Source: Allocoleopsis franciscana PCC 7113
Lineage (GTDB): Bacteria; Cyanobacteriota; Cyanobacteriia; Cyanobacteriales; Coleofasciculaceae
DNA: 50,464 bases
Assembly: GCF_000317515.1 (NCBI RefSeq)
Contig: NC_019761.1
Span: forward strand, 1-50,464
Direction: 5' to 3'
Shown here: positions 1 to 50,464 of the stretch, in pieces
Position numbering within the stretch: the first letter of the stretch is position 1
Layout of the letters: every line of letters begins with the position of its first letter
Notes under the pieces: model-generated
Databases searched by the model: none
What the model saw: the letters and a program-made list of their open reading frames with translations, nothing else
What the model was told of the DNA's origin: nothing
Made by a program: the position numbers and the translations under genes

Positions 1-71
1 TTTACCCTTCCTGAATGATTCCTAGCTGATAAAGGGTGCCTTATACTGGCAAATGCCAATTTGCTTTTCGG

Positions 72-1542
72 GTGAAAACGGACTTGTTCGACAAGAAGCG
101 CCAACAATTAGCGGACAACGAGGCACCCCTCGCTGCCAGGATGCGTCCTCGCACCCTTGATGAGTTCATCGGGCAAGATCACATTATTGGCCCAGGACGC
201 CTGTTGCGTCGTGCGATTCAAGCCGATCAGCTTTCTTCGGTCATCTTTTTTGGTCCACCTGGCACGGGGAAAACTACTCTTGCTCGGATTATCGCTAACA
301 CCACCCGCGCTCACTTCATTGCGATTAATGCTGTCCTGTCCGGGGTAAAAGAGATTCGGGAGGCAATTTCTACCGCTCAAAAACGCCAAAAGGAACACAA
401 TCAACGCACTATCCTGTTTGTTGACGAGGTTCACCGCTTCAATAAGTCGCAGCAAGATGCCCTCCTCCCTTGGGTGGAAAATGGGACGGTTATTCTAATT
501 GGTGCGACGACAAAAAATCCTTACTTTGAAGTTAACAAAGCTCTTGTCAGTCGCTCGCGCATCTTTCAGCTCAAGCTACTGGATGAAGCGGACTTGCGCG
601 GTGTCCTTGAACAGGCACTCACTGACTCAGAGCGTGGTTATGGTCAGCTATCTGTAATAGTAGAGCCAGATGCGATCGCTCACCTAGTCAATGTCGCCAA
701 CGGTGATGCCCGTTCATTACTCAATGCTTTGGAACTGGCAGTTGAAACCACACCCCCCGACGAAACCGAGACGATTCACGTTACGCTGGCTGTCGCAGAA
801 GAATCTATTCAGCAGAGGGCAGTGCTCTATGACAAAGAAGGAGACGCCCACTTCGATACGATTAGTGCCTTTATCAAAAGCTTGCGGGGTTCCGACCCGG
901 ATGCGGCTTTATACTGGCTAGCCAAGATGGTTTATGCCGGGGAAGACCCCCGCTTCATTTTCCGCCGCATGTTAATTTTAGCCAGTGAAGATGTGGGACT
1001 GGCTGACCCGAATGCTGTAGTGGTCGTTAATTCCTGTGCGAGTGCTTTTGAGTGGGTAGGGATGCCGGAAGGACGCTATCACTTGGCTCAAGCTACGCTT
1101 TATCTCGCCAACGCTCCCAAGTCTAACAGCGTTATGGGCTTTTTTGATGCCCTAACGGTGGTTGAGAAGGAACGAGAGGCGGAGGTACCCAATCACTTGA
1201 AAGATGCTAACCGCGACAAGAAAGGATTGGGGCATGGAGCCGGTTATCTTTATCCTCATGCCTACCGCGACCATTGGGTGGCTCAACAGTATTTGCCGAG
1301 TAGTTTGCAGGGACAGGTGTTTTATCAGCCTTCAACACAGGGGTTTGAAGGGGAAATTAAGACGCAGGTAGCTCGTCATCGGGAAGCGCAGTTGGAAGCG
1401 GTGGCAGAGGGTGTTTTTGTCTCACCTGTTGAAGTGCTAACAACAGGACCAACTGACCGCACGGTTGACCGTTGGTTGCAACGCACGTTGAGTCAGGTGG
1501 GCGAACAACTTGCAGGGATACGCGATCGCATTTTCACCTTAA
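72..1542 (+). pseudogene. rarA: RarA/MgsA-type AAA+ ATPase, C-terminal fusion part lost
   Basis: This encodes a replication-associated recombination ATPase of the RarA/MgsA/WRNIP1 family, which acts at stalled forks with SSB and the clamp-loader system. Walker A GPPGTGKTT lies about 60 residues in, Walker B ILFVDEVHRF about 50 residues later, and the family's C-terminal motif KGLGHGAGYLYPH is present. I prefer the GTG at 72 (start MKTDLFDKKRQQ), because relatives begin near DLFD; an upstream GTG at 36 is also open. Cyanobacterial homologues usually carry an extra C-terminal domain (a RarA/unknown-domain fusion of roughly 730 residues). Here the frame runs into an IS701-like element at 1543, and only about 66 C-terminal residues reappear beyond it at 2636. 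The AAA+ core is intact and could still fold, but the fusion domain is gone. Confidence 0.85.
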
Positions 1543-2635
1543 CCCTCTTCTGTCACTTTCGGAGTATTCTGAATAAAAGAATTAAAAGAAAAAACTCTCT
1601 TCAGGTAAGCAGGGCAATGGATGTAGAATTACAAATCCTGAAACATTTGGCAAGAGACGCCCACCCAACAGTTGCGCTCATAGACGAATATTGTGCAGAG
1701 GATCAAGCTCTATTTAAAGACGTAAGAAATTATGAGTGCTTTAAATATTTGCACTTAGGAATAATTTCCCCAATAAAAAGAAAATCATTACCAGAGATTG
1801 CTAAAGTAGTAAGTATAAACTCTGCTCAGTCATGACATCATTTTATAGCCAATTCAGAGTGGTCAGTCAATGAATTAAAAATCCAAAGATTAAACAAAAT
1901 CAAGAGAGTATTAAAGGGAAATGCAATTACGCTAGTGATAGATGAAACCGGAGATAGAAAAAAAGGTAAAAAAACTGATTATGTAGCTAGACAATATTTG
2001 GGAAGCGTGGGGAAAGTAGATAATGGGATAGTTTCAGTCAATGCTTATGGAGTTTACTCTAACATAACTTACTGGGAGATAACAACTGACCCAGAAACTA
2101 TGCCGGAGAATTCTACTTCTTTTGTAATGACAAATCTTCAAGGTAATCTCAAGAAAACTTTAGGCGACTTATATGGATTAAGAACCTGGATAGAATATGG
2201 TTTCCGACAGTGTAAACAGGAACTAGGTTGGACAGATTATCGTTTCACAAATTTTCAACATATTGAGAGGTGGTGGGAAATTATTTTTTGTGTTTATACA
2301 ATGATTAGTTTAAATTCCCCAGCATTTTTAAGATTAAAACAATCTCGTCAAATTGAGACTGAGGTACAAGAAAATAGAGATATTAATTTTTCTAATCATA
2401 AACAATGGAATCATCAACCCGGATGGAAGAATACTTTAAATAATCTGCGTCTAATTATCCAACCACTTTTGCTATTTTGGTTGATTTATCCCTGGCTGGA
2501 TATTTTACCTAATTCTAAGTTATTGCTGGGATTTAATCATTTAATTGCTGCAATGAATCAATTTAAACCCGGTTTGGCTTCTGGATAATTTAACTTATTT
2601 ACTACTTGCTTCACCCGGAAAGTGACAGAAGAGGG
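1543..2635 (+). mobile_element. Degenerate IS701-family insertion sequence
   Basis: The element is bounded by an 18-bp perfect terminal inverted repeat, CCCTCTTCTGTCACTTTC at 1543-1560 and its reverse complement at 2618-2635. It is about 1.1 kb, short for the family. No target-site duplication is visible: the left flank is TTAA and the right flank CTAT. Together with missing rarA sequence, this suggests that DNA next to the right end was deleted. The transposase inside is frameshifted and internally deleted, so the element is not autonomous. Confidence 0.85.
1617..2588 (+). pseudogene. IS701-family transposase, frameshifted and internally deleted
   Basis: This is a DDE transposase of the IS4/IS701 type. 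The N-terminal part (start MDVELQILKHLARDA at 1617) stays in frame to about 1830. The reading then shifts by a small indel and continues as HHFIANSEWSVNELK into the motif VIDETGDRKKGKKTDYVARQ, which holds the first catalytic Asp. After NIT the sequence jumps straight to YWEITTDPETMPENS. I infer that the segment with the second catalytic Asp, perhaps 120-140 residues in full-length relatives, has been removed. The C-terminal motif LRTWIEYGFRQCKQELGWTD, with the third acidic residue, is retained. The longest surviving frame after the shift begins at 1935. Confidence 0.85.
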
Positions 2636-2844
2636 CTATGCATATTACACCCGCCTTAATCGATCGCTGGTTCGCGACTACTTCTACAACAAATAGACCT
2701 TCTTATGCGGCGCATTTGGCGAAGAACCTCACACAAGAAGAAATCCGTGCGGTAAAAGAGCTATTCACCCGCTCTTTGCTGCATCAGACGGTTAATTGGG
2801 AAAGTGCGATCGCTTTTGTCCGGGCTTGGCTGTCGTCAAAGTAG
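2636..2844 (+). pseudogene. C-terminal remnant of the RarA fusion protein
   Basis: About 66 codons follow the right end of the IS701 remnant, reading HITPALIDRWFATTSTT through VNWESAIAFVRAWLSSK to a stop. I read this as the extreme C-terminus of the same RarA-fusion protein whose N-terminal part ends at 1542. This rests on memory of cyanobacterial homologues, not on an alignment. An ATG at 2638 opens the frame, but independent expression seems unlikely. Confidence 0.55.
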
Positions 2845-2984
2845 TTTTGTGGTAAATCAAGGACATTAGCGATCACATTGATGACACCAGCAACGAGGAA
2901 GAATAGAGAGGCTCGTGTCATCCCTAAATCAGAGCAACAAGAATTGCAACTCCTCAATCATAGAGATATATACTAATAATTAAA

Positions 2985-4058
2985 TTAAAGGACATCATTA
3001 CCTAAGTCATCAAATAATGACAATTGTCCTACATCTCCGTTGTTTAAATTTCCTTTATCTTTACCATGACCTTTAGGTCTAAAAATCCACCATTGATCCC
3101 GATATTCAAGCAACCCAGCGAAACAAAACCAGGAAATTATTCGGGCAGCGTTATCATTAGGTGTTTTAGGATTTAAAGATTCTTTTGTATAAGGAGCGTT
3201 AGCTACTACATCCCGGAATTTGCTTAAAGTCATGTGATCGCCAGGACTAATTTTTTCATATATGGTTTTTATGATTGTATGTTTCTCTAATTGGTTAGCT
3301 AAATAATCAGCGATTTCAAAATTTCCCAAGTTTCCCAAGTTGTCTTGTGCTATAAATTGGTTTCTTTCTCTAGTAATCAGACCAAAATTGTAAAGGTCAC
3401 GAGTAATATTATTAATTGTAGCCTTCTTATATCCTGATGTTTCTACCACTTTTGAAATTGGCATTCCCTTTGAACCTTGTTTTTTTATTAAATTGAAAAA
3501 CTTTATTACTGTTCCAATGGGATGTTTCGGTATATAAATAAAAGGAATAAAAGGCTCTTCTTTACCATTAAGAATATCTCTATATATATCCCAAGATATT
3601 GCATACTTATGCCCTTCAAGTTGAATTACTAATCTGTTAGAGGCTAACCACTCTATTACATCATTACCAAATTTATCGATTACCTCATTCATTTCAACTG
3701 TAGGTTTTTCTGCAATATACTTGAGACATTCTAGTTGTTCAGAAGTACCAACATATTTTTTTATAACTTTATTGAACATTCCTTTTACATCAATATGCCA
3801 AGGAGTCATTCCTGAATTTCCCGTTAATTTTTTCTCGCATATATCAACACAAGCCATTTTATATAACCAAGGAAAACCTGGACACTGATCATTTATAAAA
3901 TTTTCTTCTTGCGTTTCTAGTTTCTGACTGTGTTTTCCTAAATAATTTTTGAAGTACTTCAAAAAATCTCTTGATTCTTGATTGTCAAATTCTTTTAATT
4001 CAAACTCTCGTCTGTGTTCGCTCAGTTGATGCCAAAAATTATAAGCAGGATGCCTCAT
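2985..4058 (-). pseudogene. 3' part of nuclease-NTPase gene (after in-frame TGA)
   Basis: This is the C-terminal 357 codons of the interrupted nuclease-ATPase gene that begins at 7162. It is in the same frame as the upstream fragment; the two are separated only by one TGA (4080-4082) and seven sense codons (RTDVSTY). It covers the end of the NTPase module and a C-terminal region that is probably winged-helix (for example ISKVVETSGYKKATINNITRDLYNFGLITRERNQ, a typical wHTH pattern given here in two overlapping parts of the same stretch). The protein ends with an acidic tail. The ATG at 4058 could allow a separate product, but I see no convincing ribosome-binding site. What the NTPase senses cannot be told from sequence. 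Confidence 0.7.
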
Positions 4059-4079
4059 ATAGGTACTGACATCTGTCCG

Positions 4080-4964
4080 TCAGCAGAAACCTAAAATTAA
4101 ATTTTCTTTAAAGGCACTAACTTCACGAGCAACTTCTTCAAATGCTTTATAAACTCCTGAAAGAGATTCTTTCGTTAAAATTGTTTCAAACTGATCAAAG
4201 AAAACAACTATAAATCTACAATCTGATTTTAGCTTTTCTAACGCTTTCTTAATTGATTGGCTATAAAACAATTGCTGTTCTGTACTTTCAATCGATATTT
4301 TGTGTTCTGGTAGGTCAATAAAGTTTTCATCAACTGCTTTTTGTAGGGCTAACATGATAGCCTTTTTAACAAAAAATGCTCCTTTAGCTGACCTGACATC
4401 AACATCGTATAAATAAAAATCATGCTTTAGAGCTTCATTCTGACGGCAATCTTCTGTCAACTTAACTACTAGAGAAGATTTGCCGAATCCAGAGCCTCCT
4501 GTAAAGCAAACAATTCGGGTCTGTGTTTTGCCATCTCTTATACTTGCTAATAGTTTCCAAAATTCGCTTTGCAAGTGATGTCGCCCAACAAAATTTTCAG
4601 GATTGCATGGACGATAGTCATCAAAAGCATCTGCCCTACCAATTGACGATACTACTTCTTTATCTAACTCATAAACAGCAGGATGCTGGTCTTTAACTTT
4701 TATTTCTGTTCCATCTACTAAATCGAGGTTTTCCCAAAGATTGTATCTCAAAAAATCATTGCGTAAGTCATTTTTATTAATGTGATATTCTTCTGAAGTT
4801 GGAAATACGATTACGCGAAAGGGTTCTGTATGGGAGCATCCCAATTGTGCAAAAATAAAGGGACAGCCATTATTCGCGAGTAATAATCGCGAATACTTCG
4901 GGAGATTCAATCCTGCGGTTTTTCTTCCTCCTGCTCGGCTCCAGAAGTAATATCCAGCAAGCAA
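4080..4964 (-). pseudogene. Middle part of nuclease-NTPase gene (P-loop module)
   Basis: The genuine sequence starts at 4831 (TEPFRVIVFPTSEEYHINKN); the first ~44 codons of this open frame are insertion-sequence DNA. It carries a VGR-type NTPase entry motif (ENFVGRHHLQSEF), Walker A GGSGFGKSSLVVKL and Walker B FIVVFFDQFE, characteristic of STAND/AAA-like signalling NTPases. The frame ends with LILGFC then TGA at 4080-4082, and downstream codons continue in frame as RTDVSTYMRHPAYNFW. A Trp codon (TGG) mutated to TGA is the simplest explanation. The fragment overlaps the IS passenger ORF at 4907-4964 only because the insertion fused unrelated frames. Confidence 0.75.
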
Positions 4965-5317
4965 TCATCTAGGGAACGGATGAGCTTCTGTATCTCATCG
5001 ATAACAGAACGCCTAAAAACAGACATGACAGCATCTATATGGTCAGTAGTACCAGCTTTCCCCAGATGCTTGTATTTACTCAACTCTTCGGAGGTCGCGC
5101 ATGGGAAGTATGGAGTCGGCACTTGTAATTTGTAGTACCAATATTTCTTATTATTTTGCCGAACTTGATAACGCGCTACCCAAGCCCCGGATGGAGCCAG
5201 CTCACCCTGTTTTAATATTTGTCTTTGTTGTTTTTCTAACGCTGCTATCGCCTTTTTAATACGCTCAAATCGAGCGAGTTTATCTCGCTCAATATCCTTG
5301 GAAGTCTTTCGAGGCAT
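4907..5317 (-). CDS. Passenger protein of the ISKra4 element, unknown function
   Basis: This 136-residue basic protein starts MPRKTSKDIERDK with an N-terminal charged helix rich in Lys, Arg and Gln. A central aromatic stretch, QNNKKYWYYKLQ, resembles the short beta strands of DNA-binding or integrase arm-type domains. The C-terminus is acidic (EQEEEKPQD). It lies wholly inside the IS, downstream of the transposase and in the same orientation, so it is likely co-transcribed and mobilised with it. I do not recognise a named family. A role in DNA binding or in regulating transposition is only inference. Confidence 0.6.
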   Translation of the reverse strand: MPRKTSKDIERDKLARFERIKKAIAALEKQQRQILKQGELAPSGAWVARYQVRQNNKKYWYYKLQVPTPYFPCATSEELSKYKHLGKAGTTDHIDAVMSVFRRSVIDEIQKLIRSLDDCLLDITSGAEQEEEKPQD

Positions 5318-5396
5318 AAAGATAAATCCTAATTATTCGCGATTGTAACTCGCGAAAAAAAGCAGCGTGCTTCTTTTCATACTGTTTTTGGGTTTT

Positions 5397-6251
5397 TTAA
5401 GCGCTTGGAGCAAGCTGTCGATTCAGATAAGCGCACCGCAGTTGCAGCATTTGCGGTAAATTTTGGGACTTCCATTGAGCGCCGACTATTTGTAGCCGCT
5501 TGTCTATCTGTTTGACCGCAGACTCTACAGCTCCCGAAGCAATCGAACTTAATTGTTCGGCTTGAAAGTACATATAATTGACTAAGCGATGCCTATGTTT
5601 ACGTAGATAACTTATAAAGTTAGTAGCCCCGACATAGTTAGTTTTCCGGAGTTTACTAATCGCTTCTTCGACCACTCCTTGCCACAAATCTGCTTCGATT
5701 TGTTCTAAAAACTTTTTCGATGCCTGAATTTTATAGAGGTTCTCTTTCAAATGATACCAGTCAAGAATTTCTTGTCGGGTCTGGTCGTCGGCTATTTGTG
5801 CAAATAGGTTCCACACCCCATCGTGTCCATCACCCAAGCAATAAATGGTTCGAGCCAGGTTTTGGCTGTTCACCCAATTAATTAGAGAAAAATTATCTTG
5901 AAAGAAGGCTCCGTAATATATTCCTTGTAGTCGTCCGGTTTTATACTCCTTCCAGTAGGCGGGTTTACCTTTTTCCTGTGAGCGTAAACGCACTTTCCCA
6001 CCATCGAGACAAACTTCTGTCAGTTTTTGTTTAATATTAGGTGGCGATAGCTCTACTTTCTGGGCTTGGCGATGATGAGTGCTGTGACCTACTTCTACCC
6101 CGGTCAAGACTTTCAGGTCATTCTCTGCATCTTGAAATGATTCATTTGCTGCAAGTAATAAACAGCATTTTTCCAGAAGAGGACTTAACCGTCGATACGG
6201 CTCAATTCCTAAACGTGACGCTTGTTTTTGAGTGATTTTTATCCGACCCAC
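5397..6251 (-). CDS. ISKra4-family transposase, main (C-terminal) frame
   Basis: These 284 codons hold the catalytic part of an ISKra4-type DDE transposase. Visible motifs are EVCLDGGKVRLR (first Asp), YCLGDGHDGVWNL (second Asp), DWYHLKENLY, and SGAVESAVKQIDKRLQ near the C-terminus (acidic residue). The annotated ATG (MGRIKITQKQAS) is probably not the true start: the frame is open upstream as FFIGEKTGTESG...CVGRIKIT and joins the 71-codon frame through a run of eight T residues (A8 at 6306-6313 on the plus strand). The intact protein would be about 360 residues, normal for the family. Whether the shift is programmed slippage or a mutation cannot be decided here. Confidence 0.85.
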   Translation of the reverse strand: MGRIKITQKQASRLGIEPYRRLSPLLEKCCLLLAANESFQDAENDLKVLTGVEVGHSTHHRQAQKVELSPPNIKQKLTEVCLDGGKVRLRSQEKGKPAYWKEYKTGRLQGIYYGAFFQDNFSLINWVNSQNLARTIYCLGDGHDGVWNLFAQIADDQTRQEILDWYHLKENLYKIQASKKFLEQIEADLWQGVVEEAISKLRKTNYVGATNFISYLRKHRHRLVNYMYFQAEQLSSIASGAVESAVKQIDKRLQIVGAQWKSQNLPQMLQLRCAYLNRQLAPSA

Positions 6252-6259
6252 ACAACTTC

Positions 6260-6475
6260 TTATCGTTCGGATGCGTCCCGATTCTGTTCCCGTCTTTTCT
6301 CCGATAAAAAAAAGGTTATTTGGGGGCTGACATGTTCTAGCACTTGGTCGCGCACCGCTGTTTCAATACCCTCTAACGTCTCAATTTTCTCTTGTGGAGT
6401 ATTTTTATAGAGAATTTTAGCTATCGCCTTGATATGGTCGGCTAAAAGTTTTTTGTCTTCTGGTGTCATTGTCAT
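6260..6475 (-). CDS. ISKra4-family transposase, N-terminal frame
   Basis: This 71-codon ORF starts MTMTPEDKKLLADHIKAIAK, the usual beginning of cyanobacterial ISKra4 transposases, and continues through EKIETLEGIETAVRDQVLEH to SPQITFFLSEK. The last 15 or so codons (after ITFF) are out of frame with the family. A one-base shift in the T8 run at 6313-6306 (minus strand) would continue into FFIGEKTGTESGR and the main catalytic frame. It is best treated as the 5' part of one transposase gene. Confidence 0.75.
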   Translation of the reverse strand: MTMTPEDKKLLADHIKAIAKILYKNTPQEKIETLEGIETAVRDQVLEHVSPQITFFLSEKRREQNRDASER

Positions 6476-6535
6476 AAAGAGGCTCCCTAACTAATTAAAT
6501 TGTCGCAGTTAGGGCAACATCCGCCTAGTCGGCCT

Positions 6536-7162
6536 TTATTCGCGAGTAAAAATCGCGAATAAACTTCCCGTTCTCTTGCCTTCTTGCAAAATTGGGATGC
6601 TCCCTTCTGTATCGCCCTCTTTTATTTCCTCAGCTACCCAGAGATATTGTGTTGGAGTTATCAGTAAAGTAATTACTTTAACCAGTATTTGACTCAAATC
6701 TGGTAGCGCTATTCTTTTTACATCTATAAACCAATCAGCTAATTCTTCTGGTCCAACGAAAACTAACGTCGGCTTTCTATCAGGCTTTTCTTCCTGTTTG
6801 TCTTTTATTTCCTTTATTGCACCCTTAGCATCCTGTCCAGGCAAAGCCGTTGAAAACAAATAGGCATAGGAGACATCATGATGCCAAGTTTTTCCAATTA
6901 ATTTCCATATAACATCGGCAGGAAAGGGGTTTTTAAGAAATTTGCATTCAACAAATGCTTGTTTGTTTGTACCAGAATTCTTAGCTATAATATCAATTTC
7001 CATTCCTGTTAAACTTACACGCTTCTCTACAGTAAATTTCATTTTACTGAGTAGATCTGCTACTAAAGTCTCCAAAAAATCGCCTTTTTTATTCGTATCT
7101 TTATCCCAATCTTCAGGTAGGATTATTTTAACCTGTTTTTGAATCAGCTCATGGTTAACCAT
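6536..7162 (-). pseudogene. 5' part of nuclease-NTPase gene: PD-(D/E)XK domain
   Basis: The first ~186 codons (7162 to 6605) are host gene; the last ~22 (SIPILQEGKRTGSLFAIFTRE) are insertion-sequence DNA. The protein begins MVNHELIQKQVKIILPEDW. A restriction-endonuclease-like core is visible: GDFLETLVADLLSKMKF (Glu helix), GMEIDIIAKN (catalytic Asp) and QAFVECKFLKN (ExK). This is the Mrr/RecB-type PD-(D/E)XK arrangement. Taking out the IS at 4832-6604 fuses this domain in frame to the STAND-like NTPase, giving a nuclease-NTPase-wHTH protein of about 798 codons. Such fusions are typical of predicted anti-phage or anti-plasmid effectors. As found, the gene is broken twice (IS and TGA). Confidence 0.75.
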
Positions 7163-7623
7163 TTTGTATATCCTTCCTGTAATTATTGAGATAGCGGAGA
7201 TCCGATAACTCGCGGCGGCAGGGAATCAACAAAGCATAAGGTAAATAGGTCATGCACCCTCCTCAAATCCATTGAGTGCAAGCACCTAAATGTTCTAGCA
7301 ACGTTTGATAGTCCTACCAGCTTCCAGGGACTCTCACCACTGCTCCTGCTGGCAACTCAAATGGCATCGGGTTTGACGATCACATTAATCATCGGCAGCC
7401 TACTTTATCAGCTAAGAACTATTATCGCCCTTGAATAGATGTTAGGTTTCATTGTGGATACCCTATACGAAATCTGGGCTGACTGGCGACTGGCTCTAAC
7501 GGAACGACCGGACTTAGCGACTATACTATTATTAGCGATGGTCAGAAGCAGATTGAGTGCAACACGCTCCAGCGTTGCCGATTGACCGATGATTATTAAC
7601 TTTTTTATCAGCGATCGCACAAC
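7163..7623. other. Intergenic region with a possible decayed ORF
   Basis: This stretch lies between the nuclease-NTPase gene and vapC. A short plus-strand frame at 7440-7586 reads MLGFIVDTLYEIWADWRL and ends RSSVAD. It looks like real amphipathic protein sequence but has no recognisable family and no clear ribosome-binding site, so it may be a remnant. I see no terminator or strong promoter. Confidence 0.3.
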
Positions 7624-8013
7624 TCACCAAGCAACTGTTTGTAGGTTTTCTATTTCCTTAAAATGGGCATCGCGTGTAACCAATATTAACGTATATTGTA
7701 GAGCAACTGCTGCAATCCAAATATCGTTTTCAGGTAACGGACGACCTTTAAGACGTAATTTGTGTTTGACCTCGCCGTAATGACGAGCGGTTTGTGCATC
7801 ACATTCGAGGACAGTACTGTTAGCTACAAATTCGTCAATACGTTCTAAATTCTCTTTTGAACGTCCTGATTTTCTGGCACCGTAACATAACTCGCCCACC
7901 GCAATACTAGGAATGAAAACTTCATCCGCTTGTGCAAGTCTATTTTTGACGGCTGCCTCATCTGCAAACAGAGCAATGATGATGTTTGTGTCTAACAAGT
8001 ATCTACCACTCAT
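7624..8013 (-). CDS. vapC: VapC-like PIN-domain toxin
   Basis: This is a PIN-domain ribonuclease toxin of type II toxin-antitoxin systems, which usually cleaves tRNA or other RNA in a Mg2+-dependent way. The PIN acidic residues are visible in YLLDTNIIIALF (first Asp), AVGELCYGARKSG (Glu), ENDIWIAAVAL (Asp) and LVTRDAHF (last Asp). I choose the ATG at 8013 (MSGRYLLDTN), which overlaps the antitoxin stop by 11 bases. An ATG six codons upstream (8031) is also open. The length of ~129 residues is normal. It is translated downstream of vapB and the pair probably acts as a plasmid addiction module. Confidence 0.9.
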   Translation of the reverse strand: MSGRYLLDTNIIIALFADEAAVKNRLAQADEVFIPSIAVGELCYGARKSGRSKENLERIDEFVANSTVLECDAQTARHYGEVKHKLRLKGRPLPENDIWIAAVALQYTLILVTRDAHFKEIENLQTVAW

Positions 8014-8230
8014 CGGTGTCAACCTGCTCACAATCCTGTTCTATTGCTTCGCGCATCAACTGAATATCATCGGGTGGTATTGCACCTGCAAAACGTAGGA
8101 GTTGCCAACCTGGAACGCCTTGAGTGGTTGAACCTGCTAAGGCACGGGCAAATTCTAGCACCTGCCATTGCAAGTCTTGGGGCATAACTTTTAGTTGCTC
8201 AATTACCTGCTCAACGATAGATATATCCAT
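8003..8230 (-). CDS. vapB: VapB-like antitoxin (DUF2281 type)
   Basis: This 75-residue protein starts MDISIVEQVIEQLKVMPQDLQWQVLEFARAL, the typical N-terminus of small cyanobacterial antitoxins of the DUF2281 kind that pair with PIN toxins. The C-terminal half (PPDDIQLMREAIEQDCEQVDTDEW) would wrap the toxin. It lies directly upstream of vapC, overlaps its start, and would be co-transcribed and act as the labile repressor and inhibitor. Family naming is from pattern recognition; the pairing is clear from gene order. Confidence 0.85.
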   Translation of the reverse strand: MDISIVEQVIEQLKVMPQDLQWQVLEFARALAGSTTQGVPGWQLLRFAGAIPPDDIQLMREAIEQDCEQVDTDEW

Positions 8231-8379
8231 CTTGCTCTCCTGCCCAGCATCATAGACTTATTCTAGTCAGGCTAGCGGTATCTAAAAAGAAAGCGCTCAC
8301 ACACTCAACCCCTTCCGTACCGTATGGCATCCTTAACTCGAACCTCAATCAGCAACTGAAGTTTTTTATTAGTTAGAGC

Positions 8380-8829
8380 TTAACTGCTGTACTTTTGTAC
8401 CAATGCCATTGTCCTTTTGACCAATCCAGCTCGTTTGCGAGTTCGCAACCGCACCTTGGCATCCGCTACTACTGCTTCTTTCAACTCCGGTTTGGATTGC
8501 AACAAAGCTATTGCTGCTTCAATAAACGTTTCTGGCGTAATCTCCTCCTCGTCACACACTCGCAGTAAATCAGCTCTGATTCCTTGCTCTAAATGAACAG
8601 CCAACCGCTTCCCCACCTGTGGCAGGTTGTCTAACTCCGCCTGTAATCGCTGTAACTCTTGAGGCTCAGCATTAGTTTGAGCAGAGTCGTCGGCATCACT
8701 AATTTCACTCTTGTCAGCAGCTTCCTCCTCCACCTCAAGAGAGCGCTTGAGCGAGAGTGAAGTATCGCGGGGAGTTACCTTAGGGCGCGATTTGGATGTA
8801 ATCAGCGAACGAATGTCAGGATTTGTCAT
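8380..8829 (-). CDS. ParA partner protein (ParB/ParG-like, centromere-binding candidate)
   Basis: This 149-residue protein overlaps the 3' end of parA by 14 bases, the usual place for the DNA-binding partner of a partition system. The N-terminus is basic and polar (MTNPDIRSLITSKSRPKVTPRDT), followed by an acidic, probably disordered stretch. The C-terminal half is helical and basic (LAVHLEQGIRADLLRVCDEEE, VRLRTRKRAGLVKRTMALVQ). There is no classical ParB nuclease-like N-domain. A small RHH or helical centromere-binding protein is likely, but the family is not certain. Confidence 0.7.
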   Translation of the reverse strand: MTNPDIRSLITSKSRPKVTPRDTSLSLKRSLEVEEEAADKSEISDADDSAQTNAEPQELQRLQAELDNLPQVGKRLAVHLEQGIRADLLRVCDEEEITPETFIEAAIALLQSKPELKEAVVADAKVRLRTRKRAGLVKRTMALVQKYSS

Positions 8830-9616
8830 GCTTACCGTCCAACGAATAAATCTTGTCTACTAGAACCTCAATGGGATAAGCCAAATCCTCTTGCCCCATT
8901 TCGTGCAGCGTCAGTCCTCGGTTAATGGCTTGCTTGAACTTCTCCGACTCGCGAATCGATGGCAGCACCAAATCTTCTTCAAACCATTGGCTAGTAATTT
9001 GCTTCATGGACTCAATGTTGCTCTCACTTTCCGTCGTGCGGCGTAACCCTACCCAGCGATCGCGAAACGGAACTACACCCAAAACCCTCCCCCCAAACGT
9101 CTCATCCTCTTCCTTGAGTTCATTAATCAACTCCAGAGTGCGAATCAACGATTGTAAGCCCTTTACCGACGCTTCAACCGGAATCATCAACCCATCAGAC
9201 GCACCAATTACCGTCAGGGAAATTTGCGATCGCTGCGGGGGTGCATCAATGATGCAATAGTTAAAGAGTTTAGCAACACTCTTGAGCCGTCGCCCCAGTG
9301 TCAAAGCACCCGTGCCGCTACCTGCCAGATAATCTTGCACCGTGTCCAGAGCGTCATCAGAGGGAATCAAAAACAGATTGTTGTACCTCGTTTCGTAAAT
9401 CCCATCCTTAGTATCGACTTGCTTTTTGAGAACTTCGAGCAAAGTGGGGCTATCGGGTTCCACAGTGAAACCCAAGAAAGTCGTCAGGCTGCTCTGAGGA
9501 TCGGCATCGATCGCCAAAACCGTATGTCCCTTCGCGGCTAATAGACGAGCCACGAACAAAACCATTGTCGTCTTCCCCTGACCACCAGCCAAGGATATGG
9601 AACTGACTGTCTGCAT
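8816..9616 (-). CDS. parA: ParA family partition ATPase
   Basis: This is a 266-residue ParA/Soj-like P-loop ATPase that positions plasmid copies on the nucleoid. The N-terminus, MQTVSSISLAGGQGKTTMVLF, holds a deviant Walker A in which the usual KGG is AGG before QGKTT. Walker A' (VLAIDADPQSSLTTFLGF) and Walker B (CIIDAPPQRSQIS) follow. It lacks the long N-terminal HTH of type Ia ParA, so it resembles type Ib or chromosome-type proteins. It is the first gene of a two-gene operon with the overlapping partner gene. The upstream repeats at 9680-9766 are candidate operator or centromere sites. Confidence 0.9.
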   Translation of the reverse strand: MQTVSSISLAGGQGKTTMVLFVARLLAAKGHTVLAIDADPQSSLTTFLGFTVEPDSPTLLEVLKKQVDTKDGIYETRYNNLFLIPSDDALDTVQDYLAGSGTGALTLGRRLKSVAKLFNYCIIDAPPQRSQISLTVIGASDGLMIPVEASVKGLQSLIRTLELINELKEEDETFGGRVLGVVPFRDRWVGLRRTTESESNIESMKQITSQWFEEDLVLPSIRESEKFKQAINRGLTLHEMGQEDLAYPIEVLVDKIYSLDGKHDKS

Positions 9617-9679
9617 CGTTGAACAAGTGACGCGGTGAGCGTCAGCAGATATTCATTAAGTATACATTGAAGAGTTGAA

Positions 9680-9766
9680 TTTTGTAAAATATGCAAAACT
9701 GAAGAAATGCAAAACTTTTAAACTGACTAATTGTAAAACTGCACTTTTGAAAAAATGCATTTTGCC
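9680..9766. repeat. Iteron-like cluster upstream of parA (candidate parS/operator)
   Basis: Short repeats of the form TGYAAAACT lie just upstream of parA: ATGCAAAACT at 9691-9700 and 9707-9716, TTGTAAAACT at 9731-9740, a related TTTTGTAAAAT at 9680-9690, and the inverted relative ATGCATTTTGCC at 9755-9766. The spacing is 16 then 24 bases between the three best copies. Clusters like this upstream of parA commonly bind the partner protein. The assignment is inference. Confidence 0.5.
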
Positions 9767-9929
9767 AGACCGACCGCGCAGACGGTCAACTCTTGGTACA
9801 GTGAGGGAGAACGATAGAGCTGACAACGGATACGTAGTCCTGCAATCGTCTCCCTTGGATGTGTCTCTTGAACCCAGATGAGACTCAGATTTGCTTGCAC
9901 CTATGCCTAGGGGGTTTCGTTGTGGTCAA

Positions 9930-9992
9930 TTAACCATCAGGATAGTGTTAAGACCAAAATCGACACCAACGAGCTGCGGCTTAGATTTCATA
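9930..9992 (-). pseudogene. Possible TnpB (IS605/IS607) RuvC-I remnant
   Basis: On the minus strand a 21-codon frame reads MKSKPQLVGVDFGLNTILMVN. The GVDFGLNT core resembles the first RuvC motif of TnpB nucleases (GVDLGLK-type), with the catalytic Asp. Nothing else of the gene is convincing nearby. It is a weak, short similarity seen by eye. Confidence 0.25.
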
Positions 9993-10009
9993 CTACCGAG
10001 GGATAGTTC

Positions 10010-11935
10010 ATGTGCGGAATTGTGGCATTCCTGTCGTTTCAAGATTCTATTGACTCCGAGTCTTTGAAACGGGCAACTCAACGCTTACATCATCGGGGAC
10101 CGGACGGACAGAAGTGTTGGATTTCCCCGACACGACGTGTTGGGTTGGGGCACGCCCGACTCAGCATTATTGATCTCAAAACAGGCGACCAGCCGATTTC
10201 TAACCAAAACAACAATCTACATATTGTTGTTAACGGAGAGTTTTATGACTTTGAACGAATACAGCAGGACTTAGAGCGATGGGGCTACCAACTACGTACC
10301 CATTCTGATAGCGAGATAGCTCTTCATCTTTACGACGAGTTTGGTACGCAATGCCTGCATCATTTACGGGGCGAATTTGCGTTTGTGCTTTGGGACGAAA
10401 GAAATCAGCTACTATTTGCAGCTCGCGATCGTTTTGGGATTAAGCCACTGTACTACACCGTGGAAAGAGGCATCCTTTATTTGGCCTCCGAAGTCAAGGC
10501 GTTATTTGCGGCTGGTGTGACTGCGCGTTGGGATCATGAGTCCTTTTTTCAGGCCGACAGCGGTCTATTAGATCCAGCTCGTACCTTATTTCAAAATATT
10601 TATCAGGTGCCACCAGGTCACTTTCTTTTGGCCTCGCCCCATAGTATCCAATTGAAGAGCTACTGGGATTTTAATTATCCCCGAATCGGGGATGAGGTTC
10701 CTCAATACAGTGAACATGAATACATCGAAAAACTCCGGTACACCTTGAATGAAGCCATTCGACTTCGGTTGCGAGCTGACGTGCCAGTGGGTTGCTATCT
10801 GAGTGGCGGACTTGATTCATCGGCTGTGTTGGGTATAGCAGCTACGCATACTTCGACTCCGCTCCAGGCATTCACTATCTCCTTTAACCAAGCTGCCTAT
10901 GACGAAAAGACTATTGCTCAGTCAACAGCCGCCTATACGGGCACAAATATCCAGCTAATTCCAGTTAGTCAATCTGACTTCGCTGAACATTTTGCGGACA
11001 CAGTTTGGCACGGTGAGATGTTCTGCATAAACACCCATACCGTTGCCAAGTACATATTGAGCAAGGCTGCACGCGATGCAGGCTACAAAGTAGTGCTAAC
11101 TGGCGAAGGTGCCGATGAAATCTTCGCAGGATACGCCCATTTCCGCCAAGATATGTTGCTTTACAACACGAAAGGGCAAGACGAAAAAGAAATAAAACGA
11201 CTATTAGAAGAGTTACGCTTAAACAATACGGTCTCAATGGGTATCCTTTTACCTAATGAGACATCTACACCACTGCCCAATGTGCAGCGACTCTTAGGTT
11301 TTGTACCGACCTGGATGGAAACAACTGCCGCAGGTAGTCTCAAGGGTCGCGCTCTCTACGCACCTGAATTTGCTGCCCAGTTTTCACAGCGAGACGCCTT
11401 TCGTGTCTTTTTCAACGGAGTAGATGTACAGGGTCAACTCTCTCAACGGGAGCCTGTAAACCAATCACTCTATTTGTGGTCGAAAACAGCGCTACCGAAC
11501 TATCTTCTGCGAATGCTGGGAGACGGAGTGGAGATGGCACACTCTATTGAAGGGCGTCTGCCCTTTCTTGACCATCATGTGGTTGAATTGGTGCGTGAGC
11601 TTCCCGTTTCACTCAAGATTCGTGGTATGACTGAAAAATATGTACTGCGAGAAGCCGCTCGTCCCTACTTAACCGATACGGTTTACTCCCGCGAAAAGCA
11701 CCCGTTCTTTGCTCCGCCTTCTACCTCTCAACTGAACTCTCCATTGCAGGAATTGCTCCAAGATACGCTGCGAGATCCAATTAAAGGCTCACTACCCTTC
11801 TATGACCAAGCCAAGGTGATCGCACTGTTAGATCAACTCCCTGAAATGGCTGATAGTACACGTACTTCAATAGATCCAGTTTTGATGAAGATGTTGAGTG
11901 CTTGTGTCCTTCAAGAACGGTTTGGACTGGCGTAG
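10010..11935 (+). CDS. asnB: Asparagine synthase (glutamine-hydrolysing)
   Basis: This 641-residue AsnB-type amidotransferase converts Asp (or another carboxylate) plus glutamine and ATP to the amide. The N-terminal Ntn glutaminase domain starts MCGIVAFLS, so Cys2 becomes the catalytic nucleophile; RLHHRGPDG and GHARLSIIDL are conserved glutaminase motifs. The C-terminal synthetase domain has the ATP pyrophosphatase loop GCYLSGGLDSSAVLG, then LTGEGADEIFAGY and EGRLPFLDHHVVEL. Length is normal. The start is fixed by the mature Cys2. It stands alone, with a weak RBS (GAGGGA, nine bases upstream). Amidotransferases of this type also occur in secondary metabolism, so the true acceptor could differ. 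Confidence 0.92.
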   Translation: MCGIVAFLSFQDSIDSESLKRATQRLHHRGPDGQKCWISPTRRVGLGHARLSIIDLKTGDQPISNQNNNLHIVVNGEFYDFERIQQDLERWGYQLRTHSDSEIALHLYDEFGTQCLHHLRGEFAFVLWDERNQLLFAARDRFGIKPLYYTVERGILYLASEVKALFAAGVTARWDHESFFQADSGLLDPARTLFQNIYQVPPGHFLLASPHSIQLKSYWDFNYPRIGDEVPQYSEHEYIEKLRYTLNEAIRLRLRADVPVGCYLSGGLDSSAVLGIAATHTSTPLQAFTISFNQAAYDEKTIAQSTAAYTGTNIQLIPVSQSDFAEHFADTVWHGEMFCINTHTVAKYILSKAARDAGYKVVLTGEGADEIFAGYAHFRQDMLLYNTKGQDEKEIKRLLEELRLNNTVSMGILLPNETSTPLPNVQRLLGFVPTWMETTAAGSLKGRALYAPEFAAQFSQRDAFRVFFNGVDVQGQLSQREPVNQSLYLWSKTALPNYLLRMLGDGVEMAHSIEGRLPFLDHHVVELVRELPVSLKIRGMTEKYVLREAARPYLTDTVYSREKHPFFAPPSTSQLNSPLQELLQDTLRDPIKGSLPFYDQAKVIALLDQLPEMADSTRTSIDPVLMKMLSACVLQERFGLA

Positions 11936-12023
11936 ATGGAAATTCTTATGCTCAACTCGCTATTCATAAAATCACCGTTGAGCAACTCTCTACTGTCAAT
12001 ACTAATCCTTGGGTGAAAAACGA

Positions 12024-12407
12024 ATGAAGTTATCCGATTTATCCCCAGAAGTCCTTGAAAAAGTTAAGCCAGTGCGATGGGACAGGATTATTGAGAAGCA
12101 CGAAGGTCCAGAGGATTGGGAGTCGGTTCTAAGATACTACGAACCCGAATTCCTGGAAATTGAGGGACGTTGGGTGCTTCTGCCCGTCGAGAAATCACAC
12201 CATCCAAATATCACGATTTTGCGTAGTATTTGGAGTGCAGATGGAAACTCGCTGACGCTGTTTCTCCAGGATACCACCTATGAAGACGACCCCTTTTTCT
12301 CTGGTTTTATGGCGGTCTGCGATCGCCTCAAGGGAGAAGACTTCTTTCTAGCAATTTTATATCACGAATGGTTTGTTATTGAAAGGGCGGAAGTTTTTGA
12401 ACCCTGA
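12024..12407 (+). CDS. Conserved hypothetical protein, 127 aa
   Basis: The ATG at 12024 gives a start of MKLSDLSPEVLEKVKPVRWD; a TTG four codons upstream is also open. It is an acidic, Trp- and Phe-rich globular protein (EDWESVLRYYEPEFLEIEG, FLQDTTYEDDPFFSGF, LAILYHEWFVIERAEVFEP). There is no signal peptide or transmembrane segment. I do not recognise the family. It ends 7 bases before the YdeI-like gene and is likely co-transcribed with it. Confidence 0.7.
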   Translation: MKLSDLSPEVLEKVKPVRWDRIIEKHEGPEDWESVLRYYEPEFLEIEGRWVLLPVEKSHHPNITILRSIWSADGNSLTLFLQDTTYEDDPFFSGFMAVCDRLKGEDFFLAILYHEWFVIERAEVFEP

Positions 12408-12414
12408 CCAACAT

Positions 12415-13002
12415 ATGGCGAAACCTGATAACCAACTAGAAACCTTTCATGCCACAAATCGCCAACAATGGCGGGAATGGTTGGAGAAAAACCATCACAC
12501 TTCTCTTGGTGTATGGCTCATCTACTACAAAGTAAAAAGTGGTAAGCCCAGCATTCGATATAGTGAAGCGGTAAAAGAAGCCTTATGCTTTGGTTGGATT
12601 GACAGTAAAGTCAAATCCTTAGACTCAGAACGTTATATGCAAATATTTACACCCCGAAAACCGAAAAGCGTCTGGTCAAAATTAAATAAGCAATATATTG
12701 AAGAACTCATAGAACAAGGGTTGATGACACCGTCGGGTCTTGAAAAAATTGAAGCGGCAAAACAAGATGGTTCATGGAACACGTTAGATGCGATAGAAGA
12801 GTTAATAATTCCGGCAGACTTAAAGCAAGCCTTAGAAGCCAACGAAGCGGCTAATAGGTATTTTGAGGCATTGAGTAACTCATCTAAAAAGAATATCCTC
12901 TTTTGGATTGAAAGTGCTAAACGTCCGGAGACAAGGTTGAGGAGAATTGAGCAAACTATCAGCTCAGCCGTGCAGAACAAAAATCCCTTGGCACGAGGTT
13001 GA
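12415..13002 (+). CDS. YdeI/OmpD-associated family protein
   Basis: This 195-residue protein starts at the ATG at 12415 (MAKPDNQLETFHATNRQQWREWLEKNH). The family's central motifs are present: GVWLIYYKVKSGKPSIRYSEAVKEALCFGWIDSK, here split as two neighbouring blocks, then FTPRKPKSVWSKLNK, GLMTPSGLEKIEAAK and the C-terminal basic block ETRLRRIEQTI. Members are small cytosolic proteins in the OmdA/YdeI group with a poorly known role in stress tolerance. An ATG 14 codons upstream overlaps the previous gene and is less likely. Confidence 0.85.
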   Translation: MAKPDNQLETFHATNRQQWREWLEKNHHTSLGVWLIYYKVKSGKPSIRYSEAVKEALCFGWIDSKVKSLDSERYMQIFTPRKPKSVWSKLNKQYIEELIEQGLMTPSGLEKIEAAKQDGSWNTLDAIEELIIPADLKQALEANEAANRYFEALSNSSKKNILFWIESAKRPETRLRRIEQTISSAVQNKNPLARG

Positions 13003-13016
13003 TACACATAAGCTTA

Positions 13017-13050
13017 ATAAAAAAAAGCCTAGTTGCTCATGAGCAACCAG
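13017..13050 (-). terminator. Rho-independent terminator of hsp20
   Basis: A 16-bp perfect palindrome GTTGCTCATGAGCAAC at 13032-13047 is followed, reading on the minus strand, by AGGC and a run of eight T. That is a good intrinsic terminator for the hsp20 gene. The plus-strand reading has no T-run after the stem, so it would serve the YdeI-like gene poorly. Confidence 0.75.
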
Positions 13051-13089
13051 ACTCAATACTTAGTGAATGTTACTACCTAAAAGAATCGG

Positions 13090-13542
13090 TTAGGCAGCAG
13101 CTTCCTCCAAATTAACTTTGACGACCTTATTCTTTTCTTCTTCAGACTTGGGCAGTGTCAGACTCAGGATACCGTCTTTGTACTCAGCCTGTACTTGGGT
13201 GTTTTGAATGCGAGCGGGTAAAGGAATCACACGCTGGAATTTACCGTAGTGGAATTCGCTCTTGGTTACGCCGTTCTCTTCGGTTTTAGTTTCTTCCTTA
13301 CGCTCACCGCTGATGGAAACAGCATTCTCTGTAACTTGCACGTCCAAATCTTTGGCTTCGATTCCTGGTACTTCCAGTTTCAGATGGATAGCATCTTTTG
13401 TCTCTTCCATCTCAGCAGCAGGAACTCTTACCAAGCTTCTTTCCCAACCTGTAGCAGGTACTAGAGTCTCATCAAACAAGCGGTTCATTTGCTGTTGTAG
13501 AGTAGCCATTTCTCGCCAGGGATTCCAACGAACTAATGCCAT
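13090..13542 (-). CDS. hspA: Small heat-shock protein Hsp20 (HspA class)
   Basis: This 150-residue ATP-independent chaperone binds unfolding proteins and thylakoid membranes under heat and light stress. The N-terminus, MALVRWNPWREMATLQQQMNRLF, is the hallmark of cyanobacterial HspA. The alpha-crystallin domain spans roughly residues 40-140 and contains AIHLKLEVPGIEAKDLDVQV and the conserved YKDGILSLTLPKSEEEK (A-x-x-x-G-x-L-type). A short C-terminal tail ends EEAAA, with the VKVNL segment replacing a strict I-x-I motif. I see no CIRCE inverted repeat in the ~240 bases upstream. A clear terminator follows. Confidence 0.95.
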   Translation of the reverse strand: MALVRWNPWREMATLQQQMNRLFDETLVPATGWERSLVRVPAAEMEETKDAIHLKLEVPGIEAKDLDVQVTENAVSISGERKEETKTEENGVTKSEFHYGKFQRVIPLPARIQNTQVQAEYKDGILSLTLPKSEEEKNKVVKVNLEEAAA

Positions 13543-13787
13543 AGTTGTTACTTGCTCTTAACGCTTCAGTCTTGTATCTTTGCCTTTGATTTTTATGTTA
13601 TTCAGGACAAAAGCCTGTGCAATTCGGTTTTAACACCTAAATTAATGATGATTACCGTCCAGAATTTAAGCTTAATAAGAAGTACGGAAAACTGAAAAAC
13701 TCCCGGTTCGGTAAACTCGATAAAAATCTAGATTTCCTAAGTTTCTCTAGAAATAAAGCTCTGGTTGCTGCTGACAAGCCATTGAGC

Positions 13788-14840
13788 TTATTCGACAACA
13801 GCCGAACTGACTTCTATGTCAGAAGCACTCCTCGATTCTGGAAGCTTTGGAATCGGACTTGAGGGTAGAACTTCCACTGTGATTGGAGCGATTGCGCGAA
13901 GCGCACCAGCAAAGCTGATCGCTTCTGTCACCTCATTAGCCTCTACCTGATTGATTAGTCCATCAGAAACGATCCAACTCAAAAATCTCGCCGAACTATC
14001 CATCGGCTGAATGTGGAGATAAACAGCGACGGATTGAATTTGCGAGTGTCCTAAGGTATGCTGTACCAAATGTAGTGGCGCTCCTCGCTCCAAAGCATGA
14101 CTTGCGTGGGCATGTCTCAACCAATGCGGACTGACTGGTGCGTCAATCCCTGCTTTTAGAGCCGCCGCTTTGACAATTCGCATCACCATTGAGCGGCTTA
14201 AATGTCCCCCTTTTTTCCGCGAGACAAACACAGGGTCACTCGCACTCGCTGTCCCTCTTAAACGTTCCACAGCCATCCATACTGGAGTTGGAAGCCAAAG
14301 ATAGCGAGTTTTTCCCCCTTTTCCGTACACCACCAGTTGTCCCCCACCCTGTTTGGCAACCAGATCGCGCCATTTCAAACCGCAAATCTCGGAAACTCTT
14401 AACCCCGTTGTATAGGCCAACAACAGCAAAACTTTGTTGCGATCGCTCGTAGCATTCTCGATTAACCGCACAACGTCCTGCTGGGTGAGCAACCGTTCAG
14501 CTAAGCGATTGCGAACTTTAGGAGGCTTCAGTTTTAAAGCCACGTTAACGGGGCAATAACCCGCTTCGTGGGCAAAGCGAAACAAAGACTTCAACGTATT
14601 GACAATCCGAGCTTTGGTGGCAGATGCTAAGTTCCCCCGACTGTCCACATACCTGTAGAGGTCTACTAAAGTCACTGCTTTTAAAGGCTTATTGACCCAA
14701 GCTAGGAACTTAAGAGCTTCCTCTCTATAGACAGCACGGGTGCGATCGCTTTTAGCGTGCAACCACATCCACAATAGTTCCTGGTCTTCCACGCCGTCTT
14801 CTGGCGCAGAGCGATCGGGAGCCTTCGGTTTGGCTCTCAT
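13788..14840 (-). CDS. Tyrosine recombinase (phage integrase / Xer type)
   Basis: This 350-residue site-specific recombinase has a SAM-like N-terminal core-binding domain (about 20-120; RTRAVYREEALKFLAWVNK) and a C-terminal catalytic domain. The catalytic set is visible: Arg in TTGLRVSEICGLKW, Lys in GKGGKTRYLWLP, HxxR in SPHWLRHAHASHAL, His in HTLGHSQIQS and the nucleophile Tyr in VAVYLHIQP. A ~55-residue C-terminal extension after the catalytic Tyr is unusual for XerC/D. The Tn7-like transposon is inserted 67 bases upstream of its ATG, so any native promoter has been displaced. It may resolve plasmid multimers or mediate integration. Confidence 0.9.
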   Translation of the reverse strand: MRAKPKAPDRSAPEDGVEDQELLWMWLHAKSDRTRAVYREEALKFLAWVNKPLKAVTLVDLYRYVDSRGNLASATKARIVNTLKSLFRFAHEAGYCPVNVALKLKPPKVRNRLAERLLTQQDVVRLIENATSDRNKVLLLLAYTTGLRVSEICGLKWRDLVAKQGGGQLVVYGKGGKTRYLWLPTPVWMAVERLRGTASASDPVFVSRKKGGHLSRSMVMRIVKAAALKAGIDAPVSPHWLRHAHASHALERGAPLHLVQHTLGHSQIQSVAVYLHIQPMDSSARFLSWIVSDGLINQVEANEVTEAISFAGALRAIAPITVEVLPSSPIPKLPESRSASDIEVSSAVVE

Positions 14841-14906
14841 GAATTCCTATGCAAATAAACAGGAGATTTTGTTGCATTCACTCTACCACATGCTTAAGTC
14901 TCAAAA

Positions 14907-14911
14907 AAGTA
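14907..14911. repeat. Target-site duplication AAGTA, left copy
   Basis: The five bases AAGTA directly precede the transposon terminus TGTCGG at 14912. The same five bases follow the right terminus CCGACA at 20489-20493. A 5-bp duplication is the known signature of Tn7-like transposition. Confidence 0.9.
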
Positions 14912-14917
14912 TGTCGG

Positions 14918-14999
14918 TTTGCACATAAGTTGAAAATCGTTACGCATAACGTGAAAATTTGACACATAAGATGAAATTTATTTGCACATAAGCTGAAAA
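14918..14999 (+). repeat. Left-end TnsB binding-site repeats
   Basis: Four related ~16-19-bp repeats lie at the left end: TTTGCACATAAGTTGAAAA (14918-14936), ACGCATAACGTGAAAA (14942-14957), ACACATAAGATGAAAT (14962-14977) and TTTGCACATAAGCTGAAAA (14981-14999). Spacing is about 20-24 bases. Multiple subterminal TnsB sites are the norm for Tn7-like ends. Confidence 0.85.
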
Positions 15000-15055
15000 G
15001 GCTCCCACAACCACTATTGTTTGGGGATTAACCTCAGATAACGGCAAGGAGTGAA

Positions 15056-15724
15056 GTGCCATCGGGAGCAGCCAGAGCCAGAAAAATCACCAATGCAGGC
15101 AACCGCAAGGTTATCGGCAAGTTTCCCAGCTTAAAGATGAACGCGGTTATCTGGTGGGAGTCGCAGCTAGAACGCGACTACATCTACCTGCTCGAAATCG
15201 ACCCAGAAGTCCTGTCCTATGGCGAACAGCCCTTTACGATTTCCTATACCGACAAAGGGAAACCCAGAAGGTATACACCCGACTTTGTGGTCACTAGGCC
15301 CCAAAAAACACAAGTTGTAGAAGTTAAACCGTCTAACCAGGCTCAGACCGAGAAAAATCTCAATCTCTTCCGAAAAATCGCTCCGATTTGCACAGCTAAC
15401 AACCAGGAGTTCGTTGTTGTCACCGAGCTTCGGATTCGAGTGCAGCCAAGACTCAACAATATCAAGCTGCTCTACAGATATGCCAGAGTACCCCTATCGC
15501 TCTCCAACTATCTAGATTGCCTGCAATATTTTCACTCCACCGAACCGATTTGTCTACTGAATGCAGAGCGAGACTTGAAAGAGAGAGGAATTAATCGTTC
15601 TTTAATGTTGCGATTGCTTTGGTGTGGTTTTCTGGTGACTGATTTGATGCAACCCATTAACGCAGAAAGTCTAATTCGACTCTCAAAAGAAGCTCCTAGT
15701 TGGGAGAGATTGAAAATCCAATGA
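15056..15724 (+). CDS. tnsA: TnsA-like endonuclease subunit
   Basis: This 222-residue restriction-endonuclease-fold subunit makes the 5' strand cuts that let Tn7-like elements move by cut-and-paste. Catalytic residues fit the TnsA pattern: Glu in WWESQLERDYIYLLE, Asp in RRYTPDFVVTRP and ExK in TQVVEVKPSNQA. The C-terminal half is the TnsC-interacting winged-helix region (INRSLMLRLLWCGFLVTDL). The GTG start at 15056 follows AAGGAG closely (about 4 bases). It overlaps tnsB by ATGA. Presence of TnsA sets this element apart from type V-K CASTs, which lack it. Confidence 0.9.
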   Translation: MPSGAARARKITNAGNRKVIGKFPSLKMNAVIWWESQLERDYIYLLEIDPEVLSYGEQPFTISYTDKGKPRRYTPDFVVTRPQKTQVVEVKPSNQAQTEKNLNLFRKIAPICTANNQEFVVVTELRIRVQPRLNNIKLLYRYARVPLSLSNYLDCLQYFHSTEPICLLNAERDLKERGINRSLMLRLLWCGFLVTDLMQPINAESLIRLSKEAPSWERLKIQ

Positions 15725-17898
15725 CCCGAATCTCTTTAAGAAAAGGACTACATTTAGCATGGCAAGGTCGTGAATATGTGATTGAGCAATGTTTAACAAC
15801 AGGAGAAGTTCTTCTTCAAGACGTACTCACCAATCATCTATCCAGCCTCAAAGCCACAGCCTTAACTCAGTTGCTCGTTCAAGGGGAGCTTGAGTTTATT
15901 GAAATTGAAGCTACAAGAGGAAAACAAAGTTATTCCCAAAAAGGATATATTAGCGCAGATTTTACCCAGCTTCCCTCAGAATTAAGAGAAGAATCGAAAA
16001 GAAGATACAGGTATATAGAACGGGTTCTCTCCAACAACATCTTGAAGCGAACTGCGTTAAACTTAAAACCCATTATCGACCAGGTGGCTCTTGAAATTGA
16101 AGATAGCCAACCTCCCTCATGGCTGACACTCTGGAGATGGCTAAAGGATTACGAAGCATCGGGAAGAGATATTCGCTCTTTAGTACCCAAATATGTATCC
16201 AAAGGCAATCGTCAACCCCGACTCAACCCAGAAGTCCGGAAAATCATCTCCAAGGCAATTGAACAAGTGTATCTCAAACCCTCTCAAGCCTCCGGTACTG
16301 ATGTTTATGAACGGGTAATTATCGAGATTAATCAGTCTAATCGGCTGCGAGAAACTATCGGGCAAGACTCCTTAGAAATCCCCAACATTGCAGCTATCTA
16401 TCGTGCTATTCGCCAATTAGACCCTTACGTCAAAGCCGTGGGTCGCTATGGCAAAAGAATCGCCAGCCAGATGTATGACCCGGTTCAAAAAGGTCCGCAT
16501 CCACTCCGTCCCTTAGAAAGGGTGGAAATTGACCATACTAAATTACCACTGTTTGTTGTGGATACCCAAACCCGGATGCCGATTGGTACTCCTTGGCTGA
16601 CCAGCGCCATCGATAAGTATTCAGGAGTGGTACTGGGTTATTACGCCAGTTTTGAGCCGCCTTCTTATTTATCGGTGATGCAATGCCTACTGCACGCTAT
16701 TCGCCCTAAAAATTATCTTCATTCCCAGTTCAAGAGTGTGGAAAATACCTGGGATACCTACGGACTGCCGGAAGTAATTGTCGTTGACAACGGCAAAGAG
16801 TTTTACAGCACTCACTTTGAAGATGCCTGTCTTCAGCTCGGAATCGTCATCCAATACTCTCCCCCCAAAATGCCTTGGTACAAGAGTGCTATAGAGCGGT
16901 ATTTCGGAGCTTTAAATAGTCAGTTGCTTTCGGATGCTCCTGGCAAAACCTTCTCTAACTTCCTGCAACTGTCGGATTACGACCCCAAAAAGAATGCGGT
17001 AATTTCGTTTGAAGCCCTGCAAGAAATTCTCCACATTTTTATTGTCGATATCCATAACCAGAGTTCCCATCCCGAACTGAAATCTCCTCGCTTTAAAGTT
17101 TGGGAATTAGCGATTACTGAATGGACGCCAGCTTTACCGCCGTCTAATCAAGAACTGAAAGTTTTAATGGGCGGCATCACCACCCGAAAAGTTAGCAGAA
17201 GAGGGGTGGAGTTTGAAGGTCTGCTCTACAACAGCAGTGAACTGGCGCGGCTGCGGTCAAATCATCAAAGTACTGAGAAAGCAACGGTTAAGTATGACCC
17301 CACTGATTTATCTTGCATCTATGTCTTAGACCCCACAACTCATCAATTTTTAGAGGTGCCTGCGCTTTCTCTTGAATATACTAAAGGGTTGACCCTTTGG
17401 CAGCACCAAGTCGTTAAACAGCTGGCACGTCAAGAAGCCGAAACAGTGGACATTGTGGCTTTGTCCTTAGCCAAAGAAAAGATTCAACTCATTGTCGAGC
17501 GGGAATGGAATTCATCAAAGAAAGGTCGAACTCGTACTGCAATGGCGAGGTGGTTGGGGATTGGACGCTCTGGTTCTGGTGAGTGTAGTCAAAGCCAAGA
17601 AACGTTCGACAGCAGCAGTCAACCTCATTCGATATCAGGACTCTCAGACTTGGGCAGTACCCATAATCCCAATCCTGCCCAAGAATCTCTCTCATCACCA
17701 GAACGGCCACAGACATCTCAACCCAAGTCCCGTCGTCGGTCATCCACTAACACGGGTGATAAGAAAGTGAACTCAGCAGCTCAACCCGAAAACCGTGATA
17801 CTTCAACCGATAATTGGCAACCAGATTTATCCGGATGGGATGTCAGCATCGGGTTACCAACTTACCTCAGTGAGACCGAACCCGATGCAGATAGATAA
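15721..17898 (+). CDS. tnsB: TnsB-like DDE transposase
   Basis: This 725-residue rve/DDE transposase joins the transposon 3' ends to the target. The catalytic triad is visible: Asp in ERVEIDHTKLPLFVVD, Asp in EVIVVDNGKEFYS and Glu in PWYKSAIERYFGALN. N-terminal HTH domains (from about residue 90 to 250) read the end repeats, followed by a Mu-type C-terminal barrel. A long low-complexity linker rich in Ser, Pro and Gln precedes a short conserved tail (DNWQPDLSGWDVSIGLP), the expected hook that contacts TnsC. I prefer the ATG at 15721, overlapping the tnsA stop as ATGA, over the TTG at 15700. Confidence 0.93.
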   Translation: MTRISLRKGLHLAWQGREYVIEQCLTTGEVLLQDVLTNHLSSLKATALTQLLVQGELEFIEIEATRGKQSYSQKGYISADFTQLPSELREESKRRYRYIERVLSNNILKRTALNLKPIIDQVALEIEDSQPPSWLTLWRWLKDYEASGRDIRSLVPKYVSKGNRQPRLNPEVRKIISKAIEQVYLKPSQASGTDVYERVIIEINQSNRLRETIGQDSLEIPNIAAIYRAIRQLDPYVKAVGRYGKRIASQMYDPVQKGPHPLRPLERVEIDHTKLPLFVVDTQTRMPIGTPWLTSAIDKYSGVVLGYYASFEPPSYLSVMQCLLHAIRPKNYLHSQFKSVENTWDTYGLPEVIVVDNGKEFYSTHFEDACLQLGIVIQYSPPKMPWYKSAIERYFGALNSQLLSDAPGKTFSNFLQLSDYDPKKNAVISFEALQEILHIFIVDIHNQSSHPELKSPRFKVWELAITEWTPALPPSNQELKVLMGGITTRKVSRRGVEFEGLLYNSSELARLRSNHQSTEKATVKYDPTDLSCIYVLDPTTHQFLEVPALSLEYTKGLTLWQHQVVKQLARQEAETVDIVALSLAKEKIQLIVEREWNSSKKGRTRTAMARWLGIGRSGSGECSQSQETFDSSSQPHSISGLSDLGSTHNPNPAQESLSSPERPQTSQPKSRRRSSTNTGDKKVNSAAQPENRDTSTDNWQPDLSGWDVSIGLPTYLSETEPDADR

Positions 17899-18904
17899 AA
17901 AGTCGTTACAAACTATGACCTTTAAAGAGCGGCTCTACATTGTCAATAACATCTACGTCGTCTATCCCCGGTTCAAGGAAATTCTAAGTGCCATCAATGA
18001 TTGTCGTCATTTTTCGGACTTGAAAGATGAACCGGAATGCTTATTTTTAAAGGGTGCGACGGGAGCCGGGAAAACTACGCTCATCAAGAGCTATGAAAAA
18101 GACTATCCCAGAAAAGAAACTCCAGAAGGGACTGTAGTTCCAATCCTGTCTGTCACGATTCCTTCCCCTGCTACCGTCAAAAGCGTCGTCAGTAAGCTGC
18201 TGTGGGAATTGGGAGACCCAGCCTATGAGCGGGGCACTATCAGCACTCAGACAATCCGGCTGATTGGATTGATGAAAGATTGTGGGGTATCTCTTGTTTT
18301 CTTAGATGAATTCCAGCATTTTATTGACCGAGATTCAGCTAAAGTCCTCAAAACGGTATCCGACTGGTTGAAGGACTTGATATTAGATACAAAAGTGCCA
18401 ATGGTCTTAATTGGACTGCCGGAGGCGGAAACTGTTTTCCAGTTCAACCCGCAATTGAGCCGGAGGTTTGCTAATCGGCATAATCTTAGCCCTTTTGAGT
18501 GGTCGGTGGATGCTGGGAAAGAATTTCGCACGTTTCTCCACGCAGTCGAGTCTCAACTTCCCTTATTGGAGCCGTCGGATTTGGCTAGTGAGGAAATGGC
18601 ACTCCGTTTTTACTATGCCTCAGACGGAATTGTCGCCTACGTCATGAAGCTGGTTCGGTATGGAGCACATCTAGCCTTGAAGCAAGGGCAAGAAAAACTG
18701 GACTTAAATGTTTTAGCGATTGCCTTTGACAAGTATGTCAAAGCCGATAAGCCGACTAAGCATAATCCCTTTTTAACTGATGAATTTCTGGGTGATAGTC
18801 AAGAGAATATGACTTTTTTCAAGCCAAATCAGGTCGGAGCTACTAACTCCAGAATCAAACCGAAGAAGAAAACTAAAAAGGCATCAGATGTTTTGCATAA
18901 ATAG
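17885..18904 (+). CDS. tnsC: TnsC-like AAA+ regulator
   Basis: This 339-residue AAA+ ATPase forms filaments or rings on target DNA and links the targeting subunit to the TnsA/TnsB transposase. Walker A is LKGATGAGKTTLIK, Walker B is VSLVFLDEFQHF, and an arginine-rich sensor stretch reads LSRRFANRHNLSPFEW. I choose the ATG at 17885 (MQIDKKSLQTMTFKERLYI), which overlaps the tnsB stop by 14 bases; the 30 upstream codons are the out-of-frame tnsB tail. The basic C-terminus (RIKPKKKTKKASDVLHK) may contact DNA. Confidence 0.92.
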   Translation: MQIDKKSLQTMTFKERLYIVNNIYVVYPRFKEILSAINDCRHFSDLKDEPECLFLKGATGAGKTTLIKSYEKDYPRKETPEGTVVPILSVTIPSPATVKSVVSKLLWELGDPAYERGTISTQTIRLIGLMKDCGVSLVFLDEFQHFIDRDSAKVLKTVSDWLKDLILDTKVPMVLIGLPEAETVFQFNPQLSRRFANRHNLSPFEWSVDAGKEFRTFLHAVESQLPLLEPSDLASEEMALRFYYASDGIVAYVMKLVRYGAHLALKQGQEKLDLNVLAIAFDKYVKADKPTKHNPFLTDEFLGDSQENMTFFKPNQVGATNSRIKPKKKTKKASDVLHK

Positions 18905-18927
18905 AGTTCGAGAGCAGTAAGTGTTGA

Positions 18928-20139
18928 GTGAAAAGTAGAAGACTGTTGAGGAGACCTCGTCCCTATCCCGATGAAAGTCTGGCGGGTTATATCATCCGAC
19001 TTACTGAGGCCAACTACTACTCGTCTCCTCAGTGGATTTTTCAAATGGCCGGCTTGAGAGCAAGAGGCATATATGGCAATGTCTTCAATCGTGAGAAAGA
19101 TGATTTATCTAGGCTGAGCAATATTTCTGGTGTCGAGGCAGATATTCTTTGGTCGATGGCATTTCCTGCCAATACCTTGATGTACCCTAAAGCTGTGAAG
19201 CAAGTTAAGGTTTTTGACCATGTTGTTCCCACCGATGCTTTGAATCGCCAGCAGATTCAACTGTGTCCGATTTGTTTACAAGAAAAACCTTATTATCGTT
19301 TCTTATGGGAGTTATCAATTGTTAGTGCCTGTCCTCTTCATCATTGTTTACTGATTGATAGATGTCCCCAGTGTCAAGAGCCGATTCACTGGTCTAGACC
19401 TAAAATAGCTATATGCTCCTGTCAATTTGACTGGCGCTCTTTTCAGCCACCAGCCGTGTCAAGCGAACACATTACCTTATCCAATCTTATCTATAAGCTG
19501 TGTCATCTAGATGGTTTGCCTTCTGAGAATCACTTAAGAGTATCTTCAGATAATCCTGTGACTCAATTAAATTTGGGGAGCCTAGTGAATCTTTTAGTTT
19601 CTCTGTTAAGATTTTGTCGCCTTCCGGGAATTAGATACCAAGTGTTTCCGCCCAAAGAAGCAAGTTTAGGATTTGACTTGAAATCGGCGAGTGAGTTTGA
19701 GCGAGTTTTTGCTTTATTGAAAAATTGGCCGAATAACTTCTGTCAATTAATGGATAGGCACGAGGTTTTTCTTGGATATGGTGCTTCTAACAGGTATGTT
19801 TCTAGCTGGCGGTTCAGAGATGTCCAGATTTTTTTTGAATCAGTGTTTATTTGGTTCGCTCAAAAGCCTTGGGAATTTATCCAAGAGGTATTCGCCGATT
19901 ATTTTGAGAGATTTTTGAGAAAGGTTGCCATTAAAAATATCCAAATATCTTTCTATAAAAATTTTCGCTATTACTCAATTTGTATCTCGTTAACTCGAAA
20001 AACTCGTCTAACCGAAAAATTAGCATCTAGGTCGGAGCTAGAAGGACTAACCTTAGCTAAACTTTTTGCTGAAAGTCGAATCGATATGTATAACGAAACC
20101 CTTTTCTTTCGGATGAGATACTTCCCTGACTGCTTCTAG
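18928..20139 (+). CDS. tniQ: TniQ/TnsD-family target selector
   Basis: This 403-residue protein has an N-terminal TniQ domain (MKSRRLLRRPRPYPDESLAGYIIRLTEANYY, the classic opening, here two adjacent blocks). Zinc-ribbon motifs follow: LCPICL with CPLHHCLLIDRCPQCQEPI and CSCQFDW. The ~200-residue C-terminal part (LKNWPNNFCQLMDRH, FRYYSICISL) is AT-richer and probably binds DNA. The size lies between the short TniQ of CASTs and the long TnsD. It is the only visible targeting subunit. The start is a GTG at 18928; no better start is in frame. Whether it reads a fixed attachment site near the tyrosine recombinase gene is open. Confidence 0.88.
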   Translation: MKSRRLLRRPRPYPDESLAGYIIRLTEANYYSSPQWIFQMAGLRARGIYGNVFNREKDDLSRLSNISGVEADILWSMAFPANTLMYPKAVKQVKVFDHVVPTDALNRQQIQLCPICLQEKPYYRFLWELSIVSACPLHHCLLIDRCPQCQEPIHWSRPKIAICSCQFDWRSFQPPAVSSEHITLSNLIYKLCHLDGLPSENHLRVSSDNPVTQLNLGSLVNLLVSLLRFCRLPGIRYQVFPPKEASLGFDLKSASEFERVFALLKNWPNNFCQLMDRHEVFLGYGASNRYVSSWRFRDVQIFFESVFIWFAQKPWEFIQEVFADYFERFLRKVAIKNIQISFYKNFRYYSICISLTRKTRLTEKLASRSELEGLTLAKLFAESRIDMYNETLFFRMRYFPDCF

Positions 20140-20355
20140 ATTCTAGATGTGTAGAGCCTGAGAAAAATACCTCCTCTCTCATTCGGAGCTTTCGACCCAA
20201 AACCCTCACTGATGGAAGTTCTCCCTTTAGGGAGAACTTCCCCCTTCTAGAATGATTATTATTCTTTGATAATCAGCTCTAGTTCTCCTCCAAGGTTCTG
20301 AAAGCCTTGACCGAGTTCCGGGTTTCGGCTGAAATTCAGTGCATGAGGGTCGAAA
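20140..20355 (+). terminator. Hairpin terminator after tniQ and non-coding right arm
   Basis: A perfect 11-bp stem with a 4-base loop, GAAGTTCTCCC / GGGAGAACTTC at 20215-20240, is followed by CCCCTTCTAG and an AT-rich stretch. It probably ends the tns operon. The rest of the right arm up to the end repeats holds no gene that I can support. Confidence 0.6.
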
Positions 20356-20482
20356 ATTTCATCAGATGCGCCATAGAGGTAGGAAATTTTCATTTATTGG
20401 GTCAAAATTTTTCATCTTATGTGCAAATCAGAGGGCTGAAAGTGCCGTCAGTCCGTGGGAAAAATTTCAACTTATGTGCAAA
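20356..20482 (-). repeat. Right-end TnsB binding-site repeats
   Basis: Inverted relatives of the left-end repeat occur as TTTCAACTTATGTGCAAA (20465-20482), TTTTCATCTTATGTGCAAA (20409-20427), TTTTCATTTATTGGGTC (20387-20403) and a weaker ATTTCATCAGATGCG (20356-20370). The outermost copy mirrors the outermost left copy and is followed by CCGACA at 20483-20488. Confidence 0.8.
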
Positions 20483-20488
20483 CCGACA

Positions 20489-20493
20489 AAGTA
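20489..20493. repeat. Target-site duplication AAGTA, right copy
   Basis: AAGTA follows the transposon end CCGACA and matches 14907-14911. From here to 20749 lies the sequence that originally stood upstream of the tyrosine recombinase; I see no gene in it. Confidence 0.9.
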
Positions 20494-20749
20494 AACTCGC
20501 ATTTATCTGCTCCATTTTTCCGATGGAATCAAAGTGCGTGTGCGGCTTTTTGTGTCGATGAATTACGCGGTTGCCAATCAGTGCCAATCTCTGCAACTGT
20601 CCTATCAAGGCTCAAGTCACTACTACTCTCAACCCAGGTTTTTAATCACAACTGGGTAGACTTTCAAGGAAACTGGTCACGACAAGCCCCATTGCAACAC
20701 AGATTTCGGCAAAACTCAGGTTAATCGAAGCGCTCTTGCGAAAGGACTT

Positions 20750-21376
20750 ATGAACGACACGAGTGAAATTGCGAAAACCGAAAGCCCTCGCTCACTATTG
20801 GCGGCAGTGATTCAATTTGTTCCTGCCGCACTCGTCATCCTCCGCTTTTTCATAGGACCGTTACTACTACTCAATGCGATCGATGGCAAGACAGATGCCT
20901 GGTTCATTGTTGGGTTTGTAGCAGCGTTTCTCTCAGATATCTTTGATGGTGTCATCGCACGCCGTCTCGGTGTTAGTACCGCTTCCCTGAGAAGGGCTGA
21001 TAGTTGGGCAGATGTCTGCCTGTATATTTGCGTTGCAATCAGTGCTTTTTTGGTGCATTCTGATGTGATTATTGCCTTCTCTCATGGGTTGAGTGCGGTA
21101 GTCGGCATTCAATTGATTTGGTGGGTCGTGAATTTAGCCAAATACGGTCAACCTGCCAGCTATCATACTTATTCAGCCAAAACCTGGGGAGTCACCCTGT
21201 TTGTTGCCACGATCGCTCTGTTCGGCTTTGGTTATGGAGGATTGACGCTGAATCTTGCGATCGCCGTGGGCATTATTCACACTCTAGAAGAAATTGCAAT
21301 GACGTTAATCCTTCCTCAGTGGACTCATGATGTATTGAGTATTGTACATGCACTCAGGTTGCGCCAATCTTACTAA
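20750..21376 (+). CDS. CDP-alcohol phosphatidyltransferase family membrane protein
   Basis: This 208-residue integral membrane enzyme would transfer a phosphoalcohol from a CDP-alcohol such as CDP-diacylglycerol. The family motif D-x2-D-G-x2-A-R-x8-G-x3-D-x3-D is seen as DIFDGVIARR then LRRADSWAD. All four Asp and the AR pair are kept, but the conserved Gly is Leu. About five or six hydrophobic segments are present (for example AALVILRFFIGPLLLL, WGVTLFVATIALFGFGYG). The ATG at 20750 follows AAAGGA. The missing Gly makes the exact reaction uncertain; a PgsA-like role is possible. Confidence 0.8.
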   Translation: MNDTSEIAKTESPRSLLAAVIQFVPAALVILRFFIGPLLLLNAIDGKTDAWFIVGFVAAFLSDIFDGVIARRLGVSTASLRRADSWADVCLYICVAISAFLVHSDVIIAFSHGLSAVVGIQLIWWVVNLAKYGQPASYHTYSAKTWGVTLFVATIALFGFGYGGLTLNLAIAVGIIHTLEEIAMTLILPQWTHDVLSIVHALRLRQSY

Positions 21377-21455
21377 AGAGAAGGCGATGCTGCTGAGTAG
21401 CCGCTACGAAGAGCGCAGCTTGTACTATAGTATCCTTGGTAAAAACATCCAGCCC

Positions 21456-21752
21456 ATGATACTAGAGGTTGCCATCCTTGATGTTAAGCCCAGTATGGTT
21501 AATGAGTTTGAAACAGCTTTTAAAACAGCTTCAACCATTATTGCCTCCATGCCAGGGTACATCTCTCATGAACTCCAACGTTGCTTAGAAACCACGAACC
21601 GTTATATTCTACTTGTGCGCTGGCATTCGTTAGAAGACCACACCATTGGGTTTCGACAATCGCCAGAGTACCAACAGTGGCGTTCCTTGTTGCATCACTT
21701 CTATGACCCGTTCCCAACAGTGGAACACTATGAGGTGGTTGCTTTTGGCTAG
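21456..21752 (+). CDS. Antibiotic biosynthesis monooxygenase (ABM) domain protein
   Basis: The ATG at 21456 gives a 98-residue protein, MILEVAILDVKPSMVNEFETAF..., a single ABM ferredoxin-like domain of the YgiN type. The motif MPGYISHELQRCLETTNRYILLVRW (here read across two strands) and the C-terminal FYDPFPTVEHYEVV are typical. Such proteins act on quinones or heme, or are of unknown activity. An open frame extends upstream to 21342, overlapping the previous gene, but lacks family similarity. It overlaps the convergent SOUL gene by four bases at the stops. Confidence 0.8.
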   Translation: MILEVAILDVKPSMVNEFETAFKTASTIIASMPGYISHELQRCLETTNRYILLVRWHSLEDHTIGFRQSPEYQQWRSLLHHFYDPFPTVEHYEVVAFG

Positions 21753-22369
21753 CTATTTACCCGACGAATTGGAATTTGGATTTCACTGCGCTTGGCAGGT
21801 TCGGGGACATAGGGAGCATCGTAGAAGAAGCGGCGAGGTGAACCGACAACAGTCCACTCTGGGTGCTGCGCTAACCACTCTCGTAACCGTTCCATGTTCT
21901 TTTGGTAGCTGGAGTAATCGTAACTGCCTTTTAGCCCAAGACTGACGACTGTCATGGGTGCAATGTCTTCTACCTGGATGTTTTGTGCAATCTCAGAAGG
22001 GTAGATGTCAGTGCTGCGGTAGAGGAATGAAACAAGCGCTTCACCGCGTTCATCGGGTGCGCCTATCTCATTGGCTTCCAGGGTGCTAACTGGATAACGG
22101 GTTTCTACCGGAGCTGTCATGGAGATATTGTTAGAGCTGATGTGGCGATAGAGAGGGTCAAAGGCTCTATTGGCTGCCATTGAGAGTTCTCCTGAATAGC
22201 GAACTGTGGCAGAACGGTAGGCAGGATATTGTTTGACTTCAATTTGTCCTTCTGGTGTTGGAGGGGGAAATCCTTCTGGCAAGGGAGCAGCAGTAGCACT
22301 GTAGGCGAAAAATGCGATCGCAACTACTGCCAACACGCCTATCGGTAAAAGCAAATTCTCTAGCTTCAC
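21749..22369 (-). CDS. SOUL-family heme-binding protein
   Basis: This 206-residue protein has an N-terminal hydrophobic segment, LLLPIGVLAVVAIAFFAYSA, that is a signal peptide or membrane anchor. The SOUL/HBP domain follows (IEVKQYPAYRSATVRYSGE, AFDPLYRHISSNNISMTAPV, YSSYQKNMERLREWL). SOUL proteins bind heme or tetrapyrroles; bacterial and plastid members are poorly defined. It is convergent with the ABM gene and shares four bases at the stops. Confidence 0.88.
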   Translation of the reverse strand: MKLENLLLPIGVLAVVAIAFFAYSATAAPLPEGFPPPTPEGQIEVKQYPAYRSATVRYSGELSMAANRAFDPLYRHISSNNISMTAPVETRYPVSTLEANEIGAPDERGEALVSFLYRSTDIYPSEIAQNIQVEDIAPMTVVSLGLKGSYDYSSYQKNMERLREWLAQHPEWTVVGSPRRFFYDAPYVPEPAKRSEIQIPIRRVNS

Positions 22370-22395
22370 AAGGAACCTCAGAAACTCATCCTATT

Positions 22396-22509
22396 CTAAG
22401 TCTGGCAGTTTTTCACGGGGGCAGGCGCACCGTCGTTGAGGGCGATCGCTTCTCGTGCTGCCTCAGCTTTGGGGGAGTGGACTTCGAGGAGGATGGTGCG
22501 ATCGCCCAT
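22396..22509 (-). pseudogene. Short decayed ORF, unknown
   Basis: A 37-codon frame reads MGDRTILLEVHSPKAEAAREA and ends KNCQT. It contains two HIP1 sites in frame and looks like the tail of a conserved cyanobacterial protein, but I cannot name it. No promoter or RBS is evident. Confidence 0.3.
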
Positions 22510-22600
22510 TTTTTATATAACTCTCTAAGGCTCCGGATTACAAACTCCCACTGACGAAGAACTTAACAAAAATAGATGTTAAACGCAGGAGGGTTGAGTT

Positions 22601-23008
22601 ATGACTGATCCGGTGAGCTTGTCGGCTGGAGCGATCGCAGTTCTGGTTGCTACCAAAGCTTTTGAAAAGACCGGGGAAAAGCTAAGTGAGAGTACCTGGA
22701 ACTTGGTTAGTAAATTCCTAGCTTCACTGAGACGCAAAGATCCAAGCACAGCAACTGCAATTGAGAGAGTGGCTCAACAACCTACCTTAGCAGAGCAACA
22801 ACCTGCTGATTTTGGTACCGCTGTGCTGATTGACAAAGTGGAGGAAGCTGCTAAAGATGATTTGGAAGTACGGCAAGATGTTCAAGCCATTGCTGATGCA
22901 CTTCAGTCTCAGCCAGGAACCATCGTCAATATGACCAAGCTAGCGGAGCAAATTGGTGTCTTAGTTCAAGGTGGCTATGCTGATTTTAGAGGATCAAACT
23001 TTTTCTGA
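22601..23008 (+). CDS. N-terminal fragment of the split STAND/TPR gene
   Basis: This is the 135-codon part upstream of the TGA. It has a good RBS (AGGAGGG, about 8 bases before the ATG). The sequence is mostly helical with a hydrophobic start, and the family is commonly seen at the N-terminus of long cyanobacterial NTPase/TPR proteins. It could still be made as a short protein. Confidence 0.6.
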   Translation: MTDPVSLSAGAIAVLVATKAFEKTGEKLSESTWNLVSKFLASLRRKDPSTATAIERVAQQPTLAEQQPADFGTAVLIDKVEEAAKDDLEVRQDVQAIADALQSQPGTIVNMTKLAEQIGVLVQGGYADFRGSNFF

Positions 23009-23248
23009 ATACAGTCGTCGGGAGGGACACCGACAAATGACAGTACCCGAAAAAATGGACTTATTACAAATCCACCGAATCTAGCGCAGTGGCAATCTCG
23101 GCATGAGTTTGAGACACAACTTCATGAAAAGTTCAAAGATACCAAGCGGCGGATAATTGGTATTCAGGGTATTGGAGGCATTGGGAAGTCTTGGTTAGCA
23201 GCGTATTTCTATAACCTCACCGAGAACTACTCTCTACAAGACACGGAT

Positions 23249-25840
23249 TTGCAGAGCATCCCTCCACATGGTAGGGAACATTTACACTTTGCCAATCAGT
23301 TTTGGGCAGATGTAAGACAAGCTCCTGACTTTGGAATTTTTGCAGAACAGGTTCTCAAAGCATTAATAGGAGAGTCTCTAGAGGAGTTTTCAAGACTTAC
23401 TACAATTGAAAAAATTAATAAACTTGTTAAACACTTAAATCAGCAACGCTGTTTGCTCGTAATTGACAACTTAGAAGTACTTTTAGATGAGCAGCAGTGG
23501 AAAGACGAAGGATATCAGCAATTCTTTAGCTGCTGGAAAGAGCAGGGCAAGAATAGTACCATCTTACTCACGAGCCAAGAAATCCCATTTTCACTTCAGT
23601 ATGAAAGCTGGCTAATGCTCAACGGGCTTGAGCCAAGAGAGGGTGGAAACTTTTTGTCATCTTTAGGAGTGCAGAGTAATCCTTCTGAGTCTAATGAGCA
23701 AGATGAACTTGAAAATTTTTCGCAGATGTTGGACGGACATCCTCTAGCCCTACGATTAGCAGCTAGTTATCTACGCTTATACTGCAAAGGCAAAAATATT
23801 CTGAGTCAAGCGAGGCAGGTTGGTTTAGTCAGCTTCCCAAGTATAACAAAAGAGGCTTCAGATGAACATCGTGGTGAACAAACGTGTTTGGAAAGACTCC
23901 TACAGCGACATTTAGAACGCTTAACACAGAATCAGTATTTATCTCTCATTGATTTAAGTGTGTATCGGCTGCCATTCACTGAAGACGCAGCGACAGCGAT
24001 GATTGGAGTTACTGATTTAATTGAAGTTTTAAGAGTCTTAGAAGCATTTGTACAGCGATCGCTCTTGACTAAAAGCGGGAATTTATATCAACTTCAGCCC
24101 TCAATACAGAAATATATCCAAGGCATTGCTGGCAATCAAACCGTAGCACATCAGAAAGCAACTCACTACTATCAAAAAAACATTAAATCAGAACCTTGGT
24201 CTGACCTAGAAGACATTAGAGCTAATTTAGAACTTTTCTATCATCAATGCCAATTTGGAAGTTACCTAGATGCTTTCACTACTACAGAGTGCGTAGCTGA
24301 CTTTCTAGACCTAAAGGGTTATATCTTGCAGATATTAAATATGTATGAACATCTCCAATTGAACTGGCAGGATGATGAAACAAATCAAAAAGAAAGAAAT
24401 ATAATTTGGAATCGGCTCGGTTACATACGATATTATGTAGGACAAGCCAGCTCTGCATTTCAATGTTATCAGCAAGCATTAAACATCTCTTTTGTTATTG
24501 GAGAAGGAAGGTGTGAAGCAATAGCATTGAAAGGTTTAGGCGATCTTCACAACAAGCCTGGAACCTTTGAGCAAGCTATTGACTACTACCAACAGGCATT
24601 AGAAATTGCACGGCAGATTAACGAGAAAGATATAGAAGTAGATTCTTTATCAGGGCTTGGAAGCGTTTATTTTCAGCGCAGTCAATATGAAAAGTCAATT
24701 GATGCATACCAAAAAGCATTACAACGTCATCGGACTAGTGGAATTAATACAAAGAGATATAGGAAGACTGAGTTAAGCATCATTTTAGCTTTGGGAATTG
24801 CTTACAAATGGCAGCATGATTATGGTAGAGCGATACTAGTTCATCGAGAAGTTCTGGCGATAGCTCAGAATATTGGAGATAAAGAACATGAATTTGATGC
24901 TTATTTCGGACTTGGATTTATTCACTTTGTACAAGATAAATATTCAGAATCTATTGGTTATTATAGAGAAGCATTAAAAATTGCTAAAGATATTGGCATT
25001 CAACAGAAAGAAGCATGGATTCTTACAGATTTTGGACGCATATGCTGTGCTTGCAAACAATATCCGGAAGCACTTGACTATTACAAACAAGCGTTAGAGT
25101 TAAACAGTACCCTAGGTTGTCAGAGAGGTATGGCATGGACGTTAATGCATCAAGGCAGCGTTTATGTTGGACTAGAAGAATATAAGGAAGCAATTGAGCT
25201 TTACAAGCAATCTATTAATATTTACAAAGCGATTTCCTTATTTAGAGAAATGATACAAGCTTTGTGTTTAATGGGAGTTGCTTATGATTTTATAGGTGAC
25301 TTCAATCAAGCAAATGAAATTTATCAAGAAGCAATAACAGTTGCTCAAGCTACAGAGTATGGGCATTATGAAGCTGTATCATATCTACTTCAAACAATAT
25401 CTCTAGCTAAACCAGGAGATAGCCTTAATGCTTTACAATCTATTCAAAGAGCTAAAATCTTATTTCAAAGAATGGGGATTGAAGATGAAATACAGCACTG
25501 TGATGCTGTTAGCCAAAATTATGTTTTCCAAGTATCATCTCCATCGAAATTACATTTTGAAATTCCTGATTTGCCAAAGTTAGACTTACCTGAACGAGAA
25601 GATTCTACAATTACTAAACAGAGTGAACAATCATCTGACTCTTTATCAGATTATCAGCAATCAGCAATATCATCTGATGTAAGTTTTTCATTGACGATAG
25701 TATTCTACTTATTCATCTCTTTATTTATCTTGGCTAACTTCATACAAGGTCATCTAATTTTAGGTAGTATCTTTCTATTAGTCGCAGTATTTTTTTTCTT
25801 TGGTCAATACCTTTATTCCAAAAGGTCACAACGCAAGTAG
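23249..25840 (+). CDS. TPR-containing part of the split STAND gene
   Basis: This is the 863-codon open part that begins at the first usable start (TTG) after the TGA. It contains Walker B, the ARC-like region, the TPR array and the two C-terminal membrane segments, but not the P-loop, which lies upstream at about 23167-23200. Translation from 23249 would therefore give a protein without nucleotide binding. Confidence 0.6.
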   Translation: MQSIPPHGREHLHFANQFWADVRQAPDFGIFAEQVLKALIGESLEEFSRLTTIEKINKLVKHLNQQRCLLVIDNLEVLLDEQQWKDEGYQQFFSCWKEQGKNSTILLTSQEIPFSLQYESWLMLNGLEPREGGNFLSSLGVQSNPSESNEQDELENFSQMLDGHPLALRLAASYLRLYCKGKNILSQARQVGLVSFPSITKEASDEHRGEQTCLERLLQRHLERLTQNQYLSLIDLSVYRLPFTEDAATAMIGVTDLIEVLRVLEAFVQRSLLTKSGNLYQLQPSIQKYIQGIAGNQTVAHQKATHYYQKNIKSEPWSDLEDIRANLELFYHQCQFGSYLDAFTTTECVADFLDLKGYILQILNMYEHLQLNWQDDETNQKERNIIWNRLGYIRYYVGQASSAFQCYQQALNISFVIGEGRCEAIALKGLGDLHNKPGTFEQAIDYYQQALEIARQINEKDIEVDSLSGLGSVYFQRSQYEKSIDAYQKALQRHRTSGINTKRYRKTELSIILALGIAYKWQHDYGRAILVHREVLAIAQNIGDKEHEFDAYFGLGFIHFVQDKYSESIGYYREALKIAKDIGIQQKEAWILTDFGRICCACKQYPEALDYYKQALELNSTLGCQRGMAWTLMHQGSVYVGLEEYKEAIELYKQSINIYKAISLFREMIQALCLMGVAYDFIGDFNQANEIYQEAITVAQATEYGHYEAVSYLLQTISLAKPGDSLNALQSIQRAKILFQRMGIEDEIQHCDAVSQNYVFQVSSPSKLHFEIPDLPKLDLPEREDSTITKQSEQSSDSLSDYQQSAISSDVSFSLTIVFYLFISLFILANFIQGHLILGSIFLLVAVFFFFGQYLYSKRSQRK

Positions 25841-25991
25841 TTGCAGAGTGGATGGCACCTGCGAAGTTTATTGTTTCAGATGCTACTGGCATGGTCTTAC
25901 GAGCGATCGCCTTAAGCGCCTCTGTAGGAGGAAGGATGTGGACTCAGGAGCCTCTTCCTTAAAGTAAAAAAAGTAACACACGCTCACAGTC

Positions 25992-26186
25992 ATGCCAGAA
26001 AGACCAGAAGTCAGACGGTTTGCCGATGCCTTAAATCAGGCAGTTGGGGGCAAACCCATCGTGTCACTCTTGGCACGGACAAAAACAGCAAAAGCTTGGG
26101 AAAAAGAGCATCCAAGTGTTTTACTCAACAGGCGTATCGAACGAGTGCGATCGCACGGCAAGCACCTAGTTGGCTTAATCGATAGT
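25992..26186 (+). pseudogene. nei: Truncated Nei/Fpg-type DNA glycosylase
   Basis: About 65 codons start MPERPEVRRFADALNQAV and run to RVRSHGKHLVGLID, the N-terminal domain of a formamidopyrimidine-DNA glycosylase or endonuclease VIII. Pro2 and Glu3 of the active site are present, but the usual Gly after Glu3 is Arg (MPER for MPEG). The helix-two-turn-helix and zinc finger, some 200 residues, are missing. The frame changes into unrelated sequence at about 26187. Confidence 0.8.
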
Positions 26187-26860
26187 TTCCTTGACCCATT
26201 TGGCGGCTTTATCTCGTGAGCCGTTGGGGTCGGTTAAAATGCCCAAAATCCCCTCCTGAAGGGCGATTTCGGCACTTCCGGCAGTCCCAGAAAAACCCGT
26301 CTCCGAAGGCTGAAACCCTTGATTTTCCGTCAGTCCTGGGGGGGGTCTTGAGGCGTCTTTTCGTTTCCTCTCATCCGGATTGACGACAATGGTGCAATCG
26401 CACAACGCACCCTCAATTGATTGATACTGTGTATCGCGACCCTGACACACAAACGCTAGGCTCTTCTGAACTCCAGTACTGAGGTTTACTTCAATTAAGG
26501 TCAGGTGACTTTACCTTACCTTTCTCAGAAATCTATTAATTTTTTACAAATGGAGAGAATTAAATAGAACGCTTGTACCACAAGGCTTCGACGCTATCAA
26601 GACTTTTTCAACCGTATATTCCCTGTTTTTTTTGTGCTTTATACAATGCTATTCTAGTTAGATTTACCCAAATTATCCGCCCCGATCAAAGGCGATAACA
26701 AGACACTTTTCGCTTACAAAAGTGAACCACCAGAAAAACAGAAAATGGGTAGACACTCAGTTTCTGACTTGAGAACATCAACCGCTGAAAAGACCGGGGA
26801 AAGCGATCGCCACTGCGATTTCGAGCTATATAATGGGTGAGATGGGAGGAAAACAAGCCT
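26187..26860. other. Non-coding junction region after nei fragment
   Basis: This stretch holds no gene that I can name. A minus-strand frame (26450-26175) starting MCQGRDTQYQSIEGALCDC is open for 91 codons and ends in AAKWVKETID, overlapping the nei fragment; it may be a remnant of another plasmid gene. AT-rich runs lie around 26540-26660. Confidence 0.3.
26829..26834 (+). promoter_or_regulatory. Consensus -10 box upstream of RHH ORF
   Basis: TATAAT lies 27 bases before the ATG at 26861, and a strong Shine-Dalgarno-like GGGAGGA lies at 26844-26850. No good -35 box is visible at the right spacing. Confidence 0.4.
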
Positions 26861-26992
26861 ATGGTTCTTTTTTCTCAGATGTTGCCCCAAGAAACAATCG
26901 ATCAACTTCGACAACTATCAGCTAGGACAAACAAATCATGTGCATCAATTATCCGAGAAGCTCTAGCCAACCACCTCAAGCAGTTCTTCTAA
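26861..26992 (+). CDS. Small ribbon-helix-helix (CopG-like) protein
   Basis: This 43-codon ORF reads MVLFSQMLPQETIDQLRQLS then ARTNKSCASIIREALANHLK and QFF. The pattern strand (VLFSQMLP), helix (QETIDQLRQLSART), S-x-S-x-I-I-R-E-A-L helix is typical of MetJ/Arc/CopG DNA-binding proteins. It has a strong RBS and a TATAAT upstream. On plasmids such proteins act as copy-number repressors or antitoxins; lying 0.7 kb upstream of the replication gene, a copy-control role is possible but unproven. Confidence 0.6.
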   Translation: MVLFSQMLPQETIDQLRQLSARTNKSCASIIREALANHLKQFF

Positions 26993-27174
26993 AATTCAAA
27001 GCGATCGCGTTCTCCCTCGCCAAAGTTTGAACCGCGACCGCTTGATTTTTATCTCGTGAACTCATAGACCCTCAGATCAACAAACAGCGTGCAGCGAACA
27101 CGCCATCCATCTGGGAATCTTAAGTTCTTTGCTAACCACCTAAAACGCCTCAACCCTTCTAAGGACAAGCGTTC

Positions 27175-27212
27175 TAGGTAATTTACAGCCCTATTAGGAA
27201 GGGACTTACCTA
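27175..27212. repeat. Inverted repeat in putative origin region
   Basis: TAGGTAA (27175-27181) pairs with TTACCTA (27206-27212), and inner CCC/GGG bases can extend the stem. It lies in the hairpin-rich stretch upstream of the replication gene. Confidence 0.5.
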
Positions 27213-27268
27213 TGACAATTCTGCCTCAAAATTGCACCAAAAAGCAAACCCCAAGTTTCCCAGCACTG

Positions 27269-27304
27269 ACTCGCCTCATCGAGTAACCCCTCGATGAGGC
27301 GAGT
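27269..27304. repeat. Perfect 15-bp stem hairpin upstream of rep gene
   Basis: ACTCGCCTCATCGAG (27269-27283) and its exact complement (27290-27304) are separated by TAACCC. No T-run follows on either strand, so a classical terminator is less likely than an origin or single-strand structure. Confidence 0.7.
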
Positions 27305-27653
27305 AGCTGCGCCTAGCAGACAAAATTAGCCAAATAAGAAAATCGGTCAGTCTTCTGCGCGAGTTCCCCAGTTTTGCCCATAGCCTGAGCAACCCAAAGG
27401 TGAGTCCTGGTTTCCAGCCAAGAGAACCCGAACGGTCAACCAACCCAAAATAAACCATAAACTCAGGCTAGCACTCCCAAAAATATTTTTGGAGGCTGGG
27501 AGGCAAACAATAGCCTTACTGCTTTCAGCAGATCACAGAATTGGGGACTAAAAGCGGAAGACACCGGCTCTAACCCACAAATGCGATGTCTACCAATCAA
27601 AGTCTAAAAATTTTCCGGTTCCCAAATGGTCAGTTGGTGGGAGGTGAAGGCTG

Positions 27654-30600
27654 ATGATTCTCCCCAACCACTACCAGGAATGGCTCGATAGCGCTGTTGA
27701 CCCCGGAATCATTGAACTGAATGTGCGATCGCTCTCCGGTAATCAGCCCTACGAATATCTTGTATACTCCGATGACATCCCCCGGCGCAACGATGGACGC
27801 CTGACTGACCACTGGCTTAAGAAATATCGTCACACAGAGCAGGGTGGCTGGTGGTGTAGCGGCGTCGATATCTTGACCGGAGAAGATGACCTCTGGGGAT
27901 GTTTCAAGCCTCGTCACCCGCGATGGTCAGATGACGGCACAAAGCAGTCAATTGAAAGACTGTGCAAATCTGCACTATCTTTCAGTCCGGGACGGTCAGA
28001 CAACGGCAAGAAACTTATCAAGTATGAACATCCGCCTAAAACTGCTACAGGCATCTTTGCTCTAAAGGTTCCCCTCCACATTTGGCAGAGGATAGCGGAG
28101 CGCTACCGCGTCCCCATGCCCCTTGGACTAGAGCTATACACGACCACCGGAATGTATAACCTGTTCTGGGAATGGGTAATCGCTCACCCTAAGATTCCCG
28201 TTGTCGTTACCGAGGGAGCCAAGAAAGTAGGGGCGTTGCTGACGGCTGGCTACTGTGCGATCGCACTCCCCGGCGTTAATGGCGGCTACCGAGTGCCAAA
28301 GGATGAATTCGGAAACAAGATAGGCAGACCTTGCCTCATCCCCCAGTTACTCAAACTTGCAGCCATTGGTAGACCCCTCTACCTCGCTTTTGACCAGGAC
28401 TCGAAACTGGAGACAATTCAGCGAGTTAGAGGCGCAATCGGGAAGACAGGCGTCTTACTTGCCCAACAAGGCTGTAAGGTAAAGGTTATCAGCTGGCGTC
28501 CCGAATTGGGTAAGGGCGTTGATGACCTAATCTTTGCTCACGGTTCCGAAGCGTTCGACGCGGCTTATGAGGCAGCTTCAGCGCTCGACAACTGGAGAGC
28601 CAAGGGTTATACACAGCTAAGTTATACACCCAACATCAGGGTGAATCGTCGCTACCTGGGAGCCATCCAGATTCCCACGGGTGCCAAGTTAATCGCGCTA
28701 AAGTCAGCCAAGGGAACCGGGAAAACTGAAGCGTTAGCTGAGGTTGTTCAAGAGGCTATCTACCGAGGGCAGCGGGTGTTAGTCATCACTCACCGCGTCC
28801 AACTCGGTGAGGCGTTGTGTCACCGTTTTGGAATTGATTATGTAACTGAGTTCAGGACTTCCGAGACGAAGGGCGTGTTTGGTTATGGGTTGTGTATTGA
28901 TTCGCTCCATCCGAACTCGCAAGCCAAATTCAACCCTTCAGACTGGCAGGATGCCTTAGTCATTATTGACGAGTGCGAACAGGTTCTCTGGCACCTCCTG
29001 AACAGTAGCACTTGTGCTAGCGATCGCGTCCCCATCCTCAAGTCATTCAAGACCCTAATCCAGAATACGCTAAGCGGTAACGGATGGGTGATTGCCAGCG
29101 ATGCCGATCTGTCGGATGTCAGTTTAAACTATCTGATTGCCCTCTCAGGGGTCACTGTGGAGCCGTTCGTTGTGGTCAATGACTGGAAACCAGGGGACGC
29201 TGAACGGTGGCGTATAACCTCTTATCAGGACACCACACCCGCTGGTCTGGTCAATGACCTTGTTAAGCACATTGCTGACGGTGGCAAGCCGTTTGTCTGT
29301 GTTTCGGCTCAAAAGCCTAAATCGAAGTGGGGAACTGTGACTCAAGAACGCTACCTCAAGAAACGCTTTCCAGAATTGCGGATACTGCGAATCGATTCAG
29401 AGAGTGTGGCAGACCCCGGTCATCCTGCCTACGGCGCGATCGCCAATCTAAACGATATCCTTGCCCTTTACGACATAGTAATTGCTTCCCCCTCAATCGA
29501 GACGGGCGTGAGCATTGACATCAGGGGACACTTTACCTCTGTTTGGGGCATTGCTCAAGGCGTCCAGGCTGAGAACTCGGTGAGGCAGTCTCTAGCCCGT
29601 ATCCGTGAGAATGTCCCTCGCTACCTCTGGGCTGCTGCCTACGGAATCGGTAAAATCGGCAACGGTTCGACTAACATCAATGACCTCTTAGCCTGTGAAC
29701 ACCAAAAAACTAAAGCCAACATTCGACAACTGACGCTGGCAGGTTTTGACGAACTGAGTGAGGACGCCGATACTTTCCAGAACGAAAGCCTCACCTGCTT
29801 TGCCAAGATGGCTGTTAGGCACAATGCTTCAATGATTAACTATCGCAACTCGATTCTTGAGGCGTTGCGAGACGAGGGGCATCTGATTGTCTTCGCTGCT
29901 CTAACGGATGAGGAGGAATCGGACGCGATCGTAGAGGACATAAAGCTCACCAGAGACATCGGCTACCAGGAATACAGAGAAGCCGTTGCCGCGTCATCTG
30001 GCTGTGAATCTGAGGCAGAGTATAAGGAACTCCAAGATAAGCGCTCCAAGACGGAAGCGGAACGGCTAAAAGTTAATAAGCACTCGTTAGGACTGCGCTA
30101 TGGTGTGGAGGTCACACCCGACTTGGTTGCGCGTGACGATGACGGCTGGTATCCACAACTGCGGCTCCATTACTTCCTCACCATTGGTAGAGATTATCTC
30201 GCGGCTCGTGACAAGGCAAACGCTAAGGCACAAGTTGAGAGGGGTGAGGGTGATGTGTTCAAGCCTGACTTTAACCGGAGTCAGTTAGGGTTAGGCGTCA
30301 AGTGCTTTGACGTTCTGGGGGTGACTGCCATACTCCAGAACCAGGACAGGGAACTCAAGAACACTGACCCGGATTTGATGGCCTTCGCCTCAAAAGCGAA
30401 GGCAAACTCTTGGCAGATTAAAGCAGTAACCGGGATAGGCATCAGCCAAAGCGACACCCCCATAGCAATTATTAAGCGCTTCGCTGACAAGGCTGGTCAC
30501 TCGCTTGAGTACCTCCGTAAGGAGACAGTCGAGGTTAATGGCTCTAGACAGCGGGTGCGAGTTTACCGTATTACCACACCCCAAGATGGCAGAGATGAGG

Positions 30601-30914
30601 TGTTTGCCGTGTGGCTTGCCAGGGATGAAGCTAAGGCCGCTGAAACTGAAGCACAACCGACAACAGTGACCCCTGTCCACTCGCTTGAGCAGTCCCCCTG
30701 TCCACGCACGGTAATAATAAATGATCTATCGAATCGCGTGGACACCCCCCTCAATTCCCCGGAGCCAATTAGGGAAGTGCCAGCAACGTCGGTGGCAGAT
30801 GTGGCGACCGTGGCGACCGTGGCGAACTGTCACACGGAGGAATCAGCGGCGGGGAACAACTGGCACAAAAGTCGGGGGCAAAAGCAGCACCCTCCGAGCC
30901 AAAGTGGGCTGTAG
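27654..30914 (+). CDS. CyRepA1-family plasmid replication protein
   Basis: This 1086-residue protein matches the CyRepA1 group of cyanobacterial plasmid initiators: an N-terminal DUF3854 Toprim-like primase module fused to a superfamily-2 type helicase. In DUF3854, VVVTEGAKKVGALLTAGY supplies the Glu and LYLAFDQDSK the Asp dyad. The helicase part has Walker A LKSAKGTGKTEALAEV, Walker B LVIIDECEQVLWHL (DECE), and motif VI-like VRQSLARIRENVPRYLW. The C-terminal ~250 residues are polar and probably bind DNA. The ATG at 27654 follows GGGAGGTGAAGG. It very likely starts replication of this replicon. A pentapeptide gene starts almost immediately after its stop. Confidence 0.88.
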   Translation: MILPNHYQEWLDSAVDPGIIELNVRSLSGNQPYEYLVYSDDIPRRNDGRLTDHWLKKYRHTEQGGWWCSGVDILTGEDDLWGCFKPRHPRWSDDGTKQSIERLCKSALSFSPGRSDNGKKLIKYEHPPKTATGIFALKVPLHIWQRIAERYRVPMPLGLELYTTTGMYNLFWEWVIAHPKIPVVVTEGAKKVGALLTAGYCAIALPGVNGGYRVPKDEFGNKIGRPCLIPQLLKLAAIGRPLYLAFDQDSKLETIQRVRGAIGKTGVLLAQQGCKVKVISWRPELGKGVDDLIFAHGSEAFDAAYEAASALDNWRAKGYTQLSYTPNIRVNRRYLGAIQIPTGAKLIALKSAKGTGKTEALAEVVQEAIYRGQRVLVITHRVQLGEALCHRFGIDYVTEFRTSETKGVFGYGLCIDSLHPNSQAKFNPSDWQDALVIIDECEQVLWHLLNSSTCASDRVPILKSFKTLIQNTLSGNGWVIASDADLSDVSLNYLIALSGVTVEPFVVVNDWKPGDAERWRITSYQDTTPAGLVNDLVKHIADGGKPFVCVSAQKPKSKWGTVTQERYLKKRFPELRILRIDSESVADPGHPAYGAIANLNDILALYDIVIASPSIETGVSIDIRGHFTSVWGIAQGVQAENSVRQSLARIRENVPRYLWAAAYGIGKIGNGSTNINDLLACEHQKTKANIRQLTLAGFDELSEDADTFQNESLTCFAKMAVRHNASMINYRNSILEALRDEGHLIVFAALTDEEESDAIVEDIKLTRDIGYQEYREAVAASSGCESEAEYKELQDKRSKTEAERLKVNKHSLGLRYGVEVTPDLVARDDDGWYPQLRLHYFLTIGRDYLAARDKANAKAQVERGEGDVFKPDFNRSQLGLGVKCFDVLGVTAILQNQDRELKNTDPDLMAFASKAKANSWQIKAVTGIGISQSDTPIAIIKRFADKAGHSLEYLRKETVEVNGSRQRVRVYRITTPQDGRDEVFAVWLARDEAKAAETEAQPTTVTPVHSLEQSPCPRTVIINDLSNRVDTPLNSPEPIREVPATSVADVATVATVANCHTEESAAGNNWHKSRGQKQHPPSQSGL

Positions 30915-30915
30915 G

Positions 30916-31066
30916 TATGCGCTGTCTCTTGGATGCCTTCATCGGTCGCGTCATTGGCGCATTTAGTGCGCCACGGGTTCTCGGTTTATGCGCTGTCTCT
31001 TGGATGCCTTCATCGGTCGCGTCATTGGCGCATTTTAGTGCGCCACGGGTTCTCGGTTTATGCGCT
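30916..31066 (+). repeat. Tandem 71/72-bp duplication with internal hairpin
   Basis: Copy 1 (30916-30986, 71 bp) and copy 2 (30987-31058, 72 bp) are identical apart from one extra T, followed by 8 bases of a third copy. Each carries the inverted repeat TGGCGCA / TGCGCCA (30955-30973 and 31026-31045). The array begins two bases after the rep stop codon and shifts the frame between copies. Confidence 0.9.
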
Positions 31067-31762
31067 TTGAACAAATCCTTCAAGCGCAGACCCAGTAACA
31101 GAGGAGGGAACCAGAATCTCTCGCGTCCCCCAGAATTGGGGAATTTAGGGGGCATTGTTGTCAGGGAAAGAACATTCCACCGTAATTTTGAGGTTGCTTT
31201 CGCCAGTGCCTTCAGTAATGTAAGGAATGCTCCCCTTGAAAACGCTAACTTGAGGGAAATCAACCTCAGTGAAGCCAACCTCAGTCGAGCCAACCTCAGT
31301 CGAGCCGACCTCAGTGAAGCCAACCTCAGTCGAGCCAACCTCAGTCGAGCCGACCTCAGTGACGCCAACCTCAGTCCAGCCAGCCTCAGTGACGCCAACC
31401 TCAGTCGAGCCAACCTCAGTCGAGCCTTTCTCAGTCGAGCCAACCTCAGTGACGCCAACCTCAGTCGAGCCAACCTCAGTGACGCCAACCTCAGTCGAGC
31501 CGACCTCAGTCGAGCCAACCTCAGTCGAGCCAACCTCAGTCGAGCCGACCTCAGTGGAGCCAACCTCGGTGGAGCCAACCTCAGTGGAGCCAACTTCAGG
31601 AATAGCGAAATTGATGACAAAGTCCAAAATTTAACTCCAAAACAGGTCAAATCTGCCTGCTATTGGCAGAAAGCGAAATTTGACCTAGATTTTGAAAAAG
31701 AACTCAAAAAAGAACCCGACCAACAGGTAGATTGTCATAAGTGGCAGTCTCCCACAAATTGA
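30917..31762 (+). CDS. Pentapeptide-repeat protein
   Basis: The protein has about 24 pentapeptides of the A(N/D)LSR/AxLSx type from about residue 105 (LENANLREINLSEANLSRAN...) to 215, forming a right-handed quadrilateral beta helix. A C-terminal stretch follows (LTPKQVKSACYWQKAKFD), a common cap in cyanobacterial pentapeptide proteins. Function is unknown; some relatives mimic DNA and protect gyrase. The ATG at 30917 lies in the tandem duplication, and codons before ~31136 look like translated repeat DNA, so the true start may be a TTG at 31136 or another rare codon. The 15-bp DNA repeat keeps several frames open on both strands; only this frame makes sense. Confidence 0.75.
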   Translation: MRCLLDAFIGRVIGAFSAPRVLGLCAVSWMPSSVASLAHFSAPRVLGLCALNKSFKRRPSNRGGNQNLSRPPELGNLGGIVVRERTFHRNFEVAFASAFSNVRNAPLENANLREINLSEANLSRANLSRADLSEANLSRANLSRADLSDANLSPASLSDANLSRANLSRAFLSRANLSDANLSRANLSDANLSRADLSRANLSRANLSRADLSGANLGGANLSGANFRNSEIDDKVQNLTPKQVKSACYWQKAKFDLDFEKELKKEPDQQVDCHKWQSPTN

Positions 31763-31773
31763 GGGTTGCGATG

Positions 31774-31903
31774 CCCTTGTACCAGCTTGCGCTGATTAGC
31801 CGGAGGCTACTGCTTTTGCGCTTAGAGCAGTTCTCGGCAAGCATAGAATACAGTAAGGGCACGGAAGCCTTAGCCCCTACCGAGAATGTGTATTCTACAA
31901 GGG
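31774..31903 (+). ncRNA. Candidate structured RNA with closing helix and pseudoknot
   Basis: A 130-nt block has an outer helix CCCTTGTA / TACAAGGG (31774-31781 with 31896-31903). Inside are hairpins TAGCC-GGA-GGCTA (31797-31809) and CTGCT / AGCAG (31810-31830). Two interlocked pairings TCTCGG / CCGAGA (31832-31837, 31880-31885) and GAATACA / TGTATTC (31846-31852, 31889-31895) form an H-type pseudoknot; GGGC / GCCC (31857-31860, 31873-31876) nests within. The 3' side continues GGGTTGAAAACC. No ORF explains it. The closest general resemblance is to tracrRNA or TnpB omega-RNA scaffolds, but no nuclease gene is adjacent. Confidence 0.5.
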
Positions 31904-32075
31904 TTGAAAACCGCTAGATCTAGAAGCGTGGGCTATTGCTAGAAGGACTTTCTATACACTGGAAATACTTTCAATACATTGACATTGACCCCCCTAACCC
32001 CCTCTTAGGTATGCCTAACCTAAAAATCTCCTGAATCTTTTGAGTTGACGTTCTAGAGCCTACCCAATTGGCTGT
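31904..32075. other. Non-coding region after the RNA candidate
   Basis: No gene is visible. A hairpin-like stretch CTAGATCTAG lies at 31913-31922. The rest is ordinary AT-rich spacer up to the stop of the next minus-strand gene. Confidence 0.4.
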
Positions 32076-32405
32076 TTATTGACTAGGTTGAGCAAAATCT
32101 TTTTCAGACGCCGCTACTTTGCCCAGGTATGCCGATCGCAACTTCCCCCCAGACCAGTAACGCAGATAGCGGTATGGGCCATAAGACTTCCCCCGTTTCG
32201 TGTCGGGAATCGTCTTGAGTTCAATATGACCCTTGCTACCAGTGCTTGTGCTGGGACTGGTGACAGAGGGCTGTTGCTCGTCATCCGGCAGTGGGGATTT
32301 TGATTCAATCAGCGCGTCAATGATTGACCGGGCAACGAGTAGCTCATCCCAGCTAAGTGCGTCCAGTTGTTGTGCCTTAGCATCGAGGGGAGTGGTCTTG
32401 GGCAT
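32076..32405 (-). CDS. Small plasmid protein, DUF6788-like
   Basis: This 109-residue protein starts MPKTTPLDAKAQQLDALSWDELLVA and has a Ser/Thr/Pro-rich linker. The C-terminal block KSYGPYRYLRYWSGGKLRSAY is a small beta module seen in cyanobacterial plasmid and transposon proteins (DUF6788-like) and resembles integrase arm-type DNA-binding domains. It is probably DNA-binding; the function is unknown. The family call is from memory. Confidence 0.6.
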   Translation of the reverse strand: MPKTTPLDAKAQQLDALSWDELLVARSIIDALIESKSPLPDDEQQPSVTSPSTSTGSKGHIELKTIPDTKRGKSYGPYRYLRYWSGGKLRSAYLGKVAASEKDFAQPSQ

Positions 32406-32479
32406 CGCTTCTTAGGGAATGGATACCCGCCATTATGCCCTAAGACATTCCCTAAGAAGTGGACAGGACACCTACGGGT

Positions 32480-32722
32480 TTACTTCTCCCATTTCCTCAG
32501 CACCGCCAGCGATGACGTGACCTCAAGCCCTTTCATCTCAATGAAGTCCAGCAGTTCCCCCGGTGTCCGAGCGTCTTCTTCTGTCTTGGCGTTGGGGTTG
32601 ACGGCTTTGAGGTCGTAGTTTTTCGCCTCTATTTCATCGCGGGTGACTGTCCAAGAGCGATCGCTGTCCGCCCTCTGAGGTAGCAGTTTCAAAAACTCGT
32701 GTATCCTGACCTCCACGACCAA
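32480..32722 (-). pseudogene. hsdM: C-terminal remnant of HsdM (type I restriction methylase)
   Basis: The 80 codons include RADSDRSWTVTRDEIEAKNY, DLKAVNPNAKTEEDARTPGE and LLDFIEMKGLEV, the well-conserved C-terminal end of type I N6-adenine methyltransferase subunits. The catalytic NPPF region and about 400 upstream residues are absent, and no hsdS or hsdR follows. It is a relic of a restriction-modification locus. Confidence 0.75.
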
Positions 32723-32807
32723 AAAGCTATCTCAAACGATGAAATCAGTCCTGCCGATTGATTTTGTTCCATTATGGCTAAAGAAGGCAAACTAAGGAGC
32801 AAACACT

Positions 32808-34340
32808 GTGTCAGACCAGTTATCGTCATTCAACCCAAAAGCTAATCTTTACATTTCTTATCCATCCCAAGACCAAGTTTTACTCGATGAGTTTCTCAAG
32901 CTTTTAACAGCGTTGCCGTGGGAGAATATTACCATTTCCTCTTATCATGAAGGACAAATTGCAGAACTCGCGCAAACAGAGGATATTGAATCACGGCTTA
33001 GTGCCGCTGATGTAGTGGTGATGATAGTGAGTTCTACCTATCTTGATTCGGTGAATAGGAGAAGATGGGAATTAGACGAAATAGCTGGAAAATCGATTGT
33101 TATTGCCATCAACGTCAGTCCAGTGAGCTTAAAAGCGTCTCGACTCAAAGGTTTTTGTTCTTCATGGGTTGATGATTCTCCTGTTACCTCTTGGTCAGGT
33201 CAGGTGGAGAAATTAAAAATTGCTGCCGGAGCTATTTATGAAGCCGCTGCTGCAATCGGCTCAGAATCAAACGTTTCAGATGACCAGTCCAATTCGGAAA
33301 TAAATGACGATTTAGCCAGCGATGATTCCTATGCTACAAGAGGACTGGAGCTGCGTGTACAAAGGAGTTCAGTTCTGCCTGTTTCTCCCATTCCCTTCAA
33401 TTCAACACATCAGGAACAACCAGACTCTGACAAGCCCGATGTGGCTCAATTTCAACAAAAACTGGAACAGGTTTACCGCATCCAAGAACCGCCTTCACCC
33501 TCTACTCTCACTAACAAAGACTTGGTGGATTGTAGCGTCTTTAGTCCTCCTGCGGTAGCTGGTGGCGATACGTTTTTGGTTCAAGTTTTTGTTCACCTCC
33601 CTGAGCAAGCTGAAATGGCCAAACAACAGGCTCAAGAGTTTGACTCGGAGGCTAAACAATTGGGGATAAGAAGTTTAGGACTTCCGATTGAACGAGGAAC
33701 AGCACTGACTTTTTCTCTCTCGATTCCTAATCTTGAAGTTGATGAACCCAATCAACAGTTAGTTTGGAAGGGGAGAGCCGAATCAGTGCAATTTGGAGTA
33801 ACGGTTCCTGCTGATTTGACTCAGAAGACAGTGATTGGAACGATTACTGTGAGCCAAAATAGTATTCCCCTTGGACATCTGAAATTCAAGCTATCGATTA
33901 CTCCTGCTGCTGCCACTACTGCAAAAGAACCTCAACCTGTAGGAGACGCGGCACGAGTCTACAAAAAAGCCTTTGTTTCTTACTCCTCTAAAGACCGTAA
34001 GGAAGTCTTGAAACGAGTACAAGGACTGGCTGTTACGGGAATTGAGGTGTTTCAGGATATTTTGGATTTAGAACCAGGCGATCGCTGGGAGAGGGAACTC
34101 TATCGTAATATTGATGAGTGTGACCTGTTTCTGTTGTTTTGGTCTACAGCGGCTAAAGAGTCGAAGTGGGTACTGAAAGAGGCGTTATATGCTCTGGAAC
34201 GGCAAGGGAAGGATGAACTCAATCCACCTGAGATTATTCCTGTGATTATTGAAGGGCCTCCTGCTGTTTCTCCTCCGGATGAACTGCAACATCTTCACTT
34301 TAATGACAAACTTCTTTATCTGATAGCACTGTCTAACTAA
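32808..34340 (+). CDS. Protein with two TIR domains flanking a beta-sandwich
   Basis: This 510-residue protein begins with a TIR-like domain (about 10-145): KANLYISYPSQDQVLLDEFL, SAADVVVMIVSSTYLDS, RRRWELDEI. A low-complexity linker is followed by a beta-rich middle domain (about 240-370; DCSVFSPPAVAGGDTFLVQV, LGHLKFKLSI) and a C-terminal TIR (about 385-510): KKAFVSYSSKDRKEVLKRVQ, FQDILDLEPGDRWE, CDLFLLFWSTAAKESKWVLKE. The WVLKEA Glu is in the position of the NADase catalytic Glu. TIR enzymes act as NAD+-consuming immune effectors or signal-molecule makers. Start GTG/ATG at 32808 follows AAGGAGC. It is followed 18 bases later by a Uma2 gene, probably one operon. Confidence 0.85.
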   Translation: MSDQLSSFNPKANLYISYPSQDQVLLDEFLKLLTALPWENITISSYHEGQIAELAQTEDIESRLSAADVVVMIVSSTYLDSVNRRRWELDEIAGKSIVIAINVSPVSLKASRLKGFCSSWVDDSPVTSWSGQVEKLKIAAGAIYEAAAAIGSESNVSDDQSNSEINDDLASDDSYATRGLELRVQRSSVLPVSPIPFNSTHQEQPDSDKPDVAQFQQKLEQVYRIQEPPSPSTLTNKDLVDCSVFSPPAVAGGDTFLVQVFVHLPEQAEMAKQQAQEFDSEAKQLGIRSLGLPIERGTALTFSLSIPNLEVDEPNQQLVWKGRAESVQFGVTVPADLTQKTVIGTITVSQNSIPLGHLKFKLSITPAAATTAKEPQPVGDAARVYKKAFVSYSSKDRKEVLKRVQGLAVTGIEVFQDILDLEPGDRWERELYRNIDECDLFLLFWSTAAKESKWVLKEALYALERQGKDELNPPEIIPVIIEGPPAVSPPDELQHLHFNDKLLYLIALSN

Positions 34341-34358
34341 AGGGTAGGTACTTGTCTT

Positions 34359-34940
34359 ATGTCTATGACCATTGCAGATTTAGAGCAACTACAAGCCGAG
34401 CATCCAGATTGGCAGATGGAGTTAATCGAGGGGAATATATTAGTTATGGGGCCGTCCGATTACGAGTCAGATGAGATTAGCACTCGCCTGAGTACCTTTT
34501 TGAATAACTGGGTGATGCCTCGTAGGTTAGGGCGGGTGACAGGCTCCAGTGCTGGTTTTATTTTGCCCACTACAGAAGGAAAAGACAGCAACAATGGTGA
34601 GGAGCAACCAAGAAATCTCCGCGCTCCAGATGTGTCTTTTGTCCGAGCGGATAAACTGAAGAAAACCAAGCGCGATTTTGTGGAATTGTTGCCAGACTTG
34701 ACGGTTGAAGTGAAGTCCAAGACGGATCGAATTAAGCCGCTGGTGGAAAAGATTGAGCTATTTCTGAAACTCGGTACTCAGGTTGGTATTCTGATTGACC
34801 CTGATAAGTTTACGCTCACTGTCTATCGCCTGAACCAGCCCGCTGTTGTGCTAAAAGATGGAGACACTTTGACTATTCCAGAGTTACTACCTGGGTGGGA
34901 ATTAGCCATATCAGAATTATGGCCTCCTGAGTTTGACTAA
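34359..34940 (+). CDS. Uma2 family endonuclease (DUF820)
   Basis: This 193-residue PD-(D/E)XK-fold protein is of the Uma2 type abundant in cyanobacteria. Motifs: MTIADLEQLQAEHPDWQMELIEGNI, RAPDVSFVRADKL (Asp), LPDLTVEVKSKTDRIKP (ExK) and GTQVGILIDPD. Substrate is unknown; the fold is that of restriction-type nucleases. It lies 18 bases after the TIR gene on the same strand, suggesting co-expression. An in-frame extension KDSNNGEEQPRNL is a small insertion compared with the typical family. Confidence 0.88.
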   Translation: MSMTIADLEQLQAEHPDWQMELIEGNILVMGPSDYESDEISTRLSTFLNNWVMPRRLGRVTGSSAGFILPTTEGKDSNNGEEQPRNLRAPDVSFVRADKLKKTKRDFVELLPDLTVEVKSKTDRIKPLVEKIELFLKLGTQVGILIDPDKFTLTVYRLNQPAVVLKDGDTLTIPELLPGWELAISELWPPEFD

Positions 34941-34971
34941 TGAAGTGGGGATGGTTTATAGTTCCCTCCGG

Positions 34972-35331
34972 TTACCTCAACTGCCGTTGAGAAAGCGCTG
35001 CTGCTTTTCGTTGGTTTGCCTGAGCTGCTTGTTGATTTCCCAGACGAGTATAAGCTAGCGCTCGGTTATGGTAGGCATTGGCATTATAAGGATCTAATTC
35101 GATCGCCTTATCGTAATCTGCGATCGCCTGTTGATAGTTGCCCTGATAGTAGTAGGCTACGCCACGATTGATATAAGCGTTAGCATAAGTCGGATTAAGA
35201 CTAATTGCCCTACTACTATCCGCGATCACTTTGGGGTAATTCTTCTGCTCGTTATAGGCCGCTGCTCGATTGCTGTAAGCTTTAACGAGGAATGTTGTCG
35301 CAGAGGTGGCGATCGCTATTCTTCTCATCAA
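34972..35331 (-). CDS. Small TPR protein overlapping the WD40 gene end
   Basis: The 119 codons contain about three tetratricopeptide repeats (AYSNRAAAYNEQKNYPKVIA, AYINRGVAYYYQGNYQQAIA, AYHNRALAYTRLGNQQAAQA). The 5' 50 bases overlap the 3' end of the caspase-WD40 gene in another frame (ATG in a HIP1-containing stretch). It could be a separately translated, coupled partner, or a former C-terminal extension of the upstream protein after a frameshift. TPRs bind protein partners. Confidence 0.65.
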   Translation of the reverse strand: MMRRIAIATSATTFLVKAYSNRAAAYNEQKNYPKVIADSSRAISLNPTYANAYINRGVAYYYQGNYQQAIADYDKAIELDPYNANAYHNRALAYTRLGNQQAAQANQRKAAALSQRQLR

Positions 35332-38300
35332 GGGTGGCTAGATAGTCACGCGCTCGTTCACAACCCCGTTGCAGCAGTTCATCTAATCCTCCTAGCTGCC
35401 ACAACTTAACTTTGCCATCCTCGCCAACAACAGCCAACTTGCTGCCATCGGCACTAAAACCTACATTTTTAATCTCGCCTTTATACCCTTGGAATTTCAT
35501 CAACTGCCTACCCTGCAAATCCCACAATGTAACGGTACCGTTATGAAATGAAGTGGTGGCAAATAAACTGCCATCAGCATTAAAATTAATACTTTTTGAA
35601 TTGTAAGTTTCTTTTCTTTTGGTGTTCAATGTAGTCGCTAGTCCTGAACTATCCAACCAAACAACCCGGCCTTCATTTGCGCTAGAAATTATTCTAAAGC
35701 TGCCATTTTTTTGAAAATTGATGTCATTGATGCTATCGATTATATTACCAAGTTTGATTGAAAATTCATCTGATTGTTGACCGCTTAATTTCCATACTTT
35801 TACTACTGTATCAGCTTGAGATTTTTCGGTAATTTGATCGCTCATGGTAGCAATTTTCTGACCATTCTGTGCCCAACTGATAATCTTCACTGCATTATTT
35901 GGATACGCTTGAAATTTATTTAACTCATTGCCATTTAAATCCCAAAATCGGACAAAACCGTCTTTTCCTCCAGTAACCAGTTGCTGACCATCGGGGCTAA
36001 AATTGATACTTTCAATTTTGACTTTTTCAATTTCTACTAGAGAGAATTGATGTTCAGTTTCGGGTTGTAGCTGTTCGACATCCCATAAGTGTACAACGCC
36101 ATCATCTTCTTGAGTAACGAAGTGCTTACCGTCCGCGCTAAAGATCATATTTTCAACCGCACCTTGAGGCAAATTGAATTCACCTAATACAGAAAGATCT
36201 GATGAGGACAACGGATTGCTGCTATACAGACGAACAACATGACCTGTGGTAATTAGTAGCTTGCCATTTGAGCTAAAGCTCGATTGGTCGGCTTCATTCA
36301 AGTATGGATCTTCAATTGCTTTTTCCCAATTGTTATTCTCCAAATTCCATCTCCACCATTCACTGCTAACCGCATCGTGTCCACCTGTGATTATTAGTTG
36401 CTTGCCATCAAGGCTAAAATCAATCCTATCGATCTGATCAAATTCTGGTGATATATAGCTCACTTTCCCAGATGATAAGTTAAGTAATTCAACATGCGTT
36501 TGCGATTCATTCATCTGCTTCAATGTAGCCATCAATAAATGACCATCAGCGTTGAAACTTATACTAATATTATTCTCTGGCAATGGCTCTACCCTATTTT
36601 GTTCTAAATCCCACAAATAGCTAATGTTATCACTACCATCCTCTTTCTTAGCAGCTTTAATAGCCAACTGCTTGCCATCAGGGCTAAAACTGATATTCTT
36701 AAACGAGCCTTCAAGCTGTGCTAATTCATTGACAATCTGCTTACTTTCCAGATTCCATAAGCGAACAGTTCGATCTTTTCCAAAGATAGACAGCATTCTA
36801 CCATCAGGGCTAAACTTGGCTCCCTCAACTAAATTTCCTGATAATGGGCTACACGTCTTAGTCTCTGAATCCCATACACAAGCCGTTTCGTCACCTTTTT
36901 TTATAGCTACAAACAGTTGATTATCCTGCCCCAAAAACACATCTAGTACCTTGCCTTTAGGTAACTGCCAATAGTTGCGTTCTTTGACAGAATAAACTGC
37001 ATGTTGTAAAGTTTCTAGAACTTGATTTTGCAGCAGCTTATTTGGTTGTAATGGACCCCACAGTAGCCAGTGTTTTCTCGATTTACCGGCTTGCAAACTA
37101 TTAATCAGAGCATTTAATGTCAATTGGTTTGTACGTAATCGGGTTTCTGAAGATTCTCTAGCAGTACTTATTTGACCTATTAATGAGTTTCTCAGTTCCC
37201 TTAAAGCCCAAATAGTTAACCCACTCGATAACAGAATTACGCCTATTGCAATCCCCCAACGCAAATTAGTATTTCTACGTCTTTGCCAAACGCTTCGTTG
37301 CACAAACTCAGTTTCTACTTGGTTAAACCAATAGTCATAAGATTTGAGTCTCTTTTTTAATACATCGAGGTAAGGATTTCCATTCCAAAGAAACTGTCCC
37401 TTTCTCTCTCGCCGATGTTCTTGGGCATTTTTCTGGCTTTGGTGGTTCAACCAGTCTTCAACGGAGTCCAGCTTCTTGTCCACCAAACTCAGAACAGGTT
37501 CAGTCTTTCCTAACAAACTTGATGACTGTTCTTTAGTTTTCCACTCAAGGGCGGCTGGCGTGAGTCGCCGTTGCAGGGGTAAATCTTCCTGCTCCTCCTG
37601 CTGCCATTTCTGTAATTTATCCCAGCTTCTAACTAAGAAATCATGAGCTGGCTCGACATAAGGTTCTCCCGTTTCCTGCCCACTGACAATCAAGCGAGCA
37701 TGATTGAGCCGTTCTAGAACTAGCTCAACTCGTTGATTTTCTTCCTCATCCAGTTTGTTCGGGTCTTGCTTATCTGCATACACCAATTCCGACAGAGGCA
37801 CCCGACGCCGTGCTGACTCCCCACCTTCAGTTGTCACCATCCGCAGCATCACCCGCTGCATCGTAGCTCTGTGAGCATCATTGGGTAAGCCGTCATATTC
37901 TTGATTCGCTCTCCGTGTCAGTGAACCTGCAACACCTCCCTCTTTGTCAAAGTCAGCATCAAGTATTAGGGCGCGATCGCTCGTTTCCTGAAGTCTCCAC
38001 TTCTCGGCGAGTTTGAGGTAGAGTTCGCTAAGAGTGAAAGATAGTAAGGGTAAAGCTCCGGGCATCTGCCCAACTTCATCAATCAGCTTATCGACTAAAT
38101 TAGATGGCTCGAAGTACAGTGCCATCTCTGTTGCTGGACGCTCAATCGCTTGCCGCAACTCATCCGAACGCATAGCGCGGACTGGGAAGCGTGCCTGTGT
38201 CCAATGGGACTTGAGCGCCTCAGAACTGAGGAAGCGCGGTTCAAAATCAGAACGCAAAGTCACGATAATGCACAATTGTGGCAGAGTAGCAGCCAGAGTT

Positions 38301-39997
38301 TCCTCTAACAGTTTTAAGAATTGCTGTGACTCATTCGGTTTACTATTCTGCTTATCTTCCTGAGTATTGCGACTGAGAGTGATTAACTCCTCAAACTGGT
38401 CAATCATTAGTAACAGCCTGACACCGACATGCTGTTGGCTCCATGCCGCTATAATCTCAATAAACTGTTTTGAGTCTGTCTGTAAGCGCTCACTGAGTGG
38501 ATTGATGCAATCCAAAAACGCTTGCTTTAATCGCTCCCGCTCATCATCAGTTCGACATAAATTGTTCAATTCCTCGAACTGCTCAACGACTAGCAACAGC
38601 CTCTTGTCTGGAGTTCTAGAATTCCAGGTGTCAGCAATTTGATTAAATTTGTTTTCTTCTTGTTCTAAGCGTATTCTTTTATCGGTTCTTGCTTCAGCCC
38701 CATCGAACGTATCATAAATTTCTTGGTCTAATCGCTTGAGTTTCTCTTGCAGAATCTCACTGATAAAATCCAGATTTTCTAGCAGGTTGATGACAGGGAC
38801 GCTAGTAATGGGGAGAATTGTTCTCGCTAATGCCGAGAAGGGAGATTCTCCAGGGCGCATCGGTTTTAAGATGCACCACTCTTGGGAATATTTTTGCCGT
38901 AAACAAGGAATCAACCCAGCTTTAACTAAGCTAGATTTACCAGAACCGGAAGTTCCTAAAACGACAGTTAATTGACTATAATTTTCGTCAACATGAGCAA
39001 TCCGTCGATACAATTCTTCTATCAGTTCCTGTCTGCCAAAAAAGAATTGTGAATGCTCTTCCTCAAAAGCGCTTAACCCTCGATAGGGATTGTTGTTTTC
39101 ATTTAATTTCGGTGCAGGTTTTAATTTTAGATCGGCACCAGGAACGAGAAAGATAAACTCGCCGCGATCATGCTTTGATAACGTCCATAGTCCCGGCGTT
39201 TGGCGTTCCTGAGAACTAAGTTCTACATGATCGCGCAGGTAGAGATAAAGTTCTGCTGCCGTAATCACCCCATCTCCTGGCGGCTGACCTTTTTTGCCAG
39301 CCGGAATCACATCTCCCTCACCCCGCAACGCTTTAAATAGCCCCTCGGCAAAGGGTGAGTGATTAGCACCGCCTCGGTTATCGCAGAGAACGTCCAGGGC
39401 TTCTTGGTTATGTGCCGCCGACGTAATCGCTTGCCATGCAGGAGATTTGATAAAGCGATCGTAATGTTCTTTATGAACGACTCGCGGAATCACTGTCGCT
39501 AATCGGGTACTTGACCAACGAAATGTTCCGGCAAAACAACAATCAAGAATTACCAGTAAGTGACGACAGGAAAGTGCGGTCAAACATTCATGTAACTTCT
39601 GCATCAGTAGCAGATTTTCAGACTTTTCTACATCCGCATCCTGAGGCACAAGACACCCTGCTGGCCCCTTATCGCTATCGCGTGCTATTCCATGTCCAGC
39701 AAAGTAGAAGAGTAAGCGGTCATCTTTTGTCGGCTTAATTTCTTTGGGCAGTCTTTCCTCAAGCAGGATTAATAAATTCTGGAGCGTTGGTTTAAACTCA
39801 GTTTCATCGGTGATGAGAACCACCTCATCATATTGATGCTCTTTCTCTAATATCTCTGCTAGCACCTCAGCATCACGTCTAGCTGTCTTGAGTTTTGGAA
39901 TTCTGTTTTGGTATTCATTGATGCCAATGACTATTGCCAAACTACGCTTAAAGGTTGCTACTTTCTGTGCTTTGATTAGCGTGTTTGTTAATACCAT
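35282..39997 (-). CDS. Caspase-like peptidase fused to nSTAND NTPase and WD40 repeats
   Basis: This 1571-residue protein has, in order: a peptidase C14 (orthocaspase) domain at ~15-270 with His in LLFYFAGHGIA and Cys in LVILDCCFAGTF; an nSTAND1-type NTPase at ~300-770 (NPYRGLSAFEEEHSQFFFGR, Walker A LGTSGSGKSSLVKAGLIP); a transmembrane segment at ~945-965 (WGIAIGVILLSSGLTIW); and a C-terminal WD40 propeller region (~1030-1545; FSPDGKQL, VRLWNLESK). Two Walker-B-like motifs occur in tandem (RLLLVVEQFEELNN and RLLLMIDQFEELIT). It resembles predicted NTP-dependent conflict proteins of multicellular bacteria: WD40 senses, NTPase switches, caspase cleaves. Triggers and targets are unknown. Confidence 0.9.
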   Translation of the reverse strand: MVLTNTLIKAQKVATFKRSLAIVIGINEYQNRIPKLKTARRDAEVLAEILEKEHQYDEVVLITDETEFKPTLQNLLILLEERLPKEIKPTKDDRLLFYFAGHGIARDSDKGPAGCLVPQDADVEKSENLLLMQKLHECLTALSCRHLLVILDCCFAGTFRWSSTRLATVIPRVVHKEHYDRFIKSPAWQAITSAAHNQEALDVLCDNRGGANHSPFAEGLFKALRGEGDVIPAGKKGQPPGDGVITAAELYLYLRDHVELSSQERQTPGLWTLSKHDRGEFIFLVPGADLKLKPAPKLNENNNPYRGLSAFEEEHSQFFFGRQELIEELYRRIAHVDENYSQLTVVLGTSGSGKSSLVKAGLIPCLRQKYSQEWCILKPMRPGESPFSALARTILPITSVPVINLLENLDFISEILQEKLKRLDQEIYDTFDGAEARTDKRIRLEQEENKFNQIADTWNSRTPDKRLLLVVEQFEELNNLCRTDDERERLKQAFLDCINPLSERLQTDSKQFIEIIAAWSQQHVGVRLLLMIDQFEELITLSRNTQEDKQNSKPNESQQFLKLLEETLAATLPQLCIIVTLRSDFEPRFLSSEALKSHWTQARFPVRAMRSDELRQAIERPATEMALYFEPSNLVDKLIDEVGQMPGALPLLSFTLSELYLKLAEKWRLQETSDRALILDADFDKEGGVAGSLTRRANQEYDGLPNDAHRATMQRVMLRMVTTEGGESARRRVPLSELVYADKQDPNKLDEEENQRVELVLERLNHARLIVSGQETGEPYVEPAHDFLVRSWDKLQKWQQEEQEDLPLQRRLTPAALEWKTKEQSSSLLGKTEPVLSLVDKKLDSVEDWLNHQSQKNAQEHRRERKGQFLWNGNPYLDVLKKRLKSYDYWFNQVETEFVQRSVWQRRRNTNLRWGIAIGVILLSSGLTIWALRELRNSLIGQISTARESSETRLRTNQLTLNALINSLQAGKSRKHWLLWGPLQPNKLLQNQVLETLQHAVYSVKERNYWQLPKGKVLDVFLGQDNQLFVAIKKGDETACVWDSETKTCSPLSGNLVEGAKFSPDGRMLSIFGKDRTVRLWNLESKQIVNELAQLEGSFKNISFSPDGKQLAIKAAKKEDGSDNISYLWDLEQNRVEPLPENNISISFNADGHLLMATLKQMNESQTHVELLNLSSGKVSYISPEFDQIDRIDFSLDGKQLIITGGHDAVSSEWWRWNLENNNWEKAIEDPYLNEADQSSFSSNGKLLITTGHVVRLYSSNPLSSSDLSVLGEFNLPQGAVENMIFSADGKHFVTQEDDGVVHLWDVEQLQPETEHQFSLVEIEKVKIESINFSPDGQQLVTGGKDGFVRFWDLNGNELNKFQAYPNNAVKIISWAQNGQKIATMSDQITEKSQADTVVKVWKLSGQQSDEFSIKLGNIIDSINDINFQKNGSFRIISSANEGRVVWLDSSGLATTLNTKRKETYNSKSINFNADGSLFATTSFHNGTVTLWDLQGRQLMKFQGYKGEIKNVGFSADGSKLAVVGEDGKVKLWQLGGLDELLQRGCERARDYLATLDEKNSDRHLCDNIPR

Positions 39998-40122
39998 AAT
40001 TATGCACCCATTTTGTTGTATGAATACTCTTCGTAAGTCCCGTTAACTGAAAAGAGCGAAGCCTTGCAGAATCTAGGCTCTTAGTTTTGCCACAGATTTC
40101 CTACTAAAGGCTTCATCGCTGA

Positions 40123-42255
40123 TTAAGTCGCTATCACTTTAATGCTTACTTGTTTTACCGTCCATCCTCGGCTTGGGTCAGCAATTACTTCTGCTTTTTT
40201 AGTTGTAGAAGGTTGGTCATCAGCACCCACAGCAGCTAAGAGTTCTTCTAGTGGGTTTCTGGGGGCTTTGAGTCCTCTTGTGCCACTGGGGGGAATGGGT
40301 TGGTCGAGGGATGGTAATGTCAGCCAGCGAAAGTCAGCTTGCCCAACGGTAGCAAACACTTTAAAGATTTCTGTCCCTTCTTGATATCCTTCGGGAAGAC
40401 TCATTTTTAGTGCTATCGGGTCTTTATCTTCATGACCGGGATCGATGGGAACAAAAGATGCTCCGTCCGTTAATATGTCAACTTGAGAAATTGACCAATC
40501 GTAACTTAAATCTAGTACAACAACATTGAGAACTTGGGAAGATTCATTGCGGATACGCAAGAAGATGGTTTCTCCAGCTTGTACAGTGGGATTACTAGGG
40601 TCATCAAAAGGCTGAGGTGATGGTCGTCTTCCTGGTCGATAGTTGGCTTGCTTGCCTATTAACTCAACCACAAGCTTTTTTGTTAGAGGTGTACCAAAAT
40701 TGTCCAGCTCTTCTGTAGCTTTATACTTCGTGAGATGTACCAGACGTTTCACTACTTGGGTAGCTGTATCACTCTCACCAACCTTTAGCGGTGGTCGTAA
40801 ATTAGGAAAAGGCTTTCCTGTAGGTTCACAAATTTCGTATTCACCTTGTTTGTTGATAGAGACTTGATAGTCGGCGACTGTATCGTCAGCCACTACTTTC
40901 ACCCAACCATTTCCCGCCAAAGCATCGGCAACCACTTGTAAGGCAGCTTTCTGATTTATCTCCTTTGGTGGTAAATCTTCTAGTTTGGTATTCTCTGGCG
41001 TACATTCAACCAAACGCACCCCCCGGATAAGCTCCACGGGGGCTGAAAGCATTACTGCACAACCCCCTTGTTCGATTTCTCCGGTACCCCGTGTCTTAAT
41101 AATTTCCGCCCAAGCGTCTGTTGCGCCGATTTCTGTAACTTCAGCTAGGGCTAATTGCTTGTCTTCTTGGGTAAAATCCCTTACTCCAGATGAATAGATG
41201 GCAAATAGTGAGCCTTCCTCTATACTTTGAGCTAAACCCGCATTGAATTTAACTCGAACCGGATTTTGGGCTGCATCGACCTGCATCACGGTGACAGCAT
41301 AATGAAGAGATGCTTCATTGCTGCCGAAAACTAAACGATTCCCCTCGCCTAGCAGCATGGGTGTTTGTTGTTGAAACTGGCTGTGAACCTTGGCGTTGAT
41401 GCGTTGATAGAGTTCCTTATAAGTCAGCTCTGGACTGCGGTTGGAGAGAGAATCCAAGAGCCAGTAAGTCAACGCTCCGTTACGTTCTTTACCATTAAAG
41501 GCATACTCATAGGCATATTCACTAGGACGACAAGCAGCCAATAAAACGTAGCCTTTTGCTTCAGGCAGCATACCAGCTAAGGCAGTTGCACTACGAGTTT
41601 CTTCTGTGAGGTTCTGCCAGCTTTTCACCAATTCCTCAACCGATGCAACTAAGCTTTCTGTTGGTCGCGGCGTTGTATCGACAGTATTTGCATCTGCACC
41701 TCGAATATCAGAATCTCCTGCTCGTGTTGCGCCTCCCGAATGACAACTATCTAACACAACCGTGACAACTAATCCCTTATCCACCATCCTTTGTAGGAGT
41801 GCTGCTAACTCAATGTCACGGAGATAGCGAGATGTTGGCAAGCCAATATCAGTGGGAACGAGCGCCTCATCAATTCCCTTCACTCCCTTAAGTTGCGGGT
41901 AATTTGTCACAGCACGTCCCCCGTGACCAGAGTAGTGAATATACACCTGATCTTGAGGTTGAGCCTTCTCGGTAATTTCTTTAAACTTCCCTACGATATT
42001 CTCGTAGGTGGGCAACTGCTCTGGTGGCTCAGATGGCTCAGAAGACCCGTCAACATTAGAAGCTGTGAGCTTGTAAATCTGTTCTGACAATAGATTGAAC
42101 TGGCGCTTTAGGAAAGCCTCCACATGGGTAATATCACGCACGCATCCCTTAAGGCTTTTATAAGAAGCACCATCAGGTAATTCATTAGGGAGATAGCAAT
42201 CGATACCTATCAGTAGGGCGTATAAATTAGAAGTTGAATTCGTTGGCTCGGTCAT
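40123..42255 (-). CDS. Orthocaspase with C-terminal DUF4384-like domain
   Basis: This 710-residue caspase-family protease has catalytic His in VYIHYSGHGGRAV and Cys in VTVVLDSCHSGGAT, followed by GYVLLAACRPSEYAYE. Orthocaspases cut after Arg or Lys and are usually Ca2+-dependent. The C-terminal half has beta-rich segments (AGETIFLRIRNESSQVLNVV, SQVDILTDGASFVPIDPG) like DUF4384. It lies 125 bases upstream of the caspase-nSTAND-WD40 gene on the same strand and may work with it. The ATG at 42255 is preceded by GAGGAAAG (minus strand). Confidence 0.88.
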   Translation of the reverse strand: MTEPTNSTSNLYALLIGIDCYLPNELPDGASYKSLKGCVRDITHVEAFLKRQFNLLSEQIYKLTASNVDGSSEPSEPPEQLPTYENIVGKFKEITEKAQPQDQVYIHYSGHGGRAVTNYPQLKGVKGIDEALVPTDIGLPTSRYLRDIELAALLQRMVDKGLVVTVVLDSCHSGGATRAGDSDIRGADANTVDTTPRPTESLVASVEELVKSWQNLTEETRSATALAGMLPEAKGYVLLAACRPSEYAYEYAFNGKERNGALTYWLLDSLSNRSPELTYKELYQRINAKVHSQFQQQTPMLLGEGNRLVFGSNEASLHYAVTVMQVDAAQNPVRVKFNAGLAQSIEEGSLFAIYSSGVRDFTQEDKQLALAEVTEIGATDAWAEIIKTRGTGEIEQGGCAVMLSAPVELIRGVRLVECTPENTKLEDLPPKEINQKAALQVVADALAGNGWVKVVADDTVADYQVSINKQGEYEICEPTGKPFPNLRPPLKVGESDTATQVVKRLVHLTKYKATEELDNFGTPLTKKLVVELIGKQANYRPGRRPSPQPFDDPSNPTVQAGETIFLRIRNESSQVLNVVVLDLSYDWSISQVDILTDGASFVPIDPGHEDKDPIALKMSLPEGYQEGTEIFKVFATVGQADFRWLTLPSLDQPIPPSGTRGLKAPRNPLEELLAAVGADDQPSTTKKAEVIADPSRGWTVKQVSIKVIAT

Positions 42256-42983
42256 CTTCTTTCCTCAAGCTAAGTTAACCGTTCTACTTCAACTTTTTGG
42301 ATGTATCACAAAAAATTAAGACTTATGTATCAACAAACTGAACGATAGATTTTTTATAAATTAAGGAATTATTAGTATTTAACTATTGTTTGATACAGGA
42401 TTTTGGTATTCAACAATACTTTTTTCTTTCCCCTACATAGTTGCTTTAAAAAACTTTTCTAAGAATAACACCTTGATAGTTGAAATTATGTTCAATTTGT
42501 GTTCGACTTATGTATAAGTTATTTACAAATTGCAATCATTAAGAGCTAGAATATCGAATAGAGGAGATTGTTTTCCCCCTGTTGATGAGAAGACTAAACG
42601 CTGACAAGCGGCTGTAATCAATTAAGCTATTGTACATAAATATATTCCTTTCGGGGGATGCATGAGTACCGCTAAATTCTCTGTTCCCAGTTTTTCTTCT
42701 TCCCCCCGCTGACATAGAAAGTTTGTCAGCCAATTGTGTGAGAAACTGACACAATTGAACAAAGAGATTTGGATAGAATTGAGCCAATGCAACCTAAAGG
42801 GTTGCAGATTAAAGATAAAAGAAGACTTTAACGATAAAGTTACGGCTCACTTCGATGATGAGTTAAACTCAGCCACCCCGTCACTGAAGCAGCATAGTTT
42901 AACGATTCGCGTGTTTTCTGTAACTATCAAGCGCTCATGCGTTAATGGAGCGGCTGGAGAAAGAGCTAGCGCAGCAGTGTCGC
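42256..42983. promoter_or_regulatory. AT-rich regulatory region upstream of caspase gene
   Basis: This 728-bp stretch has no convincing gene. TGTATCA occurs at 42302-42308 and 42326-42332 (24 bases apart), with the inverted TGATACA at 42391-42397, a possible operator set for the caspase promoter. A 9-bp stem hairpin CAATTGTGT / ACACAATTG lies at 42731-42757. Short open frames on both strands (for example 42734-42997) have no recognisable features. Confidence 0.4.
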
Positions 42984-43547
42984 TCATTTTTGACTAGGCG
43001 ATCGCACAGACCAACAAACCTGTCGTCCTGTCTTGACAGGACACTTAGTAAAAGTAAAGCCCCAACGGAAAATTTCACCCTCCTTGACCAAGCTCTCCGG
43101 TGTGATGCCGATTAACTCAGCTAGATCGGAGGTGGAAAGAAGCCATCCCTGCTCTGAACAGCGCTCTAAAAGCTCAAATCGTTCCCGCAAGACCGTGATA
43201 GTTTTGCCGATATCAAAGACTTCATCCAGCCCCTGATAGGACAGTTCAGCGGACTGTCTTGTCAGTTGTCCGGTGAGTTGTCCTGTCTGTCGAGTTGCTG
43301 AGAGCGCGGGCGTTTTGGGTTGTACTTCCCGAATGAAATCATCAATGTTGCGTGACGTGTCTTCATTGAGAAAATTATTTAGCTCATCCAGCAGTTCCAG
43401 TTGGGAATCCAAGATGAATGCTTTGTTACCCTGCTTGGTGGGAACGATACCGAGCTTGTCCATCTGAGTGTAGATAGCGCTCCTGGCTTTACCATAGCGA
43501 TCGGGTAAATGGGCAACTGGGAAATCCACAATTTCAGCTTTAGCCAT
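42984..43547 (-). CDS. Plasmid DNA-binding protein, HTH-type, unknown family
   Basis: The ATG at 43547 gives MAKAEIVDFPVAHLPDRYGK then ARSAIYTQMDKLGIVPTKQG, an N-terminal region that looks like a MerR/HTH-type DNA reader followed by a hinge. A Gln/Thr/Leu-rich linker (TGQLTGQLTRQSAELS) comes from a short DNA repeat. The C-terminal half has a second HTH-like part (WLLSTSDLAELIGITPESLV) and ends with KCPVKTGRQVCWS. Palindromes ACAGGAC-AC-GTCCTGT just upstream of the start and GTCCTGTC-TT-GACAGGAC near the stop suggest autoregulation. An in-frame start five codons upstream is also possible. Confidence 0.7.
   Translation of the reverse strand: MAKAEIVDFPVAHLPDRYGKARSAIYTQMDKLGIVPTKQGNKAFILDSQLELLDELNNFLNEDTSRNIDDFIREVQPKTPALSATRQTGQLTGQLTRQSAELSYQGLDEVFDIGKTITVLRERFELLERCSEQGWLLSTSDLAELIGITPESLVKEGEIFRWGFTFTKCPVKTGRQVCWSVRSPSQK
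43025..43042. repeat. GTCCTGTC palindrome inside the 3' end of the HTH gene
   Basis: GTCCTGTC-TT-GACAGGAC is a perfect 8-bp inverted repeat with a 2-base spacer. It is the same motif as the palindrome at 43561-43576 and lies in the codons for KCPVKTGR. Confidence 0.6.
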
Positions 43548-43560
43548 TTGAGGAAGCCTC

Positions 43561-43576
43561 ACAGGACACGTCCTGT
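43561..43576. promoter_or_regulatory. ACAGGAC palindrome, candidate operator
   Basis: ACAGGAC-AC-GTCCTGT is a perfect 7-bp inverted repeat with a 2-base spacer, lying 14 bases upstream of the start at 43547, across the probable promoter or leader. Confidence 0.55.
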
Positions 43577-43682
43577 ATGTACTGTACTCTGATAGTGCTT
43601 GATTTGATAGAGAAAGATTTATGGCAACCCATCATTGCTTCAGCTCACAGAGGGCGTCCATAATCAGGCGATCGCTTTCTGG

Positions 43683-44615
43683 TTATACACCCTCTTGTAT
43701 AACCTCATAGTAAGCCTTTGCCGACTCATCCCACTGCCAAGCCTTGACCTCTGGGTCTTTCCCTTGGCTGTACTCTGGAAACCTTGGGTGATTCCGCCAT
43801 AATGTTGTTGTTGCCTTCCCCAAGCGCTCTGCCATTTCCTTCTGAGCGAGGGTGAGGGTGCCTACCCGCTGCCACTGCGGCTTAGGTGCTGATGCCTCAG
43901 TTCTGTATTCTGCTAGTTGTGCTTGTAACTGAGTCTTCTCAGTTTGGAGGGAAGTGATAACTTTATCCTTAACCTCTAATTTCTCAACCAACTCGTTCAC
44001 TTCAGCTTGCCATTGTTCGCGGTAGGCATCCACTAGCGCTTTGCTCTCACGGGCGTCTTTTCCTAACTCCTGATTGGCTTTGAATAACCCAGTAGCTTCC
44101 TGGCTCAACTTGTTTCGCTCAACCTTGACAGCTTTCAGTTGACTCTGGAGTTGCGCGATCGCCTCATCCTTGGACTTTAATTCTGCCCTTAACTTCTCCA
44201 GTTCATCAGAGTTAGCGTCTTGGCGTTGAGTTATACGTTTCTCTTCCTTAGCGGGTTTGTATAACCCTTGACCAAGGGAGGGCTTAGACCGCGTTGCCTT
44301 AAACCTCTCCCAGTGGTCAACATCCGGCGTGCTAATCTCCTCAACAATCGACTCTAACGCCTCTTTGGTGAGGTCTGACGTAGAACCAAGCCCCAAGACC
44401 CTCACCTCTCCCTTCACTTTCTTGTGAGCGCTCCAGGTGCCTGACCCGGATTTTGTCTCGCGCTTCCTGGCTAAGAATCGGGTAAAGGCGTCTTTCTCGT
44501 AACTAAACGACTTGGTTGCTGGGTCATCGAGCCAAGCAAACCACTCAGGGGAGCCGACTTCAATCGGGGTGTCTCCTAGCAGGATGTTGCCTTGAATTAT
44601 TGGGGTGTCAGTCAC
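43683..44615 (-). CDS. Coiled-coil DNA-binding plasmid protein
   Basis: This 310-residue protein has an N-terminal module, VGSPEWFAWLDDPATKSFSY then EKDAFTRFLARKRETKSGSG, of the type seen at the start of cyanobacterial integrase- and LuxR-like plasmid proteins (arm-type DNA-binding). A long coiled coil follows (about 130-245; ELEKLRAELKSKDEAIAQLQ). The C-terminal segment (LTLAQKEMAERLGKATTTLW) is HTH-like. It may organise or regulate plasmid DNA, in the manner of KfrA-type proteins; this is inference from architecture. It is the first of a minus-strand series with the next two genes upstream. Confidence 0.7.
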   Translation of the reverse strand: MTDTPIIQGNILLGDTPIEVGSPEWFAWLDDPATKSFSYEKDAFTRFLARKRETKSGSGTWSAHKKVKGEVRVLGLGSTSDLTKEALESIVEEISTPDVDHWERFKATRSKPSLGQGLYKPAKEEKRITQRQDANSDELEKLRAELKSKDEAIAQLQSQLKAVKVERNKLSQEATGLFKANQELGKDARESKALVDAYREQWQAEVNELVEKLEVKDKVITSLQTEKTQLQAQLAEYRTEASAPKPQWQRVGTLTLAQKEMAERLGKATTTLWRNHPRFPEYSQGKDPEVKAWQWDESAKAYYEVIQEGV

Positions 44616-44648
44616 GGGTTATACAAGCTGGGGTTATACATAGTTTAC

Positions 44649-46145
44649 TCAGGATGTATAACCCTTGTTAGGGTTAGCAAGTCCAAAACGACGAGCCACT
44701 GAAGGCCATCCGCCATTAGTGGCAATGGCACTAATCAATTCAGCGCGTTGAATTTGGACGAGCTGCTCACGAGTGGGCATAACACCAGGAGTACCCAGTT
44801 GAACAGCTACAGCAACCAGCTCACTTTTAAGATTGTCAGGATTTTTCCAGTAACCACGCGGTTTCCTGCCATAGGGTAACTTGAACCCCAATCGCCTCGC
44901 CACGGCTAACACTCCACCATGTAGCCCGATAGCAGCAGCAAGCGGCTTTTCCCCAGCTTGTTCCAGTTGCTGTCGGGAAGGCATAACGCCAGGAGTACCC
45001 TGTTGCTCGATGAAAGCTTTAAGTTCACCCTCGACATTGGCAAAGTCGTGCCAATAACCGAACCGCTGACCCGTGTAAGTCAACCCCAACCGAGAAGCTA
45101 CCGACCGATAGCCACCGTGGTACTTAGAAATTGCCATCGCCAGGTCATAGCGCCCTAACTGTCTGAGTTGGGCCGCTTTTGGCATAACACCAATTTGACC
45201 GAGTTGGGCATTGAGCGTTAAGATATCCGACTTGAGACGCTCAAAATCTGTCCAGTAGCCTGCGGGCTTTCGTTGAGAAGACAAACAAGCCGCTTCACCC
45301 AACGTACTCAATTGAGTTCCCACACACACTTGTGGCAACTCTTTTTCCCTTTTCCAACACTCTTTTCTCACCCACGACCGAATGGTAGCCTGAAGGATTC
45401 CAGTGAGTTCCTCAATTTCTCGAGGGGACTTTCCTTGCTGATAGAGTGTCCGACACTTCTGTCTTTCCCTTGTGGAATACCGTTTTTGACCCCGGCTGAT
45501 ACCCGCTTTCCAAATCCATGCTCTAATCGTTTTGTCGGCAATTCCGGTAAGCTGATGAATTTCAGTTGAAGACTTGCCCTGTGAATAGAGAGCCAAACAA
45601 TATTGTTGGGTTTCTTGAGAGTACTTACACTTTCTCGATATCCCTGCGGTAGCCGCCCAATCTGTCACTACATCAGCAGGCACACAAGTCTCATTCTCAA
45701 TCTCCGAAGGCGTGCAGCGGTCGGCATACATTTGCAAGCACTTCTGCTTGAGTTGTTCAGGATATTGAGTCCCCGTTAAGAGCAGTCCGGCTTCTCGCAG
45801 CCAGCCTCTCAAAATCCGGCGACTTTTAACTTCCACCAAACGTTGAATCTCCTCAATGGAGTAACCGGCCCGATACAACTCCCAGCATTGTTCCTTGACT
45901 TCATCCTTCTCTGGGTTAACCGACACCGCTGGTGGAATCAGAGCAAACACTTTTTCCGGTGTAGCATGAAGCTTTTTCTGAATCAGTCGTCCTAAATTCT
46001 TGTAGTACGGGCAAGTCCAACACTCAACCCGTTCGCCCGGTGCAGGGCAATGACAACCTTGTTTCCAAGCTCGTTGAACTTCGGCTTCAGCCTTTTCAAA
46101 TCTTGAAGCCGCCTCATGGAATCGCTCTAAAGTTAACTTGGGCAT
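44649..46145 (-). CDS. Zinc-finger / HTH-repeat / three-repeat protein of unknown function
   Basis: The ATG at 46145 (MPKLTLERFHEAASRFEKAE) is preceded by TGAGG; a TTG five codons upstream is less likely. An N-terminal Cys cluster (CHCPAPGERVECWTCPYY) may bind zinc. Four HTH-like units follow, about 45 residues each (YRAGYSIEEIQRLVEVKSRR, YSQGKSSTEIHQLTGIADKT, YQQGKSPREIEELTGILQAT), similar to transposase or resolvase HTHs. The last ~200 residues are three tandem ~65-residue repeats of the form GYW..F..L..EL......G..GVMP...L...G...L..AI..HGG...VARRLG. It sits 48 bases downstream of the XisF-like recombinase and is probably co-transcribed, so it may assist recombination or bind the attachment sites. 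Confidence 0.75.
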   Translation of the reverse strand: MPKLTLERFHEAASRFEKAEAEVQRAWKQGCHCPAPGERVECWTCPYYKNLGRLIQKKLHATPEKVFALIPPAVSVNPEKDEVKEQCWELYRAGYSIEEIQRLVEVKSRRILRGWLREAGLLLTGTQYPEQLKQKCLQMYADRCTPSEIENETCVPADVVTDWAATAGISRKCKYSQETQQYCLALYSQGKSSTEIHQLTGIADKTIRAWIWKAGISRGQKRYSTRERQKCRTLYQQGKSPREIEELTGILQATIRSWVRKECWKREKELPQVCVGTQLSTLGEAACLSSQRKPAGYWTDFERLKSDILTLNAQLGQIGVMPKAAQLRQLGRYDLAMAISKYHGGYRSVASRLGLTYTGQRFGYWHDFANVEGELKAFIEQQGTPGVMPSRQQLEQAGEKPLAAAIGLHGGVLAVARRLGFKLPYGRKPRGYWKNPDNLKSELVAVAVQLGTPGVMPTREQLVQIQRAELISAIATNGGWPSVARRFGLANPNKGYTS

Positions 46146-46192
46146 AAATAAAAACCTCAATCAATTGTAGATAGACTTAAACAAAACTTCCC

Positions 46193-47650
46193 TCAAACCT
46201 TCAACAGAACGCTAGTCACCTCACCCTTCCCAATCACAACCCTTGCTAAAAGCAGGTCGTAAAAGATTTCCCTCTCCGTCTGGGTCAAGGTGTACCAAAA
46301 ATTAATTTTTTTAGCCATCGGATGACGGAGTATCTGTTGGGCGATATCCTGAGTCGGAGTTGGCTCGGCTTCAATGGCTTTAAGGAGTTTTTCCTTAGCC
46401 TCTTTCAGCGCTGGATTAAAATCTGAGCCAGCAATCTGGTCAAGTTCAAAGTACTGTCTCTCCAGCTCAACTAACCTCTCGGATTTCGTGGTATTAGAAG
46501 GACTTTCACTCACTTGTTTGGAACGGAGAACAAGTTGGGCGATAATCGCCTGCTCAATTTTAAAAAGCCTGACATTTGGGCGATTGTCACAAACGGTTGC
46601 GGAATGCGGACAGCCATAATAAGCGTAGTCACGATTTTGTTTCAAATTACATTTAGCCCGACATTTCTCACAAAAGATATGCCCCGTTAAATAAAACTTG
46701 GCATCCACTTGACCAAATCTTTTGGTATTGGAGGCAAAGATAGCTTTTATTTCTTGCGCTTCTTCCTCATTAATCAGTCGCTGTTCTGGATGAGTGTCGC
46801 GGCGAATATCCCAATCATCGGGAGATTTCAAACTCCCATTACTCTTCAATTTATGATAGGCTGTATGTCCTTGAAAGACGGGATTTTGGAGCCAATACTT
46901 TAGCCCCCATATCGAAATGGGAAAGTTTTTAAACTCGGGTAAGTTGTCCTCCGAATTCTTTTGTAATCCATACACCTCATGAAGGTGTTTCAAGACTTTA
47001 GTTGGCTTCCTGACTAGCAAAAAATATTCAAACACTTCCCTAGCTATCTTGGCTCGACTAATGCGGACGAGTTTCGGAGAATCATCAGGTTCGTGAGAAA
47101 GCTCGGCAGCATTGTCGGGTTTATGGATTAGGAAGCAATAAGGAAGTGGTGTATGGTCGAGTTCATATTTTTCATTAACAATTAGGTAACTCCAGGGAGG
47201 CTGCATCCAAGCGGCATTTCGACTTCTACGGTAATCAAGACCTCGATTAACCCGTTCTTGTAGCATTCGGCTTTCATGAACCGAGAATAGGACTTGCAGG
47301 TCAGAGTGCAATTCTCCTGATGCTGTGTTGAAATCAACCTCACCTTGATCAAGTAATATCAGTTTAACTCCAGAAATTTTGAAAATTTTCTTGACTTCTA
47401 AATACAAGTATGCATTTCGTGCCAGCCTGTCCCAGCGAATCGCTCTAAGTTCTGAAATTTCCTGCCTTATCACTAGCTCTAAGACTTTTTTAAATTGGTC
47501 TCTATCTTGTTCACGACCTGATTCAATATCAAAATAAACTTTCTGAACTCCAGTATTGATTAATCGAGATATTTGCTGTTCTAAAGCATGGGTGTTGGCT
47601 TGTTCTTCCGTTGAGACACGAGCATAACCAATAATAGGTTTCAGTTTCAT
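46193..47650 (-). CDS. XisF-like large serine recombinase
   Basis: This 485-residue site-specific recombinase has a resolvase catalytic domain (PIIGYARVSTEEQANTHALE, nucleophile Ser; RAIRWDRLARNAY with catalytic Arg), a recombinase domain (FPISIWGLKYWLQNPVFQGH) and a zinc ribbon (GHIFCEKCRAKCN ... YYGCP). It belongs to the cyanobacterial XisF group, whose best-known member excises the fdxN element during heterocyst formation. Here it may act on plasmid or element junctions; no att site could be identified. The ATG at 47650 gives a family-typical start. Confidence 0.9.
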   Translation of the reverse strand: MKLKPIIGYARVSTEEQANTHALEQQISRLINTGVQKVYFDIESGREQDRDQFKKVLELVIRQEISELRAIRWDRLARNAYLYLEVKKIFKISGVKLILLDQGEVDFNTASGELHSDLQVLFSVHESRMLQERVNRGLDYRRSRNAAWMQPPWSYLIVNEKYELDHTPLPYCFLIHKPDNAAELSHEPDDSPKLVRISRAKIAREVFEYFLLVRKPTKVLKHLHEVYGLQKNSEDNLPEFKNFPISIWGLKYWLQNPVFQGHTAYHKLKSNGSLKSPDDWDIRRDTHPEQRLINEEEAQEIKAIFASNTKRFGQVDAKFYLTGHIFCEKCRAKCNLKQNRDYAYYGCPHSATVCDNRPNVRLFKIEQAIIAQLVLRSKQVSESPSNTTKSERLVELERQYFELDQIAGSDFNPALKEAKEKLLKAIEAEPTPTQDIAQQILRHPMAKKINFWYTLTQTEREIFYDLLLARVVIGKGEVTSVLLKV

Positions 47651-48224
47651 CCTTATATTCTCTCCGTAATCGATTAATTAGTTAACTAATTGTATGTCAA
47701 ACATTGATTGAACTAAATGTTCGACAAAGGCTAACAAAGTTTGACGTTTAGCTCCTCAAGAAAATTCAGTGGAACAAAAAGGTTATTGAGAAATCTCTTT
47801 CTTCAAGACAGTTGGCTAACCTGGAAATAAGTTGAGTGAGTTAAATCAATTTATTTCCATGAGAAAATAGCGTCTGTACGAGATACAAACGTTAATTTAT
47901 TCCCAAAAATTTAGCCCCACACGCTTACACATGCAGGGCCGCCTTTTCGGTAGGTCAATTATATTCAGTTTATTCCACTGGATACTAGGCTATTGATTTG
48001 GAAACAAAATGTCAACCTATAGCGAGCACTTTTCGTTGGTTGTCTCAGCTCGATATCTGTTTAAGCACGACCGACCCACGAAGTAAAGCTTAGGACAACA
48101 AATTCTTTAAAGCCACCTTTAGATTCAGTACTTTAAACTTTTTCCTCATGTCCTAACCTATGCTTCGCTTGCTATATGAATTTGTCGTTGCTCCGTTGCC
48201 GTGGTCTTTCAGGGTAGGGTTTTA
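47651..48224. other. Non-coding spacer upstream of the recombinase
   Basis: This 574-bp region has no supported ORF. It should contain the promoter for the 47650-to-43683 series. The inverted repeat GATTAATTAGTTAACTAATT-like AT-rich sequence lies near 47672-47692. Nothing else stands out. Confidence 0.35.
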
Positions 48225-48521
48225 CTACCTATCAGGACAGAGCCGATTCAAGAGCGTCTCTGGAATGTCCTCGTAGAACTCTAGAAAAACATCAGCTAGT
48301 GCCAGATACCATTTGTGGTAATGTCTGGGGGGTTGAAAGTTGCGCCCTCGCCCAAACCACCGACTGACTGTAGCGATGTCACATCTGCATAACTGTGCCA
48401 TAGTAGCGTAAGTTACTCCCCATTTTGAGTAAAATTCCCAAGGTGTCATTTCCATGCGGCAGTTGGTAAAAAGCTCAATCAGGCGCAATTCTCGCTGGCC
48501 AAGGGGACGGGGATTCCTCAT
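48225..48521 (-). CDS. HTH-domain plasmid regulator
   Basis: This 98-residue protein has a central helix-turn-helix (MTPWEFYSKWGVTYATMAQL then CRCDIATVSRWFGRGR), a type common on cyanobacterial plasmids, and a C-terminal helix bundle (LALADVFLEFYEDIPETLLN). It is probably a transcription regulator. The ATG overlaps the stop of a 49-codon ORF as ATGA, implying translational coupling. Confidence 0.8.
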   Translation of the reverse strand: MRNPRPLGQRELRLIELFTNCRMEMTPWEFYSKWGVTYATMAQLCRCDIATVSRWFGRGRNFQPPRHYHKWYLALADVFLEFYEDIPETLLNRLCPDR

Positions 48522-48667
48522 CCTTCCTCCTCCTTGGTGTGTGGTTCCAAGTCTTCTTCCGATGGTAGCTCAAAGCTATTTCCCGGAATTTCTCCTAATC
48601 GGTGGGTGGTATGTCGTGTACAGTAAGTCCTGAAGTTGCTACCGCGATCGCGCTTGTCTAATTTCAT
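48518..48667 (-). CDS. Small ORF (49 aa) coupled to the HTH gene
   Basis: The ORF reads MKLDKRDRGSNFRTYCTRHT then THRLGEIPGNSFELPSEEDL and ends EPHTKEEEG. It is basic at the N-terminus and acidic at the C-terminus. Its TGA overlaps the next ATG (ATGA), and the GGAGGAGGAAGG within its last codons would serve as a very strong RBS for the HTH gene. I know no family for it. It may exist mainly as a leader that drives coupling. Confidence 0.55.
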   Translation of the reverse strand: MKLDKRDRGSNFRTYCTRHTTHRLGEIPGNSFELPSEEDLEPHTKEEEG

Positions 48668-48761
48668 AAAATCAAAGTAGCTCCTAATTCGTTACGGGTT
48701 AGAGCCAATGACTAGCGCTCGGTGTCCAAGCTTCGCGCTGGTCATTTGACTTTCTTCAATC

Positions 48762-48846
48762 TGTTAACGCGCTTAACACGTTAACAAGCATTTTCATCAT
48801 ATTAGCAAGGTTTGAGTTATCTGTAAACACGTATAACCTGTTTACA
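48762..48846. promoter_or_regulatory. Two inverted repeats, candidate RHH operators
   Basis: TGTTAACG / CGTTAACA at 48762-48769 and 48779-48786, and TGTAAACA / TGTTTACA at 48822-48829 and 48839-48846. Both have 8-bp arms with a 9-base spacer and lie 70-150 bases upstream of the RHH gene. A further GTTTAACGAGTTAAC is at 48898-48912, next to its start. These look like operators for an autoregulated RHH repressor. Confidence 0.6.
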
Positions 48847-48915
48847 GTTGAAGACAAGTGCTTTTACTGTCCTGTCGTGTAGATAATGAGAGGTGGTGTT
48901 TAACGAGTTAACAAG

Positions 48916-49179
48916 ATGAGTGGCAATCAATCTAAGCCAACAGTAGGGCTGCGAATTGACCAAGAAGACTTGGACCGTATTGATGAGATTGCCAAAATGT
49001 CTGGTCGTACCCGTAGTGATGTAATGCTTGAGGCGATTCTAAATTACTGGGATATTCGCAGATACGAAGTGGTCAAAGCCGATATCAACCAGTTACGGAT
49101 TGAGCTAGAGACCCGACTGGCAGGCATCGAAAAAAAGTTGAGACTCAGCAGTTGGCAATATCGACCTACGCAGATGTAG
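48916..49179 (+). CDS. Ribbon-helix-helix (CopG-type) regulator
   Basis: This 87-residue protein has an N-terminal RHH: strand KPTVGLRIDQE, helix DLDRIDEIAKMSG, turn-helix RTRSDVMLEAILNYW. A C-terminal coiled segment follows (KADINQLRIELETRLAGIEKKL), perhaps for partner binding. RHH proteins of this length act as plasmid repressors or antitoxins. Multiple inverted repeats lie upstream. The next ORF overlaps it by 28 bases, an arrangement also seen in two-gene control modules. Confidence 0.85.
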   Translation: MSGNQSKPTVGLRIDQEDLDRIDEIAKMSGRTRSDVMLEAILNYWDIRRYEVVKADINQLRIELETRLAGIEKKLRLSSWQYRPTQM

Positions 49180-49352
49180 TCATCCCAGCTCTGAGGTTGT
49201 TAGTCGGATTGTATCGAGAGCAACTTGGTCAAGGCTTACATAGAACCATACCTACTGGCTCTGATGAACAAAGGCTGAAGGCTAAAGTTGAGGAACTAGA
49301 GCAGCTCAGTAGCCAGCTTGAAGAGATAGAGTCAAATAGTGAAAACGACTGA
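49152..49352 (+). CDS. Small helical protein downstream of RHH gene
   Basis: This 66-codon ORF begins at a TTG (MAISTYADVVIPALRLLVGL) and continues as a charged helix (LKAKVEELEQLSSQLEEIES). No family is recognised. It overlaps the RHH gene by 28 bases. The rare start and short length make it uncertain; it could be a partner of the RHH protein. Confidence 0.45.
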   Translation: MAISTYADVVIPALRLLVGLYREQLGQGLHRTIPTGSDEQRLKAKVEELEQLSSQLEEIESNSEND

Positions 49353-49689
49353 CCCAACCTCACATTCTGTTCAAAAGCAGGCGAATATTACGTCTTCTCT
49401 AGTTTCAAGGTTTGGTGAAAGGGGATATATAGACCGAAGTTCCTCACAATGTTGAGAATTTTAGGTTAGTGGATTTGGCCTGGAATTATTAGGAAGTTCC
49501 AGTGCTGATACAAGCATATCGGCACTTTCTTTTAAGGTCGAGCGCATAGTCTGCAAGTACCCCACTTGTCGAGAAATCCCTACTCACCAAGTAGAGACCC
49601 CATACGGATATAGAGGTTGGCATTAGTCACAATTTGCATAGCCTGCTCCGAGAAGGCTGGCTATTTCTTGCCTCACTCATACATCCAAG
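49353..49689. other. Spacer upstream of pentapeptide gene
   Basis: This 337-bp spacer contains no gene. Repeated short segments such as AGTACCCCACTTG and CTACTCACCAAGTAGAGA (a small CTACT / AGTAG hairpin near 49579-49595) are present. I see no clear terminator or promoter. Confidence 0.35.
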
Positions 49690-50403
49690 ATGAAAAACCC
49701 CCTACAAAAAAGATTTTCCAAAGCCCTAAACCAATTGACGGGTATGAAGTTATTGTCAGGGCGCAGAGCAGACGTTTTGTTGTTTGACTCCTCTGCTGCT
49801 GCTTCTGACATTGCATTTATGCTTGGTGGTCAATGGGATGGTTGCAATGGTATTGTCATGCCTTCATCTGACAAGGTAGCTGTTAACACGGCAGCTAACT
49901 TAGTAGGAGCTTCATGGTGTCATCAGGGAGATTCAATGGCTCTGTTAGCTAGATTGAGTACGGATGAACTTTTGAGGCGATACGCAGCAGGTGAAAGGAA
50001 TTTTGCTAACGCTAATTTGAGGTGTGCTGTTCTTGTTGAGCAGAATTTGTGTCAATGCAACTTCAGTTACGTGAAGCTGAATTTTGCTAACCTGAGCGGG
50101 ATAAATCTTAGTGGAGTGGACTTAACGTCGGCAGACTTGAGCGATGCTTGTTTGAATGGAGCCAATCTGAGTCAGGCTTCCCTATATAGGACTCTCCTGA
50201 CTAGGGCAAATCTTAGTCAAGCTAACCTAAGAGGAACGAATCTTTTCAAGGCTTCTTTGAATGATGCAAACCTCACTCAGGCAGATTTGACAGGAGCGAA
50301 TTTGAGCTTTGCCGATCTAAGAGGAGCTATTCTTGATGAAGCTACCTTGAGTGGAGCCAACTTAACCGGGGCAAAGCTGACACAAGGACAGTTACCCTCC
50401 TGA
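49690..50403 (+). CDS. Pentapeptide-repeat protein with N-terminal domain
   Basis: This 237-residue protein has an N-terminal ~95-residue region (MKNPLQKRFSKALNQLTGMK then SSAAASDIAFMLGGQWDGCN) of unknown fold, then about 25 pentapeptides from roughly residue 105 to 232 (FANANLRCAVL, LSGANLTGAKL). The repeats should form a right-handed beta helix. Function is unknown; the DNA-mimic or scaffold roles known for some relatives are not shown here. Unlike the protein at 30917-31762, the repeats are degenerate at DNA level, which suggests an older array. Confidence 0.88.
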   Translation: MKNPLQKRFSKALNQLTGMKLLSGRRADVLLFDSSAAASDIAFMLGGQWDGCNGIVMPSSDKVAVNTAANLVGASWCHQGDSMALLARLSTDELLRRYAAGERNFANANLRCAVLVEQNLCQCNFSYVKLNFANLSGINLSGVDLTSADLSDACLNGANLSQASLYRTLLTRANLSQANLRGTNLFKASLNDANLTQADLTGANLSFADLRGAILDEATLSGANLTGAKLTQGQLPS

Positions 50404-50464
50404 CTTGCTCTCGTTGAGAAGTTCGGATTCTTCTGTGATAGTTGCCAGTACCCAAGCACAAGTT

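Follow-up and report, generated by a model that had tools for sequence, protein, structure and literature searches.

A minimal Tn7-like transposon of Allocoleopsis franciscana that probably targets recombination sites used by Xer-like tyrosine recombinases of plasmids

The window analysed here is an entire contig (C8) of 50,464 bp, which is likely to be a plasmid because the whole contig has this length and carries ParA and DUF3854 genes. It contains an element of 5577 bp (14912-20488) flanked on both sides by the target-site duplication AAGTA (14907-14911 and 20489-20493). The 24-bp terminal inverted repeats, TGTCGGTTTGCACATAAGTTGAAA, are 100% complementary. The repeat at 14912-14935 (plus strand) forms the tnsA-side end facing the target and is the equivalent of Tn7R, and the tniQ-side repeat occupies 20465-20488 (minus strand). 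Four TnsB-type repeats lie on the tnsA side (14918, 14939, 14959 and 14981; 14918-14999, plus strand) and four on the tniQ side (20464, 20409, ~20384 and 20354; 20354-20482, minus strand). The initial annotation had counted four or more per end, which is about right, the third on the right-hand side being weak. Elsewhere on the replicon, a TIR-domain protein and two caspase-like proteins are encoded at 32808-34340, 35282-39997 and 40123-42255 as possible defence genes, and a large serine recombinase gene (46193-47650) does not adjoin the element.

The genes between the ends are all on the plus strand with open frames: tnsA, the PD-(D/E)xK endonuclease subunit of 222 aa (15056-15724; PF08722, 2e-15); tnsB, a DDE transposase of 725 aa counted from ATG (15721-17898; rve and Mu-transpos_C) with the triad D271/D356/E392 present; tnsC, an AAA+ ATPase starting at 17840 or 17885 and ending at 18904 (TniB, 3e-29; AAA_22); and tniQ, of 403 aa with two zinc fingers in the alignment (18928-20139; PF06527, 4e-25). 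These are the sole genes, with no cas gene and no resolvase. Together with the TGT..ACA ends, the arrays of TnsB sites and the 5-bp duplication, they make up a Tn7-like heteromeric transposon. Coordinates, repeats and open frames thus agree with the whole element described by the initial annotation, as does the gene content with its description as cargo-free, TnsA-bearing, devoid of cas genes and distinct from type V-K. The element occurs once in the 7.97-Mb genome, and searches found no Rfam match, tRNA or repeat array.

Outside the element, a gene for an Xer-like tyrosine recombinase (13788-14840, minus strand; PF00589, 7e-35; XerD/XerC-like) starts 71 bp from the tnsA-side end, which lies upstream of it. 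The residues R148, H239, R242, H265 and Y274 of this recombinase are kept in 15 of the 15 recombinases compared. Between gene and element lies a dyad of 11-7-11 architecture, ATGCAAATAAA-CAGGAGA-TTTTGTTGCAT (14849-14877), whose arms match at 9 of 11 positions (shuffle p = 0.03) and which ends 34 bp short of the element. Natural empty sites, with similar neighbouring DNA and no element, were found at two loci, L104 (genome G451) and L105 (genome G514), where the recombinase genes encode proteins ~89-91% identical to that of the window. At both junctions the target bases are present in single copy, and L104 reads through the point of insertion from both sides, with AAGTA occurring once. The element, which the initial annotation had bounded correctly, is therefore confirmed as a true insertion, and the candidate in which the recombinase is cargo of the transposon is ruled out by the empty sites. 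In both, the outer arms of the dyad are largely retained and the centre differs, as would be expected for the core site of a recombinase. We infer from these sequence features that the dyad is the core recombination site of the neighbouring enzyme. At homologues of the recombinase in other genomes, e.g. L107 and L109, clear 11-6-11 palindromes occupy a comparable position. For a second homologue in the same genome (contig C7), no clear 11-6/7-11 dyad was found close upstream and no element end.

To place the insertion in a wider context, named genomes, GTDB genomes and plasmids were searched with TnsB, which yielded a cyanobacterial family, and genomes occurring in two collections were counted once (L013 = L072, L014 = L044, L016 = L081, L017 = L143, L018 = L079, L019 = L049 and L015 = L045). 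A search of viral contigs yielded no relatives. Sixteen family insertions, miniature inverted-repeat elements (MITEs) included, lie 20-63 bp from a dyad, as measured from the arm end to the transposon end, some ends being uncertain by ~3 bp. Seven fall at 33-38 bp (window, 34; C2 MITE of the same genome, 36; L017, 35; L013, 35; L016, 33; L136 MITE, 37-38; L073, 34-35), another group at 59-63 bp (L024, 63; L026, 59; L075, 63; L074, 62; L047, 59; L102, 61) and two at 20-21 bp (L077, 21; L080, 20), and the L098 MITE stands alone at 41 bp. One insertion distance for the whole family was considered and rejected, as the distances follow subclades; in Nostocales plasmids, an accessory site may account for the class at 59-63 bp. 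At 33-38 bp, a dyad matching at 9 or more of 11 positions was found in 6 of 18 flanks, against 0.09-0.12 expected and a maximum of 3 in 2000 random draws. A P value for random insertion serves as no more than a rough guide, as insertions cannot be treated as independent and a single recombinase group supplied the site density. Whenever dyad and recombinase gene are immediate neighbours, the insertion occupies the flank of the dyad that faces away from the gene. Four loci (L043, L018, L046 and L014) have recombinase genes adjacent or close by and yet show no clear dyad at the usual distances, and no target was resolved for L045, L048, L076 and L078. Since the contig of L075 is chromosome-sized, the sites are mostly but not exclusively on plasmids.

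Among the copies counted, those at C2, L136, L098 and L102 are non-autonomous. MITE-like copies with family ends were seen at recombinase sites at C2:49122-49347 of genome G000 (L004, 9123-9348), at L136 (6742-7254) and at L047, L098 and L102. Several transposon ends occur at one site in L018, L047, L073 and L075, which indicates repeated use of the site. Family members also stand in tandem at one site in L073, L075, L018 and L019, suggesting weak target immunity between diverged elements. Other Tn7-like families were observed at the same plasmid recombinase sites (L025, 6195-11007; L144, 1-9000, of a Tolypothrix PCC 7601 plasmid), with ends such as TGTGACTGTAACCATAAG located 40-55 bp from the dyad and apparently including nested copies.

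The site belongs to the replicon rather than to the transposon. A dyad beside a recombinase gene was found without a transposon at L082, L083, L104, L105, L107, L109 and L099. A longer form of the dyad (~ACAAAATAAGNTACCCTTATCTTTTATCCGACATAAACTACGATTAA) is present on 39 Nostocales plasmids, and a recombinase of the C2 type, which matches this longer dyad, on 60 plasmids, some of them demonstrably without an element there. The longer dyad lies ~70 bp upstream of the recombinase gene in L099 and L102. In L024, L026 and L074 other DNA separates dyad and gene, and the element adjoins the dyad, not the gene. In L024, L026, L095 and L014, XisH/XisI or toxin-antitoxin-like genes separate the plasmid recombinase gene from the dyad or from the element.

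The neighbouring recombinases fall into several groups (window/L136/L046; the C2/L017/L024 type; L013/L043/L018; L073; L014) with only 18-27% identity between groups, and R-H-R-H-Y is present in all 15 compared. The dyad sequences vary along with the recombinase group. No single sequence motif common to all targets was found, the half-sites being just loosely similar, and some of them have a common A-rich pattern, roughly TGYAAAATAA.

TniQ also varies across the family. A zinc-finger core of ~170 residues is held in common in the alignment, and the total length ranges from ~185 to 415 aa, with short forms at recombinase sites in L077 (191 aa) and in L016, L024 and L074 (~265 aa). The initial annotation had singled out a mid-sized TniQ as the only targeting protein; a single TniQ of such a size is indeed present, but its size is not the common denominator, because proteins of ~185 to 415 aa occur at the same kind of site. 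For the same reason, a large C-terminal DNA-reading domain seemingly does not direct the insertion. The predicted TniQ structure is of low confidence (pLDDT 62, from 10 alignment rows), and its core alone was matched to ShTniQ and to the TniQ of type I-F3.

Among solved structures, TnsB scored highest against PseTnsAB (307 bits), followed by Tn6677 (261), ShTnsB (123) and Tn7 (80), and TnsC is nearest to VchTnsC, which is of the I-F3 type. The initial annotation had proposed types V-K and I-B as the frame of comparison, from which these affinities depart. In the TnsB tree, 24 family members form a clade (98/99) that is sister to Tn6900 (97/94) and stands apart from Tn402 and Tn7, whose reference branches are long. 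Insertion at recombinase sites is scattered through the family. A subclade nested within it instead occupies the 3' end of gyrB (L050, L052 and L054, as judged by where the coding frame stops) or of an xer-like gene (L051 and L055). These sister elements (L050-L055) sit just past the stop codon, with the target upstream of tnsA in L050, L052 and L054; L052 and L053 encode an additional TnsD-like TniQ of 620-647 aa.

Taken together, we conclude with a probability of about 0.7 that the element, a minimal but complete Tn7-like transposon, targets the sites at which Xer-like tyrosine recombinases encoded on plasmids recombine DNA. The targeting of sites beside these recombinases is well supported by the comparison of sequences, and from it we infer that recognition proceeds via the recombinase. 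The element would move by cut-and-paste through TnsA and TnsB, together with TnsC and the single TniQ. The dyad would serve as a crossover or resolution site of the recombinase, and TniQ with TnsC would recognize the recombinase-DNA complex, or its bend, rather than one DNA sequence; TnsC would then measure a set distance to the point of insertion by TnsA and TnsB. In this way the element would gain a place on a plasmid while leaving the plasmid's maintenance gene unbroken. We lean, with modest confidence, towards a stronger form of this proposal: the targeting factor that replaces a DNA-reading TnsD or Cas effector may be the tyrosine recombinase of the plasmid itself while it is bound to its resolution site, and a near-minimal TniQ may couple to recombinases that are structurally similar and unrelated in sequence, resulting in sequence-independent sensing of plasmids.

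The main argument for recognition of the recombinase-DNA complex is the combination of short TniQ forms and unlike dyads, and both bear directly on the alternative that TniQ itself reads the DNA at the recombinase site, as TnsD does at glmS, each TniQ having co-evolved with its own site and the recombinase being uninvolved. Long TniQ forms with an extra C-terminal region are compatible with this alternative, as are the identity of the window site and the L017/C2 site at 21 of 29 positions, the A-rich pattern of some half-sites and the extra TnsD-like protein in the subclade at gyrB. However, TniQ proteins of ~190-265 aa, close to the bare zinc-finger core, are found at the same kind of site; unlike dyads are used at one distance, e.g. 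ATTATCGAAAA in L073 and TTGTGACATTA in L136; and the subclade with a TniQ of 191 aa inserts 20-21 bp from two unlike sites (L080 and L077). We therefore regard direct reading by TniQ as rather unlikely. It is improbable that a DNA structure, i.e. a cruciform or bend at any palindrome, is preferred and that recombinase sites are simply one common palindrome. Many targets are imperfect (8-9 of 11) with a 7-bp centre, and the insertions were found beside recombinase sites, not beside terminators or other hairpins, although near-perfect palindromes do occur among the target dyads (11/11 in L073, 10/11 in L013) and L048 lies 4 bp from a perfect one.

The adjacency could also have been inherited if the tyrosine recombinase were a former part of the transposon, namely a cointegrate resolvase of the TnsR type. 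Tn7-like elements without TnsA often encode a resolvase of the tyrosine or serine type (PMC8649781); here TnsA is intact, so a resolvase should be unnecessary. Moreover, the recombinase lies outside the target duplication, recombinase and dyad are both present at the empty sites, and the C2-type recombinase occurs on plasmids without the element there, which makes an inherited adjacency highly improbable. The affinity of TnsB and TnsC to I-F3 proteins might suggest that the element arose by deletion from a CRISPR-associated transposon (CAST) and occupies an incidental position. This origin seems scarcely credible to us, as the family members examined are minimal and cas-free and there is neither an array nor a guide-like match to the target. 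The initial annotation had named related elements with the same ends and a Cas effector or CRISPR array as the observation that would speak for such a deletion derivative; none was found, and the kin measured are ~5-7 kb long, consist of tnsABC-tniQ and lack cas genes. A remnant of a V-K or other CAST is likewise ruled out by TnsA, the absent array and the cas-free kin. A hidden guide RNA was also considered and rejected: the element and the target region have no 13-mer in common, and there is no repeat array and no Rfam match.

Our analysis bears out the type and gene content proposed by the initial annotation, which had missed the tyrosine-recombinase sites as the target. Because the target is known at single-base resolution, empty sites are available and TniQ varies in size while the type of target stays constant, direction of TnsC by a bound recombinase is directly testable. 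If the proposal is true, recombinase-bound DNA would be a further target signal alongside TnsD, TnsE, TnsF and Cas effectors, and the Tn402-type strategy, known from mobile resistance, would have arisen more than once. The repeated insertion at a set distance suggests that the family finds plasmids by recognizing the recombination site or the enzyme on it. In the literature consulted, which did not cover the cyanobacterial survey of Hsieh and Peters 2023 (NAR), we found no report of Tn7-like targeting of tyrosine-recombinase sites.

Among known systems, the I-F3 CASTs (Tn6677, Tn6900 and Tn7016) are closest by descent, with the nearest solved TnsB and TnsC, the sister position in the tree and the TniQ fold in common. 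In contrast to these, the element is directed to a recombinase site with no guide match, and the Cascade genes and array that define I-B, I-D and I-F3 CASTs are absent inside its ends and those of its kin. Type V-K is excluded by the presence of TnsA and the lack of any cas gene or array. In Tn7, the tnsA-side end faces the target. The same orientation is seen here, and the element resembles Tn7 with TnsD at glmS in its TnsABC and TniQ/TnsD proteins, its set distance from a recognized site and its 5-bp duplication; it differs in lacking TnsE, in its distant TnsB and in having no gene 3' end as target. It is located upstream of a plasmid recombinase gene, and 3' ends are used by the sister subclade (L050-L055) alone, so that homing of the TnsD type does not describe it.

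Tn5469 of Fremyella diplosiphon, which we compared by description only, is also cyanobacterial and cargo-free with one TniQ, but is described as apparently untargeted (PMC11406308). In Tn6022, target selection involves a tyrosine-recombinase-like protein, TnsF, an inactivated selector carried by the transposon (PMC10293859). In our case, where such a role is proposed, the recombinase is part of the target replicon and has kept its catalytic residues. The closest parallel in strategy is offered by the Tn5053 elements, which have a single TniQ and insert at resolvase resolution sites that are abundant on plasmids (PMC11406308); Tn5053 and Tn402 are known as 'res site hunters' (Minakhina 1999, as summarised in PMC11406308). 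One TniQ and insertion at plasmid resolution sites would be common to both systems, provided that the dyad has the resolution role proposed for it. Nevertheless, TnsA is absent from Tn5053/Tn402, which carry their own serine recombinase gene (as in Tn402 of R751) and target the res sites of resolvases, whereas our element keeps TnsA and has no resolvase inside. Their TniA/TnsB, moreover, falls elsewhere in the tree on a long branch. The element would thus resemble Tn5053/Tn402 in its way of working, but is not a member of that group and represents a separate lineage; the sites that it uses would be those of tyrosine rather than serine recombinases.
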